Of a stretch of 64,000 bases of DNA, positions 1 to 64,000 are shown one piece after another (positions within the stretch are counted from its first letter, which is position 1; every line of letters begins with the position of its first letter). A program made the position numbers and the translations under genes. Source of the stretch: Erythrobacteraceae bacterium (GTDB taxonomy: Bacteria > Pseudomonadota > Alphaproteobacteria > Sphingomonadales > Sphingomonadaceae). The notes under the pieces were generated by a model. That model ran no database searches. It was not told where the DNA came from and saw only the letters and a list, made by a program, of their open reading frames with translations. The stretch covers positions 1 to 64,000 of the forward strand of contig CANJYE010000006.1 of the NCBI GenBank assembly GCA_947479055.1. Direction: 5' to 3'.

Positions 1-129
1 CTCTCCAACCGGGTCTTCACATCCCACGACAACATCATCGACCACTGCTGCGAGGCGTGGAACAAACTCATCGATCAGCCGTGGCGCATCATGACCATCG
101 GACGCCGCAAATGGGCGCGTGGGTTGTAG
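1..129 (+). mobile_element. IS630-family transposase, C-terminal fragment (cut by window edge)
   Basis: The first frame is open from base 1 to a TAG at 127-129 and encodes about 42 residues. They include NRVFTSHDNIIDHCCEAWNK and end with a W-R-I-M-T-I-G-R-R-K-W-A run. This matches the usual end of IS630-type DDE transposases, where an N-R-V-F segment is followed by an A-W-N-K-L helix and a short I-G-x-R-x-W-A tail. The rest of the element lies outside the window, so completeness cannot be judged. The following 180 bases (130-309) are clearly more A/T-rich than the rest of the window, hold no convincing gene, and should contain the element's right end. Confidence 0.75.
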
Positions 130-309
130 TCAGTGCAGGTTGGTATTACGAGAACATATCGTGACATATTTATCACATTCCAGCATGTTGCACTTGCGTA
201 AAAAGGGATCGTCGGCGCGTCAATCCGGAGCGGCCTTGGCGAGTTATGTGTACCGATTCGATGTGGTGAAACAAACTGTTGCGATTGCCCGTACGGATCG
301 GTTCAACAT

Positions 310-3300
310 CTAGAACTGCTGAGCTACACTCAGCGCAAACCGTCGTCCCAGCGGATCGTTGATCGAACCGGGGATCAGCGCGCCGAAATATTTCTGGCCG
401 TTGCGGTTGGTGAGATTGGTGACTGAAAGATTGATCCGCATTCCCTCCGCCGGCTCGACAAACAGGTTCGCATCGATCGTGATGAACGCGTCCAGTTGGT
501 CGATCTCCCGCGTGTCGCCGGGGGAGGGGCCGCGAGCGAAGCGAGAGAACAATTGCGCGCCGGTATAATTGAAGCTGGCGGTCAGCCCCCAGCGGGCTTG
601 CGCATAGCCCAGCCGCAATTGCGCCCGGAATTCGGGATCGCCGATGATCCCATCGAGGCGGATCCGGTTGACACCGGTCAGGTCCTGCACCCGGCGGCGG
701 ACATAGAACAGCTCTCCTTGCGCGGAAAGGCTGCCCGGCAGCCCGATCCGGTCGAGCCCGGTGGCATAGGACAGCGATCCCTGAATGCCGCTGAAGGCGA
801 TCCGCTTGCCATTGCGGAAGCCGGACCGGACCGCCGGGTTGAGCGGGTCCGAGACGACCTGCCCGGTCGCGTCGCGGTCAATGGCCGAGCAATAGGCATT
901 GCCATGCGCCGGATCCGAAAGGTCGAAATCGGGATTGTCGAAACAGGCCGAAGCGAGCTCCGTGACCGACAGGAACGCGATCGGATCGCGCACCCTGATG
1001 TCCAGGTAATCGGCCGAAATCGTCAAGCCGGGCGCAAATCCGGGGCGCAGCACGATGCCGAAGGTGAAGCTGTCGGCCCGCTCGTTGGCGAGGCCGGGAT
1101 CGCCGCCTTGCAGGGAAGGCACGGAAAAGACCGATGCCAGCAGCGGAGTGGCGCCGGGATAGGCGCCCAGGAAAGCGGCGCAGTTGCGTGCGCGGATTTC
1201 CGGGGAGGGACCGTCGCCAAGGCTGCCCGGCGCACACAGGTCCGGCACCACCTCGCGCGAGGTGGACAGCGGCGAGAACAGTTCGGCAATGGCGGGGGCG
1301 CGGAAGGAACGGGTGAAATTGCCGCGCAGCTCGATCGCCCGCACTGGCTGGAACCGTCCGCCAGCCGACCATGAGGTGAAGCTGCCGTTGATCGAATTGT
1401 GGCTTGTGCGCCCCCGTGCGAACAGATCGAGCCGATATATCGGCGCGTTGTTTTCCGGAGTAATCAGCGGCAGGAACAATTCGCCGAAAAGCTCGTCGAG
1501 CCTGAACCCGCCTGAAACCGCCGGAAAGGGCGAGGAACGGCCAAGCCCCAACTGCTGGAAGCGATCGGGCGTGAAACGGGCCTTTTCCGAGCGATGCTCA
1601 AAACCCAGATTGAACCCTGCCGCATTGCCGAAGATGGAAAAGGGCGATCCGCCGAAATTGGCGTTGAACACGAATTGTTCGAGCCGGCTGCGGGTGCGGA
1701 CATCGGCCAGCACATAGTCCCGCGCTTCTGCCGATGGCGCGCCCGCACCGAACAGGTTGAGCGGGCGGCAGGCCGGATCGGCCAGCGGGATGCCTCCTGC
1801 GGGCAGGAGCGGCGCGGGATCGCAGACAATCGCGCCGCTGCCGTTGCGGGTGACGTTGATGGCGTTGATGAAGCGCTGCTGGTCGATCTGCTGGTCGTAA
1901 TCTGTGAAGCGGGTCTGCCCATAGGTGGTGGAGACTTCAAAGTTGAAGCGCTTGCTGCCGAGCGCAAAATCGCCGTCCAGCCCGAGGACCCCGCGCGTGA
2001 CCCGGCTGCGGGAATAGCCGGTCGGATCGCCGAGATCGGCATTTGCGCGACTGAGGAAGAAGGCGTCCATCCCGTTGGCCAGCAGCAGGTTGCGGGCCTG
2101 ATCCGTCAGGAAGGGATTGCCTGCGGTGAAAAGCAAGGGCCCACTTACGCCCGAAAACAGCAGCGCGTTGAAATTCGGCTGGTCGACCAGCTCGTTTGCG
2201 CGCGAACGGAAATGCTGCGCTTCGGCGAACAGGCGGATGTGGTCCGACAGCTGGTAATCCGCCAGCAGATTGGCGGAAAAGCGCGTGAGGTCGCTGGTGA
2301 TCTGGCCGTAGTCGTTGAGGCGGAAACCGTCCTCGCCCGAAGTGAACGGCCCGAAGCCGACTCCGCGATTGAATGGCACCAGATTACCCTGCCGGTCGAA
2401 CTGCACCGCGCCGCTCAGGGGTCCGCCGAACACCAGCCCGCCTTCGGTCAGGAAGGGAATGGTGCCGTCACGCACCAGCACTGTGCCGGGCATGCCGTCA
2501 GCGGGGCCGAGATCATAGTCGAGGTTTCGATTGAGCCGTGCCCTGCGCGACAGGCCGGTTCCCGGTATGCCGAGATTGGGCACTTCGAGGATATTGTCGC
2601 GATAGAACCGGCGCGCGTTCTGGCGCACGCCCTTGACCTTGTCATAGCTGGCCGCGAACGTGAAATGGCCGCGCCCATCGGCGAATTGCGCGCCATAGGC
2701 CCCCGACAGGTTGTAGCGGAAATTGTCGCCCCGGCTGGTGATACCGGATGTGGCCGACATTTCCGGCCCCCTGATGTCGTCGCGCAGGATGATGTTGACC
2801 GTGCCCGCGATCGCTTCCGAGCCATAGACCGGCGCGCCGCCGATCGCCACCCGATCCACCCGCTTGACCAGGATCGTCGGGATCATGTTGAGATCGACCT
2901 GCGATCCCGGATCGGCATTGCCGAAGATCGACGGCAGGTTGGAACTGACCACCCGCCGCCCGTTGATCAGTGTCAGCGTGCGGTTCGAACCGAGCCCGAA
3001 GGCATTGGCGAAATTGACCCCTTGCCCATGGCGCTCCTGCACGCCATCGGGGGTGTCGGATGCGCGAAAGCCGGGAAGCTCGTTCAGCGCATCGGCAATG
3101 TTGGTGAGATTGCGCGCCCGCAAATAGTCCTGGTCGATGCTGACCGTGGGCTCCAGATCGGCAATCCCGGCCAGGACGATGCGCGAACCGGTGACGATGA
3201 TTTCATCGCGGGAGCGTTCTGCCGGTACACTTTCCGACGGAACAATCGCGTCCCGGGCATCTGCGGGACTTGCGCAGCAGCCAAGGGCGATGGCCGCAAA

Positions 3301-3324
3301 ACAGGCTGCTTGCAGGAAATTCAT
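310..3324 (-). CDS. TonB-dependent outer-membrane receptor
   Basis: Predicted outer-membrane beta-barrel that imports a large or scarce substrate using energy from TonB-ExbBD. I chose the ATG at 3324 (1004 aa) because it follows a good GAGGGG ribosome site and opens a signal peptide (MNFLQAACFAAIALGCC). A longer frame back to 3486 exists but has no signal sequence. The mature N-terminus carries a TonB-box-like EIIVTGSR, followed by a plug domain (about residues 50-180) with LTLINGRRV and GSEAIAGTVNIIL motifs. The rest is barrel, ending GRRFALSVAQQF with the terminal Phe typical of outer-membrane proteins. It is divergent from a thiolase. The substrate cannot be told from sequence; many sphingomonad receptors of this type are uncharacterised. 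Confidence 0.9.
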   Translation of the reverse strand: MNFLQAACFAAIALGCCASPADARDAIVPSESVPAERSRDEIIVTGSRIVLAGIADLEPTVSIDQDYLRARNLTNIADALNELPGFRASDTPDGVQERHGQGVNFANAFGLGSNRTLTLINGRRVVSSNLPSIFGNADPGSQVDLNMIPTILVKRVDRVAIGGAPVYGSEAIAGTVNIILRDDIRGPEMSATSGITSRGDNFRYNLSGAYGAQFADGRGHFTFAASYDKVKGVRQNARRFYRDNILEVPNLGIPGTGLSRRARLNRNLDYDLGPADGMPGTVLVRDGTIPFLTEGGLVFGGPLSGAVQFDRQGNLVPFNRGVGFGPFTSGEDGFRLNDYGQITSDLTRFSANLLADYQLSDHIRLFAEAQHFRSRANELVDQPNFNALLFSGVSGPLLFTAGNPFLTDQARNLLLANGMDAFFLSRANADLGDPTGYSRSRVTRGVLGLDGDFALGSKRFNFEVSTTYGQTRFTDYDQQIDQQRFINAINVTRNGSGAIVCDPAPLLPAGGIPLADPACRPLNLFGAGAPSAEARDYVLADVRTRSRLEQFVFNANFGGSPFSIFGNAAGFNLGFEHRSEKARFTPDRFQQLGLGRSSPFPAVSGGFRLDELFGELFLPLITPENNAPIYRLDLFARGRTSHNSINGSFTSWSAGGRFQPVRAIELRGNFTRSFRAPAIAELFSPLSTSREVVPDLCAPGSLGDGPSPEIRARNCAAFLGAYPGATPLLASVFSVPSLQGGDPGLANERADSFTFGIVLRPGFAPGLTISADYLDIRVRDPIAFLSVTELASACFDNPDFDLSDPAHGNAYCSAIDRDATGQVVSDPLNPAVRSGFRNGKRIAFSGIQGSLSYATGLDRIGLPGSLSAQGELFYVRRRVQDLTGVNRIRLDGIIGDPEFRAQLRLGYAQARWGLTASFNYTGAQLFSRFARGPSPGDTREIDQLDAFITIDANLFVEPAEGMRINLSVTNLTNRNGQKYFGALIPGSINDPLGRRFALSVAQQF

Positions 3325-3478
3325 GGATGTCCCCTCAGCGCGGGCGATTAGCCTGATGGGCGTCGCTAGTAAATCTCCTAAGCATTGCGGCCCGGCTTCG
3401 CAGTGCGTCTCCCCTTGACCCATCGCCAGCCGCTGCCTACGCGCGGAAAATATAGCCTGCATACGAGGAGAGTCTCCA

Positions 3479-4669
3479 ATGACCACCGCCTATATCGTTG
3501 ACGCATTCCGCACTGCCGGTGGACGCCGTGGCGGTCGCCTTTCCGGTGTCCATCCGGTGGATCTGGCGGCGGCCACGCTCGATGCGCTGGTTGATCGCAC
3601 CGGAATCGATCCCAACGCGGTCGATGATGTCATCATGGGTTGCGTAACCCAGGCCGGGCAGCAGTCCCACCAGGTCGGCCGGATCGCAGTCCTCGCCTCG
3701 CAGCGCCTGCCGGAATCGACCCCGGCCGTCACGATCGACCGGCAGTGCGGTTCCTCGCAGCAGGCGATCCAGTTCGCCGCGCAGGCGGTGATGTCGGGCA
3801 CGCAGGACGTGGTGATCGCGGCTGGCGTGGAAAGCATGAGCCGGGTGCCGATGGGTTCGGCCTCGCGCTTCCACCGTGAGGCGGACCTCGGCTATTACGT
3901 CTCGCCCGGCCTGATGGCGAAATACCCTGTGCTTGCATCCATGCCGGGCCAGGCCTTTTCCCAGTTCATGAGCGCGGAACAGGTTGCCGCGCGACACGGG
4001 TTGACCAAGGACGAGATGGACGAATACGCCTACAACAGCCACCTGCGCGCAGCTGCGGCGACCAAGGCCGGCGCATTCGCCGACGAGATCGTGCCGATCA
4101 CGATCGAGACCGCGAATGGCACGGAACAGCACCTGATTGATGAAGGCATCCGCTTCGATGTCACGCTTGACGGCATCAAGGGCGTTAAGCTGCTGGTCGA
4201 GGGTGGCCGACTGACCGCCGCCACCTCCAGCCAGATGTGCGATGGCTCCAGCGCCGCGCTGATCGTATCGGAACGCGCGCTGAAGCAGTACAACCTCACG
4301 CCATCGGCGCGTATTCACAATCTCACCGTCACGGCGGGCGATCCGGTGCTGATGCTGGAAGAACCGCTGCCGGCGACCGACCGTGCGCTGGCCCGGGCCG
4401 GCATGAAGATCGGCGATATCGACCTGTTCGAAGTCAACGAAGCCTTCGCCTCGATCCCGATGGCATGGCTCAAGCACACCGGGGCCGACCCGGAGAAGCT
4501 CAACGTCAACGGCGGGGCGATCGCGCTTGGTCATCCGCTTGGCGGTACCGGCGCGAAGCTGATGTCGACCCTGATCCATTCGCTCAAGGCCCGTGGCAAG
4601 AAGTGGGGCCTCCAGACCATGTGCGAAGGCGGCGGCGTCGCCAACGTGACCATCATCGAAGTCCTGTGA
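3479..4669 (+). CDS. Acetyl-CoA C-acyltransferase (thiolase)
   Basis: Cytosolic thiolase of 396 aa, the usual family length. It should cleave 3-ketoacyl-CoA with CoA, or condense two acetyl-CoA. The nucleophile is Cys90 in RQCGSSQQA, the general base is His352 in ALGHPLGGTGAKL, and the second acid/base Cys382 lies in MCEGGGVANV, so all catalytic residues are present. A GAGGAG ribosome site precedes the ATG. It stands alone between the divergent receptor and mtnP. Sequence alone does not separate a degradative FadA-type enzyme from a biosynthetic acetoacetyl-CoA thiolase. Confidence 0.92.
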   Translation: MTTAYIVDAFRTAGGRRGGRLSGVHPVDLAAATLDALVDRTGIDPNAVDDVIMGCVTQAGQQSHQVGRIAVLASQRLPESTPAVTIDRQCGSSQQAIQFAAQAVMSGTQDVVIAAGVESMSRVPMGSASRFHREADLGYYVSPGLMAKYPVLASMPGQAFSQFMSAEQVAARHGLTKDEMDEYAYNSHLRAAAATKAGAFADEIVPITIETANGTEQHLIDEGIRFDVTLDGIKGVKLLVEGGRLTAATSSQMCDGSSAALIVSERALKQYNLTPSARIHNLTVTAGDPVLMLEEPLPATDRALARAGMKIGDIDLFEVNEAFASIPMAWLKHTGADPEKLNVNGGAIALGHPLGGTGAKLMSTLIHSLKARGKKWGLQTMCEGGGVANVTIIEVL

Positions 4670-4715
4670 TCGATCCAGCCGTCCCGGCCCACCGGGGCGG
4701 CTCGGTCCCGCGCGG

Positions 4716-5585
4716 ATGAGTGGCACATGGCATATCGGCGTGATCGGCGGATCCGGGCTCTACGACGGGCTCGGGCTGGACGATGCGCAGCAGATTCCGG
4801 TAAACAGCCCGTTCGGGGAGGCATCCGGTCCGGTCACCATCGGCACGCTTGCCGGGGTGCGCTTCACTTTTATCGCCCGCCACGGCGAGGGGCATCGCCT
4901 GTCGCCCGGCGGAATCAATTACCGCGCCAATATCGATGTGCTGAAGCGCTGCGGGGTGACCGACATTCTCGCGGTGTCGGCGATCGGATCATTGCGCGAA
5001 GATATGGCGCCCGGACAGTTCGTGGCGGCCGACCAATTCATCGACCAGACCCAGCGGCGCGAACGTAGCTTCTTCGGCAATGGACTGGTGGCCCATGTCG
5101 GTATCGCCGATCCCACCTGTCCGCGCCTGTCGGCACTGGCGGCGGATGCGGTCGAAGGGGCGGGGGGAACGGTCCATCGCGGCGGGTGCTATGTCGCAGT
5201 TGAAGGGCCGCAATTTGCGCCGCGCGCCGAAAGCCGGATGCATCGCGCCTGGGGCGGCGACATCATCGGCATGACCGCCATGCCCGAGGCACGGCTCGCC
5301 CGCGAGGCGGAGCTACCCTACGCCCTGCTCGGCATGGTCACCGACTATGACAGCTGGCGCGAAAGCGGGGCCACGGTCCAGGCTCAGGATGTGCTGGGCG
5401 TCATGCGCCAGAATGCCGCTCTGGCGCGGGCAACTGTGCGCAGGCTGGCCGAGCTTCTTCCGCCAGAGCGCGAACCGAGCCCGATCGATACCGCGCTGGA
5501 CGGGACGATCTTCACCGCACCCGAGCAGCGTGACCGCCTGTTGGCGCTGCGGCTGGACGCTGTCGCCCGCCGTATCCTCGGCTGA
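4716..5585 (+). CDS. mtnP: S-methyl-5'-thioadenosine phosphorylase
   Basis: Cleaves methylthioadenosine, a by-product of polyamine and AdoMet metabolism, into adenine and methylthioribose-1-phosphate for methionine salvage. The 289-aa protein has the family signatures: IGVIGGSGLYDG at the N-terminus, FIARHGEGH, the INYRANI segment, AVSAIGSL, VAVEGPQFAPRAES and IIGMTAMPEARLAREAELPYA, then the VTDYDSW segment. Length fits the family. It starts 46 bases after the thiolase and could share its transcript. No strong Shine-Dalgarno site is visible. Some related enzymes prefer methylthioinosine; that cannot be decided here. Confidence 0.93.
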   Translation: MSGTWHIGVIGGSGLYDGLGLDDAQQIPVNSPFGEASGPVTIGTLAGVRFTFIARHGEGHRLSPGGINYRANIDVLKRCGVTDILAVSAIGSLREDMAPGQFVAADQFIDQTQRRERSFFGNGLVAHVGIADPTCPRLSALAADAVEGAGGTVHRGGCYVAVEGPQFAPRAESRMHRAWGGDIIGMTAMPEARLAREAELPYALLGMVTDYDSWRESGATVQAQDVLGVMRQNAALARATVRRLAELLPPEREPSPIDTALDGTIFTAPEQRDRLLALRLDAVARRILG

Positions 5586-5602
5586 CCAGCCGGAAACGGC
5601 AA

Positions 5603-5630
5603 CGCCCGCCGTTCCGGCGGGCGCTCCTTT
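5603..5630. terminator. Stem-loop terminator between convergent mtnP and tadC
   Basis: A 9-bp G+C-rich perfect stem (5603-5611 with 5615-5623, 3-base loop) lies 18 bases after the mtnP stop and is followed on the + strand by CTCCTTT. On the other strand it lies just past the tadC stop, so it may act in both directions. The T-tract is short. Confidence 0.55.
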
Positions 5631-5651
5631 CCTGACCGGCTTTCTGGACAC

Positions 5652-6522
5652 TTACTTGTGGCCGGGTCCGCCGCCCGAGAAGGCATCGGCAATTGAACAG
5701 GCTGCCGGACCGAGAATGACGATGAACAGTGTTGGCAGGATGAACAGGATCAGCGGAACGGTCATGATCGCCGGCAACCGCGCGGCCTTTTCCTCGGCGC
5801 GCATCATGCGCTCATTGCGGAATTCGGCCGAGAGCACACGTAGGGCCGAAGCGAGCGGTGTCCCATAGCGCTCGGTCTGGATCATCGTAGTCACCACCCC
5901 TTTCACCGCTTCGAGATCGACGCGATAGGCGAGGTTGTCGAACGCCTGCCTGCGTTCGGTGAGGAACGACAGTTCGATCGAGGTCAGCGCGAACTCGTCA
6001 CCCAGTTCGGGATAGGCCCGGCCCAGTTCCTTGGCGCAGCGGTTGAAGGCGGCGTCCACCGTAAGGCCGGCCTCGGCGCAGATCACCAGCAGATCGAGCG
6101 CATCGGGCAGGCCCTTGCGGATTTCGTGGGTGCGCTTGGAAATCAGGTTGGAAAGAAAGATGTCGGGCGCCTTGTACCCCAGGCCCAGCATCACGGCAAA
6201 TGCCGCCAGGCGTTTCATGCCGCCCCAGGTCGGGAACATGTCGCTCCAGTAGAACAGCGCCATCGCTGTCAGACCCATCACGATCGGCAGGACCATCCGC
6301 GCAAAGATGACCGCGACCGCCCATTCCTTGTTGCGGATGCCGGCCTGCGCCAGCTTCTGCTGGGCAGCTTTGACCTGGCTGTCCTGAAGGACCTACAACC
6401 CTTGCAGGGTGTCCTTCATCTTGTCGGTCGCTTCGTTGTTGCGAAGGAGGCTGGTGCGCTTCTTTGCGCTGGCCTTGACAATTCCGGCCTTGAGTTCTTC
6501 GCGGCGCTCGTTGAGCGCTTTA
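5652..6522 (-). pseudogene. tadC: tadC-like pilus platform gene, 5' end deleted and interrupted by an amber stop
   Basis: Encodes a T2SS-F-type inner-membrane platform protein of the Tad/Flp pilus. The reading frame with family-like sequence runs from KALNERREEL (about 6520) to the stop at 5652. It is interrupted by TAG at 6393-6395 between TLQGL and VLQDSQVKAA; both flanks are in the same frame, so one base change explains the break. Downstream sequence is normal for TadC: GLPDALDLLVICAEAGLTVD, ERYGTPLASALR and two C-terminal membrane segments (LILFILPTLFIVIL). The usual N-terminal membrane anchor is missing; the gene joins tadB near 6520. An ATG at 6296 could start a 214-aa product lacking the N-terminal third. 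Mutation versus assembly error cannot be separated here. Confidence 0.75.
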
Positions 6523-6901
6523 TCACGCCGATCCCCAGCGACAGCAGCGCGGCGCCAGAACGCAAATAGATCAACACGGCAATGCCCAGGGCAAGGCCCA
6601 GCGAAACATAGAAATACTGCATCACGGTCCAGGGCTTGCCGGTCCGGTCGAGTCGCAGTGCGAGGGCTTCGATGCGCGAACTTGAGCCGGCTATCCGATG
6701 GCCTTTGGGTTTGCGCGCAGCCACTGCCTTGCGCAGCTGGGCCTCGACCCTGTCCTTCGTGCTGTCGGAATGGCGTTCGCGCAGCCCCTGCAGACGCCGC
6801 GCGCCTTCCTTGACCGGCGACGGACCCGAGAGGGCGGCATAACCCATGACCATCATGGCCATGAGTCCTGCACCAAAGAGCAGAATCTGCACAATGCTCA
6901 T
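6416..6901 (-). pseudogene. tadB: tadB-like pilus platform gene, C-terminal half lost by fusion to tadC
   Basis: The first ~130 residues look like the TadB N-terminus: an N-terminal membrane segment (IVQILLFGAGLMAMMVMGYA), a basic linker, and a second hydrophobic stretch (LGLALGIAVLIYL...LLSLGIGVI). After GVI the frame turns into low-complexity Ser/Arg/Ala sequence (KRSTSAAKNSRPELS) and stops at 6416. In another frame the same bases encode the tadC-like KALNERREELKAGIVKAS, so the tadB frame has run out of frame into tadC. The conserved T2SS-F domain of TadB (about 190 residues) is absent. TadB proteins are normally about 320 aa; this frame is 161 aa and is probably non-functional. Confidence 0.75.
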
Positions 6902-6966
6902 GTCGAGACCTTGCCTTTCCTAACCGATCCCGGCGGCGTTCCAGCGCCGCAGGAATGCTTTCACCG

Positions 6967-8250
6967 TCACTGCGCTGGTGCGGGCGTCTTGGATTTCTTC
7001 GTGATCATTGCCTTGAGATCGAGCTTGCCCAGTAGCGATGCCCTGGCGGGCTTGACGGGTTCTGCTTCGGTCTCTCCGGCACCTGACCCGATGATCTGAT
7101 CGGCGAGGCTGCGAATGACCGCGCTGGCCTTGCTCGAACGATTGGCATCGACGAACACCTGACCCAGCTTAGCCGCATTGGTCGCGGACTTGAGGTCGTA
7201 AGGCACCAGGTAGTCAATCTTGCGTTCGATCGAAGCCTCGAAGTCGGCCCTGCTGATCTCTGCCACGCCGGTCAGGAACTTGTTGCCGACCACGATGGGC
7301 CGGGCGTGGCCGGCGTTGGCCTTGAGCCAGGAAAGGATCCGGATCGAATCCCGGGCCGAGGCGAGGGTCATCTCGGTGGCTAGAACTACAACGTTCACAT
7401 CTGCGAGCAGGTGCGGGAAATTGATCAGCATGTTCCGGGGAAGGTCGATGACCGTCATTTCGAAGGCGTGACGGAATTCTTCTTCCAACTGGACGAAGGC
7501 AGAACCGTCGGTCATCAACGGCGCGCTGATTGGAGCTTCGGCGGACAGTATCGACAGATTGTCGTTTGCCCGGATCATCGCGCGTTCGATGAACAGGCCG
7601 TCGATGCGGCTCGGATTGTCGATTGCGTCAGTCAGGCCACGACCCGGCTCGAGATCGAGCGCCAGTGCGCCTGTCCCGAAATGGACGTCGAGATCGAGCA
7701 GTGCGGTCGGCATCCGGTGATCGGAACTGAACAGCCAGGCGAGCGAAGTGGCCAGGGTCGAAGCGCCCACGCCCCCGCGCGTCCCCACCACTGCGGTGGA
7801 GATGTGCTTTTTTGGCGCAGCTGCGTCAGAAGTCTTTGGCGAAGCAAAGACCAATTGGGCCTGGGTCAGCGCATCGCGCAATTGCCCGGCCGAAATCGGC
7901 TTGAGCAGATAGTCGTGAATGCCGCTGCCCAAAAGATCGCGGTAAAGGCGCACATCGTTGACCTGACCGATCGCGATCACCACCGTGCCGGGCTCGCACA
8001 CCTCGGCCAGGGCGTTGATGTCGTTGAGCGGATCGCCGCTCTCCGACAAGTCGACCAGCAGGATGTTCGGGCTTGCCGCGATCGAGAGCGACTGGACGGC
8101 GTTGCGAAGCCCCCCCTTGGCGCATTTTTCGGGCGGCCAGCCCATTTCGACTGATACCGGGCGCAGCACGTCGAGCGTGTTGTCATCACAGACAAAAGCA
8201 GCGAAGGGATCTCGATTGCCGGAAGCTCCGGGTTTCCAGGGCGCGTTCAT
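6967..8250 (-). CDS. cpaE: Tad pilus assembly ATPase-like protein CpaE/TadZ
   Basis: ParA/MinD-like protein that positions the Tad pilus machine at the pole. The 427-aa product has a receiver-like N-terminal domain (about residues 15-135, with ILLVDLSES and DYLLKPISAGQLRDAL). A deviant Walker A P-loop follows, GTRGGVGASTLA (about residues 157-168), with LLDLDVHFGTGALAL and a VIDLPRN segment after it. Length and domain order are normal, so this gene looks intact although its partners do not. It starts 3 bases after cpaD. Only 65 bases separate its stop from tadB, where cpaF/tadA would normally lie. Confidence 0.9.
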   Translation of the reverse strand: MNAPWKPGASGNRDPFAAFVCDDNTLDVLRPVSVEMGWPPEKCAKGGLRNAVQSLSIAASPNILLVDLSESGDPLNDINALAEVCEPGTVVIAIGQVNDVRLYRDLLGSGIHDYLLKPISAGQLRDALTQAQLVFASPKTSDAAAPKKHISTAVVGTRGGVGASTLATSLAWLFSSDHRMPTALLDLDVHFGTGALALDLEPGRGLTDAIDNPSRIDGLFIERAMIRANDNLSILSAEAPISAPLMTDGSAFVQLEEEFRHAFEMTVIDLPRNMLINFPHLLADVNVVVLATEMTLASARDSIRILSWLKANAGHARPIVVGNKFLTGVAEISRADFEASIERKIDYLVPYDLKSATNAAKLGQVFVDANRSSKASAVIRSLADQIIGSGAGETEAEPVKPARASLLGKLDLKAMITKKSKTPAPAQ

Positions 8251-8253
8251 GGT

Positions 8254-8925
8254 TCAGTTACCCCCACTGCTGCTGTCAGTCTTGTTGTCCTTCAGGCCCT
8301 TTTCGCCGGTCGGCTGAGCCTTGCGATAGCTGCTGATGGCCTTGTTGGAGCTCATCACCACCGTAGTGTCGTCCGAGCCCTTCGCACCGTGGATCAGGTG
8401 TTCCGGGTTCGCGACCATCGCTGCCAGGTTGCCGTTGATGGCGCAGCCATAGCCGGACGAGGTCTTGTTTCCGAGGTTTGAGGCCTTCGTGTCGGACCAG
8501 TTGGGGCAATCGGGCACTTCGGCCGAGGCGCGGGTTATCACGACGCGGATCTTGCCCGGATCGACATAGCCCGGTGTAACCGGAGCGCCATCGCTGACCA
8601 GAATGCCGTAACGCTCGGCAATGGCCGAAACCGCCTGGTGAGTGGCAGGGCTGGTCAGAGGATCATCGATCGCGATACGATCACCGTAGCGCAGGTCCAT
8701 CGCTTCGAACCATCCGGCCAGCCGGCGCTGTTCCGGGATCGAAAGCCCGCCCGATCCGCTGACCAGGTCGAGTGTGAAATTGGACTGCGTCACGATCGGC
8801 TGGTTGACGCTTTCGAGCGAGCGGTTCTCGGTGACCGACCCGGCCCCGCCGGCGCAGCCAGCCAGCGACAGACCCAGCGAAAGGGCGATGGCGGCGGCAA
8901 TCGGCTTGTTCATGCAATTCGGCAT
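8254..8925 (-). CDS. cpaD: Tad pilus lipoprotein CpaD
   Basis: Pilus-biogenesis lipoprotein of the CpaD family, thought to work with the CpaC secretin at the outer membrane. I chose the ATG at 8925 (MPNCMNKPIAAA) because AAGGTG sits 6 bases upstream; an in-frame GTG at 8943 overlaps the cpaC stop, and an ATG at 8913 is also possible. The signal peptide ends in a lipobox, LSLAGCAGG. The body has RLAGWFEAMDLRYGDRI, VRVVITRASAEVPDCPNWS and GYGCAINGNLAAMVANPEHL, all familiar in CpaD. The C-terminus is Ser/Gly-rich. It appears intact. Confidence 0.87.
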   Translation of the reverse strand: MPNCMNKPIAAAIALSLGLSLAGCAGGAGSVTENRSLESVNQPIVTQSNFTLDLVSGSGGLSIPEQRRLAGWFEAMDLRYGDRIAIDDPLTSPATHQAVSAIAERYGILVSDGAPVTPGYVDPGKIRVVITRASAEVPDCPNWSDTKASNLGNKTSSGYGCAINGNLAAMVANPEHLIHGAKGSDDTTVVMSSNKAISSYRKAQPTGEKGLKDNKTDSSSGGN

Positions 8926-8939
8926 CTTGGTCACCTTTC

Positions 8940-10571
8940 TCACTTGAGGCTGAAGCCGGGGACGGGAGCGGAAGTCACTTCGGCGCGCCTTTCTTCCTTG
9001 CGGGCCTTCTTCGACTTGCGATCATTGTCCGGGGAAGGCAGCGCAGCAGGCTGATCGAGCGAACCGACCTTCGGCTGCTGATCTTCTGACGGCGCCGCTC
9101 TCGGCATCGGGCGGTCCTTGCCGCTTTCACCGTCGGATTCGGCATTCCCGAAGAACTGCTGGAATGCCGTCGGAGCACGGAAGCCGTCGGTTGGCAGCTT
9201 GATGTCGTTCGCATCCACCGGATTGACCAGATAGGGCGTCACAATGATCACCAGCTCGGTCTGGCCCTTGCGGAATTCCGTGGACTTGAACAGATTGCCC
9301 AGGATTGGCAGGTCGCCGGCACCCGGTGTCTTGTCGATCGTGTTCTGCGCATTGTTGCTCATCAGCCCGGCGATCATGAAGCTCTGACCGGAACCGAGTT
9401 CGATCGTCGTTTCAGCCCGGCGCACGGTCAGCGCCGGAACCTGGAAGCCGTTGAGCGTCACCGCGCCCTGGCTCGAAAGCTCGGACACTTCGGGGCGGAC
9501 GCGCATCGAAATGCGGCCATTGGCAAGCACGGTCGGCGTATAGGAAAGACTGACGCCGAACTTCTTGTACTGGATCGAGGTGCTGCCAAGGCCCTGGCTC
9601 ATCGGGATCGGAAATTCGCCACCGGCCAGGAAATCTGCGGTTTCGCCAGACAGGGCAGTCAGATTGGGCTGGGACAGCGTCGTCACCAGGCCCTGCCGCT
9701 CGGCAAGGTCCAGCGCGCCTAGCAGGTCAAGGCCGAGGAAATGTCCGGCAATGCCGAGCGTCGTTCCAGGAGAAATCGGGATAATCCCGGAGCCAGTCCC
9801 GTTCTTCGTCGGGTAATTCCCGAATGCGTCCGGCTGCTTGCTGAAGTCAGGGACCTGGATATTGGGAGAGTTACCGACCCCCAGCGTCTGGTTCGGCCCG
9901 ACATAGAAGTTCGGCGACCAGCCTTGGCGGCCTTGTCCGATACCGGCCTGAAGGCCGCTGGATCCATCCATGCTGGTCAGGTTCGACCCCAGCGCCCGCA
10001 CCAGCGAGCGGCTGACTTCGGCGAATTTCACTTGCAGGTTCACCTGCAGCGGGGTCGACATCTTCAGGCGGCTGATGATGTTGGCCTTGTCACCAAGGAA
10101 GGCCTGCACCAGTCGTTCCACCTCGGCGCCATCTTCCGGCGCGGCGATGGTGCCCGTCAGTAGTACGGTGTTGGTGCCCATGGTCGAAACACTGACCTTG
10201 GCGTCAGGCATCGCCATATTCAGCATCTGGTCGATGCTGTCGATGTTCGATCCGACCCGCAGATTGGCTGACCAGATCACGTTGCCGGAGGCATCGCTGG
10301 CGTAAACGGTCGTCTCGCCTGCCGATTTGCCGAAGACATAAACCTGATGCTGCGACTTGACCTGGACATCGGCGATCTCGTCGTTCGCGACGAAAATGTC
10401 CGACATCCTGCCTGGCACCGACACCAGCTCGCCGCGCCCGGTCGACAGGACGACCTGCTGCTTGGGCTCGGAGACCGACTGGGCCTGGGCCGCGCTGGCG
10501 AAGGTCAGCGCTGTCGGCACTACGGCGCAGGCCGCAGCAGACAGGAGAGTAGTGATAAGGCGGCGTGTCAT
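8940..10571 (-). CDS. cpaC: Tad pilus secretin CpaC/RcpA
   Basis: Outer-membrane secretin through which the Flp pilus would exit. I chose the ATG at 10571 because it follows AGGGG and starts a signal peptide (MTRRLITTLLSAAACAVVP...ASAAQAQS); a frame back to 10637 lacks one. The mature protein has an N-terminal pilus-assembly domain (VVLSTGRGELVSVPGRMSDI) and a BON-like segment. The secretin core follows at about residues 200-470, with NLTALSGETADFLAGGEFPIP, VRPEVSEL and GDLPILGNLFKS. It ends in a charged tail. About 543 aa, normal length, no visible damage. Confidence 0.92.
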   Translation of the reverse strand: MTRRLITTLLSAAACAVVPTALTFASAAQAQSVSEPKQQVVLSTGRGELVSVPGRMSDIFVANDEIADVQVKSQHQVYVFGKSAGETTVYASDASGNVIWSANLRVGSNIDSIDQMLNMAMPDAKVSVSTMGTNTVLLTGTIAAPEDGAEVERLVQAFLGDKANIISRLKMSTPLQVNLQVKFAEVSRSLVRALGSNLTSMDGSSGLQAGIGQGRQGWSPNFYVGPNQTLGVGNSPNIQVPDFSKQPDAFGNYPTKNGTGSGIIPISPGTTLGIAGHFLGLDLLGALDLAERQGLVTTLSQPNLTALSGETADFLAGGEFPIPMSQGLGSTSIQYKKFGVSLSYTPTVLANGRISMRVRPEVSELSSQGAVTLNGFQVPALTVRRAETTIELGSGQSFMIAGLMSNNAQNTIDKTPGAGDLPILGNLFKSTEFRKGQTELVIIVTPYLVNPVDANDIKLPTDGFRAPTAFQQFFGNAESDGESGKDRPMPRAAPSEDQQPKVGSLDQPAALPSPDNDRKSKKARKEERRAEVTSAPVPGFSLK

Positions 10572-10638
10572 GCGTGTGCCCCTGGTTTGCGTCGTCGCGT
10601 TGCGGTGAGCAGCGGTATTTTGTGCACGGCGGTCCATC

Positions 10639-11658
10639 TCACTTCGCTCCGATCGAGACGATGGTGGTGTTCTTGCCGCGCGTCACCCGGACGCTCGGGC
10701 CAAGATCCTTGGGGGCTGCGGCAACGCCAGCCCCACCCGAAGGTGCAGCCCCACCGGCCCCACCGCCGCCGCCGCCGCCATTGCCCTGGCTGGGTACCGA
10801 GGTGCGCTGGAAGCGGGACACGTCGCCGCCGGTGACATAGGTCTCGGCCTTGTCCTGCGGGCGGGTCATCGCGGCGCGCATCGCCTTTTCCTCGTCTTCG
10901 TGGGTGGCGCCTTCGGGCAGCTGCACTTCGCCAGCGGCAATTGCGCGTTCCAGTTCGGACTGGTTGTCGGCGATCGAGCGCAGCGAAAGGCTGAGCGTGC
11001 CGATGGTCTGGGCCACCGCGATCTTTTCGGCGATCTTCGGCGTCACTTCGAGCGTGACAGTGCTGAACTTCTTGACCTTGGTCTTGCCGTCCACCGTGGT
11101 GCTTTCAGTCGACTGGTCAGTCGCCAGCACGCGGATGTTGCGCAGGATCGTTTCGGCAGCCTTCAGTGACGGGCCATCGCCCTTGACCGTCTGGGTCAGG
11201 ACGATGTCGACCCGGTCACCCGGGAAGATGAAGCCTGCAACACCGGTCTTGGCCGAAGTCGGGATCGTCACGGCGCGCATGCCAGGTCCGAGCGCGGCGG
11301 CAAGGAAGCCACGATCGCCCGGCGCGACCAGCGCGCCCTGGGTGATGGGCTCGCCCGCCGTGATCGGATAACGCACGACGGTGCCAAGCAGCTTGTCCAT
11401 GCTGGCTTCGCCTTCAAGGAAGTAGGCGTTGTCGACCATGTCCTTGGGCTACATCTGGAACTTCAGCGCGTCGGCAGTGATGATCGTGCCCACAGGTAGC
11501 GCGCGCTGGCTGACGAGGACCTTGGGGCCCTTCATTTCCCGCGCCTTGGCATCGGCTTCCGGGGTCGATGCGCCCGCGAACATGCTCCGCGCTGCCATCG
11601 CCGTACCGATCGCGATGATCAGCGCTCCAAGCAGCAGAACCAGTTTCTTCTTGTCCAT
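10639..11658 (-). pseudogene. cpaB: cpaB (Flp pilus assembly protein), split by an in-frame amber stop
   Basis: CpaB/RcpC is a periplasmic Tad component with SAF domains. The gene opens at 11658 (MDKKKLVLLLGALIIAIGTA, signal anchor) and reads through a SAF-like segment (VLVSQRALPVGTIITADALK) to TAG at 11449-11451. The same frame continues at once with PKDMVDNAYFLEGEAS and LLGTVVRYPITAGEPIT to the stop at 10639, ending in a Gly-rich region. No base is gained or lost. In relatives I remember, the residue after KFQM is Trp, so TGG to TAG is the simplest explanation. A second start near 11439 would lack the membrane anchor. Confidence 0.8.
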
Positions 11659-11732
11659 GGCGATTTACGCCCCCTCGTTGAACCTGTGGGTTAGTGATGT
11701 GGTGAATACGTCGGCATTGGTTAACATCGGGT

Positions 11733-12227
11733 TCACCCCGCCAACGCCGCTCCTCTTGCGAATGCCGGCCAGTATTGCGCTCCCAGCGCCCAGAGCCCGG
11801 CGAAGGCAATCGCCACGCCATAAGGAACTGCCAGTCTGTCCTTGCGCTTGCGGAAATAGTGCCACCCGGCCAGCACCAGCGTAAGCACCCCTCCGGCCAG
11901 CGCCATGACCATTAGCAGGCGCAGGAACCACAGCGGCTTTATCCAGAGGGCCAGCGCGGTAAGGAGCTTCACATCGCCACCGCCCATCAGCCGGAAGGCA
12001 AACAGGCAAAGCATGACGAGAAAGGCGGCCACGGCCACGCCGACGTGAATCGCCACGCCCGGCCAGAGATGCGCGCCGCTCGCCCACCAGAAAAGCGGTG
12101 CTCCGGCAGCGATTGCCGCATTCAGCCAATTGTCGATCTCGCGCCGACGAATGTCGGTGTACGCGGCGAACGCCAGGGCGATCGCGAGTCCCGCCAGAAG
12201 ATAATAGTGGAAAAAACCGCCTTGCAT
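11733..12227 (-). CDS. cpaA: Prepilin peptidase CpaA/TadV
   Basis: Integral membrane aspartyl protease that trims the Flp prepilin leader. The 164-aa protein has the two catalytic Asp motifs of the family: YTDIRRREIDNWLN after the first membrane helix and the GxGD-type GGGDVKLL near residue 85. Five to six hydrophobic segments are visible. It is the first gene of the Tad locus here, 74 bases ahead of cpaB. No flp pilin gene lies next to it, so the pilin substrate, if any remains, is elsewhere. Confidence 0.88.
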   Translation of the reverse strand: MQGGFFHYYLLAGLAIALAFAAYTDIRRREIDNWLNAAIAAGAPLFWWASGAHLWPGVAIHVGVAVAAFLVMLCLFAFRLMGGGDVKLLTALALWIKPLWFLRLLMVMALAGGVLTLVLAGWHYFRKRKDRLAVPYGVAIAFAGLWALGAQYWPAFARGAALAG

Positions 12228-12374
12228 GGAAGTCCCCCATGGTGCCCATGACGACTTCCTACCGATCAGGGCTTACCAAAAAGTAACCTTGGGCAGGAGG
12301 ATGGAATTAGGGCTGATCAAATTCCGGACGGCGCAACGGTCGGGCCACCTCGCCGGGCAATCCCGGCGTCCGCG

Positions 12375-13295
12375 GTGGAAAGCCGCTGGATGGCAGCGGA
12401 TGGCCATGCCATTCGCCGGATCGACTGGATACCGGGTTGCGGCGAAGCGCGCGGTTCGCTGCTGTTCATGCCCGGGCGCGGCGATGCCTATGAGAAATAT
12501 CTCGAAACGCTCGATGGCTGGGCCGTGCAGGGCTGGCGGGTAACTGCTGCCGACTGGCGCGGGCAGGCAGGATCGGGCCGACTGGGGCTGGACGACGTCA
12601 CCGGGCACATCGACGATTTCGCGACATGGATTTCCGATCTCGCCGCATTCTGGCGCGAGTGGAAAGGGCAGACGCCCGGGCCGCATGTGCTTGTCGGGCA
12701 TTCGATGGGCGGCCATCTGGCGCTGCGGGCGGCGGTGGAACGGCTGGTTGATCCCGACGCGCTGGTGCTGTCCGCCCCGATGCTCGGCATGGGCTCCATT
12801 CCCTTGCCGCTGATGGTGCTGCATGGCGTCGCCCGGCTGATGTGCCTGATCGGCGATCCGCGCCGTCCGGCCTGGAAGTGGAGCGAGAAGCCTGGCCAGT
12901 TGCCCGCTGACCGAAGCAAGCTGTTGACCCACGATGCCGGGCGTTATGCCGATGAGGTTTGGTGGCGCGCGCATCGTCCCGAACTGGTCATGGGGCCGGG
13001 CAGTTGGGGCTGGATCGAGCGTGCCTACGCCTCGATCCGGGCCATGGAACGGCGCGGAGTTCTTGAGGCGATGATGGTCCCGGCCCAGCTTCTGGTGGGG
13101 AGCGAGGACCGGCTGGTCGATCCACGCGCGGCGGTGCGGGCCGCCGGGCGGCTCCCGCGCGGTGAGCTGGTGCAATTCGGCAAGGAGGCCCGCCACGAGA
13201 TCCTGCGCGAAGTGAACCTGGTCCGCGACCGGGCTTTGGCCGCGATCGCGACATTTCTCGACCGGGTCGCACCGCCCTGGCAGGCGCGCGCGTGA
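12375..13295 (+). CDS. Alpha/beta hydrolase, lysophospholipase-like
   Basis: Predicted serine hydrolase of about 306 aa, cytosolic (no signal peptide). The nucleophile elbow is GHSMGG near residue 113, with an acid in VGSEDRLVDP and the His in EARHEILREV, giving a full catalytic triad. The N-terminal GSLLFMPGRGDAYEKYLETL resembles the oxyanion region of monoglyceride lipase/PldB-type lysophospholipases. I give the GTG at 12375; an ATG at 12390 is equally possible. Its stop overlaps the GTG of the next gene, so the two are probably co-translated. Substrate unknown. Confidence 0.8.
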   Translation: MESRWMAADGHAIRRIDWIPGCGEARGSLLFMPGRGDAYEKYLETLDGWAVQGWRVTAADWRGQAGSGRLGLDDVTGHIDDFATWISDLAAFWREWKGQTPGPHVLVGHSMGGHLALRAAVERLVDPDALVLSAPMLGMGSIPLPLMVLHGVARLMCLIGDPRRPAWKWSEKPGQLPADRSKLLTHDAGRYADEVWWRAHRPELVMGPGSWGWIERAYASIRAMERRGVLEAMMVPAQLLVGSEDRLVDPRAAVRAAGRLPRGELVQFGKEARHEILREVNLVRDRALAAIATFLDRVAPPWQARA

Positions 13296-14410
13296 CCCGG
13301 CCAAAGCTGGACAATCGCTATGACATGGTCATTGCCGGTGCCGGAATGGCAGGGGCAAGCCTCGCCGCCGAACTGGCCCCGCATGCACACGTGCTGTTGC
13401 TCGAAGCGGAGGACCATCCCGGAATGCACGCCACCGGGCGGTCTGCGGCGTTCTGGATGCAAAGCTATGGCGGCGCGGCGATCTTGCCATTGACAGCTGC
13501 ATCCGGGGCCTGCCTTGCCGGGCTCGGATTCCTGACCGACCGCTGCGCCCTGCATATTGGCCGGACCTGCGATATTGCCACGCTCGAACGTTTCGAACAG
13601 GAATATTCGGCGGCAGGCATCGGTCTGAAGCGACTGGACCGCAGCGGGATCGAGGCGCTGGTGCCCGGTCTGCGCGAGGGCTGGATCGCTGGCCTGCTGG
13701 AAGGTGATGCGAAGGACATCGATGTCGCGGGGCTCCACCAGCATTATCTGGCGCTGGCCCACCGCAGCGGGGCGCAGATCCGCTGCCGGGCCGGTCTTGT
13801 CAGCGCAGAGCGGGAGACGGAGGGCTGGCTGCTGACCCTTGCCGACGGCAGCCGATTGCGCTGCGAGACGCTGGTCAACGCTGCCGGGGCATGGGCGGAC
13901 GAGGTCGCGCGGCTGGCTGGCGTTCGACCGCTGGGCATCCAGCCGCTGCGCCGGACCATGGTGCAATTGAGGACGGGGCGCAATGTTCCGGACGATCTCC
14001 CACTGGTGCTTGGCATTGACGGCAGTTTCTATTTCAAGCCGGAAGGCGGGCGATTGTGGCTGACGCCGCATGATGAACATCCAAGCCCACCCTGCGACGC
14101 CGTAGCGGAAGAGATCGATGTAGCGATCGCGATCGACCGGCTGGAGCAAGTGATCGACTGGCCGGTGCGCCGGGTCGAGCACAAATGGGCGGGCCTGCGA
14201 AGTTTCGCGCCCGATCGCATACCGATCTACGGCCGGGACGAACGACAACCGGGGTTCTTCTGGTTTGCCGGACAGGGCGGTTTCGGCATCCAGACCGCAC
14301 CTGCCGCAGCGCGCCTGGCGGCCCAGCAGTTGCTGGGCCTTCCCTACGACGCGATGACCGGGCAGCTTGACCCGGCGCGCTATGATCCGGCGCGGTTCGG
14401 CTGGAAATGA
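13292..14410 (+). CDS. FAD-dependent oxidoreductase (D-amino-acid dehydrogenase-like, DAO family)
   Basis: 372-aa flavoprotein of the DAO superfamily. An N-terminal dinucleotide-binding motif (VIAGAGMAGASLAAEL, about residues 13-28) is followed by an ATGRSAAFW segment, an NAAGAWADEVARLAG motif typical of DAO enzymes, and a C-terminal FAD contact (WFAGQGGFGIQTAPAAARL). It probably oxidises an amine or 2-hydroxy acid. The GTG start overlaps the hydrolase stop by 4 bases. Glycine-oxidase, DadA-like and hydroxyglutarate-oxidase activities cannot be separated from sequence. Confidence 0.82.
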   Translation: MTRPKLDNRYDMVIAGAGMAGASLAAELAPHAHVLLLEAEDHPGMHATGRSAAFWMQSYGGAAILPLTAASGACLAGLGFLTDRCALHIGRTCDIATLERFEQEYSAAGIGLKRLDRSGIEALVPGLREGWIAGLLEGDAKDIDVAGLHQHYLALAHRSGAQIRCRAGLVSAERETEGWLLTLADGSRLRCETLVNAAGAWADEVARLAGVRPLGIQPLRRTMVQLRTGRNVPDDLPLVLGIDGSFYFKPEGGRLWLTPHDEHPSPPCDAVAEEIDVAIAIDRLEQVIDWPVRRVEHKWAGLRSFAPDRIPIYGRDERQPGFFWFAGQGGFGIQTAPAAARLAAQQLLGLPYDAMTGQLDPARYDPARFGWK

Positions 14411-14457
14411 TGGAAAAGGCTGCTAATCTGGGCTTCCCCACGGGTAGGAGATCACAG

Positions 14458-14637
14458 ATGGCCCATCGTTTCGAAATCCGGAAAAACAAGAACGGCGAAT
14501 TTGTCGCCTATTTCTGCCACAACAGCGAAACGATCTTCTGGACCGAAGGCTACAGCAGCAAGGCCGGTGCCAAGAACGCGATCGAATCGATCCAGAAGAA
14601 CGGCCCGGGCGCGGAAACGGTCGAAAACCTCGATTGA
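14458..14637 (+). CDS. YegP-type DUF1508 small protein
   Basis: A 59-aa protein consisting of one DUF1508 repeat: HRFEIRKNKNGEFVAYF, then SETIFWTEGYSSKAGAKNAI. The family has a small beta-beta-alpha fold and an unclear role, possibly stress-related. The ATG at 14458 follows GGAG 8 bases upstream and matches the usual start. A frame back to 14407 overlaps the previous gene and lacks homologous sequence. It is convergent with rnhA. Confidence 0.82.
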   Translation: MAHRFEIRKNKNGEFVAYFCHNSETIFWTEGYSSKAGAKNAIESIQKNGPGAETVENLD

Positions 14638-14665
14638 GCGTGATGCGCGCTACCCGGCGCTTACC

Positions 14666-15103
14666 TCATCCCTTGGCCGCAAGCGCGGCATCGCTGGCAA
14701 GCTTGTCGACAAGCTCGTTCTCAGGATGCCCGTCATGCCCCTTGACCCAGTGCCATTCGACCTTGTGCCGACCGGAAGCGGCGATCAGTTCATGCCACAG
14801 GTCGGCGTTGCGCACCGGCTCGCGGCTGGAATTGATCCAGCCCTTGCGCTTCCAGCCGTGGACCCACTTGGTGATGCCGTCGATGACATATTTGCTGTCG
14901 GTATAGAGATCGACCGCGCAGGGTTCGATCAGCGCGTTCAGCGCGCGGATCGCGGCGGTCATTTCCATGCGGTTGTTGGTGGTCGCCGGATCGGAACCTG
15001 ACATTTCCTTGTGGTGTGGACCCATCCGCAGCAGTGCGCCCCAACCGCCGGGGCCGGGATTGCCCTTGCAGGCACCATCGGTGAAGATTTCGACCCGCTT
15101 CAT
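14666..15103 (-). CDS. rnhA: Ribonuclease HI
   Basis: Cleaves the RNA strand of RNA-DNA hybrids. The 145-aa product has the full catalytic set: Asp9 in [16 protein letters not shown], Glu47 in [13 protein letters not shown], Asp69 in [12 protein letters not shown], His123 in [10 protein letters not shown] and Asp133 in LVDKLA. The length is normal for a single-domain RNase HI. Its start overlaps the thrB stop by 4 bases (ATGA), so it is translationally coupled to thrB, an arrangement seen in other alphaproteobacteria. Confidence 0.97.
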
Positions 15104-16062
15104 GGCCGGAACGCCAAATCCCCGGCACCCTGGTAGAACACCAGCCGACGGGCAAAGGCCATCGGGTCCTTGCGGGTGACCAGCGCATCGGCCGGTGTAT
15201 GCAGCCAGTCATAGGCGCGGGTCGAAAGGAAGCGCATGGCCGCGCCGCGCGCCAGCACAGGCAAGGCAGCTCGTTCGGCGGCGGACAGCGGGCGTACGCT
15301 TTCGTAGCCAGCCAGCAGCGCTGCCGAAATCTGGGGTGAGAAATTGCGGCCATGGGCGTCAAAGCACCAGGCGGCGTGGGTCACCGCCACATCATAGGCG
15401 GTGATGTCGGTGCATGCGAAATAGAAGTCGATCAGCCCGCTGACCGCGCTGCCCAGCATCAGCACATTGTCCGGGAAAAGATCGGCGTGGATCACCGACC
15501 GCGGCAGATCGTCCGGCCATCGCTCGCGCAGGAAGGCGCATTCCCCGGCAACCAGTTCCGGCAGGACAGGGTCGATCCGGGCAAGCCCCGAATCGCCGCA
15601 TTCATCCAGAAGGGCTTTCCAGCCGGAACGACCCAGACCGTTCTCCCGCGAGCCGGCGAAATCGAGCGAGGCGAGGTGGACGCCGGCCAGTGCCGCCCCC
15701 ACCGCATAGGCCTGCGCCGTCTGCGGATGGTCCACCGAGATGCCGGGCAGGAATTCGATCAGTGCCACTGCCTTCCCGCCGATCATGCGGAAGGCCTGGC
15801 CGGCGCGATCATGGATGGTGCGCGGCACGGGGCAATCCCGGGCGGCGAGGTGATCGAGCAGGCCGAGGAAGAACGGCAGGTCCGACAGCTCGGTGCGGCT
15901 TTCATACATGGTCAGAATGAAACGGTCCCGGGCGGTGTCGACCAGCCAGTTGCTGTTGGACACCCCTTCGGCGATGCCCTTGGCCGAAACCAGTTCGCCG
16001 ACGCCATATTCGGCGATCAGGATGGCAAGGTCCTCGGCGCTGAGGTGGGTATAGACGGCCAT
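15100..16062 (-). CDS. thrB: Homoserine kinase (aminoglycoside-phosphotransferase fold)
   Basis: Phosphorylates homoserine in threonine synthesis. The 320-aa protein is the kinase-like ThrB found in proteobacteria that lack a GHMP ThrB. It starts [20 protein letters not shown] with the [13 protein letters not shown] nucleotide loop. The catalytic Brenner-type motif is [13 protein letters not shown], and the metal-binding Asp lies in [11 protein letters not shown]. The ispH stop is 13 bases upstream, and rnhA follows with an overlap, so ispH-thrB-rnhA look like one operon. Confidence 0.94.
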
Positions 16063-16075
16063 CGGAAACTTGCCC

Positions 16076-17050
16076 TCAATCGATCAACTGGCGCGGGAGC
16101 TTGAAGATCATCTTCTCCTCGGCGGTGACGAGCGTGTGTTCCTCTAGTGCACGCCAGCGCGATAGCAGGTCCACCACTTCGCGGACCAGTTCTTCCGGGG
16201 CCGATGCGCCCGCGGTGAGGCCGACCGTTTCCACGCCTTCGATCCAGGCGGGATCGATCTCGCTGGCGCGCTGGATCAGCCGGGCCTGCGCGCCGCAGCG
16301 TTCGGCCACTTCGACCAACCGCAGCGAATTGGAACTGTTGGGCGCGCCGATCACCAGCACCAGTTCGGCCCCGGCCGCGATCACTTTCACAGCCGCCTGC
16401 CGGTTGGACGTGGCGTAGCAGATATCCTCGGCCTTGGGCGCGACAATCCCGGGATAGCGGGCTTGCAGGGCGGCAATGATCCGGGCGGTGTCATCGACCG
16501 AAAGCGTCGTCTGGCTAAGATAGGCCAGTTGCGCGTCGGACGGGAAATCCAGCGTGGCGACATCGTCTTCGGTTTCGACGAGAGTGATGGTGCCGACGGG
16601 AACCTGCCCCAGCGTTCCGATCACTTCGGGATGGCCGCGATGGCCGATGAAGATGATGTGCCGCCCGGCCTCAATCTGGCGTTCGGCCTGGCGATGGACC
16701 TTGCTGACCAGCGGGCAGGTGGCATCGACATAGCGCAGGCCGCGCAATTCTGCCTCGGCCGGGACGTGCTTGGGGACGCCATGCGCGCTGAACACCACCG
16801 GCACGCCGTCGGGCACTTCGTCAAGTTCCTCCACGAAAATCGCGCCCTTGGCTTTCAGCCCATCAACCACAAAGCGGTTGTGGACGATTTCGTGGCGGAC
16901 ATAGACCGGCGCACCGAAGCGGTCGAGCGCCCGCTCCACGATCTCGATCGCGCGGTCCACGCCTGCGCAGAAACCGCGCGGGGCGGCGATCAGCAGGGTC
17001 AGCGGCCGGAGCGCAGGTTTGCCGGACTCTTCTTGAAATGGTGCGTTCAT
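16076..17050 (-). CDS. ispH: 4-hydroxy-3-methylbut-2-enyl diphosphate reductase
   Basis: Last enzyme of the MEP isoprenoid pathway, an iron-sulfur reductase making IPP and DMAPP. The three cluster-binding cysteines are present: Cys28 in [13 protein letters not shown], Cys112 in [11 protein letters not shown] and Cys211 in [10 protein letters not shown]. The substrate-binding His residues are also there ([11 protein letters not shown] and SAHGVP). The 324-aa length is normal. It heads an ispH-thrB-rnhA run on the minus strand and is divergent from the lipoprotein at 17123, with about 70 bases between. Confidence 0.97.
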
Positions 17051-17122
17051 GCCTGCGCCTCTAGCCGTTGTGCCCGCCGCGCGAAAGGGCTAGGGCTGCA
17101 CCCGATTGATGCACGAGGAACC

Positions 17123-17782
17123 ATGATGATCGCTCGCCTTCGCCTTTTTGTCGCCATTGCCGCAGTCGCTGCGCTCGCCGGCTGCAAGTCCAAGGGTGAT
17201 ATCGTCGTTGAGGAAGGCATCGGCATTACCGCGCTGCGGACCGTCTGCCCGGCCGTGGGCGTGCCCGACTATACTGGCGACATCACGCTGTTCTCCCGCC
17301 CCGGCGCGCGGACCGCCGATGCGATCGACCTTACCGCCAACATCACCAACCTGCGTATGCACTGCGACGAGGCCGCTGGAGGCAGTGACATTTACGCGAC
17401 GGTCGATTTCGACGTTTTCGCCCGCCGCACGGATGTCGGCACCTCGCGCGCGGTGACGCTGCCCTATTTTTCCACCGTCGTGCGCGGTGGCAGCGCGGTT
17501 CTGGCCAAGCGCGTCGGCACCGTGACGCTGAATTTTGCACCCGGCCAGGAACGGGCGCAGGCGCGCGGCTCTGCCGGGGCCGTGGTCAACCGCGCCGAGG
17601 CGACCCTGCCTGCGGATATCCGCGACAAGATCACCCGCAAGCGCAAGTCCGGCGATTATGACGCCGCAATCGACCCGCTGACCCTGCCCGAGGTCAAGGC
17701 CGCGATTGCCCGCGCCAGCTTTGAACTGCTGGTCGGCTTCCAGCTGGATGACAAGCAACTGGCCTATAACGCCACGCGCTAA
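17123..17782 (+). CDS. Uncharacterised lipoprotein upstream of argS
   Basis: A 219-aa protein with a signal peptide and lipobox ([13 protein letters not shown]), so it is predicted to be lipid-anchored in the periplasm. The ATG at 17123 follows a CGAGGAA site; the long frame upstream is the shadow of ispH. The mature part is mostly predicted beta-strand ([34 protein letters not shown]), followed by a basic [19 protein letters not shown] stretch and a C-terminal [19 protein letters not shown] know of similar proteins in sphingomonads but no function. It lies 46 bases ahead of argS and may be co-transcribed. Confidence 0.8.
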
Positions 17783-17828
17783 GCTCGGGCCTTTCCCCGA
17801 ACGGCCAAACCCGCTAACCGCCGGGCCC

Positions 17829-19583
17829 ATGGCCGATAACAACACCAACACCACACTCCATGCCGCCTTCGTCGCCAAAGTCGGAGCCGCGCTCGATGCG
17901 CTTGAACGGCAGGGCGACCTGCCTGCGGCGCTGCCGCGCGGCAGCGTCAGCGTGGAACCGCCGCGCGATCCCGCGCATGGCGATCTCTCCACCAATGCGG
18001 CGATGGTGCTGGCAAAGCCCGCCGGGACCAATCCGCGCGTGCTCGCCGAGAAGCTGGTTGCCGTGCTCTGCGCAGATCCGTTGGTAACCCGTGGCGAGAT
18101 TGCCGGGCCGGGCTTCATCAACCTGCGGCTGGCCGATGGCGGCTGGCGCGACGAATTGAAGGCCATTGCCACACTGGGCGCAGATTATGGCCGCTCCACG
18201 ATGGGTCAGGGGACTACGGTCAATATCGAATATGTCTCCGCCAATCCCACCGGGCCGATGCACATGGGCCATTGCCGGGGCGCGGTGGTGGGCGATGCGC
18301 TGGCCGCGCTGCTCGAATATGCCGGGCACAAGGTGATCCGCGAATATTACGTCAATGATGCCGGTGCGCAGGTCGATGTCCTCGCCCGCTCCGCTCACCT
18401 TCGCTACCGTGAAGCACTGGGCGAAGATATCGGCGAGATTCCCGAAGGGCTCTATCCCGGCGATTACCTGGTGCCGGTGGGGCAGGCGCTGGCGCAGGAA
18501 TTCGGCGACCACTACGTCGGCAAGCCGGAATCCGAGTGGCTGATCCTGTTCCGCACCCGCGCGGTCGCGGCGATGTTGGTGATGATCAAGGACGATCTCG
18601 CGCTGCTGGGCATTCATCACGACCTGTTCTCGTCCGAGGCCGAATTGCAGGCCGCCGGCAAGCCGGCCGATGCCGAGCAATGGCTGCGAGCGCATGACTT
18701 TGTCTATGATGGCGTGCTCGAAGCGCCTAAGGGCAAGACCCCCGAGGACTGGGAACCGGTCGAACTGCCGTTGTTCCGTTCCACCCGCTTCGGCGATGAT
18801 CAGGACCGCCCGATTCGCAAGTCCGATGGCAACTGGACCTATTTCGGCGCCGATTTGGCCTATCACTTCCAGAAGGCGGAAACGGCCGACGCGCTGATCG
18901 ACATCTGGGGCGCGGACCATGCCGGTACGGTCAAGCGGATCAAGGCTGCCGTCGCCGCGTTGACCGAAGGGGTGGGCAAGGCCAAGCCGTTCGACGTCAA
19001 GCTCGTGCAGATGGTGCAACTGCTGCGCGATGGCGAACCAGTGAAGATGTCCAAGCGCGCCGGCACGTTCGTGACGCTGGCCGATGTGGTGCGCGAAGTG
19101 GGCAAGGATGTGGTGCGTTTCACCATGCTGACCCGCAAGCCCGAAGCGCAAATGGATTTCGACTTCGCCAAGGTGGTGGAAGCCAGCAAGGACAACCCGG
19201 TCTTCTATGTCCAGTATGCCAATGCGCGGATCGCCTCGACCCTGCGCAAGGCAGCGGCGGAAGGGCTGGCTCCGGCCGACACCGACCTCGCCCTGCTGGG
19301 CGAGGAGGAGCTGGCGCTGGTCAAGCTGGCCGCGCAGTTCCCGCGCACGGTCGAAGCCGCCGCCGCCGCGCGCGAGCCGCACCGGATTGCCTTCTTCCTC
19401 CATGACCTTGCAGCCGCATTCCACGCGTACTGGAATCTTGGCAATGACAAGCCCGATAAGCGGTTTATCGTGGCCGGGCAGGATGCGTTAACTGAAGCTA
19501 GGTTATTTCTTGCTATCCAGATGGGGCAAATATTCAGGAACGGGCTGGCCTTGCTCGGTGTCGAGGCGGTCGAGGAGATGTGA
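17829..19583 (+). CDS. argS: Arginyl-tRNA synthetase
   Basis: Charges tRNA-Arg. Class I synthetase of 584 aa from the ATG at 17829; a frame back to 17706 is the overlap of the lipoprotein gene. An N-terminal arginyl-tRNA additional domain is followed by the HIGH-type motif [13 protein letters not shown] (about residues 140-150), [31 protein letters not shown], and the KMSKS-type motif [13 protein letters not shown]. The C-terminal DALR anticodon domain includes [17 protein letters not shown]. Its stop region overlaps the ribosome site of the next gene. Confidence 0.97.
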
Positions 19584-19585
19584 CG

Positions 19586-20305
19586 ATGACGGTGATCGAC
19601 GGGTTGGGAAACGACCGGGACGAACCGGGCGAAGCTTCACAGGATGAAAGCACGCTGGCCTTCAACGAGGATGGCGAAAGCCTTCCCTGGCTCGAATCCG
19701 GCGATGATTTCGACGATGATCAGGGCATCGATTCCGGGCGCATCATCGCGTTTGCCGTTGGCGGCGTGGTCCTGCTCGGCCTGCTGGTCGGGCTGGTGTG
19801 GTGGATGACCCATCGCGGCCCCGATCCCGAACTGGTCGCCGATGGCAGCACGATCGAAGCACCGAAGGAACCCTACAAGACGCGCCCGGAGCAACCCGGC
19901 GGCAAGACCTTCGAAGGCACCGGCGACACCAGCTTCGCGGTGGGCGAAGGCCAGACCCGTGAAGGTCGCATCGCCGGCAGCGAGACCCCTGCGCCGAGCA
20001 TTGCGGCGGGCACGGGAACGGCGGCACCTGATGCGGTCAAGGCCACCGCCCCGACTGTACCCAAGGCCAGCGGCGGCGTGGCCGTGCAGGTTGGTGCATT
20101 CTCTAGCGAGACGAGCGCCGAGGCTGGATGGGCGAAGCTGGCGACCCGGCACGAGGCGCTGAAAGGCGTGTCGCACCGCGTGGTTCAGGGCAGCGCCGAT
20201 ATCGGCACGGTCTATCGCCTTCAGGCGATGGCAGGTGATCGCGCTGGCGCCGAACAGCTTTGCGCCACGCTCAAGGCGCAAGGGTCGGCCTGTCAGGTCA
20301 AGTAG
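19586..20305 (+). CDS. SPOR-domain membrane protein
   Basis: About 239 aa. An acidic N-terminal cytoplasmic part is followed by one membrane helix (IIAFAVGGVVLLGLLVGLVWW, about residues 50-72), a low-complexity Pro/Ala/Thr linker, and a C-terminal SPOR domain (GVAVQVGAFSSETSAEAGW ... VYRLQAMAGDRAGAEQLC). SPOR domains bind denuded peptidoglycan at division sites. GAGGAG lies 8 bases before the ATG at 19586; an in-frame GTG at 19580 overlaps the argS stop. The argS-SPOR-nagZ-scpAB-tat order is conserved in alphaproteobacteria. Confidence 0.88.
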   Translation: MTVIDGLGNDRDEPGEASQDESTLAFNEDGESLPWLESGDDFDDDQGIDSGRIIAFAVGGVVLLGLLVGLVWWMTHRGPDPELVADGSTIEAPKEPYKTRPEQPGGKTFEGTGDTSFAVGEGQTREGRIAGSETPAPSIAAGTGTAAPDAVKATAPTVPKASGGVAVQVGAFSSETSAEAGWAKLATRHEALKGVSHRVVQGSADIGTVYRLQAMAGDRAGAEQLCATLKAQGSACQVK

Positions 20306-20376
20306 CCGCGCGTAATCCACATCGCAGCGCAGGCTCATGCTTGCGAAAGTCCAGCATTGCTGCGACTCTCGCCAGC

Positions 20377-21399
20377 ATGACGCCCGCGATTTTCGGCATT
20401 GCCGGAACCACACTTTCTGCCGACGAGCGGGCCTTTTTCCGCGAGAGCGATCCGGTTGGCTACATCCTGTTCGCCCGCAATTGTGAAAGCCGTATCCAGC
20501 TGCGCGCGCTGACCGACAGTCTGCGCGCAATACACGGGCGCGACCGGCTGTTCATCTGCATCGACCAGGAAGGCGGGCGCGTGGCCCGGATGAAGCCGCC
20601 CGAATGGCCGACCTTCCCGCCGGGGGAACGATTCGACCGGCTCTATGACATCGCCCCCGCCAGTGCGATCGAGGCAGCGCGCGCCAATGCCGAGGCGCTG
20701 GGGCTTGATCTGGCCGAAGGGGGGATCACAGTCGATTGCCTGCCGCTGCTCGACGTGCGCCAGCCGGGCGCGCATGATGTGATCGGCGACCGTGCGCTGG
20801 GCAGCGAGCCGTTGCGCGTGGCGGCGCTGGGCCGGGCGGTGCTGGACGGGCTGGCCCGCGCGGGCGTGGCGGGGATCGTCAAGCATATCCCGGGACACGG
20901 CCGCGCGCTGGCCGACAGCCACAAGGCGTTGCCGGTGGTCGGGGCGAGCGAGGCAGAACTGGAAGCGGACATCGCACCGTTCAGGACTCTCGCCTCCGCC
21001 CCGATCGCGATGACCGCGCATATCCGCTATACCGCCTGGGATCTAGAGAACCCTGCCACCCAGTCACCCTACGTGATCGAGCAGATCATTCGCGGCAAGA
21101 TCGGCTTTGCCGGGCTGCTGCTGTCGGACGATCTCGACATGGAGGCGCTGGCGGGCACGGTTCCGGACCGGGCCGAACGCGCAATTGCCGCAGGCTGCGA
21201 CGTGGCGCTCAATTGCTGGGCGCGGATGGCAGACATGGTCGGGATAGCGGAGCGTCTGTCTGCCTTGTCCGCACAGGGTGCGCTGCGCCTTGACCATGCG
21301 CTGGCCGGTACCTCACTCGTCAGCAGGTTGGCGGGGCGGCAGGCGGAACTGATCGCCCTGCGCGACCGGTTGCTGGCAATCTCGCAGGAGGCTGCATGA
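20377..21399 (+). CDS. nagZ: Beta-N-acetylhexosaminidase (GH3)
   Basis: Removes N-acetylglucosamine from muropeptides during cell-wall recycling in the cytoplasm. I chose the ATG at 20377 (MTPAIFGIAG), the usual family start, giving 340 aa; an open frame extends upstream without similarity. The GH3 signatures are present: FICIDQEGGRVARMKPP, the catalytic loop KHIPGHGRALADSHKALP with the His-Asp dyad region, and the nucleophile Asp in LLLSDDLDMEAL. It overlaps scpA by 4 bases. Confidence 0.94.
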   Translation: MTPAIFGIAGTTLSADERAFFRESDPVGYILFARNCESRIQLRALTDSLRAIHGRDRLFICIDQEGGRVARMKPPEWPTFPPGERFDRLYDIAPASAIEAARANAEALGLDLAEGGITVDCLPLLDVRQPGAHDVIGDRALGSEPLRVAALGRAVLDGLARAGVAGIVKHIPGHGRALADSHKALPVVGASEAELEADIAPFRTLASAPIAMTAHIRYTAWDLENPATQSPYVIEQIIRGKIGFAGLLLSDDLDMEALAGTVPDRAERAIAAGCDVALNCWARMADMVGIAERLSALSAQGALRLDHALAGTSLVSRLAGRQAELIALRDRLLAISQEAA

Positions 21400-22202
21400 G
21401 CCAGGACAGCCTGTTCTCCGACCTTCCCGTCGCACCTGACGACGATGGCTGGGTCGGCCCTGGTGCGGCCCCGGTGGACGATGCGCAGCTCTATCTTGCG
21501 CTCGATGGCTGGGAAGGTCCGCTTGATCTTCTGCTCGATCTTGCCCGGAGGCAAAAGGTTGATCTAAAGCGTATTTCCATCCTCGCACTGGTCGATCAAT
21601 ATCTGCTCTATATCGGGCGGGCCGAAGCGCTGAAGCTCGAACTGGCGGCCGATTATCTGGTGATGGCGGCCTGGCTGGCCTATCTCAAATCCGCCCTGCT
21701 GCTCCCGCGCGAGGAGCAGGAAGACCCCAGCCCTGAAGAACTGGCGATGCGGCTGCAATTGCGGCTCCAGCGGCTAGGCGCGATGCGCGAGGCGGCGGCG
21801 CGGCTGATGGCGCGCGACAGGCTGGGCCGCGATGTTTTCGCCCGGGGCGCGCCGGAAGGCCTCAGGGTCGATCGCAGGAATGCCTGGCAATGTGACTGGT
21901 TTGCGCTGATCCAGGCCTATGGCCAGGTCAAGGCGCGCACCCAGCCGGTGGTCCACATGGTGCGAGAACGCCCTGTAATGACACTGGAAAGTGCGCTGGA
22001 CCGGGTGTCGGCGATGCTTGGCGTCACGCTCGAATGGATGGAGCTGCGCGAATTCCTGCCGCCGCATGCAGACCGGCGGTTGCGGCGCTCGGCGCTCGCG
22101 TCCAGCTTCGTCGCGGCACTGGAACTGGCACGGCGGGGCAAGGCGGAACTGGCGCAGGAGGCTGTGTTCGGACCGCTGCGCTTAAGGCGGTTGAGCGCAT
22201 GA
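21396..22202 (+). CDS. scpA: Segregation and condensation protein A (kleisin)
   Basis: Kleisin subunit that bridges SMC heads in the chromosome-condensing Smc-ScpAB complex. The 268-aa protein shows the conserved N-terminal segment LDGWEGPLDLLLDLARRQKVDL, then RISILALVDQYL and AADYLVMAAWLAYLKSALLLP, which form the SMC-binding region. The C-terminal winged-helix part includes AMLGVTLEWMELREFLP and SFVAALELARRGK. It overlaps nagZ by 4 bases upstream and scpB by 4 bases downstream, so the three are coupled. Confidence 0.95.
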   Translation: MSQDSLFSDLPVAPDDDGWVGPGAAPVDDAQLYLALDGWEGPLDLLLDLARRQKVDLKRISILALVDQYLLYIGRAEALKLELAADYLVMAAWLAYLKSALLLPREEQEDPSPEELAMRLQLRLQRLGAMREAAARLMARDRLGRDVFARGAPEGLRVDRRNAWQCDWFALIQAYGQVKARTQPVVHMVRERPVMTLESALDRVSAMLGVTLEWMELREFLPPHADRRLRRSALASSFVAALELARRGKAELAQEAVFGPLRLRRLSA

Positions 22203-22804
22203 ACCAAGCGGTCGATGACCTGCTCCGTGCGGTTGAGGCGACGCTGTTCGCCGCCGAGACGCCGCTGAGCGCGGAGGCGATTGCCAGGCATCTCGGCGAT
22301 GCCGAAGTGCGCCCGGCGTTGCAGGAACTGGCGCGCCATTACGAGGGGCGGGGCATCCGGCTGGTCGAGCATGGCGGCCGCTGGCAATTCCAGACCGCGC
22401 CCGATCTTGCCCACCTGCTGCGGCGCGAGCGGGAGGATGTCCGCCGCCTCTCGCGCGCCGCGACAGAGGTGCTGGCGATCGTTGCCTATCATGAACCGGT
22501 CAGCCGGGCGGAGATCGAATCCATTCGGGGTGTCCAGACCGCCCGGGGCACGCTCGACGTGCTGATGGAAGCCGGCTGGGTGCGGGTGGCGGGTCGCCGC
22601 GAAGTGCCGGGCCGCCCGGTGATCTATGCCACCACACCGGATTTTCTCAGCCACTTCGGCCTTGCCAGCCGCCGCGAACTGCCCGGGATCGATGAGCTGC
22701 GCGCGGCGGGCCTGCTTGATCCCGTGGAGGAGGCGATGGCGGCGCTAGGTGGCGATGAGGCGATGGCACAAGACGCCGGTTCGCCTGACGCCGAGATTGA
22801 GTGA
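22199..22804 (+). CDS. scpB: Segregation and condensation protein B
   Basis: Winged-helix partner of ScpA. From the ATG at 22199 (ATGA overlap with scpA) the product is 201 aa. Conserved features are the N-terminal LRAVEATLFAAETPLS, then RGIRLVEHGGRWQFQTAPDLA, and the central LSRAATEVLAIVAYHEPVSRAEIESIRGV, the most diagnostic ScpB stretch. It ends with RPVIYATTPDFLSHFGL. The acidic tail is variable. Confidence 0.95.
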   Translation: MNQAVDDLLRAVEATLFAAETPLSAEAIARHLGDAEVRPALQELARHYEGRGIRLVEHGGRWQFQTAPDLAHLLRREREDVRRLSRAATEVLAIVAYHEPVSRAEIESIRGVQTARGTLDVLMEAGWVRVAGRREVPGRPVIYATTPDFLSHFGLASRRELPGIDELRAAGLLDPVEEAMAALGGDEAMAQDAGSPDAEIE

Positions 22805-22931
22805 CTGGAAAGCGCGCTACTTATTCCCTACATAGGTTGCTTGAGCCCCCCGTCCTGATCGTTTCCCGCTAGGTTGCGGGAAATCCGGCCATCGCCGGGC
22901 AGGGCGTGCCGGATTGAAGGAGTGTTGTTCG

Positions 22932-23168
22932 ATGGGTCTGTCGCTTCCCCACCTGATTGTACTTGCGCTGGTGGTGCTGGTGCTGTTCGGCCGCGGTCGT
23001 ATCTCCGAGATGATGGGAGATTTCGGTAAAGGTATCAAGAGCTTCAAGCAAGGAATGGCCGACGAGACGACTGAACGCCAGGTCACGCCCCCGCCTGCCC
23101 AGATCAACCCGCCCGAAGGCAGTGCCGCGCCATCCGCGAGCGAGACCACGCGCAACGGCCAGCCATAA
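22932..23168 (+). CDS. tatA: Twin-arginine translocase subunit TatA
   Basis: Small pore-forming component of the Tat export system. The 78-aa protein starts [20 protein letters not shown] (one membrane helix), followed by the hinge [21 protein letters not shown], an amphipathic helix with the FGRGRI variant of the usual FG-K/R motif, and a disordered Pro/Ser tail. The ATG at 22932 follows AAGGAG 9 bases upstream. It opens the tatABC operon, 127 bases after scpB. Confidence 0.95.
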
Positions 23169-23189
23169 GGCAAACCGGGAAACCGACCG

Positions 23190-23567
23190 ATGTTCGACGT
23201 CGGTGCATCCGAACTGTTGCTGACAGTGATCGTCGCGATCGTCGTGATCGGGCCGAAGGACCTGCCTTTGGCGCTGCGCACCGCAGGGCGCTGGATCGGC
23301 AAGATCCGCCGCGTATCCGGCCATTTTCGCGCAGGCATCGAAACCATGATCCGCGAGGCGGAGCTGGCTGAGCTGGAAAAGGAATGGAAGGAACGCAACG
23401 CCCGGATCATGGCCGGGGATCACGCCGGTGATCATGGGGCGCAGATGGTTCCGCTCGATCTCGTCCCCGAAGCCGGGGCAGAGGCGCGCGTTGCACCCAC
23501 TCCTGCCCAATCCCCGCCCGCTCCATCCAGCAATGAAGACGGGGGCGGTCCGCCGCCGCCGCCCTGA
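23190..23567 (+). CDS. tatB: Twin-arginine translocase subunit TatB
   Basis: TatB forms the substrate receptor with TatC. The 125-aa protein starts MFDVGASELLLTVIVAIVVI, with the conserved E in the membrane helix and the GPKDLPLALRTAGRWIGKIR hinge, followed by an amphipathic helix and a Pro-rich C-terminus. It is shorter than enterobacterial TatB but typical of alphaproteobacteria. It lies 21 bases after tatA and 9 bases before tatC. Confidence 0.95.
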   Translation: MFDVGASELLLTVIVAIVVIGPKDLPLALRTAGRWIGKIRRVSGHFRAGIETMIREAELAELEKEWKERNARIMAGDHAGDHGAQMVPLDLVPEAGAEARVAPTPAQSPPAPSSNEDGGGPPPPP

Positions 23568-23576
23568 GCGCCCGCC

Positions 23577-24389
23577 ATGGCCTTCAAGCTCCCCGATCTC
23601 GACGAATCCCAGGCACCGCTGCTCGACCATCTGATCGAGTTGCGCACCCGCCTGCTGCGCTCGCTGGCCGCGTTCGGGCTCGCTTTTGCCGTCTGCCTCT
23701 ATTTCGCCGAGGACATCTTCGGTTTCCTTGTCCGCCCGTTGACGGCGGCCTTTCCGCATGGTGAAGGGCGGCTGATCTACACCAAGCTTTACGAAGCCTT
23801 CTTCGTGGAGATCAAGGTGGCGCTGTTCGCGGCCTTCTTCGTCAGCTTCCCGGTAATCGCCAACCAACTGTGGGCCTTCGTTGCACCCGGGCTTTATGCG
23901 CGGGAAAAGCGCGCTTTCCTGCCGTTCCTGATCGCCACGCCGGTGCTGTTCACTTCGGGCGCGACCTTGGCCTATTACGTGGTGATGCCCACCGCCTTCC
24001 GCTGGTTCCTGGGGTTCGAGGGGATGCGCGGCGGGCTGAAGCTGGAAGCGCTGCCGGGGACGAGCGATTATCTGTCGCTGGTCATGCAGTTCATCCTCGC
24101 GTTCGGCTTCAGCTTCCTGCTGCCGGTGCTGCTGCTGCTGCTCAACCGGGCAGGGCTGGTCAGCCGGGCGCAGTTTGCCGGTGCCCGGCGCTATGCCATC
24201 GTGGCGATCTTCGCAGTGGCGGCGATCATCACCCCGCCGGACGTGGTCTCGCAACTGATGCTGGCCGTCCCCCTGCTGGTGCTGTTCGAGGGTTCGCTGC
24301 TGCTGATGTGGTTCAGCGAGAAGCGGCAGGCGCAGGACCAGCCGGAGCCGGATCTGGAGCAGCCGGAACAGTCGCAACCTCCTGTGTAG
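23577..24389 (+). CDS. tatC: Twin-arginine translocase subunit TatC
   Basis: Core six-helix membrane receptor for Tat signal peptides. The 270-aa sequence has PLLDHLIELRTRLLRSL at the N-terminus, then FFVSFPVIANQLWAFVAPGLYAREKR (conserved FxxP region and the GLY-x-x-E-K-R loop), further membrane helices, and AVAAIITPPDVVSQLMLAVPLLVLFE near the end. The C-terminal cytoplasmic tail is rich in Gln, Glu and Pro. Its last 77 bases overlap the 3' end of the convergent amidohydrolase-like gene. Confidence 0.96.
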   Translation: MAFKLPDLDESQAPLLDHLIELRTRLLRSLAAFGLAFAVCLYFAEDIFGFLVRPLTAAFPHGEGRLIYTKLYEAFFVEIKVALFAAFFVSFPVIANQLWAFVAPGLYAREKRAFLPFLIATPVLFTSGATLAYYVVMPTAFRWFLGFEGMRGGLKLEALPGTSDYLSLVMQFILAFGFSFLLPVLLLLLNRAGLVSRAQFAGARRYAIVAIFAVAAIITPPDVVSQLMLAVPLLVLFEGSLLLMWFSEKRQAQDQPEPDLEQPEQSQPPV

Positions 24390-25749
24390 GCTGAAGGCCC
24401 GTGTCCACCGGCGGTGGCGCGTAGGCATCATAGATCTTGCGTCCGCCGATCCAGGTTTCCAGCACGCGCATGGCACGCAGCTCTGATGGTGGGGCGAGCA
24501 GCGGATCGCTGCCCAGTATCACGAAATCGGCCCGCTCCCCTTCGACCAGCCGCCCGAAGCGGCCATCGGCAAAGCCGGCAAAGGCCCCGTCGGCACTATA
24601 GGCGGCCAGCGCATCGACCCGGTCGGCCAGCCGTTCCTGCGGTTGCCAGCCGCCAAAGGGTTGCCCATCTTCGCCTTCCCGGCTGATTGCGGAGGCCATC
24701 GCCGTCAGTGGCGCTTGCGAGCGGTTTTCGCTGCCCGATCCGAACACCAGCTTCGCCCCGGCGAGGGCGAGCGAGCGCCAGGGCTGGACTTCCCCCAGCC
24801 GCGTGGTGCCCAGCCTGCCTTCGGCGCTCCGGCTTTCGCTGGCCAGCTGGCCGGGCGCGAGCGAGGCGATCACGCCCAGCCGACCGAATTCCGCCATGTC
24901 GTCCGGTGCGGCCAGCTGCATCGCCTCGATCCGCCAGCGCCGCCCGTTGCCATAGGTCAGCGACAGTTCGGTATAGGCCCCCAGCACACCCGCACTGGCG
25001 GCATCGCCATGTGCGCTCACCGCCAGCTGGAAGCCGTCCATCGCCGCGCGGCTCATCAGATTGCGCAGCTGGGTATCGTTGTAGCGCATCGTGCCCGATG
25101 TGGCGGGGGCATCGGCATAGGGCGCCTTGAGCGCGGCAGTGCGTGCCTCGAACGGCCCATCCAGCGTCAGATGCAGCCCGCCCGCGCGCAGCCGGTCGTC
25201 ATAGAGCCAGGGCGTCGGGCGCGGACCGGCGATCAGGGCGAGGGTCGGTATATCGGCGGCATAGGCCATGATCCTGAGGTACAGCGTGCCTTTGTCGCCC
25301 GCCCGGCGATAGGTCTGCCAGTCCTCGATCGAGGTGCCCATGTCGGCCACCGCCGTGATCCCCTGCCCGGCCAGAAGGCGCTGGACTTTACCAAGCGCGA
25401 CGTCGCGATCCTCCGGCCTGGGTGCGGGCAGCGCCTGTCCATCCGCTGCCTGCGACAGCGCCGCCAGCGCCACGTCCATCAGGCGGATATGCGAATCGAT
25501 CAGGCCCGGAATGATGAAACGGCCCTTGCCGTCGATCACATAATCGGTGCGTTTGGGCCGCTTGTCCTTGCGCTGAAGGACCTGTGCGATCCGCCCGTCA
25601 TTGTCGATCAGCAGGCCGCTGAACCGCACCAGTCGGCCATCCTTGCCCAGCGTCACTCCATCGACATTGTCGAGGAGGGTGTCAGCCAGCGCAGGTGCCG
25701 CAAGCGCAAACGCCAGGGTGGCGGCGAGCGCCGCACAGGCCTTGCGCAT
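24313..25749 (-). CDS. Secreted YtcJ-type amidohydrolase homologue, probable pseudoenzyme
   Basis: 478 aa from the ATG at 25749, with a signal peptide (MRKACAALAATLAFALAAPALA). The fold follows amidohydrolases of the YtcJ/Amidohydro_3 group: GRFIIPGLIDSH, LKAPYADAPATSGT, LRNLMSRAAMDGFQLAVS, RRWRIEAMQ, AISREGEDGQPFGGWQP, ERADFVILGSDPLL and VLETWIGGRKIY. The residues expected to bind metal differ, however: the HxH motif reads H87-I88-R89, the carboxylated Lys position is His193, the two later His positions read Ser245 and Ala276, and the catalytic Asp after FGS is Gly339. A hydrolase is therefore unlikely to work by the family mechanism. It overlaps the upstream dehydrogenase by one base. Confidence 0.8.
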   Translation of the reverse strand: MRKACAALAATLAFALAAPALADTLLDNVDGVTLGKDGRLVRFSGLLIDNDGRIAQVLQRKDKRPKRTDYVIDGKGRFIIPGLIDSHIRLMDVALAALSQAADGQALPAPRPEDRDVALGKVQRLLAGQGITAVADMGTSIEDWQTYRRAGDKGTLYLRIMAYAADIPTLALIAGPRPTPWLYDDRLRAGGLHLTLDGPFEARTAALKAPYADAPATSGTMRYNDTQLRNLMSRAAMDGFQLAVSAHGDAASAGVLGAYTELSLTYGNGRRWRIEAMQLAAPDDMAEFGRLGVIASLAPGQLASESRSAEGRLGTTRLGEVQPWRSLALAGAKLVFGSGSENRSQAPLTAMASAISREGEDGQPFGGWQPQERLADRVDALAAYSADGAFAGFADGRFGRLVEGERADFVILGSDPLLAPPSELRAMRVLETWIGGRKIYDAYAPPPVDTGLQPTQEVATVPAAPDPAPAGPAPAASR

Positions 25750-26636
25750 CACCGCTTGCCCTTGGGCAGTCGCCGGATCAGCGCGCTGGTATCCTGCCGC
25801 CCGCCGCCCAGCGCCTGCACATCGGCATAGAACTGGTCGACCAGCGCGGTGACCGGGGCGGAAACGCCCAGCCTGCGGGCTTCCTCCAGCGCATAGCCAA
25901 GGTCCTTGCGCATCCAGTCCACCGCGAAGCCGAAGTCGAACTCGCCGCGCGCCATGGTCGGCCAGCGGTTCTCCATCTGCCAGCTCTGCGCCGCCCCGCC
26001 GGAGATCGCCGCCAGCACGGCATTGCTGTCCAGCCCGGCGGCATCGGCAAAGCGCACTGCCTCGGACAGGCCGGACAGCACGCCCGCGATGCAGATCTGG
26101 TTGACCATCTTGGTGGTCTGCCCCGCGCCGGCACCGCCGACATGGACGATCCGTGCGGCATAGGATGCCATCACCGGTTGGGCGGCGGCCATCGCCTCGT
26201 CCGTGCCGCCGGCCATGATCGCCAGCTTGCCGTTCTCGGCCCCTGCCTGTCCGCCCGATACCGGCGCGTCGAGCCACAGCAGGCCGCGCTGCGCGGCTTC
26301 TTCCGCCATTTTCCGGGCGATCTGCGCGGAGGTGGTGGTGTGGTCGATCAGCAGCGTCCCCCGGTCCATCGCATCGAGCGCGCCGGACAGCACTTCGACC
26401 AGGTCATCGTCATTGCCGACGCAGGTTATCACTACCGAGGCCTTGCCGGCCGCTTCCGCCGGGGTTCGGGTGAGCGAGGCATCGCCCTCAGCCCCGAAGC
26501 GCTCGAGCCAGGCTTCGGCACGGGCGGCAGTGCGGTTGTAGGCCACCACCCGGTATCCGGCGCGCAGCAGGTGTCCGGCCATCGGTCCGCCCATCACGCC
26601 CAGCCCGAGAAATGCGATTGTAGGTTTGTCGTCCAT
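25749..26636 (-). CDS. NAD(P)-dependent beta-hydroxyacid dehydrogenase (3-hydroxyisobutyrate dehydrogenase family)
   Basis: 295 aa. The N-terminal Rossmann motif is FLGLGVMGGPMAGHLLRAGY (residues 9-28). After that come the substrate-binding DAPVSGGQAGAENGKLAIM and the catalytic Lys region GQTTKMVNQICIAGVLSG. These are the four signature blocks of the family, which includes 3-hydroxyisobutyrate, tartronate-semialdehyde and glyoxylate/succinic-semialdehyde reductases. It shares a TGATG stop-start junction with the amidohydrolase-like gene and is divergent from ilvA. The exact substrate is undetermined. Confidence 0.88.
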   Translation of the reverse strand: MDDKPTIAFLGLGVMGGPMAGHLLRAGYRVVAYNRTAARAEAWLERFGAEGDASLTRTPAEAAGKASVVITCVGNDDDLVEVLSGALDAMDRGTLLIDHTTTSAQIARKMAEEAAQRGLLWLDAPVSGGQAGAENGKLAIMAGGTDEAMAAAQPVMASYAARIVHVGGAGAGQTTKMVNQICIAGVLSGLSEAVRFADAAGLDSNAVLAAISGGAAQSWQMENRWPTMARGEFDFGFAVDWMRKDLGYALEEARRLGVSAPVTALVDQFYADVQALGGGRQDTSALIRRLPKGKR

Positions 26637-26737
26637 CGCGGCTGTCTAACCGGTTTTGCCGAAAAACCAACGCTGGCGGGCACCGCAAACATTGCCTGTT
26701 TCCCATTTGTCGCATTTTCCGTTAGTGCGCGGCGGAA

Positions 26738-27991
26738 ATGACAGACACACAAGCTCTCACCGAAGGTGCGCAGGACGCGCCGCTGCTGACCATCGCCGAT
26801 ATCCGCGCTGCGGCGGAGCGGCTGAAGGGCTCGATCGTGCGCACGCCCACGCTCTACAGCAAGACGCTGTCGGCGATCACCGGGGCCAATATCTGGCTGA
26901 AGTTCGAAAACCACCAGTTTACCGCCGCCTACAAGGAGCGTGGGGCATTGAACGCGCTGCTGGTGATGGGCGAGGAACGGCGCAAGCGCGGCGTGATCGC
27001 CGCTTCGGCCGGCAACCATTCGCAGGGCGTGTCCTATCACGGCACCCGGCTGGGCGTGCCCGTCACCATCGTCATGCCGCGCACCACGCCGCATGTGAAA
27101 GTGATGCAGACCGAAAGCGTGGGCGGCAAGGTCATCCTCGAAGGCGAGAATTACGACCAGGCCTATGCCCATGCCCGCAAGCTGGAGAAGGAACTGGGGT
27201 TGACCTTCGTCCACCCGTTCGACGATCCGGTGGTGGCGGCGGGGCAGGGTACGGTTGCCCTCGAAATGCTGGAAGACGCGCCCGAGATCGACATGCTGGC
27301 GATCCCCGTCGGCGGCGGCGGGCTCGCGACGGGCATGGGCACCGCCGCCCGCGCGATCAAGCCGGACATCGGCCTGATCGGGGTGGAAGCGGAACTGTTC
27401 CCTTCGATGTACAATTTGCTCAAGGGCACCAGCCTTCCTTGCGGCGGCGATACGCTGGCCGAAGGCATCGCCGTGTTCGAACCGGGCAAATACACCGCGC
27501 CCGCGCTGGCCGCACTGCTCGACGATTTCGTGCTGGTAGATGAAGCCGCGCTGGAAACCGCGCTGGCGCTGCTGCTGCAGATCGAAAAGACCGTGGTCGA
27601 AGGGGCCGGTGCGGCCGGGCTTGCCGCCGTGCTCAACAACCGCGAGATGTTCCTCGGGCGCAATGTCGGCATCGTGCTGTGCGGCGGCAATATCGATACG
27701 CGGCTGCTGGCCAATGTCCTGCTGCGCGACCTCGCCCGGCAGGGTCGGCTCGCCCGGCTGCGCATCTTCCTGCAGGACCGGCCCGGTTCGCTCTACCGGG
27801 CGATGCACGAGTTCAATTCGCACAATGTCAACATCATCGAGATTTCGCACCAGCGGATCTTCACCACCCTGCCGGCCAAGGGGCTGGTCACCGACATCGA
27901 ATGCGAAGCGCGCGATCGCGATCAGCTCAATGCGCTGATCCATGCCCTGCGTTCAAAGGGCTACACGGTCAGCCAGGTCGAACTCGATTAA
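26738..27991 (+). CDS. ilvA: Threonine ammonia-lyase with C-terminal ACT domain
   Basis: PLP enzyme that deaminates threonine to 2-oxobutyrate. The 417-aa protein has the PLP lysine Lys66 in FTAAYKERGALNALL, SAGNHSQGVSYH, the glycine loop VGGGGLATGMG, and EGAGAAGLAAVL. A single C-terminal ACT domain (about residues 330-415, LARLRIFLQDRPGSLYRAMHEF) points to the short, tdcB/YgbR-like form found in many alphaproteobacteria rather than the two-ACT biosynthetic E. coli form. Feedback by isoleucine is possible but not provable here. Confidence 0.92.
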   Translation: MTDTQALTEGAQDAPLLTIADIRAAAERLKGSIVRTPTLYSKTLSAITGANIWLKFENHQFTAAYKERGALNALLVMGEERRKRGVIAASAGNHSQGVSYHGTRLGVPVTIVMPRTTPHVKVMQTESVGGKVILEGENYDQAYAHARKLEKELGLTFVHPFDDPVVAAGQGTVALEMLEDAPEIDMLAIPVGGGGLATGMGTAARAIKPDIGLIGVEAELFPSMYNLLKGTSLPCGGDTLAEGIAVFEPGKYTAPALAALLDDFVLVDEAALETALALLLQIEKTVVEGAGAAGLAAVLNNREMFLGRNVGIVLCGGNIDTRLLANVLLRDLARQGRLARLRIFLQDRPGSLYRAMHEFNSHNVNIIEISHQRIFTTLPAKGLVTDIECEARDRDQLNALIHALRSKGYTVSQVELD

Positions 27992-28090
27992 GCTTTGACC
28001 CGGCCCCGGGCGCAAGATTTGCCCGTTTTTCGATCCCGCTTCGGCACAGCAGGCGCGAATTCTCGTCAGGCTGTGCAAAATTAGACTCCA

Positions 28091-28111
28091 TTAACCGTGA
28101 TTCATGGTTAA
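28091..28111. promoter_or_regulatory. 21-bp imperfect palindrome upstream of bpt
   Basis: Two 10-base arms, TTAACCGTGA and TCATGGTTAA, meet at a single central base; 9 of 10 positions pair. It lies 92 bases before the GTG of the aminoacyl-tRNA-protein transferase gene and contains a TTAACC/GGTTAA half-site. This resembles an operator for a dimeric regulator. The ATGGTTAA half also matches the reverse of the TTAACCAT element linked to CtrA in alphaproteobacteria. Confidence 0.4.
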
Positions 28112-28202
28112 GGTTCTTTGACCGGGCGGGAAGTAAGGGCATAGACTGCCGTTCTCGGCTGGTCCGGTTGTCCCAAGAACAAGAGAAGGTGCTGACAGGC
28201 TC

Positions 28203-29057
28203 GTGACGGCTCCCGTTCGATTTCCCCGGTTCTATGTAACGAGCCCCGCGCCGTGCCCCTATCTGCCGGGCCGGCAGGAGCGCAAGGTGTTCACCGAGCT
28301 CGCCGGGCCGAATGCCGACACGATGAACGATGCACTCGGCCGGATCGGTTTCCGCCGCAGCCAGACCGTGGCCTACCGCCCCAGCTGCGCCGAATGCCAG
28401 GCCTGCGTTTCGGTGCGGGTGGTGACGGGTGAATTCATCGCTTCCAGCACCCAGCGCCGCAATCTACGCCGCAACAGCGATCTCGTCGCCAGCGAATGCC
28501 AGCCCTGGGCGACCTCCGAACAGTTCGACCTGCTCCAGCGCTATCTCGGTGCGCGTCACCCCGGCGGCGGCATGGCGGCGATGGACGAGATCGATTTCGC
28601 CGACATGGTGGAACACACCCCGGTCACCAGCATGGTGATCGAATATCGCGAACCTTCCACCGGCATCGCCCCCGGCCGGCTGGTCGGCGCCTGCCTGACC
28701 GACCGGCAGGGTGACGGGCTGTCGATGATCTACAGCTTCTACGATCCCGAGCATGCCGCCCGCACCGGGCTTGGCAATTACATCATCCTCGATCACATCC
28801 GTCGCGCGGAAGCCGCCGGACTGCCCTATGTCTACCTCGGCTACTGGGTCGAAGGGTCCGCCCGGATGCAATACAAGGTCCGCTACCGCCCGCTTGAACG
28901 GCTGACCGCCGAAGGCTGGGTCCGCATGCCGGCCCAGCAGCAGGAGCGCCTGATTGCCGCCGCCGCCCATGGCCGCCGGGGCGCGGCCGTGCGCGTCGAT
29001 GGCAGCGGCAAGGATGGCGTGCCCGGCGGGCAGGACCAGTACCTGCTCAACGACTAG
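28203..29057 (+). CDS. bpt: Aspartate/glutamate leucyltransferase (Bpt-type aminoacyl-tRNA-protein transferase)
   Basis: Transfers leucine from leucyl-tRNA to N-terminal Asp or Glu of proteins, marking them for ClpAP in the N-end rule pathway. The 284-aa sequence has [24 protein letters not shown], then [27 protein letters not shown] with the conserved Cys cluster, [31 protein letters not shown] and [17 protein letters not shown]. All are family hallmarks. The start is GTG at 28203. Its 3' end overlaps the convergent lysozyme gene by 11 bases. Arginyl-transferase activity cannot be fully excluded by sequence. Confidence 0.92.
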
Positions 29058-29574
29058 CTCCATCCCGCGCGTAAAGCTCCGCCTCGGCGGCGCGGCGTCG
29101 GGTGAGACCTTTCAGCACTTTGCCTGAAGCCCGGTTCCAGCGGGCGAATTCCGCCGCCGCCCCGGCATGATCGCCGCTGCAATGCTTGCGGGTCAGCGTG
29201 GCCCGGCCAATCGCGCCGGTGTTGTAGTGGAAGCAGACCAGCGCATCGAACTGGCAGGCGCTGGTCGGCGCATCGCCCAGCGCCCGGTCCACCTCGCGCG
29301 CGAAGCGTTCAATATCGTGGGCGAGCCGGGCGTCGCATTGTTCGCGGGTCCAGATCGTTCCGTGGCCGATATCCCCGCCGGTAGATCCCCAGCCGATCGT
29401 CCAAGGCGCGCCGCCGGTGCCGGGATCGGGATAGGCTTCCACCCGGCCATCGGCGCGCAGCCGGGCGATGCCTTCAAATTGCCGGATCAGTTCCATCCCC
29501 GCGCTGCCGAGCAGGCGCGGGCGGGGGACGGGGACGGGGAGGGGGAAAGGAGTGCAGGGCGGCGTGTGTTCCAT
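29047..29574 (-). CDS. GH24 lysozyme (phage endolysin-like)
   Basis: 175-aa muramidase of the T4-lysozyme/GH24 family. After an unusual Pro-rich N-terminus ([18 protein letters not shown]) come the catalytic Glu region [34 protein letters not shown] and the C-terminal [19 protein letters not shown] and [21 protein letters not shown]. There is no clear signal peptide, and no holin, spanin or phage structural genes are nearby. It may be a domesticated phage gene. It converges on bpt with an 11-base overlap. Confidence 0.85.
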
Positions 29575-29629
29575 CGATGACCTCGTCTGGCGAATCGAGG
29601 TGGGACATCTAGGGAACGGATCGGGCTGT

Positions 29630-29709
29630 AGGAAAATGCTTTTCGCGCCGCCTTCGCTCCGTTCAGCTTACGGGGCATTTTCCTGACAAGGTTGACACAG
29701 TTGACACAG
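29630..29709. repeat. Intergenic inverted repeat plus tandem TTGACACAG repeat
   Basis: The 314-base gap between the lysozyme gene and the NTF2-like gene (29575-29888) holds no gene that I can support. It contains a perfect 10-bp inverted repeat, AGGAAAATGC (29630-29639) and GCATTTTCCT (29675-29684), separated by 35 bases. Two exact tandem copies of TTGACACAG follow at 29692-29700 and 29701-29709. The combination looks like a small dispersed repeat or MITE-like element rather than a promoter, since no good -10 box sits 17 bases beyond the TTGACA. Confidence 0.45.
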
Positions 29710-29888
29710 TCCAGCGAAAATTCCGCGCCGCCCCAACTCCCCCTCGCAAGCTTATGCTACAAAAGAAAAATTGGCAGCGCATGAACCCTGCCTAGCAGGC
29801 ATGCGGCCTGTAGGACAGCGTGCGCGCAATTTGCTTTACAGCGCCCCGCATCACTGGAACTCTGCATGGCGAAAGAGGGGACAGCACC

Positions 29889-30314
29889 ATGAGCCAGCAG
29901 GATGCCATCACCAGTGTCAAACGCTTCTGGGAAGCGGTTGCAGCGCGCGATTTCGAAACTTGCGCCCGGCATCTGGCCGACAATGTCGTGCGGATCGGCC
30001 CGCGCCAGATGGAGGATGACACGATCGAGGGGCGCGAGGCCTATCTCGAATTCCTCGTCCGGGTGATTTCGGCCATGCCGGGTTACCGCAATGTCACCCA
30101 CGATCTGACCGCGTCACCCGACGGATCGCGGGTCTATATCCAATGCACCGAATGGTCCTCGCCCGGCTCCGGCTCGGCGCAGGAAGTGGAAGTGCCGCTG
30201 TGCATGGTCTGCGATCTCGATGCCGCGGCCAAGATCACCAAAATCGATATCTACTGGAAGACCCCGACCACCAGTGTCGACTGGACGCTGGCCGACCAGG
30301 TTCTGGCCGATTGA
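29889..30314 (+). CDS. NTF2-like/SnoaL-fold protein (limonene-epoxide-hydrolase-like)
   Basis: 141-aa single-domain protein with the NTF2/SnoaL cone fold. It has an N-terminal helix pair (AITSVKRFWEAVAARDFETCARHLADNVV), then IEGREAYLEFL, a long strand pair (SRVYIQCTEW, EVEVPLCMVCDLDAAAKITKIDIYW) and a short tail. The fold is used by epoxide hydrolases, isomerases and ligand-binding proteins, so no specific reaction is assigned. The ATG at 29889 follows AGAGGGG 9 bases upstream. It lies 61 bases ahead of the cyclophilin gene. Confidence 0.75.
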   Translation: MSQQDAITSVKRFWEAVAARDFETCARHLADNVVRIGPRQMEDDTIEGREAYLEFLVRVISAMPGYRNVTHDLTASPDGSRVYIQCTEWSSPGSGSAQEVEVPLCMVCDLDAAAKITKIDIYWKTPTTSVDWTLADQVLAD

Positions 30315-30375
30315 TGTGGGGCAGGCGGCAAGTGCCCTCTGGCCTTGCCGCCCCATCCTGCGCCATCATCGCGTG

Positions 30376-31095
30376 ATGAACCGTCGATTCGCCCTGCTCG
30401 CCATCCCCATGCTGTTCGCGCTGCCGCTGTCGGCCGCCTTCGGCGCCACAGCGCAGAAACGCGCGCCAGCCGCCCGTCCGGCACCGCCCGCGCCCTTGCC
30501 CGATGCGGTCAGGGTCGATCTGGTGACGCAGCAGGGCACGATCGTGGTCGAGCTGGACGGCAAGCATGCGCCCGTCTCGACCGCCAATTTCCTGCGCTAT
30601 GTCGATCAGCGCCGGTTTGACGGGATTGCCTTCTTCCGTTCGATGCGGCTGGCCTGGGGGCAGCAGCCCAATGGGCTGATCCAGGCCGGGGTCAGCCGGA
30701 TCGCCGGCCGGGCGCTGAAGCCGATCGCGCATGAGCCGACCAGCGCCACCGGCATTCTGCACAAGGCCGGCACGCTGTCGATGGCCCGCTTCGCCCCCGG
30801 CACGGCGACCGGGGATTTCTCGATCATGCTGTCCGACATGCCGGGGCTGGACGCCGATCCAGCCTCGCCCGATCCCGAAGCACAGGCCGGCTATGCCGCC
30901 TTCGGCCATGTGGTGGGGGGGATGGAGGTGGTGCAGAAAATCTTCGACTCACCGCTGTCTGCCACGCTGGGCGATGGGGTGATGAAGGGGCAGATGATCG
31001 AAAAGCCGGTGGTGATCCTGCGGGCAAGACGCTCGCCCAACCCGGTGCCGGTGCCGGTGCCGGTGTCGGTGCCGGTGGCGGTGACCAAGCCCTGA
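30376..31095 (+). CDS. Periplasmic cyclophilin-type peptidyl-prolyl isomerase
   Basis: Folding catalyst for X-Pro bonds. The 239-aa protein has a signal peptide (MNRRFALLAIPMLFALPLSAAFGA), a Pro/Ala linker, and a cyclophilin domain: VTQQGTIVVELDGKHAPVSTANFLRYV, then FDGIAFFRSM, GTLSMARFAPGTATGDFSIML and FGHVVGGMEVVQKI. The usual QGGD-type active-site loop reads LIQAGV, a divergence also known in related proteins. The C-terminus ends in a PVPVPVPVSVPVAV tail encoded by a hexanucleotide repeat. Confidence 0.87.
   Translation: MNRRFALLAIPMLFALPLSAAFGATAQKRAPAARPAPPAPLPDAVRVDLVTQQGTIVVELDGKHAPVSTANFLRYVDQRRFDGIAFFRSMRLAWGQQPNGLIQAGVSRIAGRALKPIAHEPTSATGILHKAGTLSMARFAPGTATGDFSIMLSDMPGLDADPASPDPEAQAGYAAFGHVVGGMEVVQKIFDSPLSATLGDGVMKGQMIEKPVVILRARRSPNPVPVPVPVSVPVAVTKP
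31042..31083 (+). repeat. Hexanucleotide (CCGGTG)n repeat in the cyclophilin 3' end
   Basis: Seven 6-base units, four perfect CCGGTG in a row, then TCGGTG, CCGGTG and GCGGTG. They encode alternating Pro-Val (one Ser-Val, one Ala-Val). Because the unit is 6 bases, slippage would lengthen or shorten the tail without a frameshift. Confidence 0.9.
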
Positions 31096-31457
31096 GCGGG
31101 TCAGCGTGGCGCGTTGGGCGCAGGTCTCCATGCAGTCTTGATCAGCGGATCGATGGCCTCTTCGCCGCGATCGTCGGCATCCTGGTTGCCCCGCATCGTT
31201 TTGCGGACTGACTGGCCCGGTGGTGATGAATGCAAGCGCCATGTTGAAAGAGGGAATCGGGCGGCTCATGTGGCATTTCTCCCGCTTCGGGTTGTTCAGA
31301 CGGTCGGCCTTTCCTGAGCCTTGTGGTTGCACCAAGCCAGAATAAGATCATAACAGGTTGGAATTCCGCGTCTTGCCGGTGCAAATGGTCAAAAGCGGAG
31401 CCAGTCTGGCAAGGCGAGGCGAGCGTGAGTTCGCGGATCGTCGATGTGATGGGGGTG
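31096..31457. other. Gap with no supported gene
   Basis: About 360 bases lie between the cyclophilin gene and the first zinc-ribbon gene. A short frame on the minus strand (31101 to an ATG at 31196 or TTG at 31235, 31-44 codons) has coding-like composition (NQDADDRGEEAIDPLIKTAW). It has no ribosome site, so I do not call it a gene. No tRNA, riboswitch or clear terminator was seen. Confidence 0.5.
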
Positions 31458-32252
31458 ATGATGGACGATTTTGGTTTTTCCAAATGGATGCTGATCGGTC
31501 TGGGGGTTTTCTTCTTTGTGATCATGGGCGGGCGTGCGGGAGGGGCAAGGGCGCATCTTGGCGGTACGCTCGTCCTGCGCAGGTTTTCGGTTGATGCCAC
31601 AGGCGCAAACGGCGTTTATGTCGAAATCGTCGGCCGCAATGCGGGCCTTGTCGGCTGGCTGCTCTCGGTCATCGGGCTCGATGATGATGCCCACCTGCGG
31701 CTGACTGCGCAGCAGGTCTCGCTCGAAACGCTGAGCCTGCAGGGCCGGTCGCGGGCAGTGGTGCCGATGGCTTGCGTGGCCTCTGCTGCGGCCGGCTATG
31801 AAAAGTCGCTGTCCCTGCTCATCATCGGCTCGATGCTGGCGATGTTCGGACTTTATGATGGGCTGGTCGGGGACAGTGCGCGGGGCATGCTGGGCAGTCT
31901 CCTCCTTGGCGGCATATTCCTGTTTTTCTACTGGCTCTCCAAGCGCCTGAGCATCACGATCGAGACGACGGGAGGATCGCGGCTGGGGCTGCGTTTCAAG
32001 CGGAGCCTGATCGAGAATGTCGAAGTTGATTTCGACAAGGCTTCAGCAGTTGTCGATATGCTCGAAGGACTGGCGCTTGCCGCTCAGGCCCGGCGCGACA
32101 TTGGCGGGCCAGTGGCTTCGCCGGCGATGATGGCGGCTCCTGCGCCCGCACCGGAGCCCGAACCTGTCGCGACGTCCTGTGGCAGCTGCGGTAGCCCGTT
32201 CGAGCCCGGTACGGTTTTCTGCGGCAATTGCGGTGCGCGCGTCGGCGATTAG
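31458..32252 (+). CDS. Membrane protein with C-terminal zinc ribbon, function unknown
   Basis: About 264 aa from the ATG at 31458 (an ATG at 31461 and a GTG at 31425 are alternatives). It has one N-terminal membrane segment (WMLIGLGVFFFVIMGG), a soluble part, two further membrane helices (SLSLLIIGSMLAMFGL and MLGSLLLGGIFLFFYWL), a short beta-rich domain (LSITIETTGGSRLGLRFK), an Ala/Pro linker, and a C-terminal zinc ribbon with two Cys-x2-Cys knuckles (SCGSCGSPFEPGTVFCGNCG). I do not recognise a family beyond zinc-ribbon membrane proteins. It is 35-41 bases ahead of another zinc-ribbon membrane protein and probably co-transcribed with it. Confidence 0.72.
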   Translation: MMDDFGFSKWMLIGLGVFFFVIMGGRAGGARAHLGGTLVLRRFSVDATGANGVYVEIVGRNAGLVGWLLSVIGLDDDAHLRLTAQQVSLETLSLQGRSRAVVPMACVASAAAGYEKSLSLLIIGSMLAMFGLYDGLVGDSARGMLGSLLLGGIFLFFYWLSKRLSITIETTGGSRLGLRFKRSLIENVEVDFDKASAVVDMLEGLALAAQARRDIGGPVASPAMMAAPAPAPEPEPVATSCGSCGSPFEPGTVFCGNCGARVGD

Positions 32253-32293
32253 CCGCGCCGGATCGCTGGCAGACTGCGCAAGAGGAGATGACA

Positions 32294-33658
32294 GTGCAAC
32301 GATTCTGCACCGGCTGCGGCGCCCGCAGGGATAATGCCGCAAAGTTCTGCACCGGCTGCGGGGCTGCATTTGCGGAAGCTGCCCAGCCCGCTTCGGTAGC
32401 CAACACGCCCTCGGCCCCGCCCCCGGCCCCGCCCCCGCCGCCGCCTCCGCCCCCGCCTCTGCCACCCGCACCAATGGTCGCGTTACCGGTCGAGGATGCG
32501 TGGGAAGCATCGGGCGAGGATGATTGGCAGGACGCCACTCGCAGGCGGCCGCTGTTGCTGGCTGCTGCTGCCGGCGTTGCGCTGATCGCGGCATCGGGAG
32601 GATGGGCTTACTGGCAGGGCTATGTCGGCGATCGGCCTGGCAGCGTCGCGCGCAGCCTTGACGATCAGCTCGCGGCGGCAGGCTACGAAAATGTCGAGGT
32701 GGCGATGGACGGTCGCTGGATTGCGGCGCTGAGCGGTATGGTGACCGGCAGCGAGGCGCATGACCGGGCAATTGCCATGGTTCGCAATGATTCAGACGTG
32801 CTCGACATTGAAGACAAGATCATCGTGCTGCCTTCGCTTGTCGAGCAGATCGCGCAGCTCAACAAGCAGCTCGTCGATAGCGGCTTTTCCTACATCCAGG
32901 TCTTGCCCTCCACCAACGGCACGATCACGCTGACCGGCGCCATCCCCTCGCGTCTGGACAATGTGCGCCTGCTCGCGCTGATTGGCGAACGGCAGCGTGC
33001 GGGGCTGGTGGAAGACCGGACGGTGCGTTCGCCCGAATGGATCGCCAGCGATATTCGTGAAGCGCTGACCGCTCGTGGCTACGGTGCAGTACAGGTATCG
33101 GTCGGTCCGGACAACGCGGCAGTTCTGACCGGCACGGTCAGCGATCCGCGCGTGGTGGCGACCCTTCCCGATATCGCACGCCAACTTGGCGCCAGTACAG
33201 TGCGCAACGAGGTGGTCTATGTTCCTCCCGGTCAGCCTTCCGCCACACCCTCTGCCGCCAGTTCGGCCTATGCCCCTGCCACTGCCCCCGCGCCGCGCAG
33301 CGAGAGTAGTACCGGCGTGCCGCGCGGGACATGGCGGGCAATGGTGCACAATGGCTTGCTCGATTATGTCGCGATCCTCGACATCCGGGGCGGATCGGTA
33401 GGCGGATCGATTGGTCAGTCGGCTTACGGCACTGCCTCCGGCAACGGTCAGGCCAAGATCCAGTGCCGCTTTGACCTGGTACTGACCAGCAGCAGTGCAA
33501 GCCAGCTCGACATCGAGGAGGTGGGCAGCAGCAGTTCGCTGTTTTGCCCGGGCAACAAGAGGATCCGCCTGACTCATGCGGGGCGTGGCAGCGTCCATGC
33601 GCAATGGTTCAGGAAGAAGAACGGCACCCAGGCCTTCGAGGCCGACATGTCGAAATAG
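32294..33658 (+). CDS. N-terminal zinc-ribbon membrane protein with BON-like domains
   Basis: About 454 aa. A zinc ribbon (CTGCGARRDNAAKFCTGCG) is followed by a poly-proline linker (about residues 38-60), one membrane helix (LLLAAAAGVALIAASGGWAYW) and two or three BON-like repeats. The clearest of these are SLDDQLAAAGYENVEVAMDG...ALSGMVTGSEAHDRAIAMV and DIREALTARGYGAVQVSVG...LTGTVSDPRVVATLPDIA. A C-terminal beta-rich domain with two Cys (KIQCRFDLVL, SLFCPGNKRI) ends the protein. AGAGGAG abuts an ATG at 32288 but is ideally spaced from the GTG at 32294, so I favour GTG. BON domains bind lipids or peptidoglycan-linked partners. Function unknown. Confidence 0.75.
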   Translation: MQRFCTGCGARRDNAAKFCTGCGAAFAEAAQPASVANTPSAPPPAPPPPPPPPPPLPPAPMVALPVEDAWEASGEDDWQDATRRRPLLLAAAAGVALIAASGGWAYWQGYVGDRPGSVARSLDDQLAAAGYENVEVAMDGRWIAALSGMVTGSEAHDRAIAMVRNDSDVLDIEDKIIVLPSLVEQIAQLNKQLVDSGFSYIQVLPSTNGTITLTGAIPSRLDNVRLLALIGERQRAGLVEDRTVRSPEWIASDIREALTARGYGAVQVSVGPDNAAVLTGTVSDPRVVATLPDIARQLGASTVRNEVVYVPPGQPSATPSAASSAYAPATAPAPRSESSTGVPRGTWRAMVHNGLLDYVAILDIRGGSVGGSIGQSAYGTASGNGQAKIQCRFDLVLTSSSASQLDIEEVGSSSSLFCPGNKRIRLTHAGRGSVHAQWFRKKNGTQAFEADMSK

Positions 33659-33669
33659 AGCGGCCAGCA

Positions 33670-33704
33670 AAAAGGGCGCCCGGATCGCTCCGGACGCCCC
33701 TTCT
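33670..33704 (-). terminator. glnA rho-independent terminator
   Basis: A G+C-rich hairpin at 33674-33700 (GGGCG and CCGG blocks pairing with CCGG and CGCCC around ATCGCT) lies just past the glnA stop. On the minus strand it is followed by a run of five T. On the + strand it also follows the BON protein gene, but with a poor T-tract. Confidence 0.7.
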
Positions 33705-33724
33705 GGCAGGCCTGACGGTTGGGA

Positions 33725-35134
33725 TCAGGCGCTGTAGTACATGTCGAATTCGACCGCGGACGGCGTGGTTTCCCAGCGCAGCACTTCGGGCCACTTGAGT
33801 TCGGCATAGGCTTCGATCTGGTCTTTGGTGAAGACGCCGCCTTCGATCAGATAATCGTGATCGGCTTCGAGGCATTCGAGTGCCTCGCGCAGCGAACCGC
33901 AGACGGTCGGCACGGCGGCGAGTTCGGCCGGCGGCAGATCGTAGAGGTTCTTGTCCATGGCTTCGCCCGGGTGGATCTTGTTCTTGATCCCGTCGAGACC
34001 GGCCATCAGCAGCGCGGCGTAGCACAGATACGGGTTGGCCATCGCATCGGGGAAACGGAATTCCACGCGCTTGGCCTTTTCGCCCGTGCCGTAGGGAATA
34101 CGGCAGGAAGCCGAGCGGTTGCGGGCCGAATAGGCCAGCAGCACCGGGGCTTCGTAGCCCGGCACCAGCCGCTTGTAGCTGTTGGTGGTCGGGTTGGTGA
34201 AGGCGTTGAGCGACTTGGCATGCTTGATCACGCCGCCGATGAAGTAGAGGCACATGTCGGACAGGCCGGCATAGCCGTTACCGGCGAACAGCGGCTTGTT
34301 CTTGTCCCAGATCGAGATGTGGGTGTGCATGCCCGAACCATTGTCGGTCATGATCGGCTTGGGCATGAAAGTCGCGGTCTTGCCATAGGCATGTGCGACC
34401 TGGTGGACGACGTACTTGTACACCTGCATGCGGTCGGCGGTCTGCACCAGCGTGCCGAAGGTCAGGCCGAGCTCATGCTGGGCGCTGGCCACTTCGTGGT
34501 GATGCTTGTCGCAGGGCAGGCCCATCTCGATCATGGTCGAAACCATCTCGCCACGGATATCGACGCAGCTGTCGACCGGGGCGACCGGGAAATAGCCGCC
34601 CTTGACGCGCGGACGATGGGCCATGTTGCCGGCGTCATATTCGCGATCGGAGTTGGTCGGCAGTTCGATATCGTCGATCTTGAAGCCGTTGCCGGTGTAA
34701 CCGTCATAGAAGCGGACATCGTCGAAGATGAAGAATTCGGCTTCCGGGCCGACATAGACGGTGTCGCCGATGCCGGCGGCCTTGACGTAGCTTTCGGCGC
34801 GCTTGGCGGTCGAACGCGGATCGCGCGAATAAAGCTCGCCGCTGGAGGGTTCGACGATGTCGCAGCAGATGATCATCATCGGCGTGGCGCTGAACGGATC
34901 GATGAAGATCGCATCCAGATCGGGCTTGAGGATCATGTCCGATTCATTGATCGCCTTCCAGCCTTCGATCGACGAACCGTCGAACATCAGGCCTTCTTCC
35001 AGCTCGTCCTCGGTCAGCCGGGCGGCGACCATGGTGAGGTGCTGCCACTTGCCCTTGGGATCGGTGAAACGCAGATCGACCCATTCGATCTCCTCGTCCT
35101 TGATCCTTTTGACGACGTCCTTTGCACTGGCCAT
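33725..35134 (-). CDS. glnA: Glutamine synthetase type I
   Basis: Makes glutamine from glutamate, ammonia and ATP. From the ATG at 35134 ([20 protein letters not shown]) it is 469 aa, the normal GSI-beta length; the open frame upstream to 35182 is not homologous. Visible signatures are [34 protein letters not shown], the [11 protein letters not shown] metal site, [19 protein letters not shown] and NRSASCRIP. Near the C-terminus [10 protein letters not shown] carries the adenylylation Tyr used for GlnE control. glnB lies 75 bases upstream, so a glnBA operon is likely. Confidence 0.97.
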
Positions 35135-35209
35135 TTTCGGTAATCCCTTCTGTGCCGTTAAACCCGAACCGCCCCCGACCACGGGGACGGCCCAAAACTC
35201 GTAAACTGA

Positions 35210-35764
<555 letters not shown>

Positions 35765-35806
35765 TTAATCACGACACTGCCCGATTCTTGGGCATGGCGG
35801 CAAGAA

Positions 35807-36730
35807 TCACAGTCGCAAAGCCTCTGTTTCAGGCAGCCCCGCCATCAGGTTGAGCGACTGCACGGCGGCTCCGCTTGCCCCCTTGCCGAGGTTGTCGAGC
35901 ACCGCCACCAGCCGCACCTGCCCGCCATCGACATCGCCGTAGACATAAAGGTCCAGCCGGTCGCTGGCCGGGCGGGACCGGGTCAGCAGCAGTTCGCCCG
36001 GAGTATCCCCGCTCACCCCCACGATCGGGCTGCCCTGGTAGAACCGGGCAAGGCAGGCGCGCAATTCGTCGGCGCTGGCGGTGCAGCCCATTGCGGCGAG
36101 CGGGAGCGGCACGTCCACCACCATTCCGCGATGGGCGGGAATGACGGCGGGCGAGAACACCGGGGCATGGGCCAGCCCGGCATGGCGCTGCATCTCGGGC
36201 AGGTGCTTGTGGCCCATGGTGAGGCCATAGGCGCGAAAGGCGATGTCGGGATCGGCTTCAAACCGCTCGATCAGCGCCTTGCCGCCGCCGGAATAGCCCG
36301 AGACGGCGTTGACGGTATAGGGCCAGTCGGCAGGCAGCAGCCCGGCCCGCACCAACGGCGCGACAAGGGCAAGGAAGCCGGTGGGATAGCAGCCGGGATT
36401 GCTGACCCGGCTAGCCTGGGCCACCGCTTCGCGCCCGACCAGTTCGGGAAAGCCATAGGTCCAGCCGTCGGCCACCCGGTGCGCGCTCGACGCGTCGATG
36501 ATCCGCACCTTGCTGCCCTGCGCCAGCTCCACCGCTTCGATCGCGGCATCGTCATGCAGGCACAGGATGGCGAAATCGGCGGCATGCAGCGCGTCCTTGC
36601 GCGCCGCGCTCGACTTGCGCTGGGCGTCATCGAGGATGAGGAGTGCGAATTCGCTCCGTCCCGCCAGCCGCTCGGCGATTTCGAGCCCGGTGGTGCCGGC
36701 CGCGCCGTCGATGAAAACTGTCTGTGCCAT
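35807..36730 (-). CDS. argC: N-acetyl-gamma-glutamyl-phosphate reductase (type 2)
   Basis: NADPH reduction of N-acetylglutamyl phosphate in arginine synthesis. The 307-aa length and the N-terminal FIDGAAGTTGLEIAERL place it in the shorter type-2 group. The nucleophile is Cys114 in VSNPGCYPTGFL, and the catalytic His lies in LTMGHKHLPEMQRHAGL. The C-terminal LVAVLDNLGKGASGAAVQSLNLM is characteristic. It overlaps the SH3 protein gene by one base at its start. Confidence 0.95.
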   Translation of the reverse strand: MAQTVFIDGAAGTTGLEIAERLAGRSEFALLILDDAQRKSSAARKDALHAADFAILCLHDDAAIEAVELAQGSKVRIIDASSAHRVADGWTYGFPELVGREAVAQASRVSNPGCYPTGFLALVAPLVRAGLLPADWPYTVNAVSGYSGGGKALIERFEADPDIAFRAYGLTMGHKHLPEMQRHAGLAHAPVFSPAVIPAHRGMVVDVPLPLAAMGCTASADELRACLARFYQGSPIVGVSGDTPGELLLTRSRPASDRLDLYVYGDVDGGQVRLVAVLDNLGKGASGAAVQSLNLMAGLPETEALRL

Positions 36731-37095
36731 CAGGCGAGCGCCTCCAGCTGGCTGAGCGCGACATAGCCGCAGGGGCCTTCCAGCCCGTTGCAGGTGCCCC
36801 AGGCCCAGTCACCCTGCAGATCGAGTACGTCGAACGAAAATCCGCCGTCCAGTTGGCGGGCCGCATCGGCATCCTCACGCGGGGCGGCGCGCAGCACGGC
36901 TCCGCCAGCCACGACGATTCGCGGCTGGGGCACGGCGTAATGCGGCACGAAGTAGCGCCCCGCCAGCGCGATATGAGCAAGATCGCCCCGCAACGGCAGT
37001 TGGCCCTCAACGGGCTTTGCCACCGGCCCCGCCAGAACTAGGGGGCCAGCAGGGACGATGCTTTCGGCATCAGCTTTGGCGACGGGTCCGGTCAA
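36730..37095 (-). CDS. SH3-domain protein (start uncertain)
   Basis: The C-terminal ~95 residues have an N-terminal motif seen in sphingomonad NlpC/P60-type proteins (LPLRGDLAHIALAGRYFVPHY). A bacterial SH3 domain follows (VLRAAPREDADAARQLDGGFSFDVLDLQGDWAWGTC...CGYVALSQLE). The NlpC/P60 peptidase domain often found after this module is absent. There is no ATG in frame; TTG at 37095 (121 aa) or GTG at 37023 (97 aa) are the candidates. A near-duplicate LTGPVAK / LAGPVAK occurs near the N-terminus. It sits between argC and leucyl aminopeptidase. Confidence 0.6.
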   Translation of the reverse strand: MTGPVAKADAESIVPAGPLVLAGPVAKPVEGQLPLRGDLAHIALAGRYFVPHYAVPQPRIVVAGGAVLRAAPREDADAARQLDGGFSFDVLDLQGDWAWGTCNGLEGPCGYVALSQLEALA

Positions 37096-37169
37096 TTCTA
37101 AATTTTGCCTGCGGATGAAGGAATGCGCGCGCTTAGCCGGACGGCTGCGATCCGGCAAGTTTCCATGGT

Positions 37170-38567
37170 TCAGCCAAACCGTTCGCGCAGCATCCGCCAA
37201 CTCGCGCGCAGGCCCAGTGCGTCGCCGCCCTTGGGCCGTCCGGGCTTGGCGGCGGGGCGCCAGGCGAAGGTGTCGAAATGGGCCCAGTCGATGCCTTCCG
37301 CCACAAACTTGTCGAGGAACAGTGCCGCTACGCTCGCCCCGGCATAGCCGTTTTCGGGCGAGTTGCTGGTGTCGGCGATGTCGGACTTGAGATATTCGCG
37401 ATAGGCCTCGTACATCGGCAGTCGCCAGCATTCATCATCGCAGCCGCGCCCGGCGGCGAGCAGCGCCTCGGCCGTGGCGTCCAGCCTTGTGAACAGCGCG
37501 GGCAGGTCCGGCCCCAGCGCAACCCGCGCCGCGCCGGTCAGCGTGGCGAAATCGAGAACCAGTTCCGGCTCCAGTTCCGAAGCGCGGGCGAGCGCATCGG
37601 CCAGCACCAGGCGGCCTTCTGCATCGGTGTTGCCGATTTCCACGGTCAGCCCCAGCCTCGACCTGACCACGTCACCTGGGCGGAAGGCATTGCCGGCAAT
37701 CGCGTTCTCCACCGCCGGGACCAGCAGCGTCAGCCGCACGTTCAGCCCCGCGCCCATCACCAGCCCGGCCAGCGCCAGCGCATGCGCCGCGCCGCCCATG
37801 TCCTTCTTCATCAGCGCCATGCCGGCAGCGGGTTTGATATCCAGCCCGCCCGAATCGAAGCACACCCCCTTGCCGACGATAACGAGGCGCGGGGCCTTGG
37901 CATCGCCCCATTCCAGCTCGATCATGCGCGGGGCATGGTGGCGCGAGGCGGCCCGGCCGACGGCATGGACCAGCGGATATTCACGCTCCAGCGCCTCGCC
38001 TTTGGTCACCCGCACCTGAGCGCCATGCTGGCGGGCCAGCGCCTCGATCTCGGCCTCCAGCGCGGCGGGGCCCATGTCTTCCGCCGGGGTGTTGACCAGA
38101 TCGCGCACCTTGGCGACCGCGCGGGCTTCGGCGCGGGCGGGCTCGATCGCCTTGGCCTCGGCGGTCAGCAGGATGCGCGGGCCGGTCGGGTCCTTGTCTT
38201 CGCGGTAACGGGTAAAGCTATATTGCGCGGTCTGCCAGCCGAGCAGTGCCGGTCCGGGCTCTGCTCCGACAAGGCGATAGGTCCCGGCGGGGAGCTTTTC
38301 GGCCAGCTTGGCCAGGCACCAGCTCGACAGCGCATCGGGCTTTGCCACGCCACCTACCGCGAACCAGCCCCCGTTCTTTTCATTGGTGCCATCGGGCAGA
38401 ATCGCCGTTTCATAGCCCGCCCCCTTGAACCGCTGCGCTTCCACCGCCGCGCGTTGCCCGGCGGACAGGGTTTTCAGCCAGTCTGGCAGGCTGTCCTTGC
38501 TGACGAGGTGGATGGCAGTGGCGTCCTGCCCGCGATCGGGCTGGATGAGGGAGTGTTTGTCGGTCAT
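37170..38567 (-). CDS. Leucyl aminopeptidase (M17 family)
   Basis: Cytosolic two-metal aminopeptidase. The 465-aa sequence has an N-terminal divergent domain and a C-terminal catalytic domain with VGKGVCFDSGGLDIKPAAGM, MKKDMGGAAHALAL, the metal signature NTDAEGRLVLADAL and DFATLTGAARVALG, so the metal-binding Lys, Asp and Glu residues are in place. Length fits the family. It may be co-transcribed with the downstream SH3 gene. PepA versus PepB type cannot be decided with confidence. Confidence 0.93.
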   Translation of the reverse strand: MTDKHSLIQPDRGQDATAIHLVSKDSLPDWLKTLSAGQRAAVEAQRFKGAGYETAILPDGTNEKNGGWFAVGGVAKPDALSSWCLAKLAEKLPAGTYRLVGAEPGPALLGWQTAQYSFTRYREDKDPTGPRILLTAEAKAIEPARAEARAVAKVRDLVNTPAEDMGPAALEAEIEALARQHGAQVRVTKGEALEREYPLVHAVGRAASRHHAPRMIELEWGDAKAPRLVIVGKGVCFDSGGLDIKPAAGMALMKKDMGGAAHALALAGLVMGAGLNVRLTLLVPAVENAIAGNAFRPGDVVRSRLGLTVEIGNTDAEGRLVLADALARASELEPELVLDFATLTGAARVALGPDLPALFTRLDATAEALLAAGRGCDDECWRLPMYEAYREYLKSDIADTSNSPENGYAGASVAALFLDKFVAEGIDWAHFDTFAWRPAAKPGRPKGGDALGLRASWRMLRERFG

Positions 38568-38654
38568 GGCGGTGATCTAGGGAAGGAACGCGCGATATTC
38601 GAGCGGAAACCTCAAGTCTCGCAATTCGTGGCCGGGCTCGCTACATGGGCTGGC

Positions 38655-39479
38655 ATGACCGAATACCAGACCATCGCCGCCTCCGACACCGTCCTGCGCG
38701 ACGGCACCATTAAGCTGCACGGGGACGAAGCCTTCGAAGCCATGCGCCGCGCCGGGCGGCTGGCGGCGGAAATCCTCGATGAGATGGTGCCATTGGTCCA
38801 GCCCGGCGTCACCACCCAGGCGCTGGACGATGTCGTGCGCCAGATGACGTTGGACGGCGGGGCGATTCCCGCCACGCTGGGCTATCGCGGCTATGCGCAC
38901 AGCTGCTGCATCTCGATCAACCATGTGGTGTGCCACGGCATCCCTTCGGACAAGGTGCTGAAGGACGGCGATATCGTCAATATCGACGTCACCCCGCTGC
39001 TGGATGGCTGGCATGGCGATTCCAGCCGGATGTACCTGGTTGGCGATGTGCCGCTGAAAGCGCGGCGGCTGGTCGATGTCACCCATGAATGCCTGATGAT
39101 CGGGATTGACCAGTGCAAGCCCGGCGCGCGGCTGGGCGATATTGGCGCGGCGATCCAGGCCCATGCCGAACAGCACCGCTATGGCGTGGTCCGCGAATTC
39201 TGCGGGCATGGCCTCGGCCGCCTGTTCCACGACGCGCCCGAAGTGATCCACGCCGCCCGCGCCGGCAGCGGGCCGGAACTGAAGCCGGGAATGTTCTTCA
39301 CGATCGAGCCGATGATCAACCTCGGCAAGCCCTGGGTGAAGATGCTGTCCGACGGCTGGACGGCGGTGACGCGCGACAAATCGCTGTCGGCCCAGTTCGA
39401 GCATTCGATCGGCATTACCGAGACGGGCTGCGAGGTGTTCACGCTGAGCCCGAAGGGGCTGGACAAGCCGCCTTATTGA
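38655..39479 (+). CDS. map: Methionine aminopeptidase type I
   Basis: Removes initiator Met. From the ATG at 38655 (MTEYQTIAASDTV) it is 274 aa; the very long open frame upstream is a shadow of the aminopeptidase on the other strand. The metal ligands are present: Asp in DIVNIDVTPLLDGWHGDSS (two Asp), His in FCGHGLGRLFHDAPEV, Glu in FTIEPMINLG and Glu in FEHSIGITETG. The N-terminal ISINHVVCHGIP is also typical. It is divergent from the M17 peptidase. Confidence 0.95.
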   Translation: MTEYQTIAASDTVLRDGTIKLHGDEAFEAMRRAGRLAAEILDEMVPLVQPGVTTQALDDVVRQMTLDGGAIPATLGYRGYAHSCCISINHVVCHGIPSDKVLKDGDIVNIDVTPLLDGWHGDSSRMYLVGDVPLKARRLVDVTHECLMIGIDQCKPGARLGDIGAAIQAHAEQHRYGVVREFCGHGLGRLFHDAPEVIHAARAGSGPELKPGMFFTIEPMINLGKPWVKMLSDGWTAVTRDKSLSAQFEHSIGITETGCEVFTLSPKGLDKPPY

Positions 39480-39510
39480 GGCGGGCGCTGAGGATTACCC
39501 GAGATAGCAG

Positions 39511-39951
39511 TCAGCCTTTACCCTCGTCACCAGTCAGCTGGAACTCCCCGATCAGCAATTCGATGCCGAAGCGCGTGTCCGGCTTGCTTTCGCGCAGGAT
39601 CTGGTAGCGGTGCGCCCAGGGTTCGTCGCCGAGCAGGTTGAACTCGCCTTCCACCGGCAATCCGGCCTTGCGGAAATCTTCCCACGCCCTTTCGATGCTC
39701 GCCACCTTGAACACCGGCACCCAATAGCCGGAACCGCGCGCCTTCAGGAGTTCCGCGAAAAATCCCTCGTCCGAGAGCGGGGCGATGATTTCCAGCCCTG
39801 CATCGACGTCGAAGGCGATGCGCAGCTGCAGGTCCTCCCGGTGATAGGTCTCGCCGAAATCGACTTTCAGGCATTCGGTGAAATGCGCCACGGTCGCGTC
39901 GAAATCCTCGCCGCTCACAACCACCCATGCGTGATCGAGCTTGCCGCTCAT
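39511..39951 (-). CDS. VOC-fold (glyoxalase/bleomycin resistance-like) protein
   Basis: 146-aa protein from the ATG at 39951 (KLDHAWVVVSGEDFDATVAHF). It shows the paired beta-alpha-beta modules of the vicinal oxygen chelate fold, with FDVDAGLEIIAPL and SGYWVPVFKVASIERAWEDFRKAG. Metal-binding residues (His7, Glu in LEIIAP) are partly recognisable. The superfamily covers dioxygenases, glyoxalases and binding proteins, so no substrate is assigned. It stands alone, convergent with map. Confidence 0.75.
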   Translation of the reverse strand: MSGKLDHAWVVVSGEDFDATVAHFTECLKVDFGETYHREDLQLRIAFDVDAGLEIIAPLSDEGFFAELLKARGSGYWVPVFKVASIERAWEDFRKAGLPVEGEFNLLGDEPWAHRYQILRESKPDTRFGIELLIGEFQLTGDEGKG

Positions 39952-40057
39952 GAAACCTCTCCATCCATGCGCCGTTTGAGGCGGTTTGGAGACCTGTTTC
40001 GCGGATCGGGGAGAGCGAAGCAACGACCGTGAACGGTATAATCCTGCCAATCTGGCG

Positions 40058-40714
40058 TCACCCCTCGCGCGCTGCCCTGATCGCCGCCCCGCCGGCGAAC
40101 GGCGTTACCGCCACCAGCGCGAGGCTGATCGCGGCGCACAGGGCGAGGCCACTTTCGCCGCCGGTGGCGAGGCTGCCCGCGCCGAACACCAGCAGCGGCA
40201 CCGCCAGCGGGATCAGCAGCAGCCCGGCCAGCGCCGCCCCGCCGCGTAAAGACGCGGTCAGCGCGGCGATCATCACGCCGATCGCGGCGAGGCCCGGCGT
40301 GCCTGCCAAGAGGCCCAGTTCGACCGTGCGCAGCGTGGCTCCCTCAATCCCCAGCAAGGCGGCGGCGGGCAGGGCGGCCAGCATCAGCGTCGGCCCGAAA
40401 GTCAGCCAATGCGCCAGCATCCTGACCGCGATCACCATCTCCTCGGCGATGCCGCGCAGCGCCCATTGGTCGAAGAAACCCTGTTCGAGATCGGGCGCGA
40501 CCAGCCGGTCGAGCGGGAGGATCGCGGCCAGCAGCGCCGCCACCCAGATCACCCCGCCGCCGGTCCGGGCGAGCAGCGGCGCGTCGGGCCCGACGCCAAA
40601 GGGATAGAGCATCGCCACCGACAGAAAGAACAGCAGCGGCATCACCACCCCGCCGCGCCGCCCGCCGATCAGCAACGCGAGATCGCGCCGCAGGAGAGTG
40701 GGCAGCGCGCTCAT
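40058..40714 (-). CDS. ccmB: Heme exporter permease CcmB
   Basis: Inner-membrane subunit of the CcmAB transporter used in cytochrome c maturation (system I). The 218-aa protein starts at 40714 ([20 protein letters not shown]) and has six hydrophobic helices. The conserved N-terminal blocks are VVMPLLFFLSVAMLYPFGVG and GVIWVAALLAAILPLDRLVAPDLEQGFFDQWAL. Its start overlaps the ccmA stop by 4 bases. The other ccm genes are not in the window. Confidence 0.9.
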   Translation of the reverse strand: MSALPTLLRRDLALLIGGRRGGVVMPLLFFLSVAMLYPFGVGPDAPLLARTGGGVIWVAALLAAILPLDRLVAPDLEQGFFDQWALRGIAEEMVIAVRMLAHWLTFGPTLMLAALPAAALLGIEGATLRTVELGLLAGTPGLAAIGVMIAALTASLRGGAALAGLLLIPLAVPLLVFGAGSLATGGESGLALCAAISLALVAVTPFAGGAAIRAAREG

Positions 40715-41289
40715 GCGGCAAACTGCCCGAGTTCGATCCGCGCGAGGCCGGGCACCGCCAGCGGCTGGTGCGAAGCGATCAGAGCGATCCCGCCCGCCGC
40801 GCAATGGGCCGCGATCAGCCGTTCCACGGTGGCGATGGCGGCGGTGTCGAGCCCGTTGAGCGGTTCATCCAGCAGCCACAGCGGCGCGGCCTGCCCGACC
40901 AGCCGGGCCAGCGCCGCGCGCTTCCTCTGCCCGGTGGAAAGATAGCGCACCGGCACGTCGAGCAATTCGCCAAGGCCGAGCAGGACCGCCTCATTGTCGG
41001 TCGGTCCGTCGATCCGCTGCCAGAAATTCAGCGACTGGCCCAACGGCAGATGCGGGTCGAGCGCCGGATGCTCGTCGATCAGGCCGACTTCGCCCGCGCG
41101 CGTCACGCTGCCGGCCCAGGGGCGCAGCAGCCCGGCAAGGATGCGCAGCAGGCTGGATTTGCCGATCCCGTTGGCCCCGGCGATGTGCAGCGCCTCGCCC
41201 CCTGCCAGCGCGAAGGACAGCCCGCGAAACAGCACGCGGTCGCCGCGACGGCAGGCAAGATCACTCGCGGCAAGGCGGCAGGGTTGCAT
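40711..41289 (-). CDS. ccmA: Heme exporter ATP-binding protein CcmA
   Basis: ABC ATPase partner of CcmB, 192 aa from the ATG at 41289 ([21 protein letters not shown]). Walker A is [14 protein letters not shown], the signature is [15 protein letters not shown], Walker B is [13 protein letters not shown] and the switch His lies in LIASHQPL. The small size and the [11 protein letters not shown]-like start are usual for CcmA. It is divergent from the pterin dehydratase gene. Confidence 0.92.
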
Positions 41290-41338
41290 GGGGCCTCGCG
41301 ATAGGGGAAGTGTTGCCGACTGCCAAGGAGCCGCAACG

Positions 41339-41629
41339 ATGGCCATTCCCCACCTCAGTGATGCCGAACGCGCTGCCGCCCTGGCCGGACTGCCGCAATG
41401 GCAGCTGCGCGCCGACGGGCTGGCGATCACCCGGACCTTCCGCTTCGCCGATTTCAGCGAGGCCTTCGCCTTCATGACCCGCGTTGCCCTGCTGGCCGAG
41501 GCGCAGGACCATCATCCCGAATGGTTCAACGTCTGGAACAGGGTGGAAATCACGCTCACCACCCATGATGCGGGCGGGATTTCGGCGAGGGATGTGAAGA
41601 TGGCACGGGAAATTAACAAGTTGGCTTGA
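41339..41629 (+). CDS. Pterin-4a-carbinolamine dehydratase
   Basis: Dehydrates 4a-hydroxy-tetrahydrobiopterin, recycling the cofactor of phenylalanine hydroxylase. The 96-aa protein has the diagnostic [24 protein letters not shown] stretch with the catalytic His pair (residues 58-59) and a third His in TTHD. No phenylalanine hydroxylase gene is nearby, so a partner must be elsewhere, or the protein has a moonlighting role as in other bacteria. Confidence 0.93.
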
Positions 41630-41653
41630 TGGAGTGGCTTGCTGATTTTGGGT

Positions 41654-41956
41654 ATGGGGATGGAATTGGCCGGGATGTCTCTTTTCATCGGCTGCATTGC
41701 GGCGCTGATAATCATCAACCTGTGGACGATGCTGCGTTTCTGGCAGGACAAGGCATGGGCCAGACAAGGCGAACGGCGCATTCCGGAAGCTGATCTGCTG
41801 GGACTGGCGATAATTGGCGGCACACCCGGCGCGCTGCTGGCGCGCCATCTGTTCCGGCACAAGACGCGCAAGCAGCCCTTTTCGACCTATCTCTACCTGA
41901 TCGGCGTCGTGCAGTTGGGTCTGGTGGTGGGCATTTTCGTGCCGGTCGATCTCTGA
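41654..41956 (+). CDS. DUF1294 membrane protein
   Basis: About 100 aa with two or three membrane helices (MSLFIGCIAALIIINLWTML, LGLAIIGGTPGALLA, YLYLIGVVQLGLVVGIFV). Between them is the DUF1294 core: D-K-x-x-A, then RRIPEADLLGLAIIGGTPGA and HKTRKQPF. Function unknown. Several in-frame starts exist (TTG 41639, ATG 41654, 41660, 41675); I give 41654. It follows the dehydratase by 24 bases and converges on the glycosylase gene. Confidence 0.78.
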   Translation: MGMELAGMSLFIGCIAALIIINLWTMLRFWQDKAWARQGERRIPEADLLGLAIIGGTPGALLARHLFRHKTRKQPFSTYLYLIGVVQLGLVVGIFVPVDL

Positions 41957-41962
41957 GGCGCT

Positions 41963-42580
41963 TTAAATCGCCGGATTGTCGTAACAATGCCAGGTGAAGA
42001 TCGCAACCGCGCCGCGATGGGGGCGCCAGTCTTCGGCCAGCGCGCGGGTGGCTTTTTCGGCGGGGCGTTCGGGCAGGGCGAGGATGCGGTGGAGCCCCGC
42101 TTGCACGCCAAGGTCTCCGGCCGGCCAGATATCGGCCCGCCCTTCGGCGAACAGCAGGTAGATTTCGGCAGACCAGCGGCCGATGCCCTTGATCCGCACC
42201 AGTTCGGCAATCGCCGCCTCGTCATCCTCCGGCAGCTGGTCGAGGTCGAGCGTGCCCGAGGCGACCAGTTCGCACAGGGATCGGGCATAGCCCTGCTTCT
42301 GGCGCGACAGGCCGCAGGCCCGCAAGGCATCGAAATCGGCGGCAAGGAGCTCTTCCGCCAACAGTTCGGGCCCGAATTGCGCTTCCAGCTTGCGCCAGAC
42401 CGAAGCCGCCGCTGCCACGCTGACCTGCTGGCCGACGATGGTGCGCAATAGCGTGCGGTAACCGGTCGTGCTGCTGCGCGGCTCGGGATAGCCGGCCAGT
42501 TCCAGCGCGCGGGCGAAGGCCGGTTCGCGCGCGGCCACGGCGTCCAGTCCGCCGCGCAATTGTGTCGAATCGAGGCCCAT
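41963..42580 (-). CDS. DNA-3-methyladenine glycosylase II (AlkA-like HhH-GPD)
   Basis: Base-excision repair glycosylase for alkylated purines. The 205-aa protein contains [23 protein letters not shown], the helix-hairpin-helix [20 protein letters not shown], and the catalytic Asp in [16 protein letters not shown], followed by [16 protein letters not shown]. It lacks the N-terminal TBP-like domain of E. coli AlkA, which is usual for this shorter group. It is divergent from the ferredoxin gene. Confidence 0.9.
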
Positions 42581-42679
42581 GGTCGCTCCCTGTCGCCGTC
42601 CCGCTTGTCAAACGGCTCGCAACTGCTTAGCAGCGCCGCCAAACAGCCGACAGGCACTTATCACGAGGATTCTTTTCCC

Positions 42680-42997
42680 ATGCCCAATCTGATCGTTGTC
42701 AATCGCGATGGCTCGGAAGCGACTGTCGAGGCCAAGGCCGGCAACAGCGTCATGGAAGCGATTCGCGACAATGGCTATGATGAACTGCTGGCGCTGTGCG
42801 GCGGCTGCTGCAGCTGCGCGACCTGCCACATCTATGTCGATCCGGCCTTCGCCGGCCAGATGCCGAAGATGACCGAGGACGAGAACGACCTGCTCGACAG
42901 TTCCGACCACCGCAACGAACAGTCGCGCCTGTCCTGCCAGATCCGGATGAGCGACGCGCTCGACGGTCTGCGCGTCACCATCGCGCCGGAAGACTGA
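42680..42997 (+). CDS. Adrenodoxin-type [2Fe-2S] ferredoxin
   Basis: 105-aa electron carrier. The cluster ligands follow C-x5-C-x2-C-x36-C: Cys40, Cys46, Cys49 ([14 protein letters not shown]) and Cys86 (SRLSCQIRM). Two extra Cys (43, 44) lie inside the loop. The adrenodoxin/putidaredoxin-type [19 protein letters not shown] is present. Likely partners are cytochrome P450 systems or iron-sulfur assembly, but none is adjacent. cysK follows 42 bases later. Confidence 0.92.
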
Positions 42998-43039
42998 AAG
43001 CCGTTGCGGTGATCGCAGACGCGGCCTAACCCTGCGCGC

Positions 43040-44035
43040 ATGACTCCACCGGCTCTCTGCGATGATACGCTCAAGCTGATCGGCAACACCCCGCTCGTCC
43101 TGCTCAAGGGGGCGAGCGAGGCGGCCGGTTGTGAAATCTACGGCAAATGCGAATTCGCCAATCCCGGCGCCTCGGTGAAAGACCGGGCGGCGCTGTGGAT
43201 CGTGCGCGATGCTGAGGCGCGCGGCACGCTCCAGCCCGGCGGTACGATCGTGGAAGGCACGGCCGGTAACACCGGGATTGGCCTGGCACTCGTCGCCAAT
43301 GCGCTGGGCTACAAGACGATCATCGTGATGCCCGAAACCCAATCGCGCGAGAAGATGGACACGCTGCGCGCACTGGGGGCGGAACTGGTGCTGGTTCCGG
43401 CCGCGCCCTTTTCCAATCCCGCGCATTTCGTCCACACCTCGCGGCGGCTGGCGGAAGAAACGCAAGGCGCGATCTGGGCCAACCAGTTCGACAACACCGC
43501 CAACCGCAAGGCCCATATCGATTCGACCGCGCCCGAAATCTGGGAACAGATGGGCGGGCGGATCGATGGCTTTACCTGCGCGGCCGGCACCGGCGGGACC
43601 ATCGCAGGGGTCGGCATGGGGCTGAAGGCGCGGGACGAGAATATCACCATCGCGCTGGCCGATCCGCATGGCGCTGCGCTGTATAATTACTACGCCCATG
43701 GCGAGCTGAAGGCGGAAGGAACTTCCGTGGCGGAAGGGATCGGGCAGGGCCGGATCACCGCCAATCTCGAAGGCGCACCGATCGATACGCAGTTCCGCAT
43801 CTCGGATGAGGAAGGGCTGGAATGGGTTTCCCGCCTGTTGCGCGAAGAAGGGCTGTGCATGGGCCTTTCGACCGGGATCAACGTGGCCGGGGCGGTTGCG
43901 CTGGGCCGCCAACTGGGGCCGCAATCGCGGATCGTCACGATCCTGTGCGACACGGGTTTCCGCTATCTCTCCTCGCTCTACAACCGCGAATGGCTGGAAG
44001 CCAAGGGCCTGCCGGTGTTCGACTGGCTGCGCTGA
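43040..44035 (+). CDS. cysK: Cysteine synthase A (O-acetylserine sulfhydrylase)
   Basis: PLP enzyme making cysteine from O-acetylserine and sulfide. The 331-aa protein has the substrate loop LIGNTPLVLL, Lys47 in NPGASVKDRAALWIV, EGTAGNTGIGLALVANALGY and GGTIAGVGMGLK. It carries the slightly longer loop with TFVHTS-like FVHTSRRLAEE found in the longer alphaproteobacterial type. A cystathionine-beta-synthase-like role is possible, since the families are close. Confidence 0.9.
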   Translation: MTPPALCDDTLKLIGNTPLVLLKGASEAAGCEIYGKCEFANPGASVKDRAALWIVRDAEARGTLQPGGTIVEGTAGNTGIGLALVANALGYKTIIVMPETQSREKMDTLRALGAELVLVPAAPFSNPAHFVHTSRRLAEETQGAIWANQFDNTANRKAHIDSTAPEIWEQMGGRIDGFTCAAGTGGTIAGVGMGLKARDENITIALADPHGAALYNYYAHGELKAEGTSVAEGIGQGRITANLEGAPIDTQFRISDEEGLEWVSRLLREEGLCMGLSTGINVAGAVALGRQLGPQSRIVTILCDTGFRYLSSLYNREWLEAKGLPVFDWLR

Positions 44036-44082
44036 TCCTCGACCGGGTGGCCTTTCGCCACGACTGGCGCTAATCTGCGCGC

Positions 44083-44445
44083 ATGAGCCTCGATCCCACC
44101 CCCGTCAGGAAGAACCAGCGCGACGACGCGGACAGCCTGCCCGCGCCGCTCGGCGGCACCAGGGCAGAGGCGATGCAGCGCCTGCAAATCGGGCTGTTCG
44201 GCCTTGCCGCGATGATCCTGATGGTGATGCTGGCCAATATCGTGATGGAACGGGCCAACCAGACCGACGCGGCGACCGTGCCCGAAGCAATCGATGCCAG
44301 CGCTTCCACAGGGGGCGAGACCGGCGTAAAGGATCCGCTGGCGGACGCCGGCGTAGTGCCCGACATGCCCGCTACGGGCGATGGCGCGGACGGTGGCAAG
44401 GATGCCGCGCGCAAGGGTGCCAAACCTGCCCGCAATGTCCCTTAG
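44083..44445 (+). CDS. Small membrane protein of unknown function
   Basis: 120 aa with a polar N-terminus (PTPVRKNQRDDADSLPAPLGG), one membrane helix (LQIGLFGLAAMILMVMLANIV) and a low-complexity acidic/Gly tail ending in basic residues (AARKGAKPARNVP). No family recognised. It overlaps the following gene by 11 bases, so the two are probably coupled and may work together at the inner membrane. Confidence 0.72.
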   Translation: MSLDPTPVRKNQRDDADSLPAPLGGTRAEAMQRLQIGLFGLAAMILMVMLANIVMERANQTDAATVPEAIDASASTGGETGVKDPLADAGVVPDMPATGDGADGGKDAARKGAKPARNVP

Positions 44446-45172
44446 GCGATCGTTCCTTGCGCTGGCTGTCCTGCTTGGGCTGATCTGCGCGGGGCTGGCC
44501 ATTGCCCGGCGCGAGGCACCTACGGGGCCGGGTCTCGGGTTGTTCACCAGCCTCCCGGTCTACTGGAACGAGGCGGCGGACCTTTCCGGCCTGCTCGACA
44601 AGGCGCAGCAACCGCACTGGGCGCGCGAGGCGCTGGAGCGCCGCTATACACTGCGTCCGCTTGACGTTCTGGCGGGCGGGCTGGATGGCCTGTCCTATCT
44701 GCTGATTGCCCAGCCGCGTCCGCTTTCGCCCGCAGAAAACGTGGCGCTGGATGGCTGGGTGCGGGGCGGGGGCAGGCTGCTGCTGTTCGCCGATCCGATG
44801 CTGACTGCCCATTCCACCTTCGCCATCGGCGACAAGCGGCGACCGCAGGACGTGGTGATGCTGTCCCCGATCCTGGCGCGATGGGGGCTGGCGCTGCAAT
44901 TCGACGAGGGCCAGCCGGACGGGGAACACGCCGTGGCGTTCGATGGGGGCACGCTTCCGGTCGATTTGCCGGGACGGCTCGGGCTGGCCCGGACGGCGGA
45001 TACGGTCGGGACCTGCCGCTTGCTGGCGCAGGGGCTGGTTGCCGATTGTACGATCGGCCGGGGCCATGCGCTGGTGGTGGCGGACGCGGCCCTGCTCGAC
45101 GGGGAGGGGGAATCGCCCGAGTCGCGCGAAGCGGCGCTGGCGCTGCTGCTTGACCGGGCCTTTGCCGATTAG
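44435..45172 (+). CDS. DUF4350/GldG-like membrane-anchored protein
   Basis: 245 aa with an N-terminal signal anchor (SFLALAVLLGLICAGLAI). The soluble periplasmic domain has GLGLFTSLPVYWNEAADLSGLLD, RRYTLRPLDVLAGGLDGLSYLLIAQPRPLSPAENVALDGWVRGGGRLLLFADPM and GHALVVADAALLDG. This looks like the glutamine-amidotransferase-type Rossmann fold of DUF4350 and GldG proteins, without a catalytic triad that I can see. The ATG at 44435 overlaps the previous gene. The mraZ promoter region follows. Confidence 0.7.
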   Translation: MSLRRSFLALAVLLGLICAGLAIARREAPTGPGLGLFTSLPVYWNEAADLSGLLDKAQQPHWAREALERRYTLRPLDVLAGGLDGLSYLLIAQPRPLSPAENVALDGWVRGGGRLLLFADPMLTAHSTFAIGDKRRPQDVVMLSPILARWGLALQFDEGQPDGEHAVAFDGGTLPVDLPGRLGLARTADTVGTCRLLAQGLVADCTIGRGHALVVADAALLDGEGESPESREAALALLLDRAFAD

Positions 45173-45499
45173 CCGGGGATTTTCGGGGAAGCCCATCCCC
45201 GGTGACGCGACAAGAGCCAAAAATCAGTCAGTTACGATGTTATGTTCAGGCCTCCGCCGGGTTGGGACAAGTCTGTGGATAGAATTAATATGCTTAATTT
45301 CAGTTAGTTATATTCATTGACCCAATGATTCCCAGATTTCCCCTTTAATCCCCGGTTTCCCCGGGTTATTACGATCATCCATCGGACATCGTCGTTCGCC
45401 GCACTCCGGATTCGGGGTGAACCGGCCGCAGGATCGCGCGGCCGCGCGGGGGTGCGTCTTGTCTGCGGCCGGGGTTTAGCGAGGGGTGGTTCAGGGAAC
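45173..45499. promoter_or_regulatory. Leader region of the dcw cluster
   Basis: This 327-base gap holds no gene. It contains a 7-bp G+C stem (45173-45179 with 45196-45202) just after the upstream stop, a near-match DnaA box TGTGGATAG at 45274-45282, an A/T-rich stretch at 45283-45318, and the MraZ-like repeat array at 45321-45362. The mraZ start follows 137 bases after the array. Confidence 0.6.
45321..45362 (-). promoter_or_regulatory. Candidate MraZ operator array (five TGGG/GGGG repeats)
   Basis: On the minus strand there are five direct repeats of TGGG or GGGG; on the + strand they read CCCA at 45321 and 45331 and CCCC at 45340, 45350 and 45359. Spacing is 10, 9, 10 and 9 bases, one per helical turn. 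In E. coli MraZ binds TGGGN repeats separated by 5 bases ahead of mraZ, so autoregulation is a reasonable inference. Confidence 0.55.
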
Positions 45500-46000
45500 G
45501 TGGCGGGGCAGCCTGTAATCTTCAGTGGTCAGGCATTCTCGCTGAAAGGCGAGAAGGGCCGCTATGTGCTGCCCAGTGCCTTCCGCAATACGGTCAAGGA
45601 TTCCAGCGACGGCAAGATCCTCTGCCTCGCCAAGCACGATCGCTGGGAATGCCTCACCGGCTTCGGCCTTTCGCGCGAAAGCGAGCTGGCCGCCCAGCTC
45701 CAGCGCGAGGAAGACAGCGCGATCAAGCGCGGGCTGGATTTCGATTACGATACTCGCGCCTCACAGCTTTACGGCTTTGCCCGGATCCCCTTCGACGACA
45801 GCGGCCGCTTCGTCATGCCCGACCATCTCGTCACCCTCGCCGGGCTGGACGAGGCGCTCTATTTTCAGGGCGGCGGCAGCTTTTTCACGATCTGGCACCC
45901 CGAAGCGCTCTATCGCATGGGCGCGGGCTGGGAAGGCGCGCAGGCCGCCTGCCGCAGCTTCGAGAGCGAACTGGCCGGAAAAGCGGGGGCGCGCAAATGA
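45500..46000 (+). CDS. mraZ: Transcriptional regulator MraZ
   Basis: First gene of the dcw cluster, a DNA-binding protein with two AbrB-like domains that represses its own operon in E. coli. The GTG at 45500 follows AGGGA and gives 166 aa starting [24 protein letters not shown]; the open frame to 45452 adds no family sequence. The second domain includes [21 protein letters not shown]. The stop overlaps rsmH by 4 bases. Confidence 0.93.
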
Positions 46001-46944
46001 CCGACACCCCTCATGTCCCCGTGTTGATTGACGAGGTGATCGCAGTGCTGGCTCCGCAGCCGGGCTGCCTGATCGTCGACGCCACGTTCGGCGCGGGCGG
46101 CTATACCCGCCGTCTGCTCGATGCGGGCGCGATCGTCCATGCCTTCGACCGCGATCCCGATGCCATCGCAGCCGGTCGCACCTGGCCCGAAACCGAGGCG
46201 AGCCCGCCCCGGCTGGTGCTGCATCCCCGCCGCTTTTCGGAAATGGTCGAAGCACTCGCCGAAGCCGGGATCGCGCGCGTGGACGGGATCGCGATGGACA
46301 TCGGCGTCTCCTCGATGCAGCTCGATCAAGCCGGGCGGGGCTTTGCCTTCTCCAGCGACGGGCCGCTCGACATGCGGATGAGCCAGGAGGGGGAAAGCGC
46401 CGCTGATTTCCTCAACACCGCGCCCGAAGCGGCCATCGCCGACGTGCTCTATCTCTACGGCGAGGAGCGCCAGTCGCGCCGCGTCGCCCGCGCCATCGTT
46501 GCCGCCCGCCCGCTGGCGACCACGGGCGATCTTGCCCGCGTGGTGCGCAAGGCGCTCGGCCATCACCCCGGCGCGCCGAAGGATCCCGCCACCCGCAGCT
46601 TTCAGGCCATCCGCATTCATGTGAACGCTGAGCTGGAGGAACTGGAAGCCGGCCTTTCCGCCGCAGAGCGCCTGCTGGGCGAAGGCGGGCGGCTGGCGGT
46701 GGTCAGCTTTCACAGCCTCGAGGACCGGATCGTCAAGCATTTCCTGCGCGATGCCTCCGGTGCGCGCGGTAGCGGTTCGCGCCACCTGCCGGTCGCCAAC
46801 GATGCCGTGCCCGCCACTTTTGCCGCCGTGGCCAAGGCGGTTCGTCCGTCCGAGGCGGAATGCCAGCGCAATCCGCGCGCCCGTTCCGCCACCCTGCGCG
46901 CAGCCACCCGCACCTCCGCCCCTGCCCGGAAGGAAGCTGCCTGA
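45997..46944 (+). CDS. rsmH: 16S rRNA (cytosine(1402)-N4)-methyltransferase
   Basis: Methylates C1402 of 16S rRNA. From the ATG at 45997 ([15 protein letters not shown]) it is 315 aa. The AdoMet-binding region is [20 protein letters not shown], followed by [11 protein letters not shown]. Later blocks include [30 protein letters not shown] and [17 protein letters not shown]. The C-terminus is basic and low in complexity. Its stop and the ftsL start share one base. Confidence 0.96.
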
Positions 46945-47474
46945 TGCTCCCGCGCAATCGCCTCCATTCGATCGGCTGGGCCACGCTGCTGGTGATTGCG
47001 CTGGCCCTGTTCGGCGCGCTGACGATCAAGGTGAACTCGGTCAAGAGCCAGGTCCGTCAGGCCGAACGCAAGATTGTTGCGCTGCGCCAACAGCAGGACA
47101 TGTTGGAAACCGAATTCCAGACCCGCGCCAGCCAGCAGCAGCTGGCCGACTGGAACGAGGTGGATTTCGGCTATCGCGCCCCAGATGCCGAACAGTTCCT
47201 CCAAGGCGAACGCCAGCTTGCCGCGCTCGGCACGCCGCGCGGGCCGGGCGCACCGGCACCGATCGAGGTGGCCAGCGCCGCTGGCGAGGAAAGCGGGGAA
47301 AGCTTCCCGCAGATGGTCTCGCCACTGACCGGTAAGGCCTTCGCGGCCGAAGCCGGAACCAGCGCGCACCGCCCGAAAGTGACCGCGCGCAACCTGTCCG
47401 AGCGCCTGTCCGAAGGGGCGGAGCGGGTTTCGCTGTCGGCCCATGCCGGGTTGGGTGCCGGGGTGGTCGAATGA
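46944..47474 (+). CDS. ftsL: Cell division protein FtsL
   Basis: Bitopic divisome protein. The 176-aa product has a short cytoplasmic end, one membrane helix (LHSIGWATLLVIALALFGAL) and a periplasmic coiled coil (VNSVKSQVRQAERKIVALRQQQDMLETEFQTRAS) that pairs with FtsB-like proteins. The C-terminal ~80 residues are low-complexity and longer than in enterobacteria. Position between rsmH and ftsI and the coiled-coil layout carry the call, since FtsL sequences diverge strongly. Confidence 0.88.
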   Translation: MLPRNRLHSIGWATLLVIALALFGALTIKVNSVKSQVRQAERKIVALRQQQDMLETEFQTRASQQQLADWNEVDFGYRAPDAEQFLQGERQLAALGTPRGPGAPAPIEVASAAGEESGESFPQMVSPLTGKAFAAEAGTSAHRPKVTARNLSERLSEGAERVSLSAHAGLGAGVVE

Positions 47475-49195
47475 CTGCAATCACTGTCAGTACTGCTTTT
47501 TCCTCCGGCCGTGTCCAGCTCGTCAATGTCCGCCAGCTCTCGCTTCTGACCGCGCGCCTGAGGGTGCTGTGGGTGGCGGGGGTTTTCACGCTGGTGGCGC
47601 TGGCCGCGCTGGCCCGGATCGCGGTGCTGGGTCTGGTTGAACAGGCCCCGCGTCCGCAATCGATGAGCGAGGCGCTGCTGCCGCCGCGCGGCGAGATCAC
47701 CGACCGCAACGGCGTGCCGCTGGCCCGCGCGTTCCCCGCCTATGCCCTGTGGTTCAACCCCGAGGCGCTGGGCGACGGCGGATCGGCGCTGGTCCGTTCT
47801 CCGGGCGAGGTCGCGGCGGAACTGGCGAAAATCTTCCCCGACATGGACCGCACCCGGCTGGCCGCCCGGCTGAAGAGCGGCAAGCCCGGCTACTTGCGCC
47901 GCCGCCTGCTGCCGGAAGAAGCCAACAGGGTGCAGGCAATCGGCGAACTGGCGCTTGAGATCCCGCGTGAGAACGATCGCTATTATCCGCAAGGCTCGAT
48001 GGCCGCGCATGTGCTTGGCTATGTCGGGTCCGATGGCGTGGGCCGGGTCGGGATGGAAGCGGTGCTGGACAAGCAGTTGCGCGACCCCGCGCTGCGCGGC
48101 CAGCCCGCCTCGCTGTCGATCGATGTCCGGGTGCAGGGCGCGCTGGAGGACGAACTGCGCCAGGGCATGCTGGCCACCGATGCGGTCGGTTCGGCCGGGA
48201 TCGTGCTCGATGTCGACAGCGGCGAAGTGCTGGCGCTGGCCTCGCTGCCCGAATTCAACCCGAACCAGATCGACGCCAAGGGCGCGAGCATGATGTTCAA
48301 CCGGATGACCAACCAGGTCTATGAACTGGGCTCCACCTTCAAGCCGCTGACGATCGCGTCGGCCATCGACGCGGGCGTCGTCACTGACCTTTCGCGCCGC
48401 TATCCCTCCGGCGCGCCGCTCCATATCGGCGGCTTCCTGATCCGCGACAGCCACAATCTCGGCCCCTCGCTCAACGTGCCCGAAGCGCTGATCCATTCCT
48501 CCAACATCGTCACCGCGCAGGTTGCCGACCTGCTGGGGGCCAAGGCTTTGCGCCAGACCATGGTCGATCTCGGCATGAACGAGCGGCCCTATATCGAACT
48601 GCCTGCGCGCGGTTTCCCGATCTGGGCCAAGGGCGAATGGCCGCGCCTGCGGGCCATGACGGTCAGCTATGGCCACGGCATCGCAGTGACGCCGCTGCAC
48701 CTTGCATCCGCCTATGCCACGCTGGTCAACGGCGGCATCTGGCGCCCGGCGACCCTGCACAAGCTGGCACCGGGCCAGGCCCCGCGCGGGCGACGGGTGT
48801 TCAAATCTTCCACCAGTTCGCGGATGCGCCAGCTGCTGCGGATGATCGCGGTCTATGGCACCGGCCGCAGCGCCAACGCGCCCGGCTTCCGGGTTGGCGG
48901 CAAGACCGGCAGTGCCGAAAAGCCCGGCCATGGCGGCTACAACCGCAGCTCGGTGGTGGCGACCTTTGCTGCCGTATTCCCGATGGACCGGCCACGCTAT
49001 GTCGTGCTGGTGATGCTCGACGAACCCAAGGGCACCGCTGCCAGTTCCTATCAGCGCACGGCCGCGTGGAACGCCGCGCCGATCGTCGGCAAGCTGGTGC
49101 CACGGATCGGCCCGATGCTGGGCATCCAGCCTGATGAAACCCGCGATATCGACCTGTCTGACCTGAAGCCGCTGGTTGCGGGAGACAAGGAGTGA
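47471..49195 (+). CDS. ftsI: Septal transpeptidase FtsI (PBP3)
   Basis: Class B penicillin-binding protein that cross-links septal peptidoglycan. 574 aa: a short cytoplasmic segment, a membrane helix (about residues 32-55), a pedestal domain starting LPPRGEITDRNGVPLA, and the transpeptidase domain. The active-site motifs are intact: Ser288-x-x-Lys in GSTFKPLT, SSN at 343-345 and KTGS at 478-481. It overlaps ftsL by 4 bases and murE by 4. Confidence 0.97.
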   Translation: MTAITVSTAFSSGRVQLVNVRQLSLLTARLRVLWVAGVFTLVALAALARIAVLGLVEQAPRPQSMSEALLPPRGEITDRNGVPLARAFPAYALWFNPEALGDGGSALVRSPGEVAAELAKIFPDMDRTRLAARLKSGKPGYLRRRLLPEEANRVQAIGELALEIPRENDRYYPQGSMAAHVLGYVGSDGVGRVGMEAVLDKQLRDPALRGQPASLSIDVRVQGALEDELRQGMLATDAVGSAGIVLDVDSGEVLALASLPEFNPNQIDAKGASMMFNRMTNQVYELGSTFKPLTIASAIDAGVVTDLSRRYPSGAPLHIGGFLIRDSHNLGPSLNVPEALIHSSNIVTAQVADLLGAKALRQTMVDLGMNERPYIELPARGFPIWAKGEWPRLRAMTVSYGHGIAVTPLHLASAYATLVNGGIWRPATLHKLAPGQAPRGRRVFKSSTSSRMRQLLRMIAVYGTGRSANAPGFRVGGKTGSAEKPGHGGYNRSSVVATFAAVFPMDRPRYVVLVMLDEPKGTAASSYQRTAAWNAAPIVGKLVPRIGPMLGIQPDETRDIDLSDLKPLVAGDKE

Positions 49196-50667
49196 GGCTC
49201 GAGCAACTGGCGGCCGCTGCGGGCCTTGTCCTGCCAGGCTCGTCGATTGGCAACGGCACTGTTACCGGTTTCGCCATCGACAACCGCAAGGTCGCGCCGG
49301 GCAATGTTTTCGGCGCGTTTCCGGGCGCGAAGGTCAATGGTGAGGATTTCATTCCCGCCGCGATTGCCGCAGGCGCCATTGCCGTGGTCGCCCGGCCCGA
49401 AGCCCGGATCGAGGGCGCGGCCCATATCGCCGATGCAGAACCGCGCCGTGCCTTTGCCCGCCTCGCCGCGCAATTCTATGCCCCGGTGCCAGAAACGATC
49501 GTTGCGGTCACCGGCACCAATGGTAAGACCTCGGTGGTGGAAATGACCCGCCAGCTTTGGCGGATGGCCGGTCACCGCGCCGCCTCGATCGGCACGCTGG
49601 GGATCACCACGCCGGACGGTTCGGAATATACCGGCCTCACCACGCCTGATATCGTCACGTTCCTTGCCACGATGGCGGGGCTGGCGCGCGAAGGGGTCAG
49701 CCATGTCGCCTATGAGGCCTCCAGCCATGGCCTGTCGCAGTTCCGCAACGAAGGGCTGACGGTGGCGGCGGGGGCTTTCACCAATTTGAGTCGCGATCAT
49801 CTCGATTACCACGCGGACATGGAGGATTATTTCGCCGCCAAGATGCGCCTGTTCGGCGAAGTCGTGGCGGCGGGCGGGACTGCGGTCGTCTGGTCGGACG
49901 ATGCGTGGTCCGCCCGGGCATGCGGGCACGCGCGGGACAGGGGTCTGCGCGTGTTCAGCGTGGGCGAGCAGGGCGAAGGGATCCGCCTGCTCGCCCGCAC
50001 GCCCGGCCAGTTGGGGCAGGAATTGGAAGTGGAGCACGCGGGCCAGCTACGTACGATCGCCCTGCCGCTGATCGGCGCCTATCAGGCCGCCAACGCGCTG
50101 GTCGCGGCCGGGCTGGTGCTGGCGACCGGCGGCGATCCTGCCCGCACTTTTGACGGGCTGGCCCGGCTGCAGCCGGTGCGCGGGCGGCTCGAACGCGCCG
50201 CCATCACTCGTTCAGGCGCGCCGGTCTATGTCGATTACGCCCATACGCCCGATGCGCTGAGCGCGGCGATTGCGGCGCTGCGCCCGCATGTGATGGGCCG
50301 GCTCATCACCGTGTTCGGTGCGGGCGGGGACCGCGACCAGGGCAAGCGCGCGCCGATGGGCGCGGCGGCGGTTGCCGGATCGGACCTGGTGATCGTCACC
50401 GACGACAATCCGCGCGGGGAAGACGCCGCGACAATCCGGGCGATGGTGCTGCAAGGCGCGCCCGGCGCGAGCGAAATGGCCGACCGGCGCGCGGCCATCG
50501 CCGCCGCCATCGGCGAGGCAAAGACGGGCGATATCGTGCTGATCGCCGGCAAGGGACATGAACAGGGCCAGATCATAGGCTCGGGGGAGAACGCCAGGGT
50601 GCTGCCATTCGATGATGTGACCGTCGCGCGCGAAGCTGCCGGACTTGTAGGGAGTGCACAGGCATGA
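49192..50667 (+). CDS. murE: UDP-MurNAc-tripeptide synthetase (meso-diaminopimelate adding)
   Basis: Cytosolic Mur ligase adding the third residue of the stem peptide. The GTG at 49192 overlaps the ftsI stop. 491 aa with P-loop TGTNGKTS (107-114), NLSRDHLDYH, YVDYAHTPDALSAAI and the specificity motif TDDNPRGEDAATI. The DNPR sequence is the known mark of meso-diaminopimelate selection, as expected in a Gram-negative bacterium. Confidence 0.97.
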   Translation: MRLEQLAAAAGLVLPGSSIGNGTVTGFAIDNRKVAPGNVFGAFPGAKVNGEDFIPAAIAAGAIAVVARPEARIEGAAHIADAEPRRAFARLAAQFYAPVPETIVAVTGTNGKTSVVEMTRQLWRMAGHRAASIGTLGITTPDGSEYTGLTTPDIVTFLATMAGLAREGVSHVAYEASSHGLSQFRNEGLTVAAGAFTNLSRDHLDYHADMEDYFAAKMRLFGEVVAAGGTAVVWSDDAWSARACGHARDRGLRVFSVGEQGEGIRLLARTPGQLGQELEVEHAGQLRTIALPLIGAYQAANALVAAGLVLATGGDPARTFDGLARLQPVRGRLERAAITRSGAPVYVDYAHTPDALSAAIAALRPHVMGRLITVFGAGGDRDQGKRAPMGAAAVAGSDLVIVTDDNPRGEDAATIRAMVLQGAPGASEMADRRAAIAAAIGEAKTGDIVLIAGKGHEQGQIIGSGENARVLPFDDVTVAREAAGLVGSAQA

Positions 50668-52121
50668 GCACCAACCCCGCCCTGCTGCAATGGCCCGCAG
50701 ATCCGCGCGATGCGCTGGGTCTCGCGCTGTGGGATTCCGTCGCGCTGGCCGAGGCGATGGGTGGAACCGCCAGCACCGCCTTCCAGTGTTCCGGCGTCGA
50801 GATCGATTCCCGCGACGTGGTGGCAGGCGATCTGTTCTTCGCGCTGAAGGGCGAAAGCACCGACGGCCACCGCTTCCTCGACAAGGCTTTTGCCAATGGC
50901 GCGGCGGCAGCGGTGGTCGACCGGCCGATTGCGCAGCCGCATATCCTGGTGGCTGATCCCAGCGCCGCGCTGGAAGCGCTGGCCGCCGCCGCGCGCGGGC
51001 GGGTCGATGCCCGGATCATCGGTGTTACCGGCTCGGTCGGCAAGACCGGGGTCAAGGAAGCGCTGTTCGCCGCGCTCGACCGGGGCAGCCGGGGGGCGGC
51101 GCACCGTTCGGTCAAGAGCTACAACAACCATGTCGGCGTGCCGCTCAGCCTCGCGCGGATGCCCGCGCGCAGCCTTTTTGGCGTGTTCGAGATGGGAATG
51201 AACCATGCGGGCGAGATTGCAGCGCTGACCCGCCAGGTCCGGCCCGACGTGGCCGTGATCACCACCATCGCTCCCGCCCACATCGAGATGCTGGGCAGCG
51301 AGGAAGCGATTGCCGACGCCAAGGCCGAAATCTTCGCAGGGCTGCTGCCCGGCGGCACCGCGGTCATCCCGGCCGACAGCCCGCATCGCGCGCGACTGGT
51401 GCGCCATGCGCGCGAATTGGGCGTCAAGGTGGTGACGTTCGGCCGGGCCGCCGATGCCGATGTCCGCCTGCTCGACGCGCTGCCGATCGCCAGTGGTGGC
51501 TCGCTCGTCACCGCCGACATGGGCGACCGGCGGCTGTGCTACACCGTGGCTGAACCGGGTGATCACTGGGTAACCAATTCGCTGGCAGTGATGGCGGCGA
51601 TCCGGGCGGTTGACGGCGATCTGGGCGCGGCAGGCCTCGCCCTGGCCGAGATGGGCGGCCTGGCCGGACGCGGCGCGCGTCACCGGATACCGGCAGCGGG
51701 CGGCAATGTTCTGCTGATCGATGAAAGCTACAACGCCAACCCTGCTTCGATGCGGGCGACGCTGGCGCAACTGGGCCAGACCCCGGCGGCGAGGCGGATT
51801 GTGGTGCTGGGCGCCATGAAGGAACTGGGCGACTTCGCCCCCGGCTTCCATGCCCAGCTGGTCGAGCCGCTGCTGGCCGCGAAAGTGGATCACGCCATCC
51901 TGGTGGGCGCGGAAATGCGCTTTCTGGCGGATGCGCTGGGGAAAGGCGGGGGCAGTGCGCTTGGCAATCTGCCCGGCTTCGCCCATTGCGAAGGGCCTGA
52001 CGAGGCGATCGCGGCGCTCGAGCAATACGGCCTGACCGGTGGCGATGCGATTCTTGTCAAAGGTTCGAACTCGGTGGGCCTTGCACAGCTGGTGGCCCAT
52101 TTCGTCGCCCGGGAGGCCTGA
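50664..52121 (+). CDS. murF: UDP-MurNAc-tripeptide:D-Ala-D-Ala ligase
   Basis: Adds D-Ala-D-Ala to the precursor. 485 aa, with an N-terminal domain including [22 protein letters not shown], the P-loop [43 protein letters not shown] and [21 protein letters not shown], which together are diagnostic for MurF. It overlaps murE by 4 bases, and its last base is shared with the mraY start. Confidence 0.97.
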
Positions 52122-53191
52122 TGCTGTATCTGATCGCACAGTGGCTGGAATTTGATGGCCTGGCCAATCTGGTGCGCTACCAGACATTCCGCGCCGGTGC
52201 CGCGCTGCTGACCGCGCTGGTGATTGGCCTTTTGATCGGCCCGCGCTTCATCAACATGCTGCGGGTGCGCCAGGGCAAGGGCCAGCCGATCCGCGAGGAT
52301 GGGCCGAAAACCCACTTCGCCAAGCGCGGTACGCCCACCATGGGTGGGCTGATGATCCTCACTTCGGTGCTGGTGTCGATGCTCTTGTGGATGGACCTCA
52401 CCAATCCTTTCGTCTGGGCCTGCATGGCGGTGACCGGCGGGTTCGGCGCGATCGGCTTCATGGATGATTACGACAAGGTGGCCAAGCGCAGCACCAAGGG
52501 CGTGTCGGGCCGGGTGCGCCTGCTGGGCGAATTCGCGGTGGCCGGGGTGGCAAGCTGGATCATCGTCAGCCAGATCAGCACCAACCTCTATGTCCCGTTC
52601 CTGTCGGGCGTCTATATCCCGCTCGGCCCGTTCTATTACGTCTTCGCCGCCTTCGTGATGGTTGGCGCGGGCAATGCGGTGAACCTGACCGACGGGCTGG
52701 ACGGCCTCGCCACTATGCCGGTGGTGATCGCGGCGGGAACCTTCGCGATCATTGCCTATCTGTCCGGCCGGGTCGATTATTCGCATTACCTCGGCATCCC
52801 GCATGTGCCGGGCGCGGGCGACCTGGCGATCTTCTGTACCGCGATCATGGGGGCCGGGCTGGCCTTCCTGTGGTTCAACGCCCCCCCGGCGGCGGTGTTC
52901 ATGGGCGATACCGGCAGCCTTGCCCTGGGCGGCGCGCTGGGGGCGATTGCGGTGGCTTCGCACCACGAAATCGTGCTGGCGATTGTTGGCGGGCTGTTCG
53001 TGCTGGAAGCGGCATCGGTCATCATCCAGGTGTTCTTCTTCAAGCGCACCGGCAAGCGGGTGTTCCGGATGGCGCCGATCCACCATCACTTCGAGCAGCT
53101 CGGCTGGGCGGAATCGACCGTGGTGATCCGCTTCTGGATCGTCTCGATCGTGCTGGCGCTGCTGGGCCTCGCCACGCTGAAAGTCAGGTGA
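52121..53191 (+). CDS. mraY: Phospho-MurNAc-pentapeptide transferase
   Basis: Polytopic membrane enzyme that makes lipid I on undecaprenyl phosphate. 356 aa with about ten membrane helices. The catalytic Asp motifs are visible: [33 protein letters not shown], and [15 protein letters not shown]. The last cytoplasmic loop has [26 protein letters not shown]. An APIHHHFE motif is the best single signature of MraY. Confidence 0.98.
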
Positions 53192-53201
53192 CCGGCCGGG
53201 A

Positions 53202-54554
53202 ATGATCGTTTCGAGCGCCTTTCGCGGAAAACGCTACGCGGTGCTGGGGCTTGCCCGCTCGGGCATGGCCGTGGCCGAAAGCCTGCTGGCGAGCGGGGCC
53301 GAAGTCACCGCATGGGACCGGCAGGAAGAACCGCGCGCGCTGCTGGCAGGGCGCGCCACCATCGCCGACCTGCTCGAGATCGACCTCGCGGGCTTTGACG
53401 GCGTGGTCGTATCGCCCGGTGTACCGATCAACACCCATCCCATCGCGCAGGCCGCGCGCAATGCAGGTGTGCCGCTGATCGGCGATATCGAGCTGTTTGC
53501 GCAGGCCCGGGCAGAATTGCCGGCCCACCGGGTGGTTGGCATCACCGGCACCAACGGCAAGTCCACCACCACCGCGCTCGTCCACCACATCCTCAAAAGC
53601 GCCGCGATCCCGGTCCGGATGGGCGGCAACATCGGCCTGCCGATCCTGGGCCAGAAGCCTTTGTCACCGGGCGGGGTTTATGTGCTGGAGCTGTCGAGCT
53701 ACCAGATCGACCTGACTTTCACGCTCGCTTGTGACGCTGCAGCGCTCAGCAATATCACTCCCGACCATCTTGACCGCTATGACGGGTTTGCAGGCTATGC
53801 CGCTTCCAAGGCGCGGCTGTTCGCGATGCAGCGCGCGGATCAGTTCGCAGCCTTCGGTTGCGCCGACGAGCCGACCTCGGCGATTGCCGGGACAGAGCGC
53901 GCACGGCGGGCGGAAGGGCGGGCGGTCTGCGTCCAGCCGCAAGTCTGGAGCGCCAGCCAGCCAGACTGGCCTTCGCTGCAAGGCCCGCACAATCTTCAGA
54001 ACGCGGCGATTGCGATTGCGCTGGTGGATTCACTTGGCGTCACCGAGGCGCAGTGGCGCCCGGCGCTGGCCAGTTTTCGCGGCCTTGCCCACCGGATGGA
54101 GCGGGTGGGGGAATATAACGGCGTGCTGTTCGTCAATGACAGCAAGGCGACCAACCCGGAATCGACTGCGCCTGCGCTGGCGGCCTGGCCACCCGCACCG
54201 AACCGCCGGATTCACTGGATTGTCGGCGGCTTGCCCAAGGGCGGGGACCTTGGCGGCTGCGCCGAGCATTTCGGCAATGTCGCCGCCGCCTATACCATTG
54301 GCGAGGCCGGCCCGCGCTTTGCCGAACTGCTCGAACCGGTGATGCCGGTCGAGCGCTGCGAAATGCTGAGCGAGGCGGTCAAGCGCGCGATCGCGGCGGC
54401 CCGGCCCGGCGATGTCGTGCTGTTTTCCCCCGCCTGCGCCAGCTTCGACCAGTTCCGCGATTACGAGATGCGGGGCGATTGCTTCCGTCAGGTCGTCGCC
54501 GCGCTGGCGGGCGAAGGGGCCGGGCATGAACCGGACGTGCGGGCGCAGCCATGA
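53202..54554 (+). CDS. murD: UDP-MurNAc-L-Ala:D-Glu ligase
   Basis: Adds D-glutamate to UDP-MurNAc-Ala. 450 aa, with an N-terminal Rossmann-like domain (YAVLGLARSGMAVAESL), P-loop GITGTNGKSTTTALVHH, LELSSYQID, NITPDHLDRYDGFAGYAASKARLF, and the C-terminal FVNDSKATNPEST and LFSPACASFDQFRDYEMRGDCFR. The last two are typical of MurD. It starts 10 bases after mraY and overlaps ftsW by 4. Confidence 0.97.
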   Translation: MIVSSAFRGKRYAVLGLARSGMAVAESLLASGAEVTAWDRQEEPRALLAGRATIADLLEIDLAGFDGVVVSPGVPINTHPIAQAARNAGVPLIGDIELFAQARAELPAHRVVGITGTNGKSTTTALVHHILKSAAIPVRMGGNIGLPILGQKPLSPGGVYVLELSSYQIDLTFTLACDAAALSNITPDHLDRYDGFAGYAASKARLFAMQRADQFAAFGCADEPTSAIAGTERARRAEGRAVCVQPQVWSASQPDWPSLQGPHNLQNAAIAIALVDSLGVTEAQWRPALASFRGLAHRMERVGEYNGVLFVNDSKATNPESTAPALAAWPPAPNRRIHWIVGGLPKGGDLGGCAEHFGNVAAAYTIGEAGPRFAELLEPVMPVERCEMLSEAVKRAIAAARPGDVVLFSPACASFDQFRDYEMRGDCFRQVVAALAGEGAGHEPDVRAQP

Positions 54555-55822
54555 GCGCGTCCCGCCCCTATGTCCCCCGCTTCGGCGAGAAGGCCCCCAC
54601 GCTCCCGGCGATGCGGCGCAACCGGCGCGCAGAGCTGAAGATCTGGTGGCGCGAGATAGACCGGCCACTGCTGGTGATGATCCTTTTGCTGATGGCGATC
54701 GGCAATGTCGCGGTGGCGGCGGCTTCCCCCGCTAGCGCGCGTCGGCTGTCCACTTCGGCCGAGCATCTTCCCGATCTCTATTTCTGGACGACGCACCTGC
54801 GCTGGCAGTTCCTGGGCATCGTCACCATGCTGGGCGCCTCGATGCTGCCGCGCGATCTGGCGCGGCGGGCGGGGATTGTGCTGGGCCTGTCGATGATGGG
54901 GGCGTTGCTGCTGGTCCCGTTCATCGGCCATGAAGTGAACGGCGCGCGACGCTGGCTTAATCTCGGCTTTACCTTCCAGCCGTCCGAATTCCTCAAGCCG
55001 GCCTTTGCGATCACGCTGGCGTGGATCCTGTCCTGGCGCGTGCGCGATCCCAATCTGCCGGTGATCCCGATGACCGCCGGGATCATGGGACTGACCGGCA
55101 TCCTGCTGATGGCCCAGCCGGACTTCGGCTCGACCATCCTGTTTGCGGGCGTATGGTTCGTGATGGTGCTGCTGGCTGGCATTCCGGTGCAGCGCATCGC
55201 CATCATGGGCGCGGCCGGCGCGGTGATGATCGGGGCGACCTACCTGTTCTATGACAACGCCCGCCACCGGATCGATTCCTTCCTTGGCGGCGGCGAAGCC
55301 TTCGACCAGGTCGATCTGGCCAGCCGCACATTGCTGGCCGGTGGCTGGACCGGCAGCGGGCTGTGGCTGGGCATCCGCAAGCTGTCACTGCCCGAAGCGC
55401 ATACTGACTACATTTTCTCGGTGATCGGCGAGGAATTCGGCCTGCTGGTCTGCGCGCTGGTGGTGATGCTCTATCTCGCCATCATCGTGCGGGTGCTGGT
55501 GCGGCTGGTGGGCGAGGAGGAACTGTTCGCGATCCTGGCCGCCACCGGCCTTGCCGCGCAGTTCGGCGGGCAGGCCTTCATCAACATCCTCGTCAATCTC
55601 CAGCTGTTTCCCTCCAAGGGCATGACCCTGCCGCTGGTCAGCTATGGCGGTTCGTCCACCATCGCGCTGTGCCTGACGATCGGCTTCCTGCTGGCGATCA
55701 CCCGCCGCAATCCCTACCTGACTCGCGACAGGTTCAACTTCCGCGCCGCGCTGGGTCTCGGGCCGCGCAAGTCGGCGGCCAGGCAGGTCGGGCGGGTCGC
55801 AAGCAAGGAGCAGGCGCGATGA
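54551..55822 (+). CDS. ftsW: Septal peptidoglycan polymerase FtsW
   Basis: SEDS-family glycosyltransferase with about ten membrane helices, partner of FtsI. 423 aa. Key SEDS blocks are GARRWLNLGFTFQPSEFLKPAF, LLMAQPDFGSTILF (catalytic Asp region), HTDYIFSVIGEEFGLLVCALV and KGMTLPLVSYGGSSTIALCL. The N-terminus has a ~35-residue basic cytoplasmic extension. It overlaps murG by 4 bases. Confidence 0.97.
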   Translation: MSASRPYVPRFGEKAPTLPAMRRNRRAELKIWWREIDRPLLVMILLLMAIGNVAVAAASPASARRLSTSAEHLPDLYFWTTHLRWQFLGIVTMLGASMLPRDLARRAGIVLGLSMMGALLLVPFIGHEVNGARRWLNLGFTFQPSEFLKPAFAITLAWILSWRVRDPNLPVIPMTAGIMGLTGILLMAQPDFGSTILFAGVWFVMVLLAGIPVQRIAIMGAAGAVMIGATYLFYDNARHRIDSFLGGGEAFDQVDLASRTLLAGGWTGSGLWLGIRKLSLPEAHTDYIFSVIGEEFGLLVCALVVMLYLAIIVRVLVRLVGEEELFAILAATGLAAQFGGQAFINILVNLQLFPSKGMTLPLVSYGGSSTIALCLTIGFLLAITRRNPYLTRDRFNFRAALGLGPRKSAARQVGRVASKEQAR

Positions 55823-56997
55823 GCCGCGCATCGAAACACTACGTCCTCGCCGCCGGTGGCACGGGTGGGCACATCACTCCGGCCTTCGCGCTGGCGACCG
55901 AGCTGGAGCAGCGCGGCCACCATGTCGCGCTGATCACGGACGAGCGGGGCGCGGCCATTCCCGGCAAGCCCCGATCACTCACTGCGCATATCCTCCCCGC
56001 CGGGCGAGTGACGAAGAACCCGCTGAGCTGGCTGAGCGGCGTGCGCGGCATCCTGGAAGGCCGGCGCATGGCCTTGCGCCTGTTCGAAAGCTTCGAGCCG
56101 AGCGCGGTGGTCGGGTTCGGCGGCTATCCGGCATTGCCCGCGCTGCTGGCGGCGACTTCGGCCGGAATTCCCGCGATCATCCATGAACAGAACGCCGTGC
56201 TGGGCCGGGTCAACCGCCTTTTGGCCGGGCGGGTCGATGCGATCGCCACCACGTTCCCGGATGTCCAGCGGCTGGCGGAAAAGCATGGCCACAAGGTCCA
56301 TTGCGTTGGCAATCCAGTCCGTGCCGAAGTGCTGGAATTGCGCAACAGGCCGTTCCCGCCGTTCAGCGAGGACGGGTTGCTGCGCGTGCTGGTGACCGGC
56401 GGCAGCCAGGGCGCGCGGGTGCTGTCCGAAGTGGTGCCCGATGGCCTTTCCATGTTGCCGCCCGCTCTGCGTGCGCGGTTGCAGGTGACCCAGCAATGCC
56501 GCCCGGAAGATCTGGAGGCGGTGCGCCAGCGCTATGCCAGCCACGGCATTCCGGCTGAACTGGGCACCTATTTCGAGGACATGGCTTCGCGGCTGGCCGA
56601 TGCGCATCTGTTCATCGGCCGGGCCGGGGCCTCGACCATCTGCGAGCTGACTGCGGTGGGCCGCCCGGCCATCCTGGTGCCGCTGCCGATCGCCACCGAC
56701 GATCACCAGACAGTCAATGTCCGCGAGATGGTCCGGGCGGGGGGCGCGCGGGCGATCCGGCAGGAGCAATTCACCGGCAAGGAGCTGGCCAAGCAGATCC
56801 AGGCCATGGCCCAGCATCCGGCCACGCTGGCCAATGCCGCCCATGCCGCATGGAACTGCGGGCGGCCCAATGCCGCGAGGGCCCTCGCCGATCTGGTCGA
56901 AAGCTTCGGCGGTGCACCGCTGATGGACGTCATCAGGATGGGCGGCGAGGCAAAGGCCACCACGCGTGAAGCGCTGGCGCTGGAGGAGGCCCAATGA
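55819..56997 (+). CDS. murG: Undecaprenyl-PP-MurNAc-pentapeptide GlcNAc transferase
   Basis: Makes lipid II from lipid I at the inner face of the membrane. From the ATG at 55819 it is 392 aa. GT28 signatures: [102 protein letters not shown]. It overlaps murC by 4 bases. Confidence 0.97.
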
Positions 56998-58403
56998 AAG
57001 GCGTTGGCACCGAGATCGGCACGATCCACTTCGTCGGCATCGGCGGGATCGGCATGTCGGGCATTGCCGAGGTGATGCACAACCTGGGTTACCGGGTGCA
57101 GGGCTCCGACATTGCCGAAGGCTATGTGGTGGAAGGGCTGCGCGCGAGGGGGATCAAGGTGATGATCGGCCACAAGGCCGAAAATCTGGGCGATGCCGCC
57201 GTCGTTGTGACTTCCACCGCGGTCAGGCGTGACAATCCCGAAGTGGTTGCCGCGCTGGAACTGCGCGTGCCGGTGGTCCGCCGCGCGGAAATGCTGGCCG
57301 AACTGATGCGGCTCAAGAACACGGTGGCGGTGGCCGGCACCCATGGCAAGACCACCACCACCAGCATGGTCGCGGCCTTGCTCGACGCCGGCGGGGTCGA
57401 TCCCACCGTCATCAATGGCGGGATCATCAACAGCTACGGCTCGAACGCCCGACTGGGAGCGAGTGACTGGATGGTGGTGGAAGCCGACGAAAGCGACGGC
57501 AGCTTCCTGCGGCTTGACGGCACGATCGCGGTCGTCACCAATATCGATCCGGAACATCTCGATCATTACGGCAGCTTCGACCGGGTCCGGCAGGCCTTTG
57601 TCGAATTCATCGAGAACGTGCCGTTCTATGGTGCGGCGGTGCTGTGCATCGATCACCCGGAAGTTCAGGCGGTGATCCCCAAGGTGCGCGATCGCCGGGT
57701 CATCACCTATGGCTTTTCCGCCCAGGCCGACGTGCGCGGCGAAGGGGTGACCCCCTATCCCGGCGGCAACCGCTTCACGGCCGTGCTGCGCGCGCGCGAC
57801 GGCAGCTTCCGCCGGATCGAGGATATCGCCCTGCCGATGCCCGGCCGCCACAATGTCCAGAATGCGCTGGCGGCAGTGGCGGTGGCGGTGGAAATGGGCG
57901 TTGCGGATGAGGTGATCCGCACCGGCTTTGCCAAGTTTGGCGGGGTCAAGCGCCGCTTTACCAAGGTGGGCGAGGTGGATGGCGTCAGCGTGATCGACGA
58001 TTACGGCCATCACCCGGTGGAAATCCGCGCCGTGCTGGCCGCAGCCCGAGAAGGGGTGAGGGGCCGGGTAATCGCCGTAGTCCAACCGCACCGCTACACT
58101 CGCCTGCGCGATCACATGGATGAATTCCAGACCGCCTTCAACGATGCCGACATGGTCTATGCCGCGCCAGTCTATCCCGCTGGTGAACGGCCGATCGAAG
58201 GCGTCAATTCCGACACGATGGTAGCGGGAATGAAGGAACGCGGCCACCGTTCCGCTCATGTCATCGCCGGGCCGGACGCACTGGCCGATGCGCTGGCGGG
58301 CACGGTCCAGCCGGGCGACATGGTCGTCTGCCTTGGCGCGGGAGACATCACCAAATGGGCGGCGGGGCTGGCCGATGGGATCCGGGCACGGAGGGCGGTA
58401 TGA
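56994..58403 (+). CDS. murC: UDP-MurNAc:L-alanine ligase
   Basis: First Mur ligase. 469 aa with [23 protein letters not shown] at the N-terminus, P-loop [46 protein letters not shown], and the C-terminal [22 protein letters not shown] and [17 protein letters not shown]. All blocks are intact. The murB start overlaps its stop. Confidence 0.98.
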
Positions 58404-59386
58404 TGGCGGGGCCTGACCGCAGCGCGGCATCCTTCGACAAGCTCAGGATGAGCGCGACTGGTTCTTTACCCAGATCCGCTCAGGCTGAGCCTGTCGAAGC
58501 CCGCGCGCTGCCGCTCGCCCGGGGCAAACTTACCGCGCAAGCCCCGCTCGCCCCGCTGGTGTGGTTCAAGGCCGGCGGCGCGGCGCAGTGGCTGTTCGAG
58601 CCGAAGGATGTGGCCGATCTTCAGGCCTTCCTGCGCGATCTTGATCCGGATGTGCCGGTCATGGCCCTAGGCCTTGGCTCCAACCTCATCGTGCGCGATG
58701 GCGGGGTTCCGGGCGTGGTCGTGCGGCTGGGCAAGGCCTTTGCCAAGGTGGAACGGGTGGATGCCACCACGCTCGATTGCGGCGGCGGGGCGAGCGGGAT
58801 TCTCGTCTCCTCCACCGCGCGCGACCATGGCATCGCGGGCCTCGAATTCCTCCGCTCGATCCCCGGCACGGTCGGCGGCTTCGTGCGGATGAACGGCGGG
58901 GCCTATGGCCGCGAGGTCAGGGATATCCTCACGACCTGCGACGTGGTGCTGCGCGATGGCGCGCTGGTGACGCTGCCGGTCGCGGAGTTGCGCTATACCT
59001 ACCGCCATTCCGAATTGCCCGATGGCGCGATTGTCGTCGCCGCGCGGTTTCGAGGGAGTCCGGGCGATCCGGCGGCGATCCAGGCCGAGATGGACCGGAT
59101 CAGCGCCAGCCGCGAAGCGTCGCAGCCGCTGCGCAGCAAGACCGGCGGCTCCACCTTCAAGAATCCGCCGGGGCACAAGGCGTGGGAATTGGTCGATGCC
59201 GCCGGTTGCCGCGGCCTCGCCCTGGGCGGCGCGCAGGTGAGCGAGAAGCACACCAATTTCCTCATCAACACCGGTGCCGCCACCAGCGCCGAGATCGAGG
59301 CGCTGGGCGAGGAAATTCGGCGACGGGTGAAGGCGCAAAGCGGCACTGAGCTGGAATGGGAAATACAGAGAGTGGGGAAGTCATGA
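58400..59386 (+). CDS. murB: UDP-N-acetylenolpyruvoylglucosamine reductase with repeat-derived N-terminus
   Basis: FAD enzyme that reduces UDP-GlcNAc-enolpyruvate to UDP-MurNAc. From the ATG at 58400 (ATGA overlap with murC) it is 328 aa. The FAD domain begins near residue 37 ([22 protein letters not shown]), with [46 protein letters not shown] and the catalytic Ser in [21 protein letters not shown]. Residues ~11-33 are encoded by a palindromic repeat (58432-58499) and have no counterpart in MurB proteins I remember. The start could also be 58403. Confidence 0.95.
58432..58499. repeat. REP-like palindromic repeat inside the murB 5' coding end
   Basis: Two 22-base arms (58432-58453 and 58478-58499) are reverse complements at 19 of 22 positions and flank a 24-base spacer. 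The outer ends read CTTCGACAAGCTCAGG and CCTGTCGAAG. This sequence is familiar to me as a dispersed palindromic repeat in sphingomonads and other proteobacteria. The whole element is in frame, without stops. Confidence 0.8.
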
Positions 59387-59880
59387 CCGACGAACCTGCT
59401 CTGGATGATTATGAACAGCGAATTCTTGACTGTGTCGAGAACGACGGTTGCTTTGTGACCGGCGTTTTTGATCCTGAGGGCAATGAGCCTAATTTCGCGT
59501 ATTCTATCGGTTTTACAAAGTCTTTGGGGCAAGGGGAGGTAATTGTATTTGGCCTCTCCCATTCGCTGATGCAGCAAATGGTGAACCTCATCTGGAAGGC
59601 CTGCGACGATGGAGCAAGATTAGTTGAAGGGGCTAAATTTCCAGGAATTCTGGATGGCTTTGAGGTTGTTGCGCGTGCGGTTGCGAAAGAACGCATTACC
59701 TCGGATTTATTCAATTCAGCGATGTGGTTTCATCGCCGAACCTTTGGAACGGAACTCTGCGAAGCCTACCAGATTGTTTGGCCAGGCGCGCAGCAGGGGC
59801 TTTTTCCTTGGGACGAAGGTTGTGACGATTACGTTATCTCTCAACAGCCTGCTCTATACCAAATGAGACTCAATTCATGA
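59383..59880 (+). CDS. DUF4262 protein inserted between murB and ddl
   Basis: 165-aa soluble protein of the DUF4262 family: a start like DDYEQRILDCVENDGCFVTGVF, then PNFAYSIGFTKSLGQGEVIVFGLSHSLMQQMVNLIW, RLVEGAKFPGILDGFEVVARAV, and a C-terminal QIVWPGAQQGLFPWDEGCD. DUF4262 members are scattered in bacteria and have no established function. Codon use and base composition are visibly more A/T-rich than the dcw genes around it, pointing to transfer. It is nevertheless perfectly fitted: ATGA overlap with the murB stop and ATGA overlap with the ddl start. Confidence 0.88.
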   Translation: MTDEPALDDYEQRILDCVENDGCFVTGVFDPEGNEPNFAYSIGFTKSLGQGEVIVFGLSHSLMQQMVNLIWKACDDGARLVEGAKFPGILDGFEVVARAVAKERITSDLFNSAMWFHRRTFGTELCEAYQIVWPGAQQGLFPWDEGCDDYVISQQPALYQMRLNS

Positions 59881-60818
59881 CGCTCCTCAAACTCCATGTC
59901 GCCGTCCTGATGGGGGGCTGGTCCAGCGAACGCGAAGTGTCGCTGATGAGCGGCAATGGCGTGGCCGATGCGCTGGAAGCGCGCGGGCACAAGGTCACGC
60001 GGATCGACATGGGCCGCGATGTCGCCGCGCGGCTGGCCGATGCCGCGCCCGACGTGGTGTTCAACGCGCTCCACGGCGTGCCGGGGGAAGATGGCACGGT
60101 GCAGGGGCTGATGGATCTGATGGGCCTGACCTATACCCATTCCGGCCTCGCCACCTCCGTCATCGCCATCGACAAGCAGCTGACCAAGCAGGCGCTGGTG
60201 CCGCATGGCATACCCATGCCGGGAGGGCGGATCGTTCAGAGTGCAACGCTGTTCGACGGCGATCCGCTGCCGCGCCCCTATGTCCTGAAGCCGGTCAATG
60301 AAGGCTCCTCGGTCGGCGTGGCGATCGTGATGGAGGATAGCGGCTGCGGCCATCCGATCCGTCGCGATGCGGTGGGGCCGTGGCAGGAATTTCCCGAACT
60401 GCTGGCCGAACCCTTCATTCGCGGGCGTGAACTGACTGCTGCCGTTATCGGTGATCGGGCCCTGTGCGTCACCGAACTGAAGCCCCAGAGCGGCTTTTAC
60501 GATTTTGCGGCCAAATACACCGAGGGCATGACCGAGCATGTCTGCCCAGCGGAAATTCCCGACGAAATCACCGAAGCCTGCAAGGATTACGCCTTGCGCG
60601 CCCATCGCATTCTGGGCTGTGCGGGCACCAGCCGGTCCGATTTCCGCTGGGACGATCATCAGGGCGTGGAAGGCATCTTCCTGCTGGAAACCAACACCCA
60701 GCCGGGGATGACCCCGCTCAGCCTGGTGCCGGAACAGGCGCGCTATTGCGGGATGGATTACGGCGATCTGGTCGAGGCGATCATCGCTGACGCTCTGCGT
60801 GGAAAGGATGCGCCATGA
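59877..60818 (+). CDS. ddl: D-alanine:D-alanine ligase
   Basis: ATP-grasp enzyme that makes D-Ala-D-Ala. 313 aa with LMGGWSSEREVSLMSGNGVADAL, VFNALHGVPGEDGTVQGLMDL, YTHSGLATSVIAIDKQLTKQAL, KPVNEGSSVGVAIV, CAGTSRSDFRWDD and FLLETNTQPGMTPLSLVPEQA, the full set of family blocks. It corresponds to DdlB of the dcw cluster. It overlaps the DUF4262 gene and ftsQ by 4 bases each. Confidence 0.97.
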   Translation: MTLLKLHVAVLMGGWSSEREVSLMSGNGVADALEARGHKVTRIDMGRDVAARLADAAPDVVFNALHGVPGEDGTVQGLMDLMGLTYTHSGLATSVIAIDKQLTKQALVPHGIPMPGGRIVQSATLFDGDPLPRPYVLKPVNEGSSVGVAIVMEDSGCGHPIRRDAVGPWQEFPELLAEPFIRGRELTAAVIGDRALCVTELKPQSGFYDFAAKYTEGMTEHVCPAEIPDEITEACKDYALRAHRILGCAGTSRSDFRWDDHQGVEGIFLLETNTQPGMTPLSLVPEQARYCGMDYGDLVEAIIADALRGKDAP

Positions 60819-61801
60819 GCCAGACAATCAAGCGCAAGGCGCATGGCGTGCGCCGCTCTGCCGCCGCACAGGGTGCGAAGGCCAAGGTCAGAAAGGCCCG
60901 GGTCACTTCAGGCAGCGCAATCGATGCGGCGATGCGCTGGCTGCCGTTCACCGAGGAACAGCTCCATCATTTCTTCCTTGCGCTGATCCTGGGCAGCGCG
61001 GTGGCATTGGCCTGGATCGTCGCCAGCCTTGCCGGGCTGCCCGCGCTGGCCAGCATGCAGGTCGCGGCGATGGCGGCGGACGCGGGCTTCGAGGTGCGCC
61101 GTGTCGATGTGCGCGGGGTCGAGCGGATGAACGAACTCAAGGTTTACGAGCGCGTGCTGGGTGAGCGCGACCGGGCGATGCCGCTGGTCGATGTCGAAGG
61201 GCTGCGCGCGCAATTGCTCGAACTGCCGTGGGTGGAAGACGCGCGGGTATCGCGCCAGCTGCCCGAAACACTGGTGGTCGATATCGTCGAGCGCAAGCCC
61301 CATGCCGTGCTGCGCAGGCCCGGCAGACTGGTGCTGATCGACGCGACCGGCCATGAACTCGAACCGGTTTCTCCGGCCAATGCCAAGGGCATGCTGGTCA
61401 TTTCCGGCCCGGGGGCGGGCAGGCAGGTGGCCCAGCTGACCCTGCTGCTCGATGCCGCCCCGGCGCTGCGTCAGCGGGTGGACGAGGCGGAATGGGTCGG
61501 CAACCGCCGTTGGAACCTGACCTTCGACACCGGCCAGGTACTGGCTCTGCCGCAGGGCGAGAAGCCTGGGGCGATGGCGCTGGTCTCCTTCGCCCGGCTC
61601 GACGGGGTCAACCGCCTGCTCGGCGGGCGGGTCGCGATGTTCGACATGCGCGCGCCGGAACGGATCTACATGCGCGTGCCGGGCCGGGCTGCCGAGGAGG
61701 CTGCCGCAGCCGCCGCAGCGAAGGCCGCCAAGGTGGCAGAGGCCGCCCAGTCCGACGCCAGGGAAGCTGCCAAGCCCACCACCAGGGAGGAAACGCACTG
61801 A
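60815..61801 (+). CDS. ftsQ: Cell division protein FtsQ
   Basis: Bitopic divisome scaffold. 328 aa: a long basic cytoplasmic N-terminus (IKRKAHGVRRSAAAQGAKAKVRKA), one membrane helix (HHFFLALILGSAVALAWIVASLAG), and a periplasmic POTRA domain (GFEVRRVDVRGVERMNELKVYERVLGERD...LVDVEGLRAQLLELPWVEDARVSRQLPETLVVDIVERKPHAVL). A C-terminal FtsQ domain follows. It ends in an Ala/Lys-rich helical tail (about 40 residues). Confidence 0.95.
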   Translation: MSQTIKRKAHGVRRSAAAQGAKAKVRKARVTSGSAIDAAMRWLPFTEEQLHHFFLALILGSAVALAWIVASLAGLPALASMQVAAMAADAGFEVRRVDVRGVERMNELKVYERVLGERDRAMPLVDVEGLRAQLLELPWVEDARVSRQLPETLVVDIVERKPHAVLRRPGRLVLIDATGHELEPVSPANAKGMLVISGPGAGRQVAQLTLLLDAAPALRQRVDEAEWVGNRRWNLTFDTGQVLALPQGEKPGAMALVSFARLDGVNRLLGGRVAMFDMRAPERIYMRVPGRAAEEAAAAAAAKAAKVAEAAQSDAREAAKPTTREETH

Positions 61802-63084
61802 TGGCCCCGCCTCCCCGCATTTCCCGCGTGTTCGGCGCGGTCAACATCGGCTCCTTCCGCATCTCGGCGATGATCGCGGGCCTGTCCGAGACCGGTGAGA
61901 TGGTCGTGCTCGGCTCCGGCCATCGCGCGGCGCAGGGGATCAGGCGCGGCTATGTCACCGACATGGCTGCGGCCACCTATGCCGTGCGCGACGCGATCGA
62001 GCGGGCCGAAAAGCTGGCCGGGACCAGTGTATCCAAGGTCTGGATCGGCTGTTCCGGCGCGGGCCTGACCAGCCGGATCAGTCAGGTCGAGATCGATATC
62101 GGCGGGCGACGGATCGAGGATCACGATGTCGAGCATCTGCTGGTCGCCGCGCGCGAAAGTCTCCAGCCCGACGGGCGGATGGTGCTGCATGCCCAGCCGG
62201 CCCATTACACGCTGGACGGTGCCCATGGCGTCGCCAACCCCAAGGGGCTCCATGCCGAACGGCTGGGGGTCGATATCCATGTCATGCTGGCCGAAGGCGC
62301 ACCGATCCGCAACATCACCGAGGCGGTGCAGAACGCCCATCTCGATGTCGAGGCGGTGGTCGCCTCGCCGATTGCGGCGGGCTATGCCTGCCTTTCGCCG
62401 GAAGAACGCGAACTGGGCGTCGCGCTGATCGAGATCGGCGGTGAAGTGACCAATGTCTCGGTTTATGCCTCCGGCATGCTGGTCGGGCTGGTGGCGATCC
62501 CGCTTGGCTCGGGCGACGTGACCGACGCCATTGCCAGCGAATTCGGCATCCGCCGCTTCCAGGCCGAACGGCTGAAATGCGTGTCCGGCTCCGCCATCGC
62601 CAGCCCGACCGACCATCGCGAGTGGGTGCCGGTCAATGGCCCGGGTGAGGAAGGAGCTGGCCCGGTCGCTCGCCATGCCGACGACAAGAACCGCATCCCG
62701 CGCGCCGAACTGGTCTCGGTCATCACGGCCCAGCTCGGCCGACTGATGGAAGATGTCGGCAAGGCCCTGAAGTTCATGGGCTTCAGCGGGCAGCAGGGCC
62801 GCCAGGTGGTGCTGACCGGCGGCGGTTGCGAACTGGCCGGGATTGCCGATTACATCCAGTCCGCGCTGGGCCGCCCGGTGCGGATCGGCCGCCCGCCGCA
62901 GTTGAAGGGCCTGCCCGAAGCGCATGCCGTGCCCGGATTTTCGACGCTGGCCGGGCTCGTACTCTATGCCGCAGCCGATCCGGTCGACATCCGCACCATC
63001 GGCCCGACCTATCAGCCGGCAGTGCGCTACGCCGGGCTGGGGCTCGTCCAGCGGGTGTTTAGCGCACTCAGGGAGTATTTCTGA
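61801..63084 (+). CDS. ftsA: Cell division protein FtsA
   Basis: Actin-like membrane tether for FtsZ. From the ATG at 61801 (one-base overlap with ftsQ) it is 427 aa. Actin-fold ATP-binding blocks include FGAVNIGSFRISAMIAGL, IRRGYVTDMAAATYAVRDAIERAE, LGVALIEIGGEVTNVSVYASG and VVLTGGGCELAGIADYIQSALGRPVRIGRP. The end is the amphipathic membrane-targeting helix GLGLVQRVFSALREYF. The Asn in AVNIGSF replaces the more usual Asp. Confidence 0.95.
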   Translation: MAPPPRISRVFGAVNIGSFRISAMIAGLSETGEMVVLGSGHRAAQGIRRGYVTDMAAATYAVRDAIERAEKLAGTSVSKVWIGCSGAGLTSRISQVEIDIGGRRIEDHDVEHLLVAARESLQPDGRMVLHAQPAHYTLDGAHGVANPKGLHAERLGVDIHVMLAEGAPIRNITEAVQNAHLDVEAVVASPIAAGYACLSPEERELGVALIEIGGEVTNVSVYASGMLVGLVAIPLGSGDVTDAIASEFGIRRFQAERLKCVSGSAIASPTDHREWVPVNGPGEEGAGPVARHADDKNRIPRAELVSVITAQLGRLMEDVGKALKFMGFSGQQGRQVVLTGGGCELAGIADYIQSALGRPVRIGRPPQLKGLPEAHAVPGFSTLAGLVLYAAADPVDIRTIGPTYQPAVRYAGLGLVQRVFSALREYF

Positions 63085-63118
63085 TGCCACGGCGGGCGCC
63101 TTCCGGGGGTCGCGTCAC

Positions 63119-63127
63119 TGTGGATAA
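63119..63127 (-). promoter_or_regulatory. Perfect DnaA box between ftsA and ftsZ
   Basis: TGTGGATAA on the + strand is the exact complement of the DnaA box TTATCCACA. It lies in the 136-base ftsA-ftsZ gap, 93 bases before the ftsZ ATG. DnaA-dependent ftsZ expression is known in Caulobacter, so a replication-linked role is plausible. Confidence 0.5.
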
Positions 63128-63220
63128 GGGGAATTCTCTTATGCACCCGCGATTCCGTTTATGGCACAAGCCTACCAACCGTCTTTTTTCCCGCGTATCG
63201 CGTCTCCTGGAGGGAGCAAA

Positions 63221-64000
63221 ATGAGCATCAATATTGGCCCGCCTTCGGTTGAGGAGCTTCGCCCCCGGATTACCGTGATCGGTGTCGGCGGCGCGGGCGG
63301 CAACGCGATTGCGAACATGATCAACGCCCAGATCGAAGGTGTCGACTTCATCGTCGCCAACACCGATGCCCAGGCGCTCAACAGCTCGACCGCGGACCAC
63401 CGCATCCAGCTCGGTCCGGACATCACCCAGGGTCTTGGTGCCGGTTCCCGTCCCGAAGTCGGCCGCGCCGCCGCCGAGGAGACGGTCGCCGAGGTCGAGC
63501 GGGCGTTGCAGGGTGTCAACATGTGCTTCATCGCCGCCGGCATGGGTGGCGGCACGGGCACGGGCGCGGCCCCGGTCATCGCCGAGGCTGCCCGCCGGAT
63601 GGGCGTGCTGACGGTTGGCGTGGTAACCAAGCCGTTCCTGTTCGAAGGCACGCGCCGGATGCGCTCGGCTGATGCCGGCATTGCCGAACTGCAGAAGCAT
63701 GTCGATACGCTGATCGTCATTCCCAACCAGAACCTGTTTCTGGTGGCCAAGGCCGACACCACGTTCAAGGAAGCCTTCCAGCTGGCCGACGAGGTGTTGC
63801 AGCAAGGTGTCCGTTCGATCACCGACCTGATGGTGATGCCGGGCCTGATCAACCTCGATTTCGCCGACGTCCGCTCAGTCATGGGCGAGATGGGCAAGGC
63901 GATGATGGGCACCGGCGAAGGCGAGGGCGAAAACCGCGCGCTCGAAGCGGCTGAACGCGCCATCGCCAATCCGCTGCTGGATGGCGTGTCGATGCAGGGT
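63221..64000 (+). CDS. ftsZ: Cell division GTPase FtsZ (partial, cut by window end)
   Basis: Tubulin-like GTPase that forms the division ring. The ATG at 63221 follows GGAGGGA. 260 codons are in the window, with no stop. The N-terminal [26 protein letters not shown], the tubulin signature [20 protein letters not shown], and [13 protein letters not shown] are intact. FNQ-type [23 protein letters not shown] and [20 protein letters not shown] follow. The rest, including the C-terminal FtsA-binding peptide, lies beyond the edge. Confidence 0.97.

Follow-up and report, generated by a model that had tools for sequence, protein, structure and literature searches.

Probable recent decay of a Tad (Flp) pilus operon in a draft Erythrobacteraceae genome

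The window, meaning the whole stretch of 64,000 nucleotides analyzed here, covers positions 1 to 64,000 of an 89.6 kb contig (C6). The draft genome has 94 contigs, is 3.03 Mb in length and about 95% complete, and is the sole representative of its genus among the genomes searched. The minus strand of the window carries cpaA, cpaB, cpaC, cpaD, cpaE, tadB, and tadC. An MTAP-type gene comes next, on the plus strand. A search for promoter and terminator patterns near the tadB-tadC junction and for tRNAs in the window yielded nothing informative.

Several genes of the operon are open frames on the minus strand, each with a Pfam or homologue match. These are the prepilin peptidase gene cpaA (tadV; 11733 to 12227, PF01478), the secretin gene cpaC (rcpA; 8940 to 10637, PF00263 and PF13629), cpaD (8254 to 8943, PF09476), and cpaE (tadZ; 6967 to 8250). 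The last has a weak ParA/CbiA match and aligns by tblastn over nearly its full length with relatives, mostly at 71–80% identity. The genes tadB, tadC, and cpaB are interrupted.

The tadB (cpaG) frame begins with the ATG at 6901 on the minus strand and translates as MSIVQ...LLSLGIGVI. It is normal over 127 codons, runs into tadC sequence in the wrong frame at 6522/6521, and continues as KRSTSAAKNS... to a stop at 6416–6418. This 5’ remnant (6522 to 6901) matches the 323-residue TadB of relatives in frame. By comparison with them, residues 1–127 of 323 are retained and residues ~128–323 are missing. In intact TadB the T2SSF domain lies at residues 156–280 (loci L033 and L037), so the whole domain falls within the missing stretch; a Pfam search of the remnant returned no match.

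The overlapping tadC (cpaH) frame translates as KALNERREELKAGIVKAS...DTLQGL*VLQDSQVK, where the asterisk is a TAG codon at 6393–6395. The portion 5’ of this stop (6396 to 6521, minus strand) corresponds to residues ~49–90 and shows 52–75% tblastn identity to relatives. TadC lacks its first ~48 residues, and with them the first hydrophobic (membrane) segment. The portion 3’ of the stop (5652 to 6392, minus strand) is open for 246 codons, retains the T2SSF domain (PF00482, E = 1.5e-18), and is 82–85% identical to the best relatives. The initial annotation had described tadC as having neither a start nor a membrane anchor. The first membrane segment is indeed gone, but an internal ATG exists at 6296 and opens a frame of 214 amino acids that includes the T2SSF domain.

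A set of 80 loci (Novosphingobium, Croceicoccus, Aurantiacibacter, and others) was retrieved using the tadC part 3’ of the stop as the query, and the retrieval is therefore not biased toward intact upstream sequence. The genes tadB and tadC are separate in all 79 relatives that have both, and the compact arrangement, looked for as a possible normal form of the locus, occurs in none of the 79. Nine relatives were translated in full; in these TadB is 323 amino acids long and TadC is uninterrupted. Stops appear in the alignments of a few relatives and, where recurrent, were checked and found at the C-terminal ends.

Between the TadB ATG and the TadC codon that matches KALN lie 380 bp here and 1125–1144 bp (mode 1135) in the 79 relatives. 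This difference in spacing gives a missing length of ~755 bp (745–764) at the junction (6521 to 6522, minus strand). The initial annotation had read tadB as normal up to LSLGIGVI and then as tadC in the wrong frame, with about 190 TadB residues, the TadC N-terminus, and a segment of ~0.7 kb absent. The translations and the relatives agree with the frame change, the missing residues are those given above, and the spacing comes close to the proposed length. In intact relatives just a few bp are common to both sides of the breakpoint. With so little in common, neither a long direct repeat nor the collapse of k-mers during assembly seems to account for the join.

The premature TAG was also reported earlier as interrupting tadC in frame, and the translation agrees. 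The site is a sense codon in all 80 relatives, where it encodes Lys (68), Arg (7), Gln (3), Ser (1), or Asn (1), and never a stop.

A third lesion, absent from the initial annotation, lies in cpaB (rcpC; 10639 to 11658, minus strand). The gene is split by a TAG at 11449–11451, at codon 70, and the same frame is open on both sides; the RcpC domain (PF16976) is found in 10642–11448. The site is Trp in 72 of the 72 relatives aligned there. Each of the three lesions is absent from the 72–80 relatives aligned at its site.

Both premature stops are TAG, which would suit a reading in which this codon is decoded as an amino acid or suppressed and full cpaB and tadC products are made. The sites are Trp in cpaB and Lys in tadC, and TAG serves as a normal stop codon in this genome, where it ends 79 of 468 coding segments. 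Read-through would also leave the deletion unrepaired. Reassignment of the code was rejected on the first two of these points, and read-through of either kind seems highly improbable.

To sample the background of broken genes, 490 kb of the same genome was scanned by codon usage, which gave 477 coding segments. The scan is a coarse one. The tadB-tadC join went unnoticed in its first version and was picked up by the second, and a small frameshift close to the end of a gene could escape detection. Neighboring segments in the same frame were judged by eye to be nearly all ordinary gene pairs in which the second gene starts a few codons past the stop of the first. Two such candidates for broken genes in the window, at 22845–24386 and 41297–41953, were rejected, being tatA-tatB-tatC and a PCD gene with a DUF1294 gene, respectively. 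The remaining ~470 coding segments, outside the operon, contained 2–4 frameshifts. The assembly is therefore not riddled with errors, yet it is not free of frameshifts.

The individual cases are as follows. A TMEM175-type gene (C1:29195–29795, minus strand) seems frameshifted; its first part covers profile positions 1–63 of 88, and the rest is apparently in another frame. A serine recombinase gene (C3, L153:3252–4930) is frameshifted, the reading frame changing between the Resolvase domain and the end of the Recombinase domain. The Pfam matches of both genes are consistent with a frameshift. A hydrolase-like gene (C13, L165:16815–17374) beside an acyl-carrier-type protein is a likely frameshift, although neither part has a Pfam match. 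The hflX gene (C5, L157:11026–12387, minus strand), located 3’ of an hfq-like gene, lacks an ATG, GTG, or TTG close to where its open frame begins, possibly owing to an indel or an unusual start codon.

Judged by inspection, and apart from the tadC stop, the cpaB TAG is the one nonsense candidate in the 490 kb sampled that interrupts a single gene. The chance of such a candidate landing in this seven-gene operon, among ~470 segments, is about 1.5–2%. Since the locus was picked for its other two lesions, the independent cpaB stop is the fairest test.

These counts bear on the reading that the genes are intact in the organism and that the draft contains a misjoin and two base errors. The genome is a draft of 94 contigs, and the few other frameshifts in the sampled contigs fit such a reading. 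It would need three errors, not all of one type, to fall in a single operon, two as base changes creating TAG, while lesions are few elsewhere in the 490 kb. The join is also collinear, and the few bp common at the breakpoint in intact relatives are too little for collapse by a k-mer assembler. Three lesions in one operon against 2–4 frameshifts among ~470 other segments favors decay. Sequence error is thus an unlikely explanation, though one that keeps some weight.

The age of the lesions was approached through the surviving fragments. Measured against 50 relatives, both the tad proteins of the window and the MTAP control show distances within the normal range (ranks 17–43 of 51), although relatives were ranked by tadC similarity and the tadC distances are biased downward. 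The ratio of changes at codon positions 1 and 2 to those at position 3 is ordinary. Neither these distances nor the codon-position rates against the 50 relatives gave a signal of relaxed selection. With two nonsense changes among 2100 codons, the neutral change implied is ~76–87 substitutions, or 1.2–1.4% per site, too little to show at the distance of a genus and consistent with recent decay. As the fragments are normally constrained, two readings fit, recent decay and sequence error, since intact genes with errors would likewise look fully constrained; the rate test does not tell them apart.

The remaining Tad components were searched for in the draft. The CpaF/TadA ATPase is intact on contig C61, is 510 amino acids long, and is up to 90% identical to that of relatives. 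In close relatives cpaF also lies away from the cpa/tad operon. A second deletion removing cpaF from between cpaE and tadB was considered and rejected, because relatives have no cpaF there and the gene is intact on C61. A search of the genome for a second TadB or TadC found none in the ~95% complete draft, although another Tad system could lie in a gap. Apart from the window, T2SSF matches in the draft are limited to two domains of one protein, the T2SS protein GspF on contig C22, adjoining a GspE-type ATPase. Where both platform proteins, TadB and TadC, would have a full T2SSF domain in an intact system, only that of TadC remains, and CpaB/RcpC is interrupted at codon 70.

The Flp pilin was not found in the draft, where its usual flanking genes are missing too. 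In relatives two pilin genes lie between accA-M48 peptidase and mutT-folE, and orthologues of none of these four flanking genes were found in the whole draft. The accA gene is essential. Its absence together with its neighbors makes an assembly gap probable, and most likely the four genes and the pilin block fall in one such gap. The missing pilin is consequently no evidence of loss, and pilin loss as a fourth lesion was rejected as uninformative. A pilin gene missing from a draft may more generally reflect an assembly gap rather than loss.

Another reading is that a compact platform works with reduced parts, translation restarting in tadC (ATG at 6296, 214 amino acids with T2SSF) and in cpaB (ATG at 11439). 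Open frames still cover the T2SSF domain of TadC and the RcpC domain of CpaB, and some actinobacterial Tad systems have no TadC (PMC6668835). What is retained includes neither the first membrane segment of TadC nor the T2SSF domain of TadB, and the N-terminus of CpaB is lacking as well. The form is seen in no relative, and no sign of selection for a new arrangement was seen. Such restarts yielding a working machine would be very improbable. A reduced Tad-type machine whose platform is one truncated TadC-like protein, the T2SSF domain of TadB being absent, is likewise very improbable.

The locus is best read, with a probability of roughly three in four, as a Tad (Flp) pilus operon in which ordinary gene decay has recently set in. 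The lesions are real in the assembly, and we infer that they are present in the organism’s own DNA. A deletion of ~755 bp would have cost TadB its T2SSF domain and TadC its first membrane segment, leaving tadB and tadC in different frames. The stops in tadC and cpaB would be independent nonsense mutations, arising earlier or later than the deletion. Without the inner-membrane platform of TadB and TadC, the CpaF motor would be uncoupled and Tad pili, most likely, could not be assembled. The initial annotation had proposed that two independent lesions reflect a real loss of pilus function and not one sequencing slip. At the level of sequence that proposal appears well founded, given the absence of the compact form from relatives, the third lesion in cpaB, and the lack of a second TadB or TadC in the draft.

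This is a known kind of event and not a new system. The locus may serve as a clean example of early pilus loss, having three inactivating lesions while the other operon genes are open and constrained. If confirmed, it would mean that the lineage recently gave up attachment by Tad pili. Among 59 genomes, five, including incomplete drafts, have no TadC match at all and may have lost Tad pili likewise. Within the paper library and the terms searched, no published decayed tad operon came up, and the passages retrieved from two papers describe none.

Chromosomal cpaB-cpaC-cpaD-cpaE-tadB-tadC operons of Sphingomonadaceae/Erythrobacteraceae, such as those of Croceicoccus estronivorus (L037) and a Novosphingobium sp. 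MAG (L033), resemble the one described here in gene order and spacing and likewise have cpaF elsewhere. An MTAP-type gene lies directly 3’ of tadC in L033, L035, and L037, as it does here, and the proteins of these operons are roughly 60–85% identical to those here. The TadB/TadC pair originated by gene fission (PMC6668835), and the two proteins are thought to form one platform moved by the CpaF motor (PMC11300603). The Caulobacter platform of CpaG and CpaH (TadB and TadC) and its CpaF motor (PMC11300603) belong to the same protein families as the proteins here, where CpaF is intact on another contig. Unlike in the Caulobacter Tad pilus, the platform pair here cannot be made in full. The genes tadB, tadC, and cpaB are full-length in the Sphingomonadaceae/Erythrobacteraceae relatives, whereas all three are broken here.
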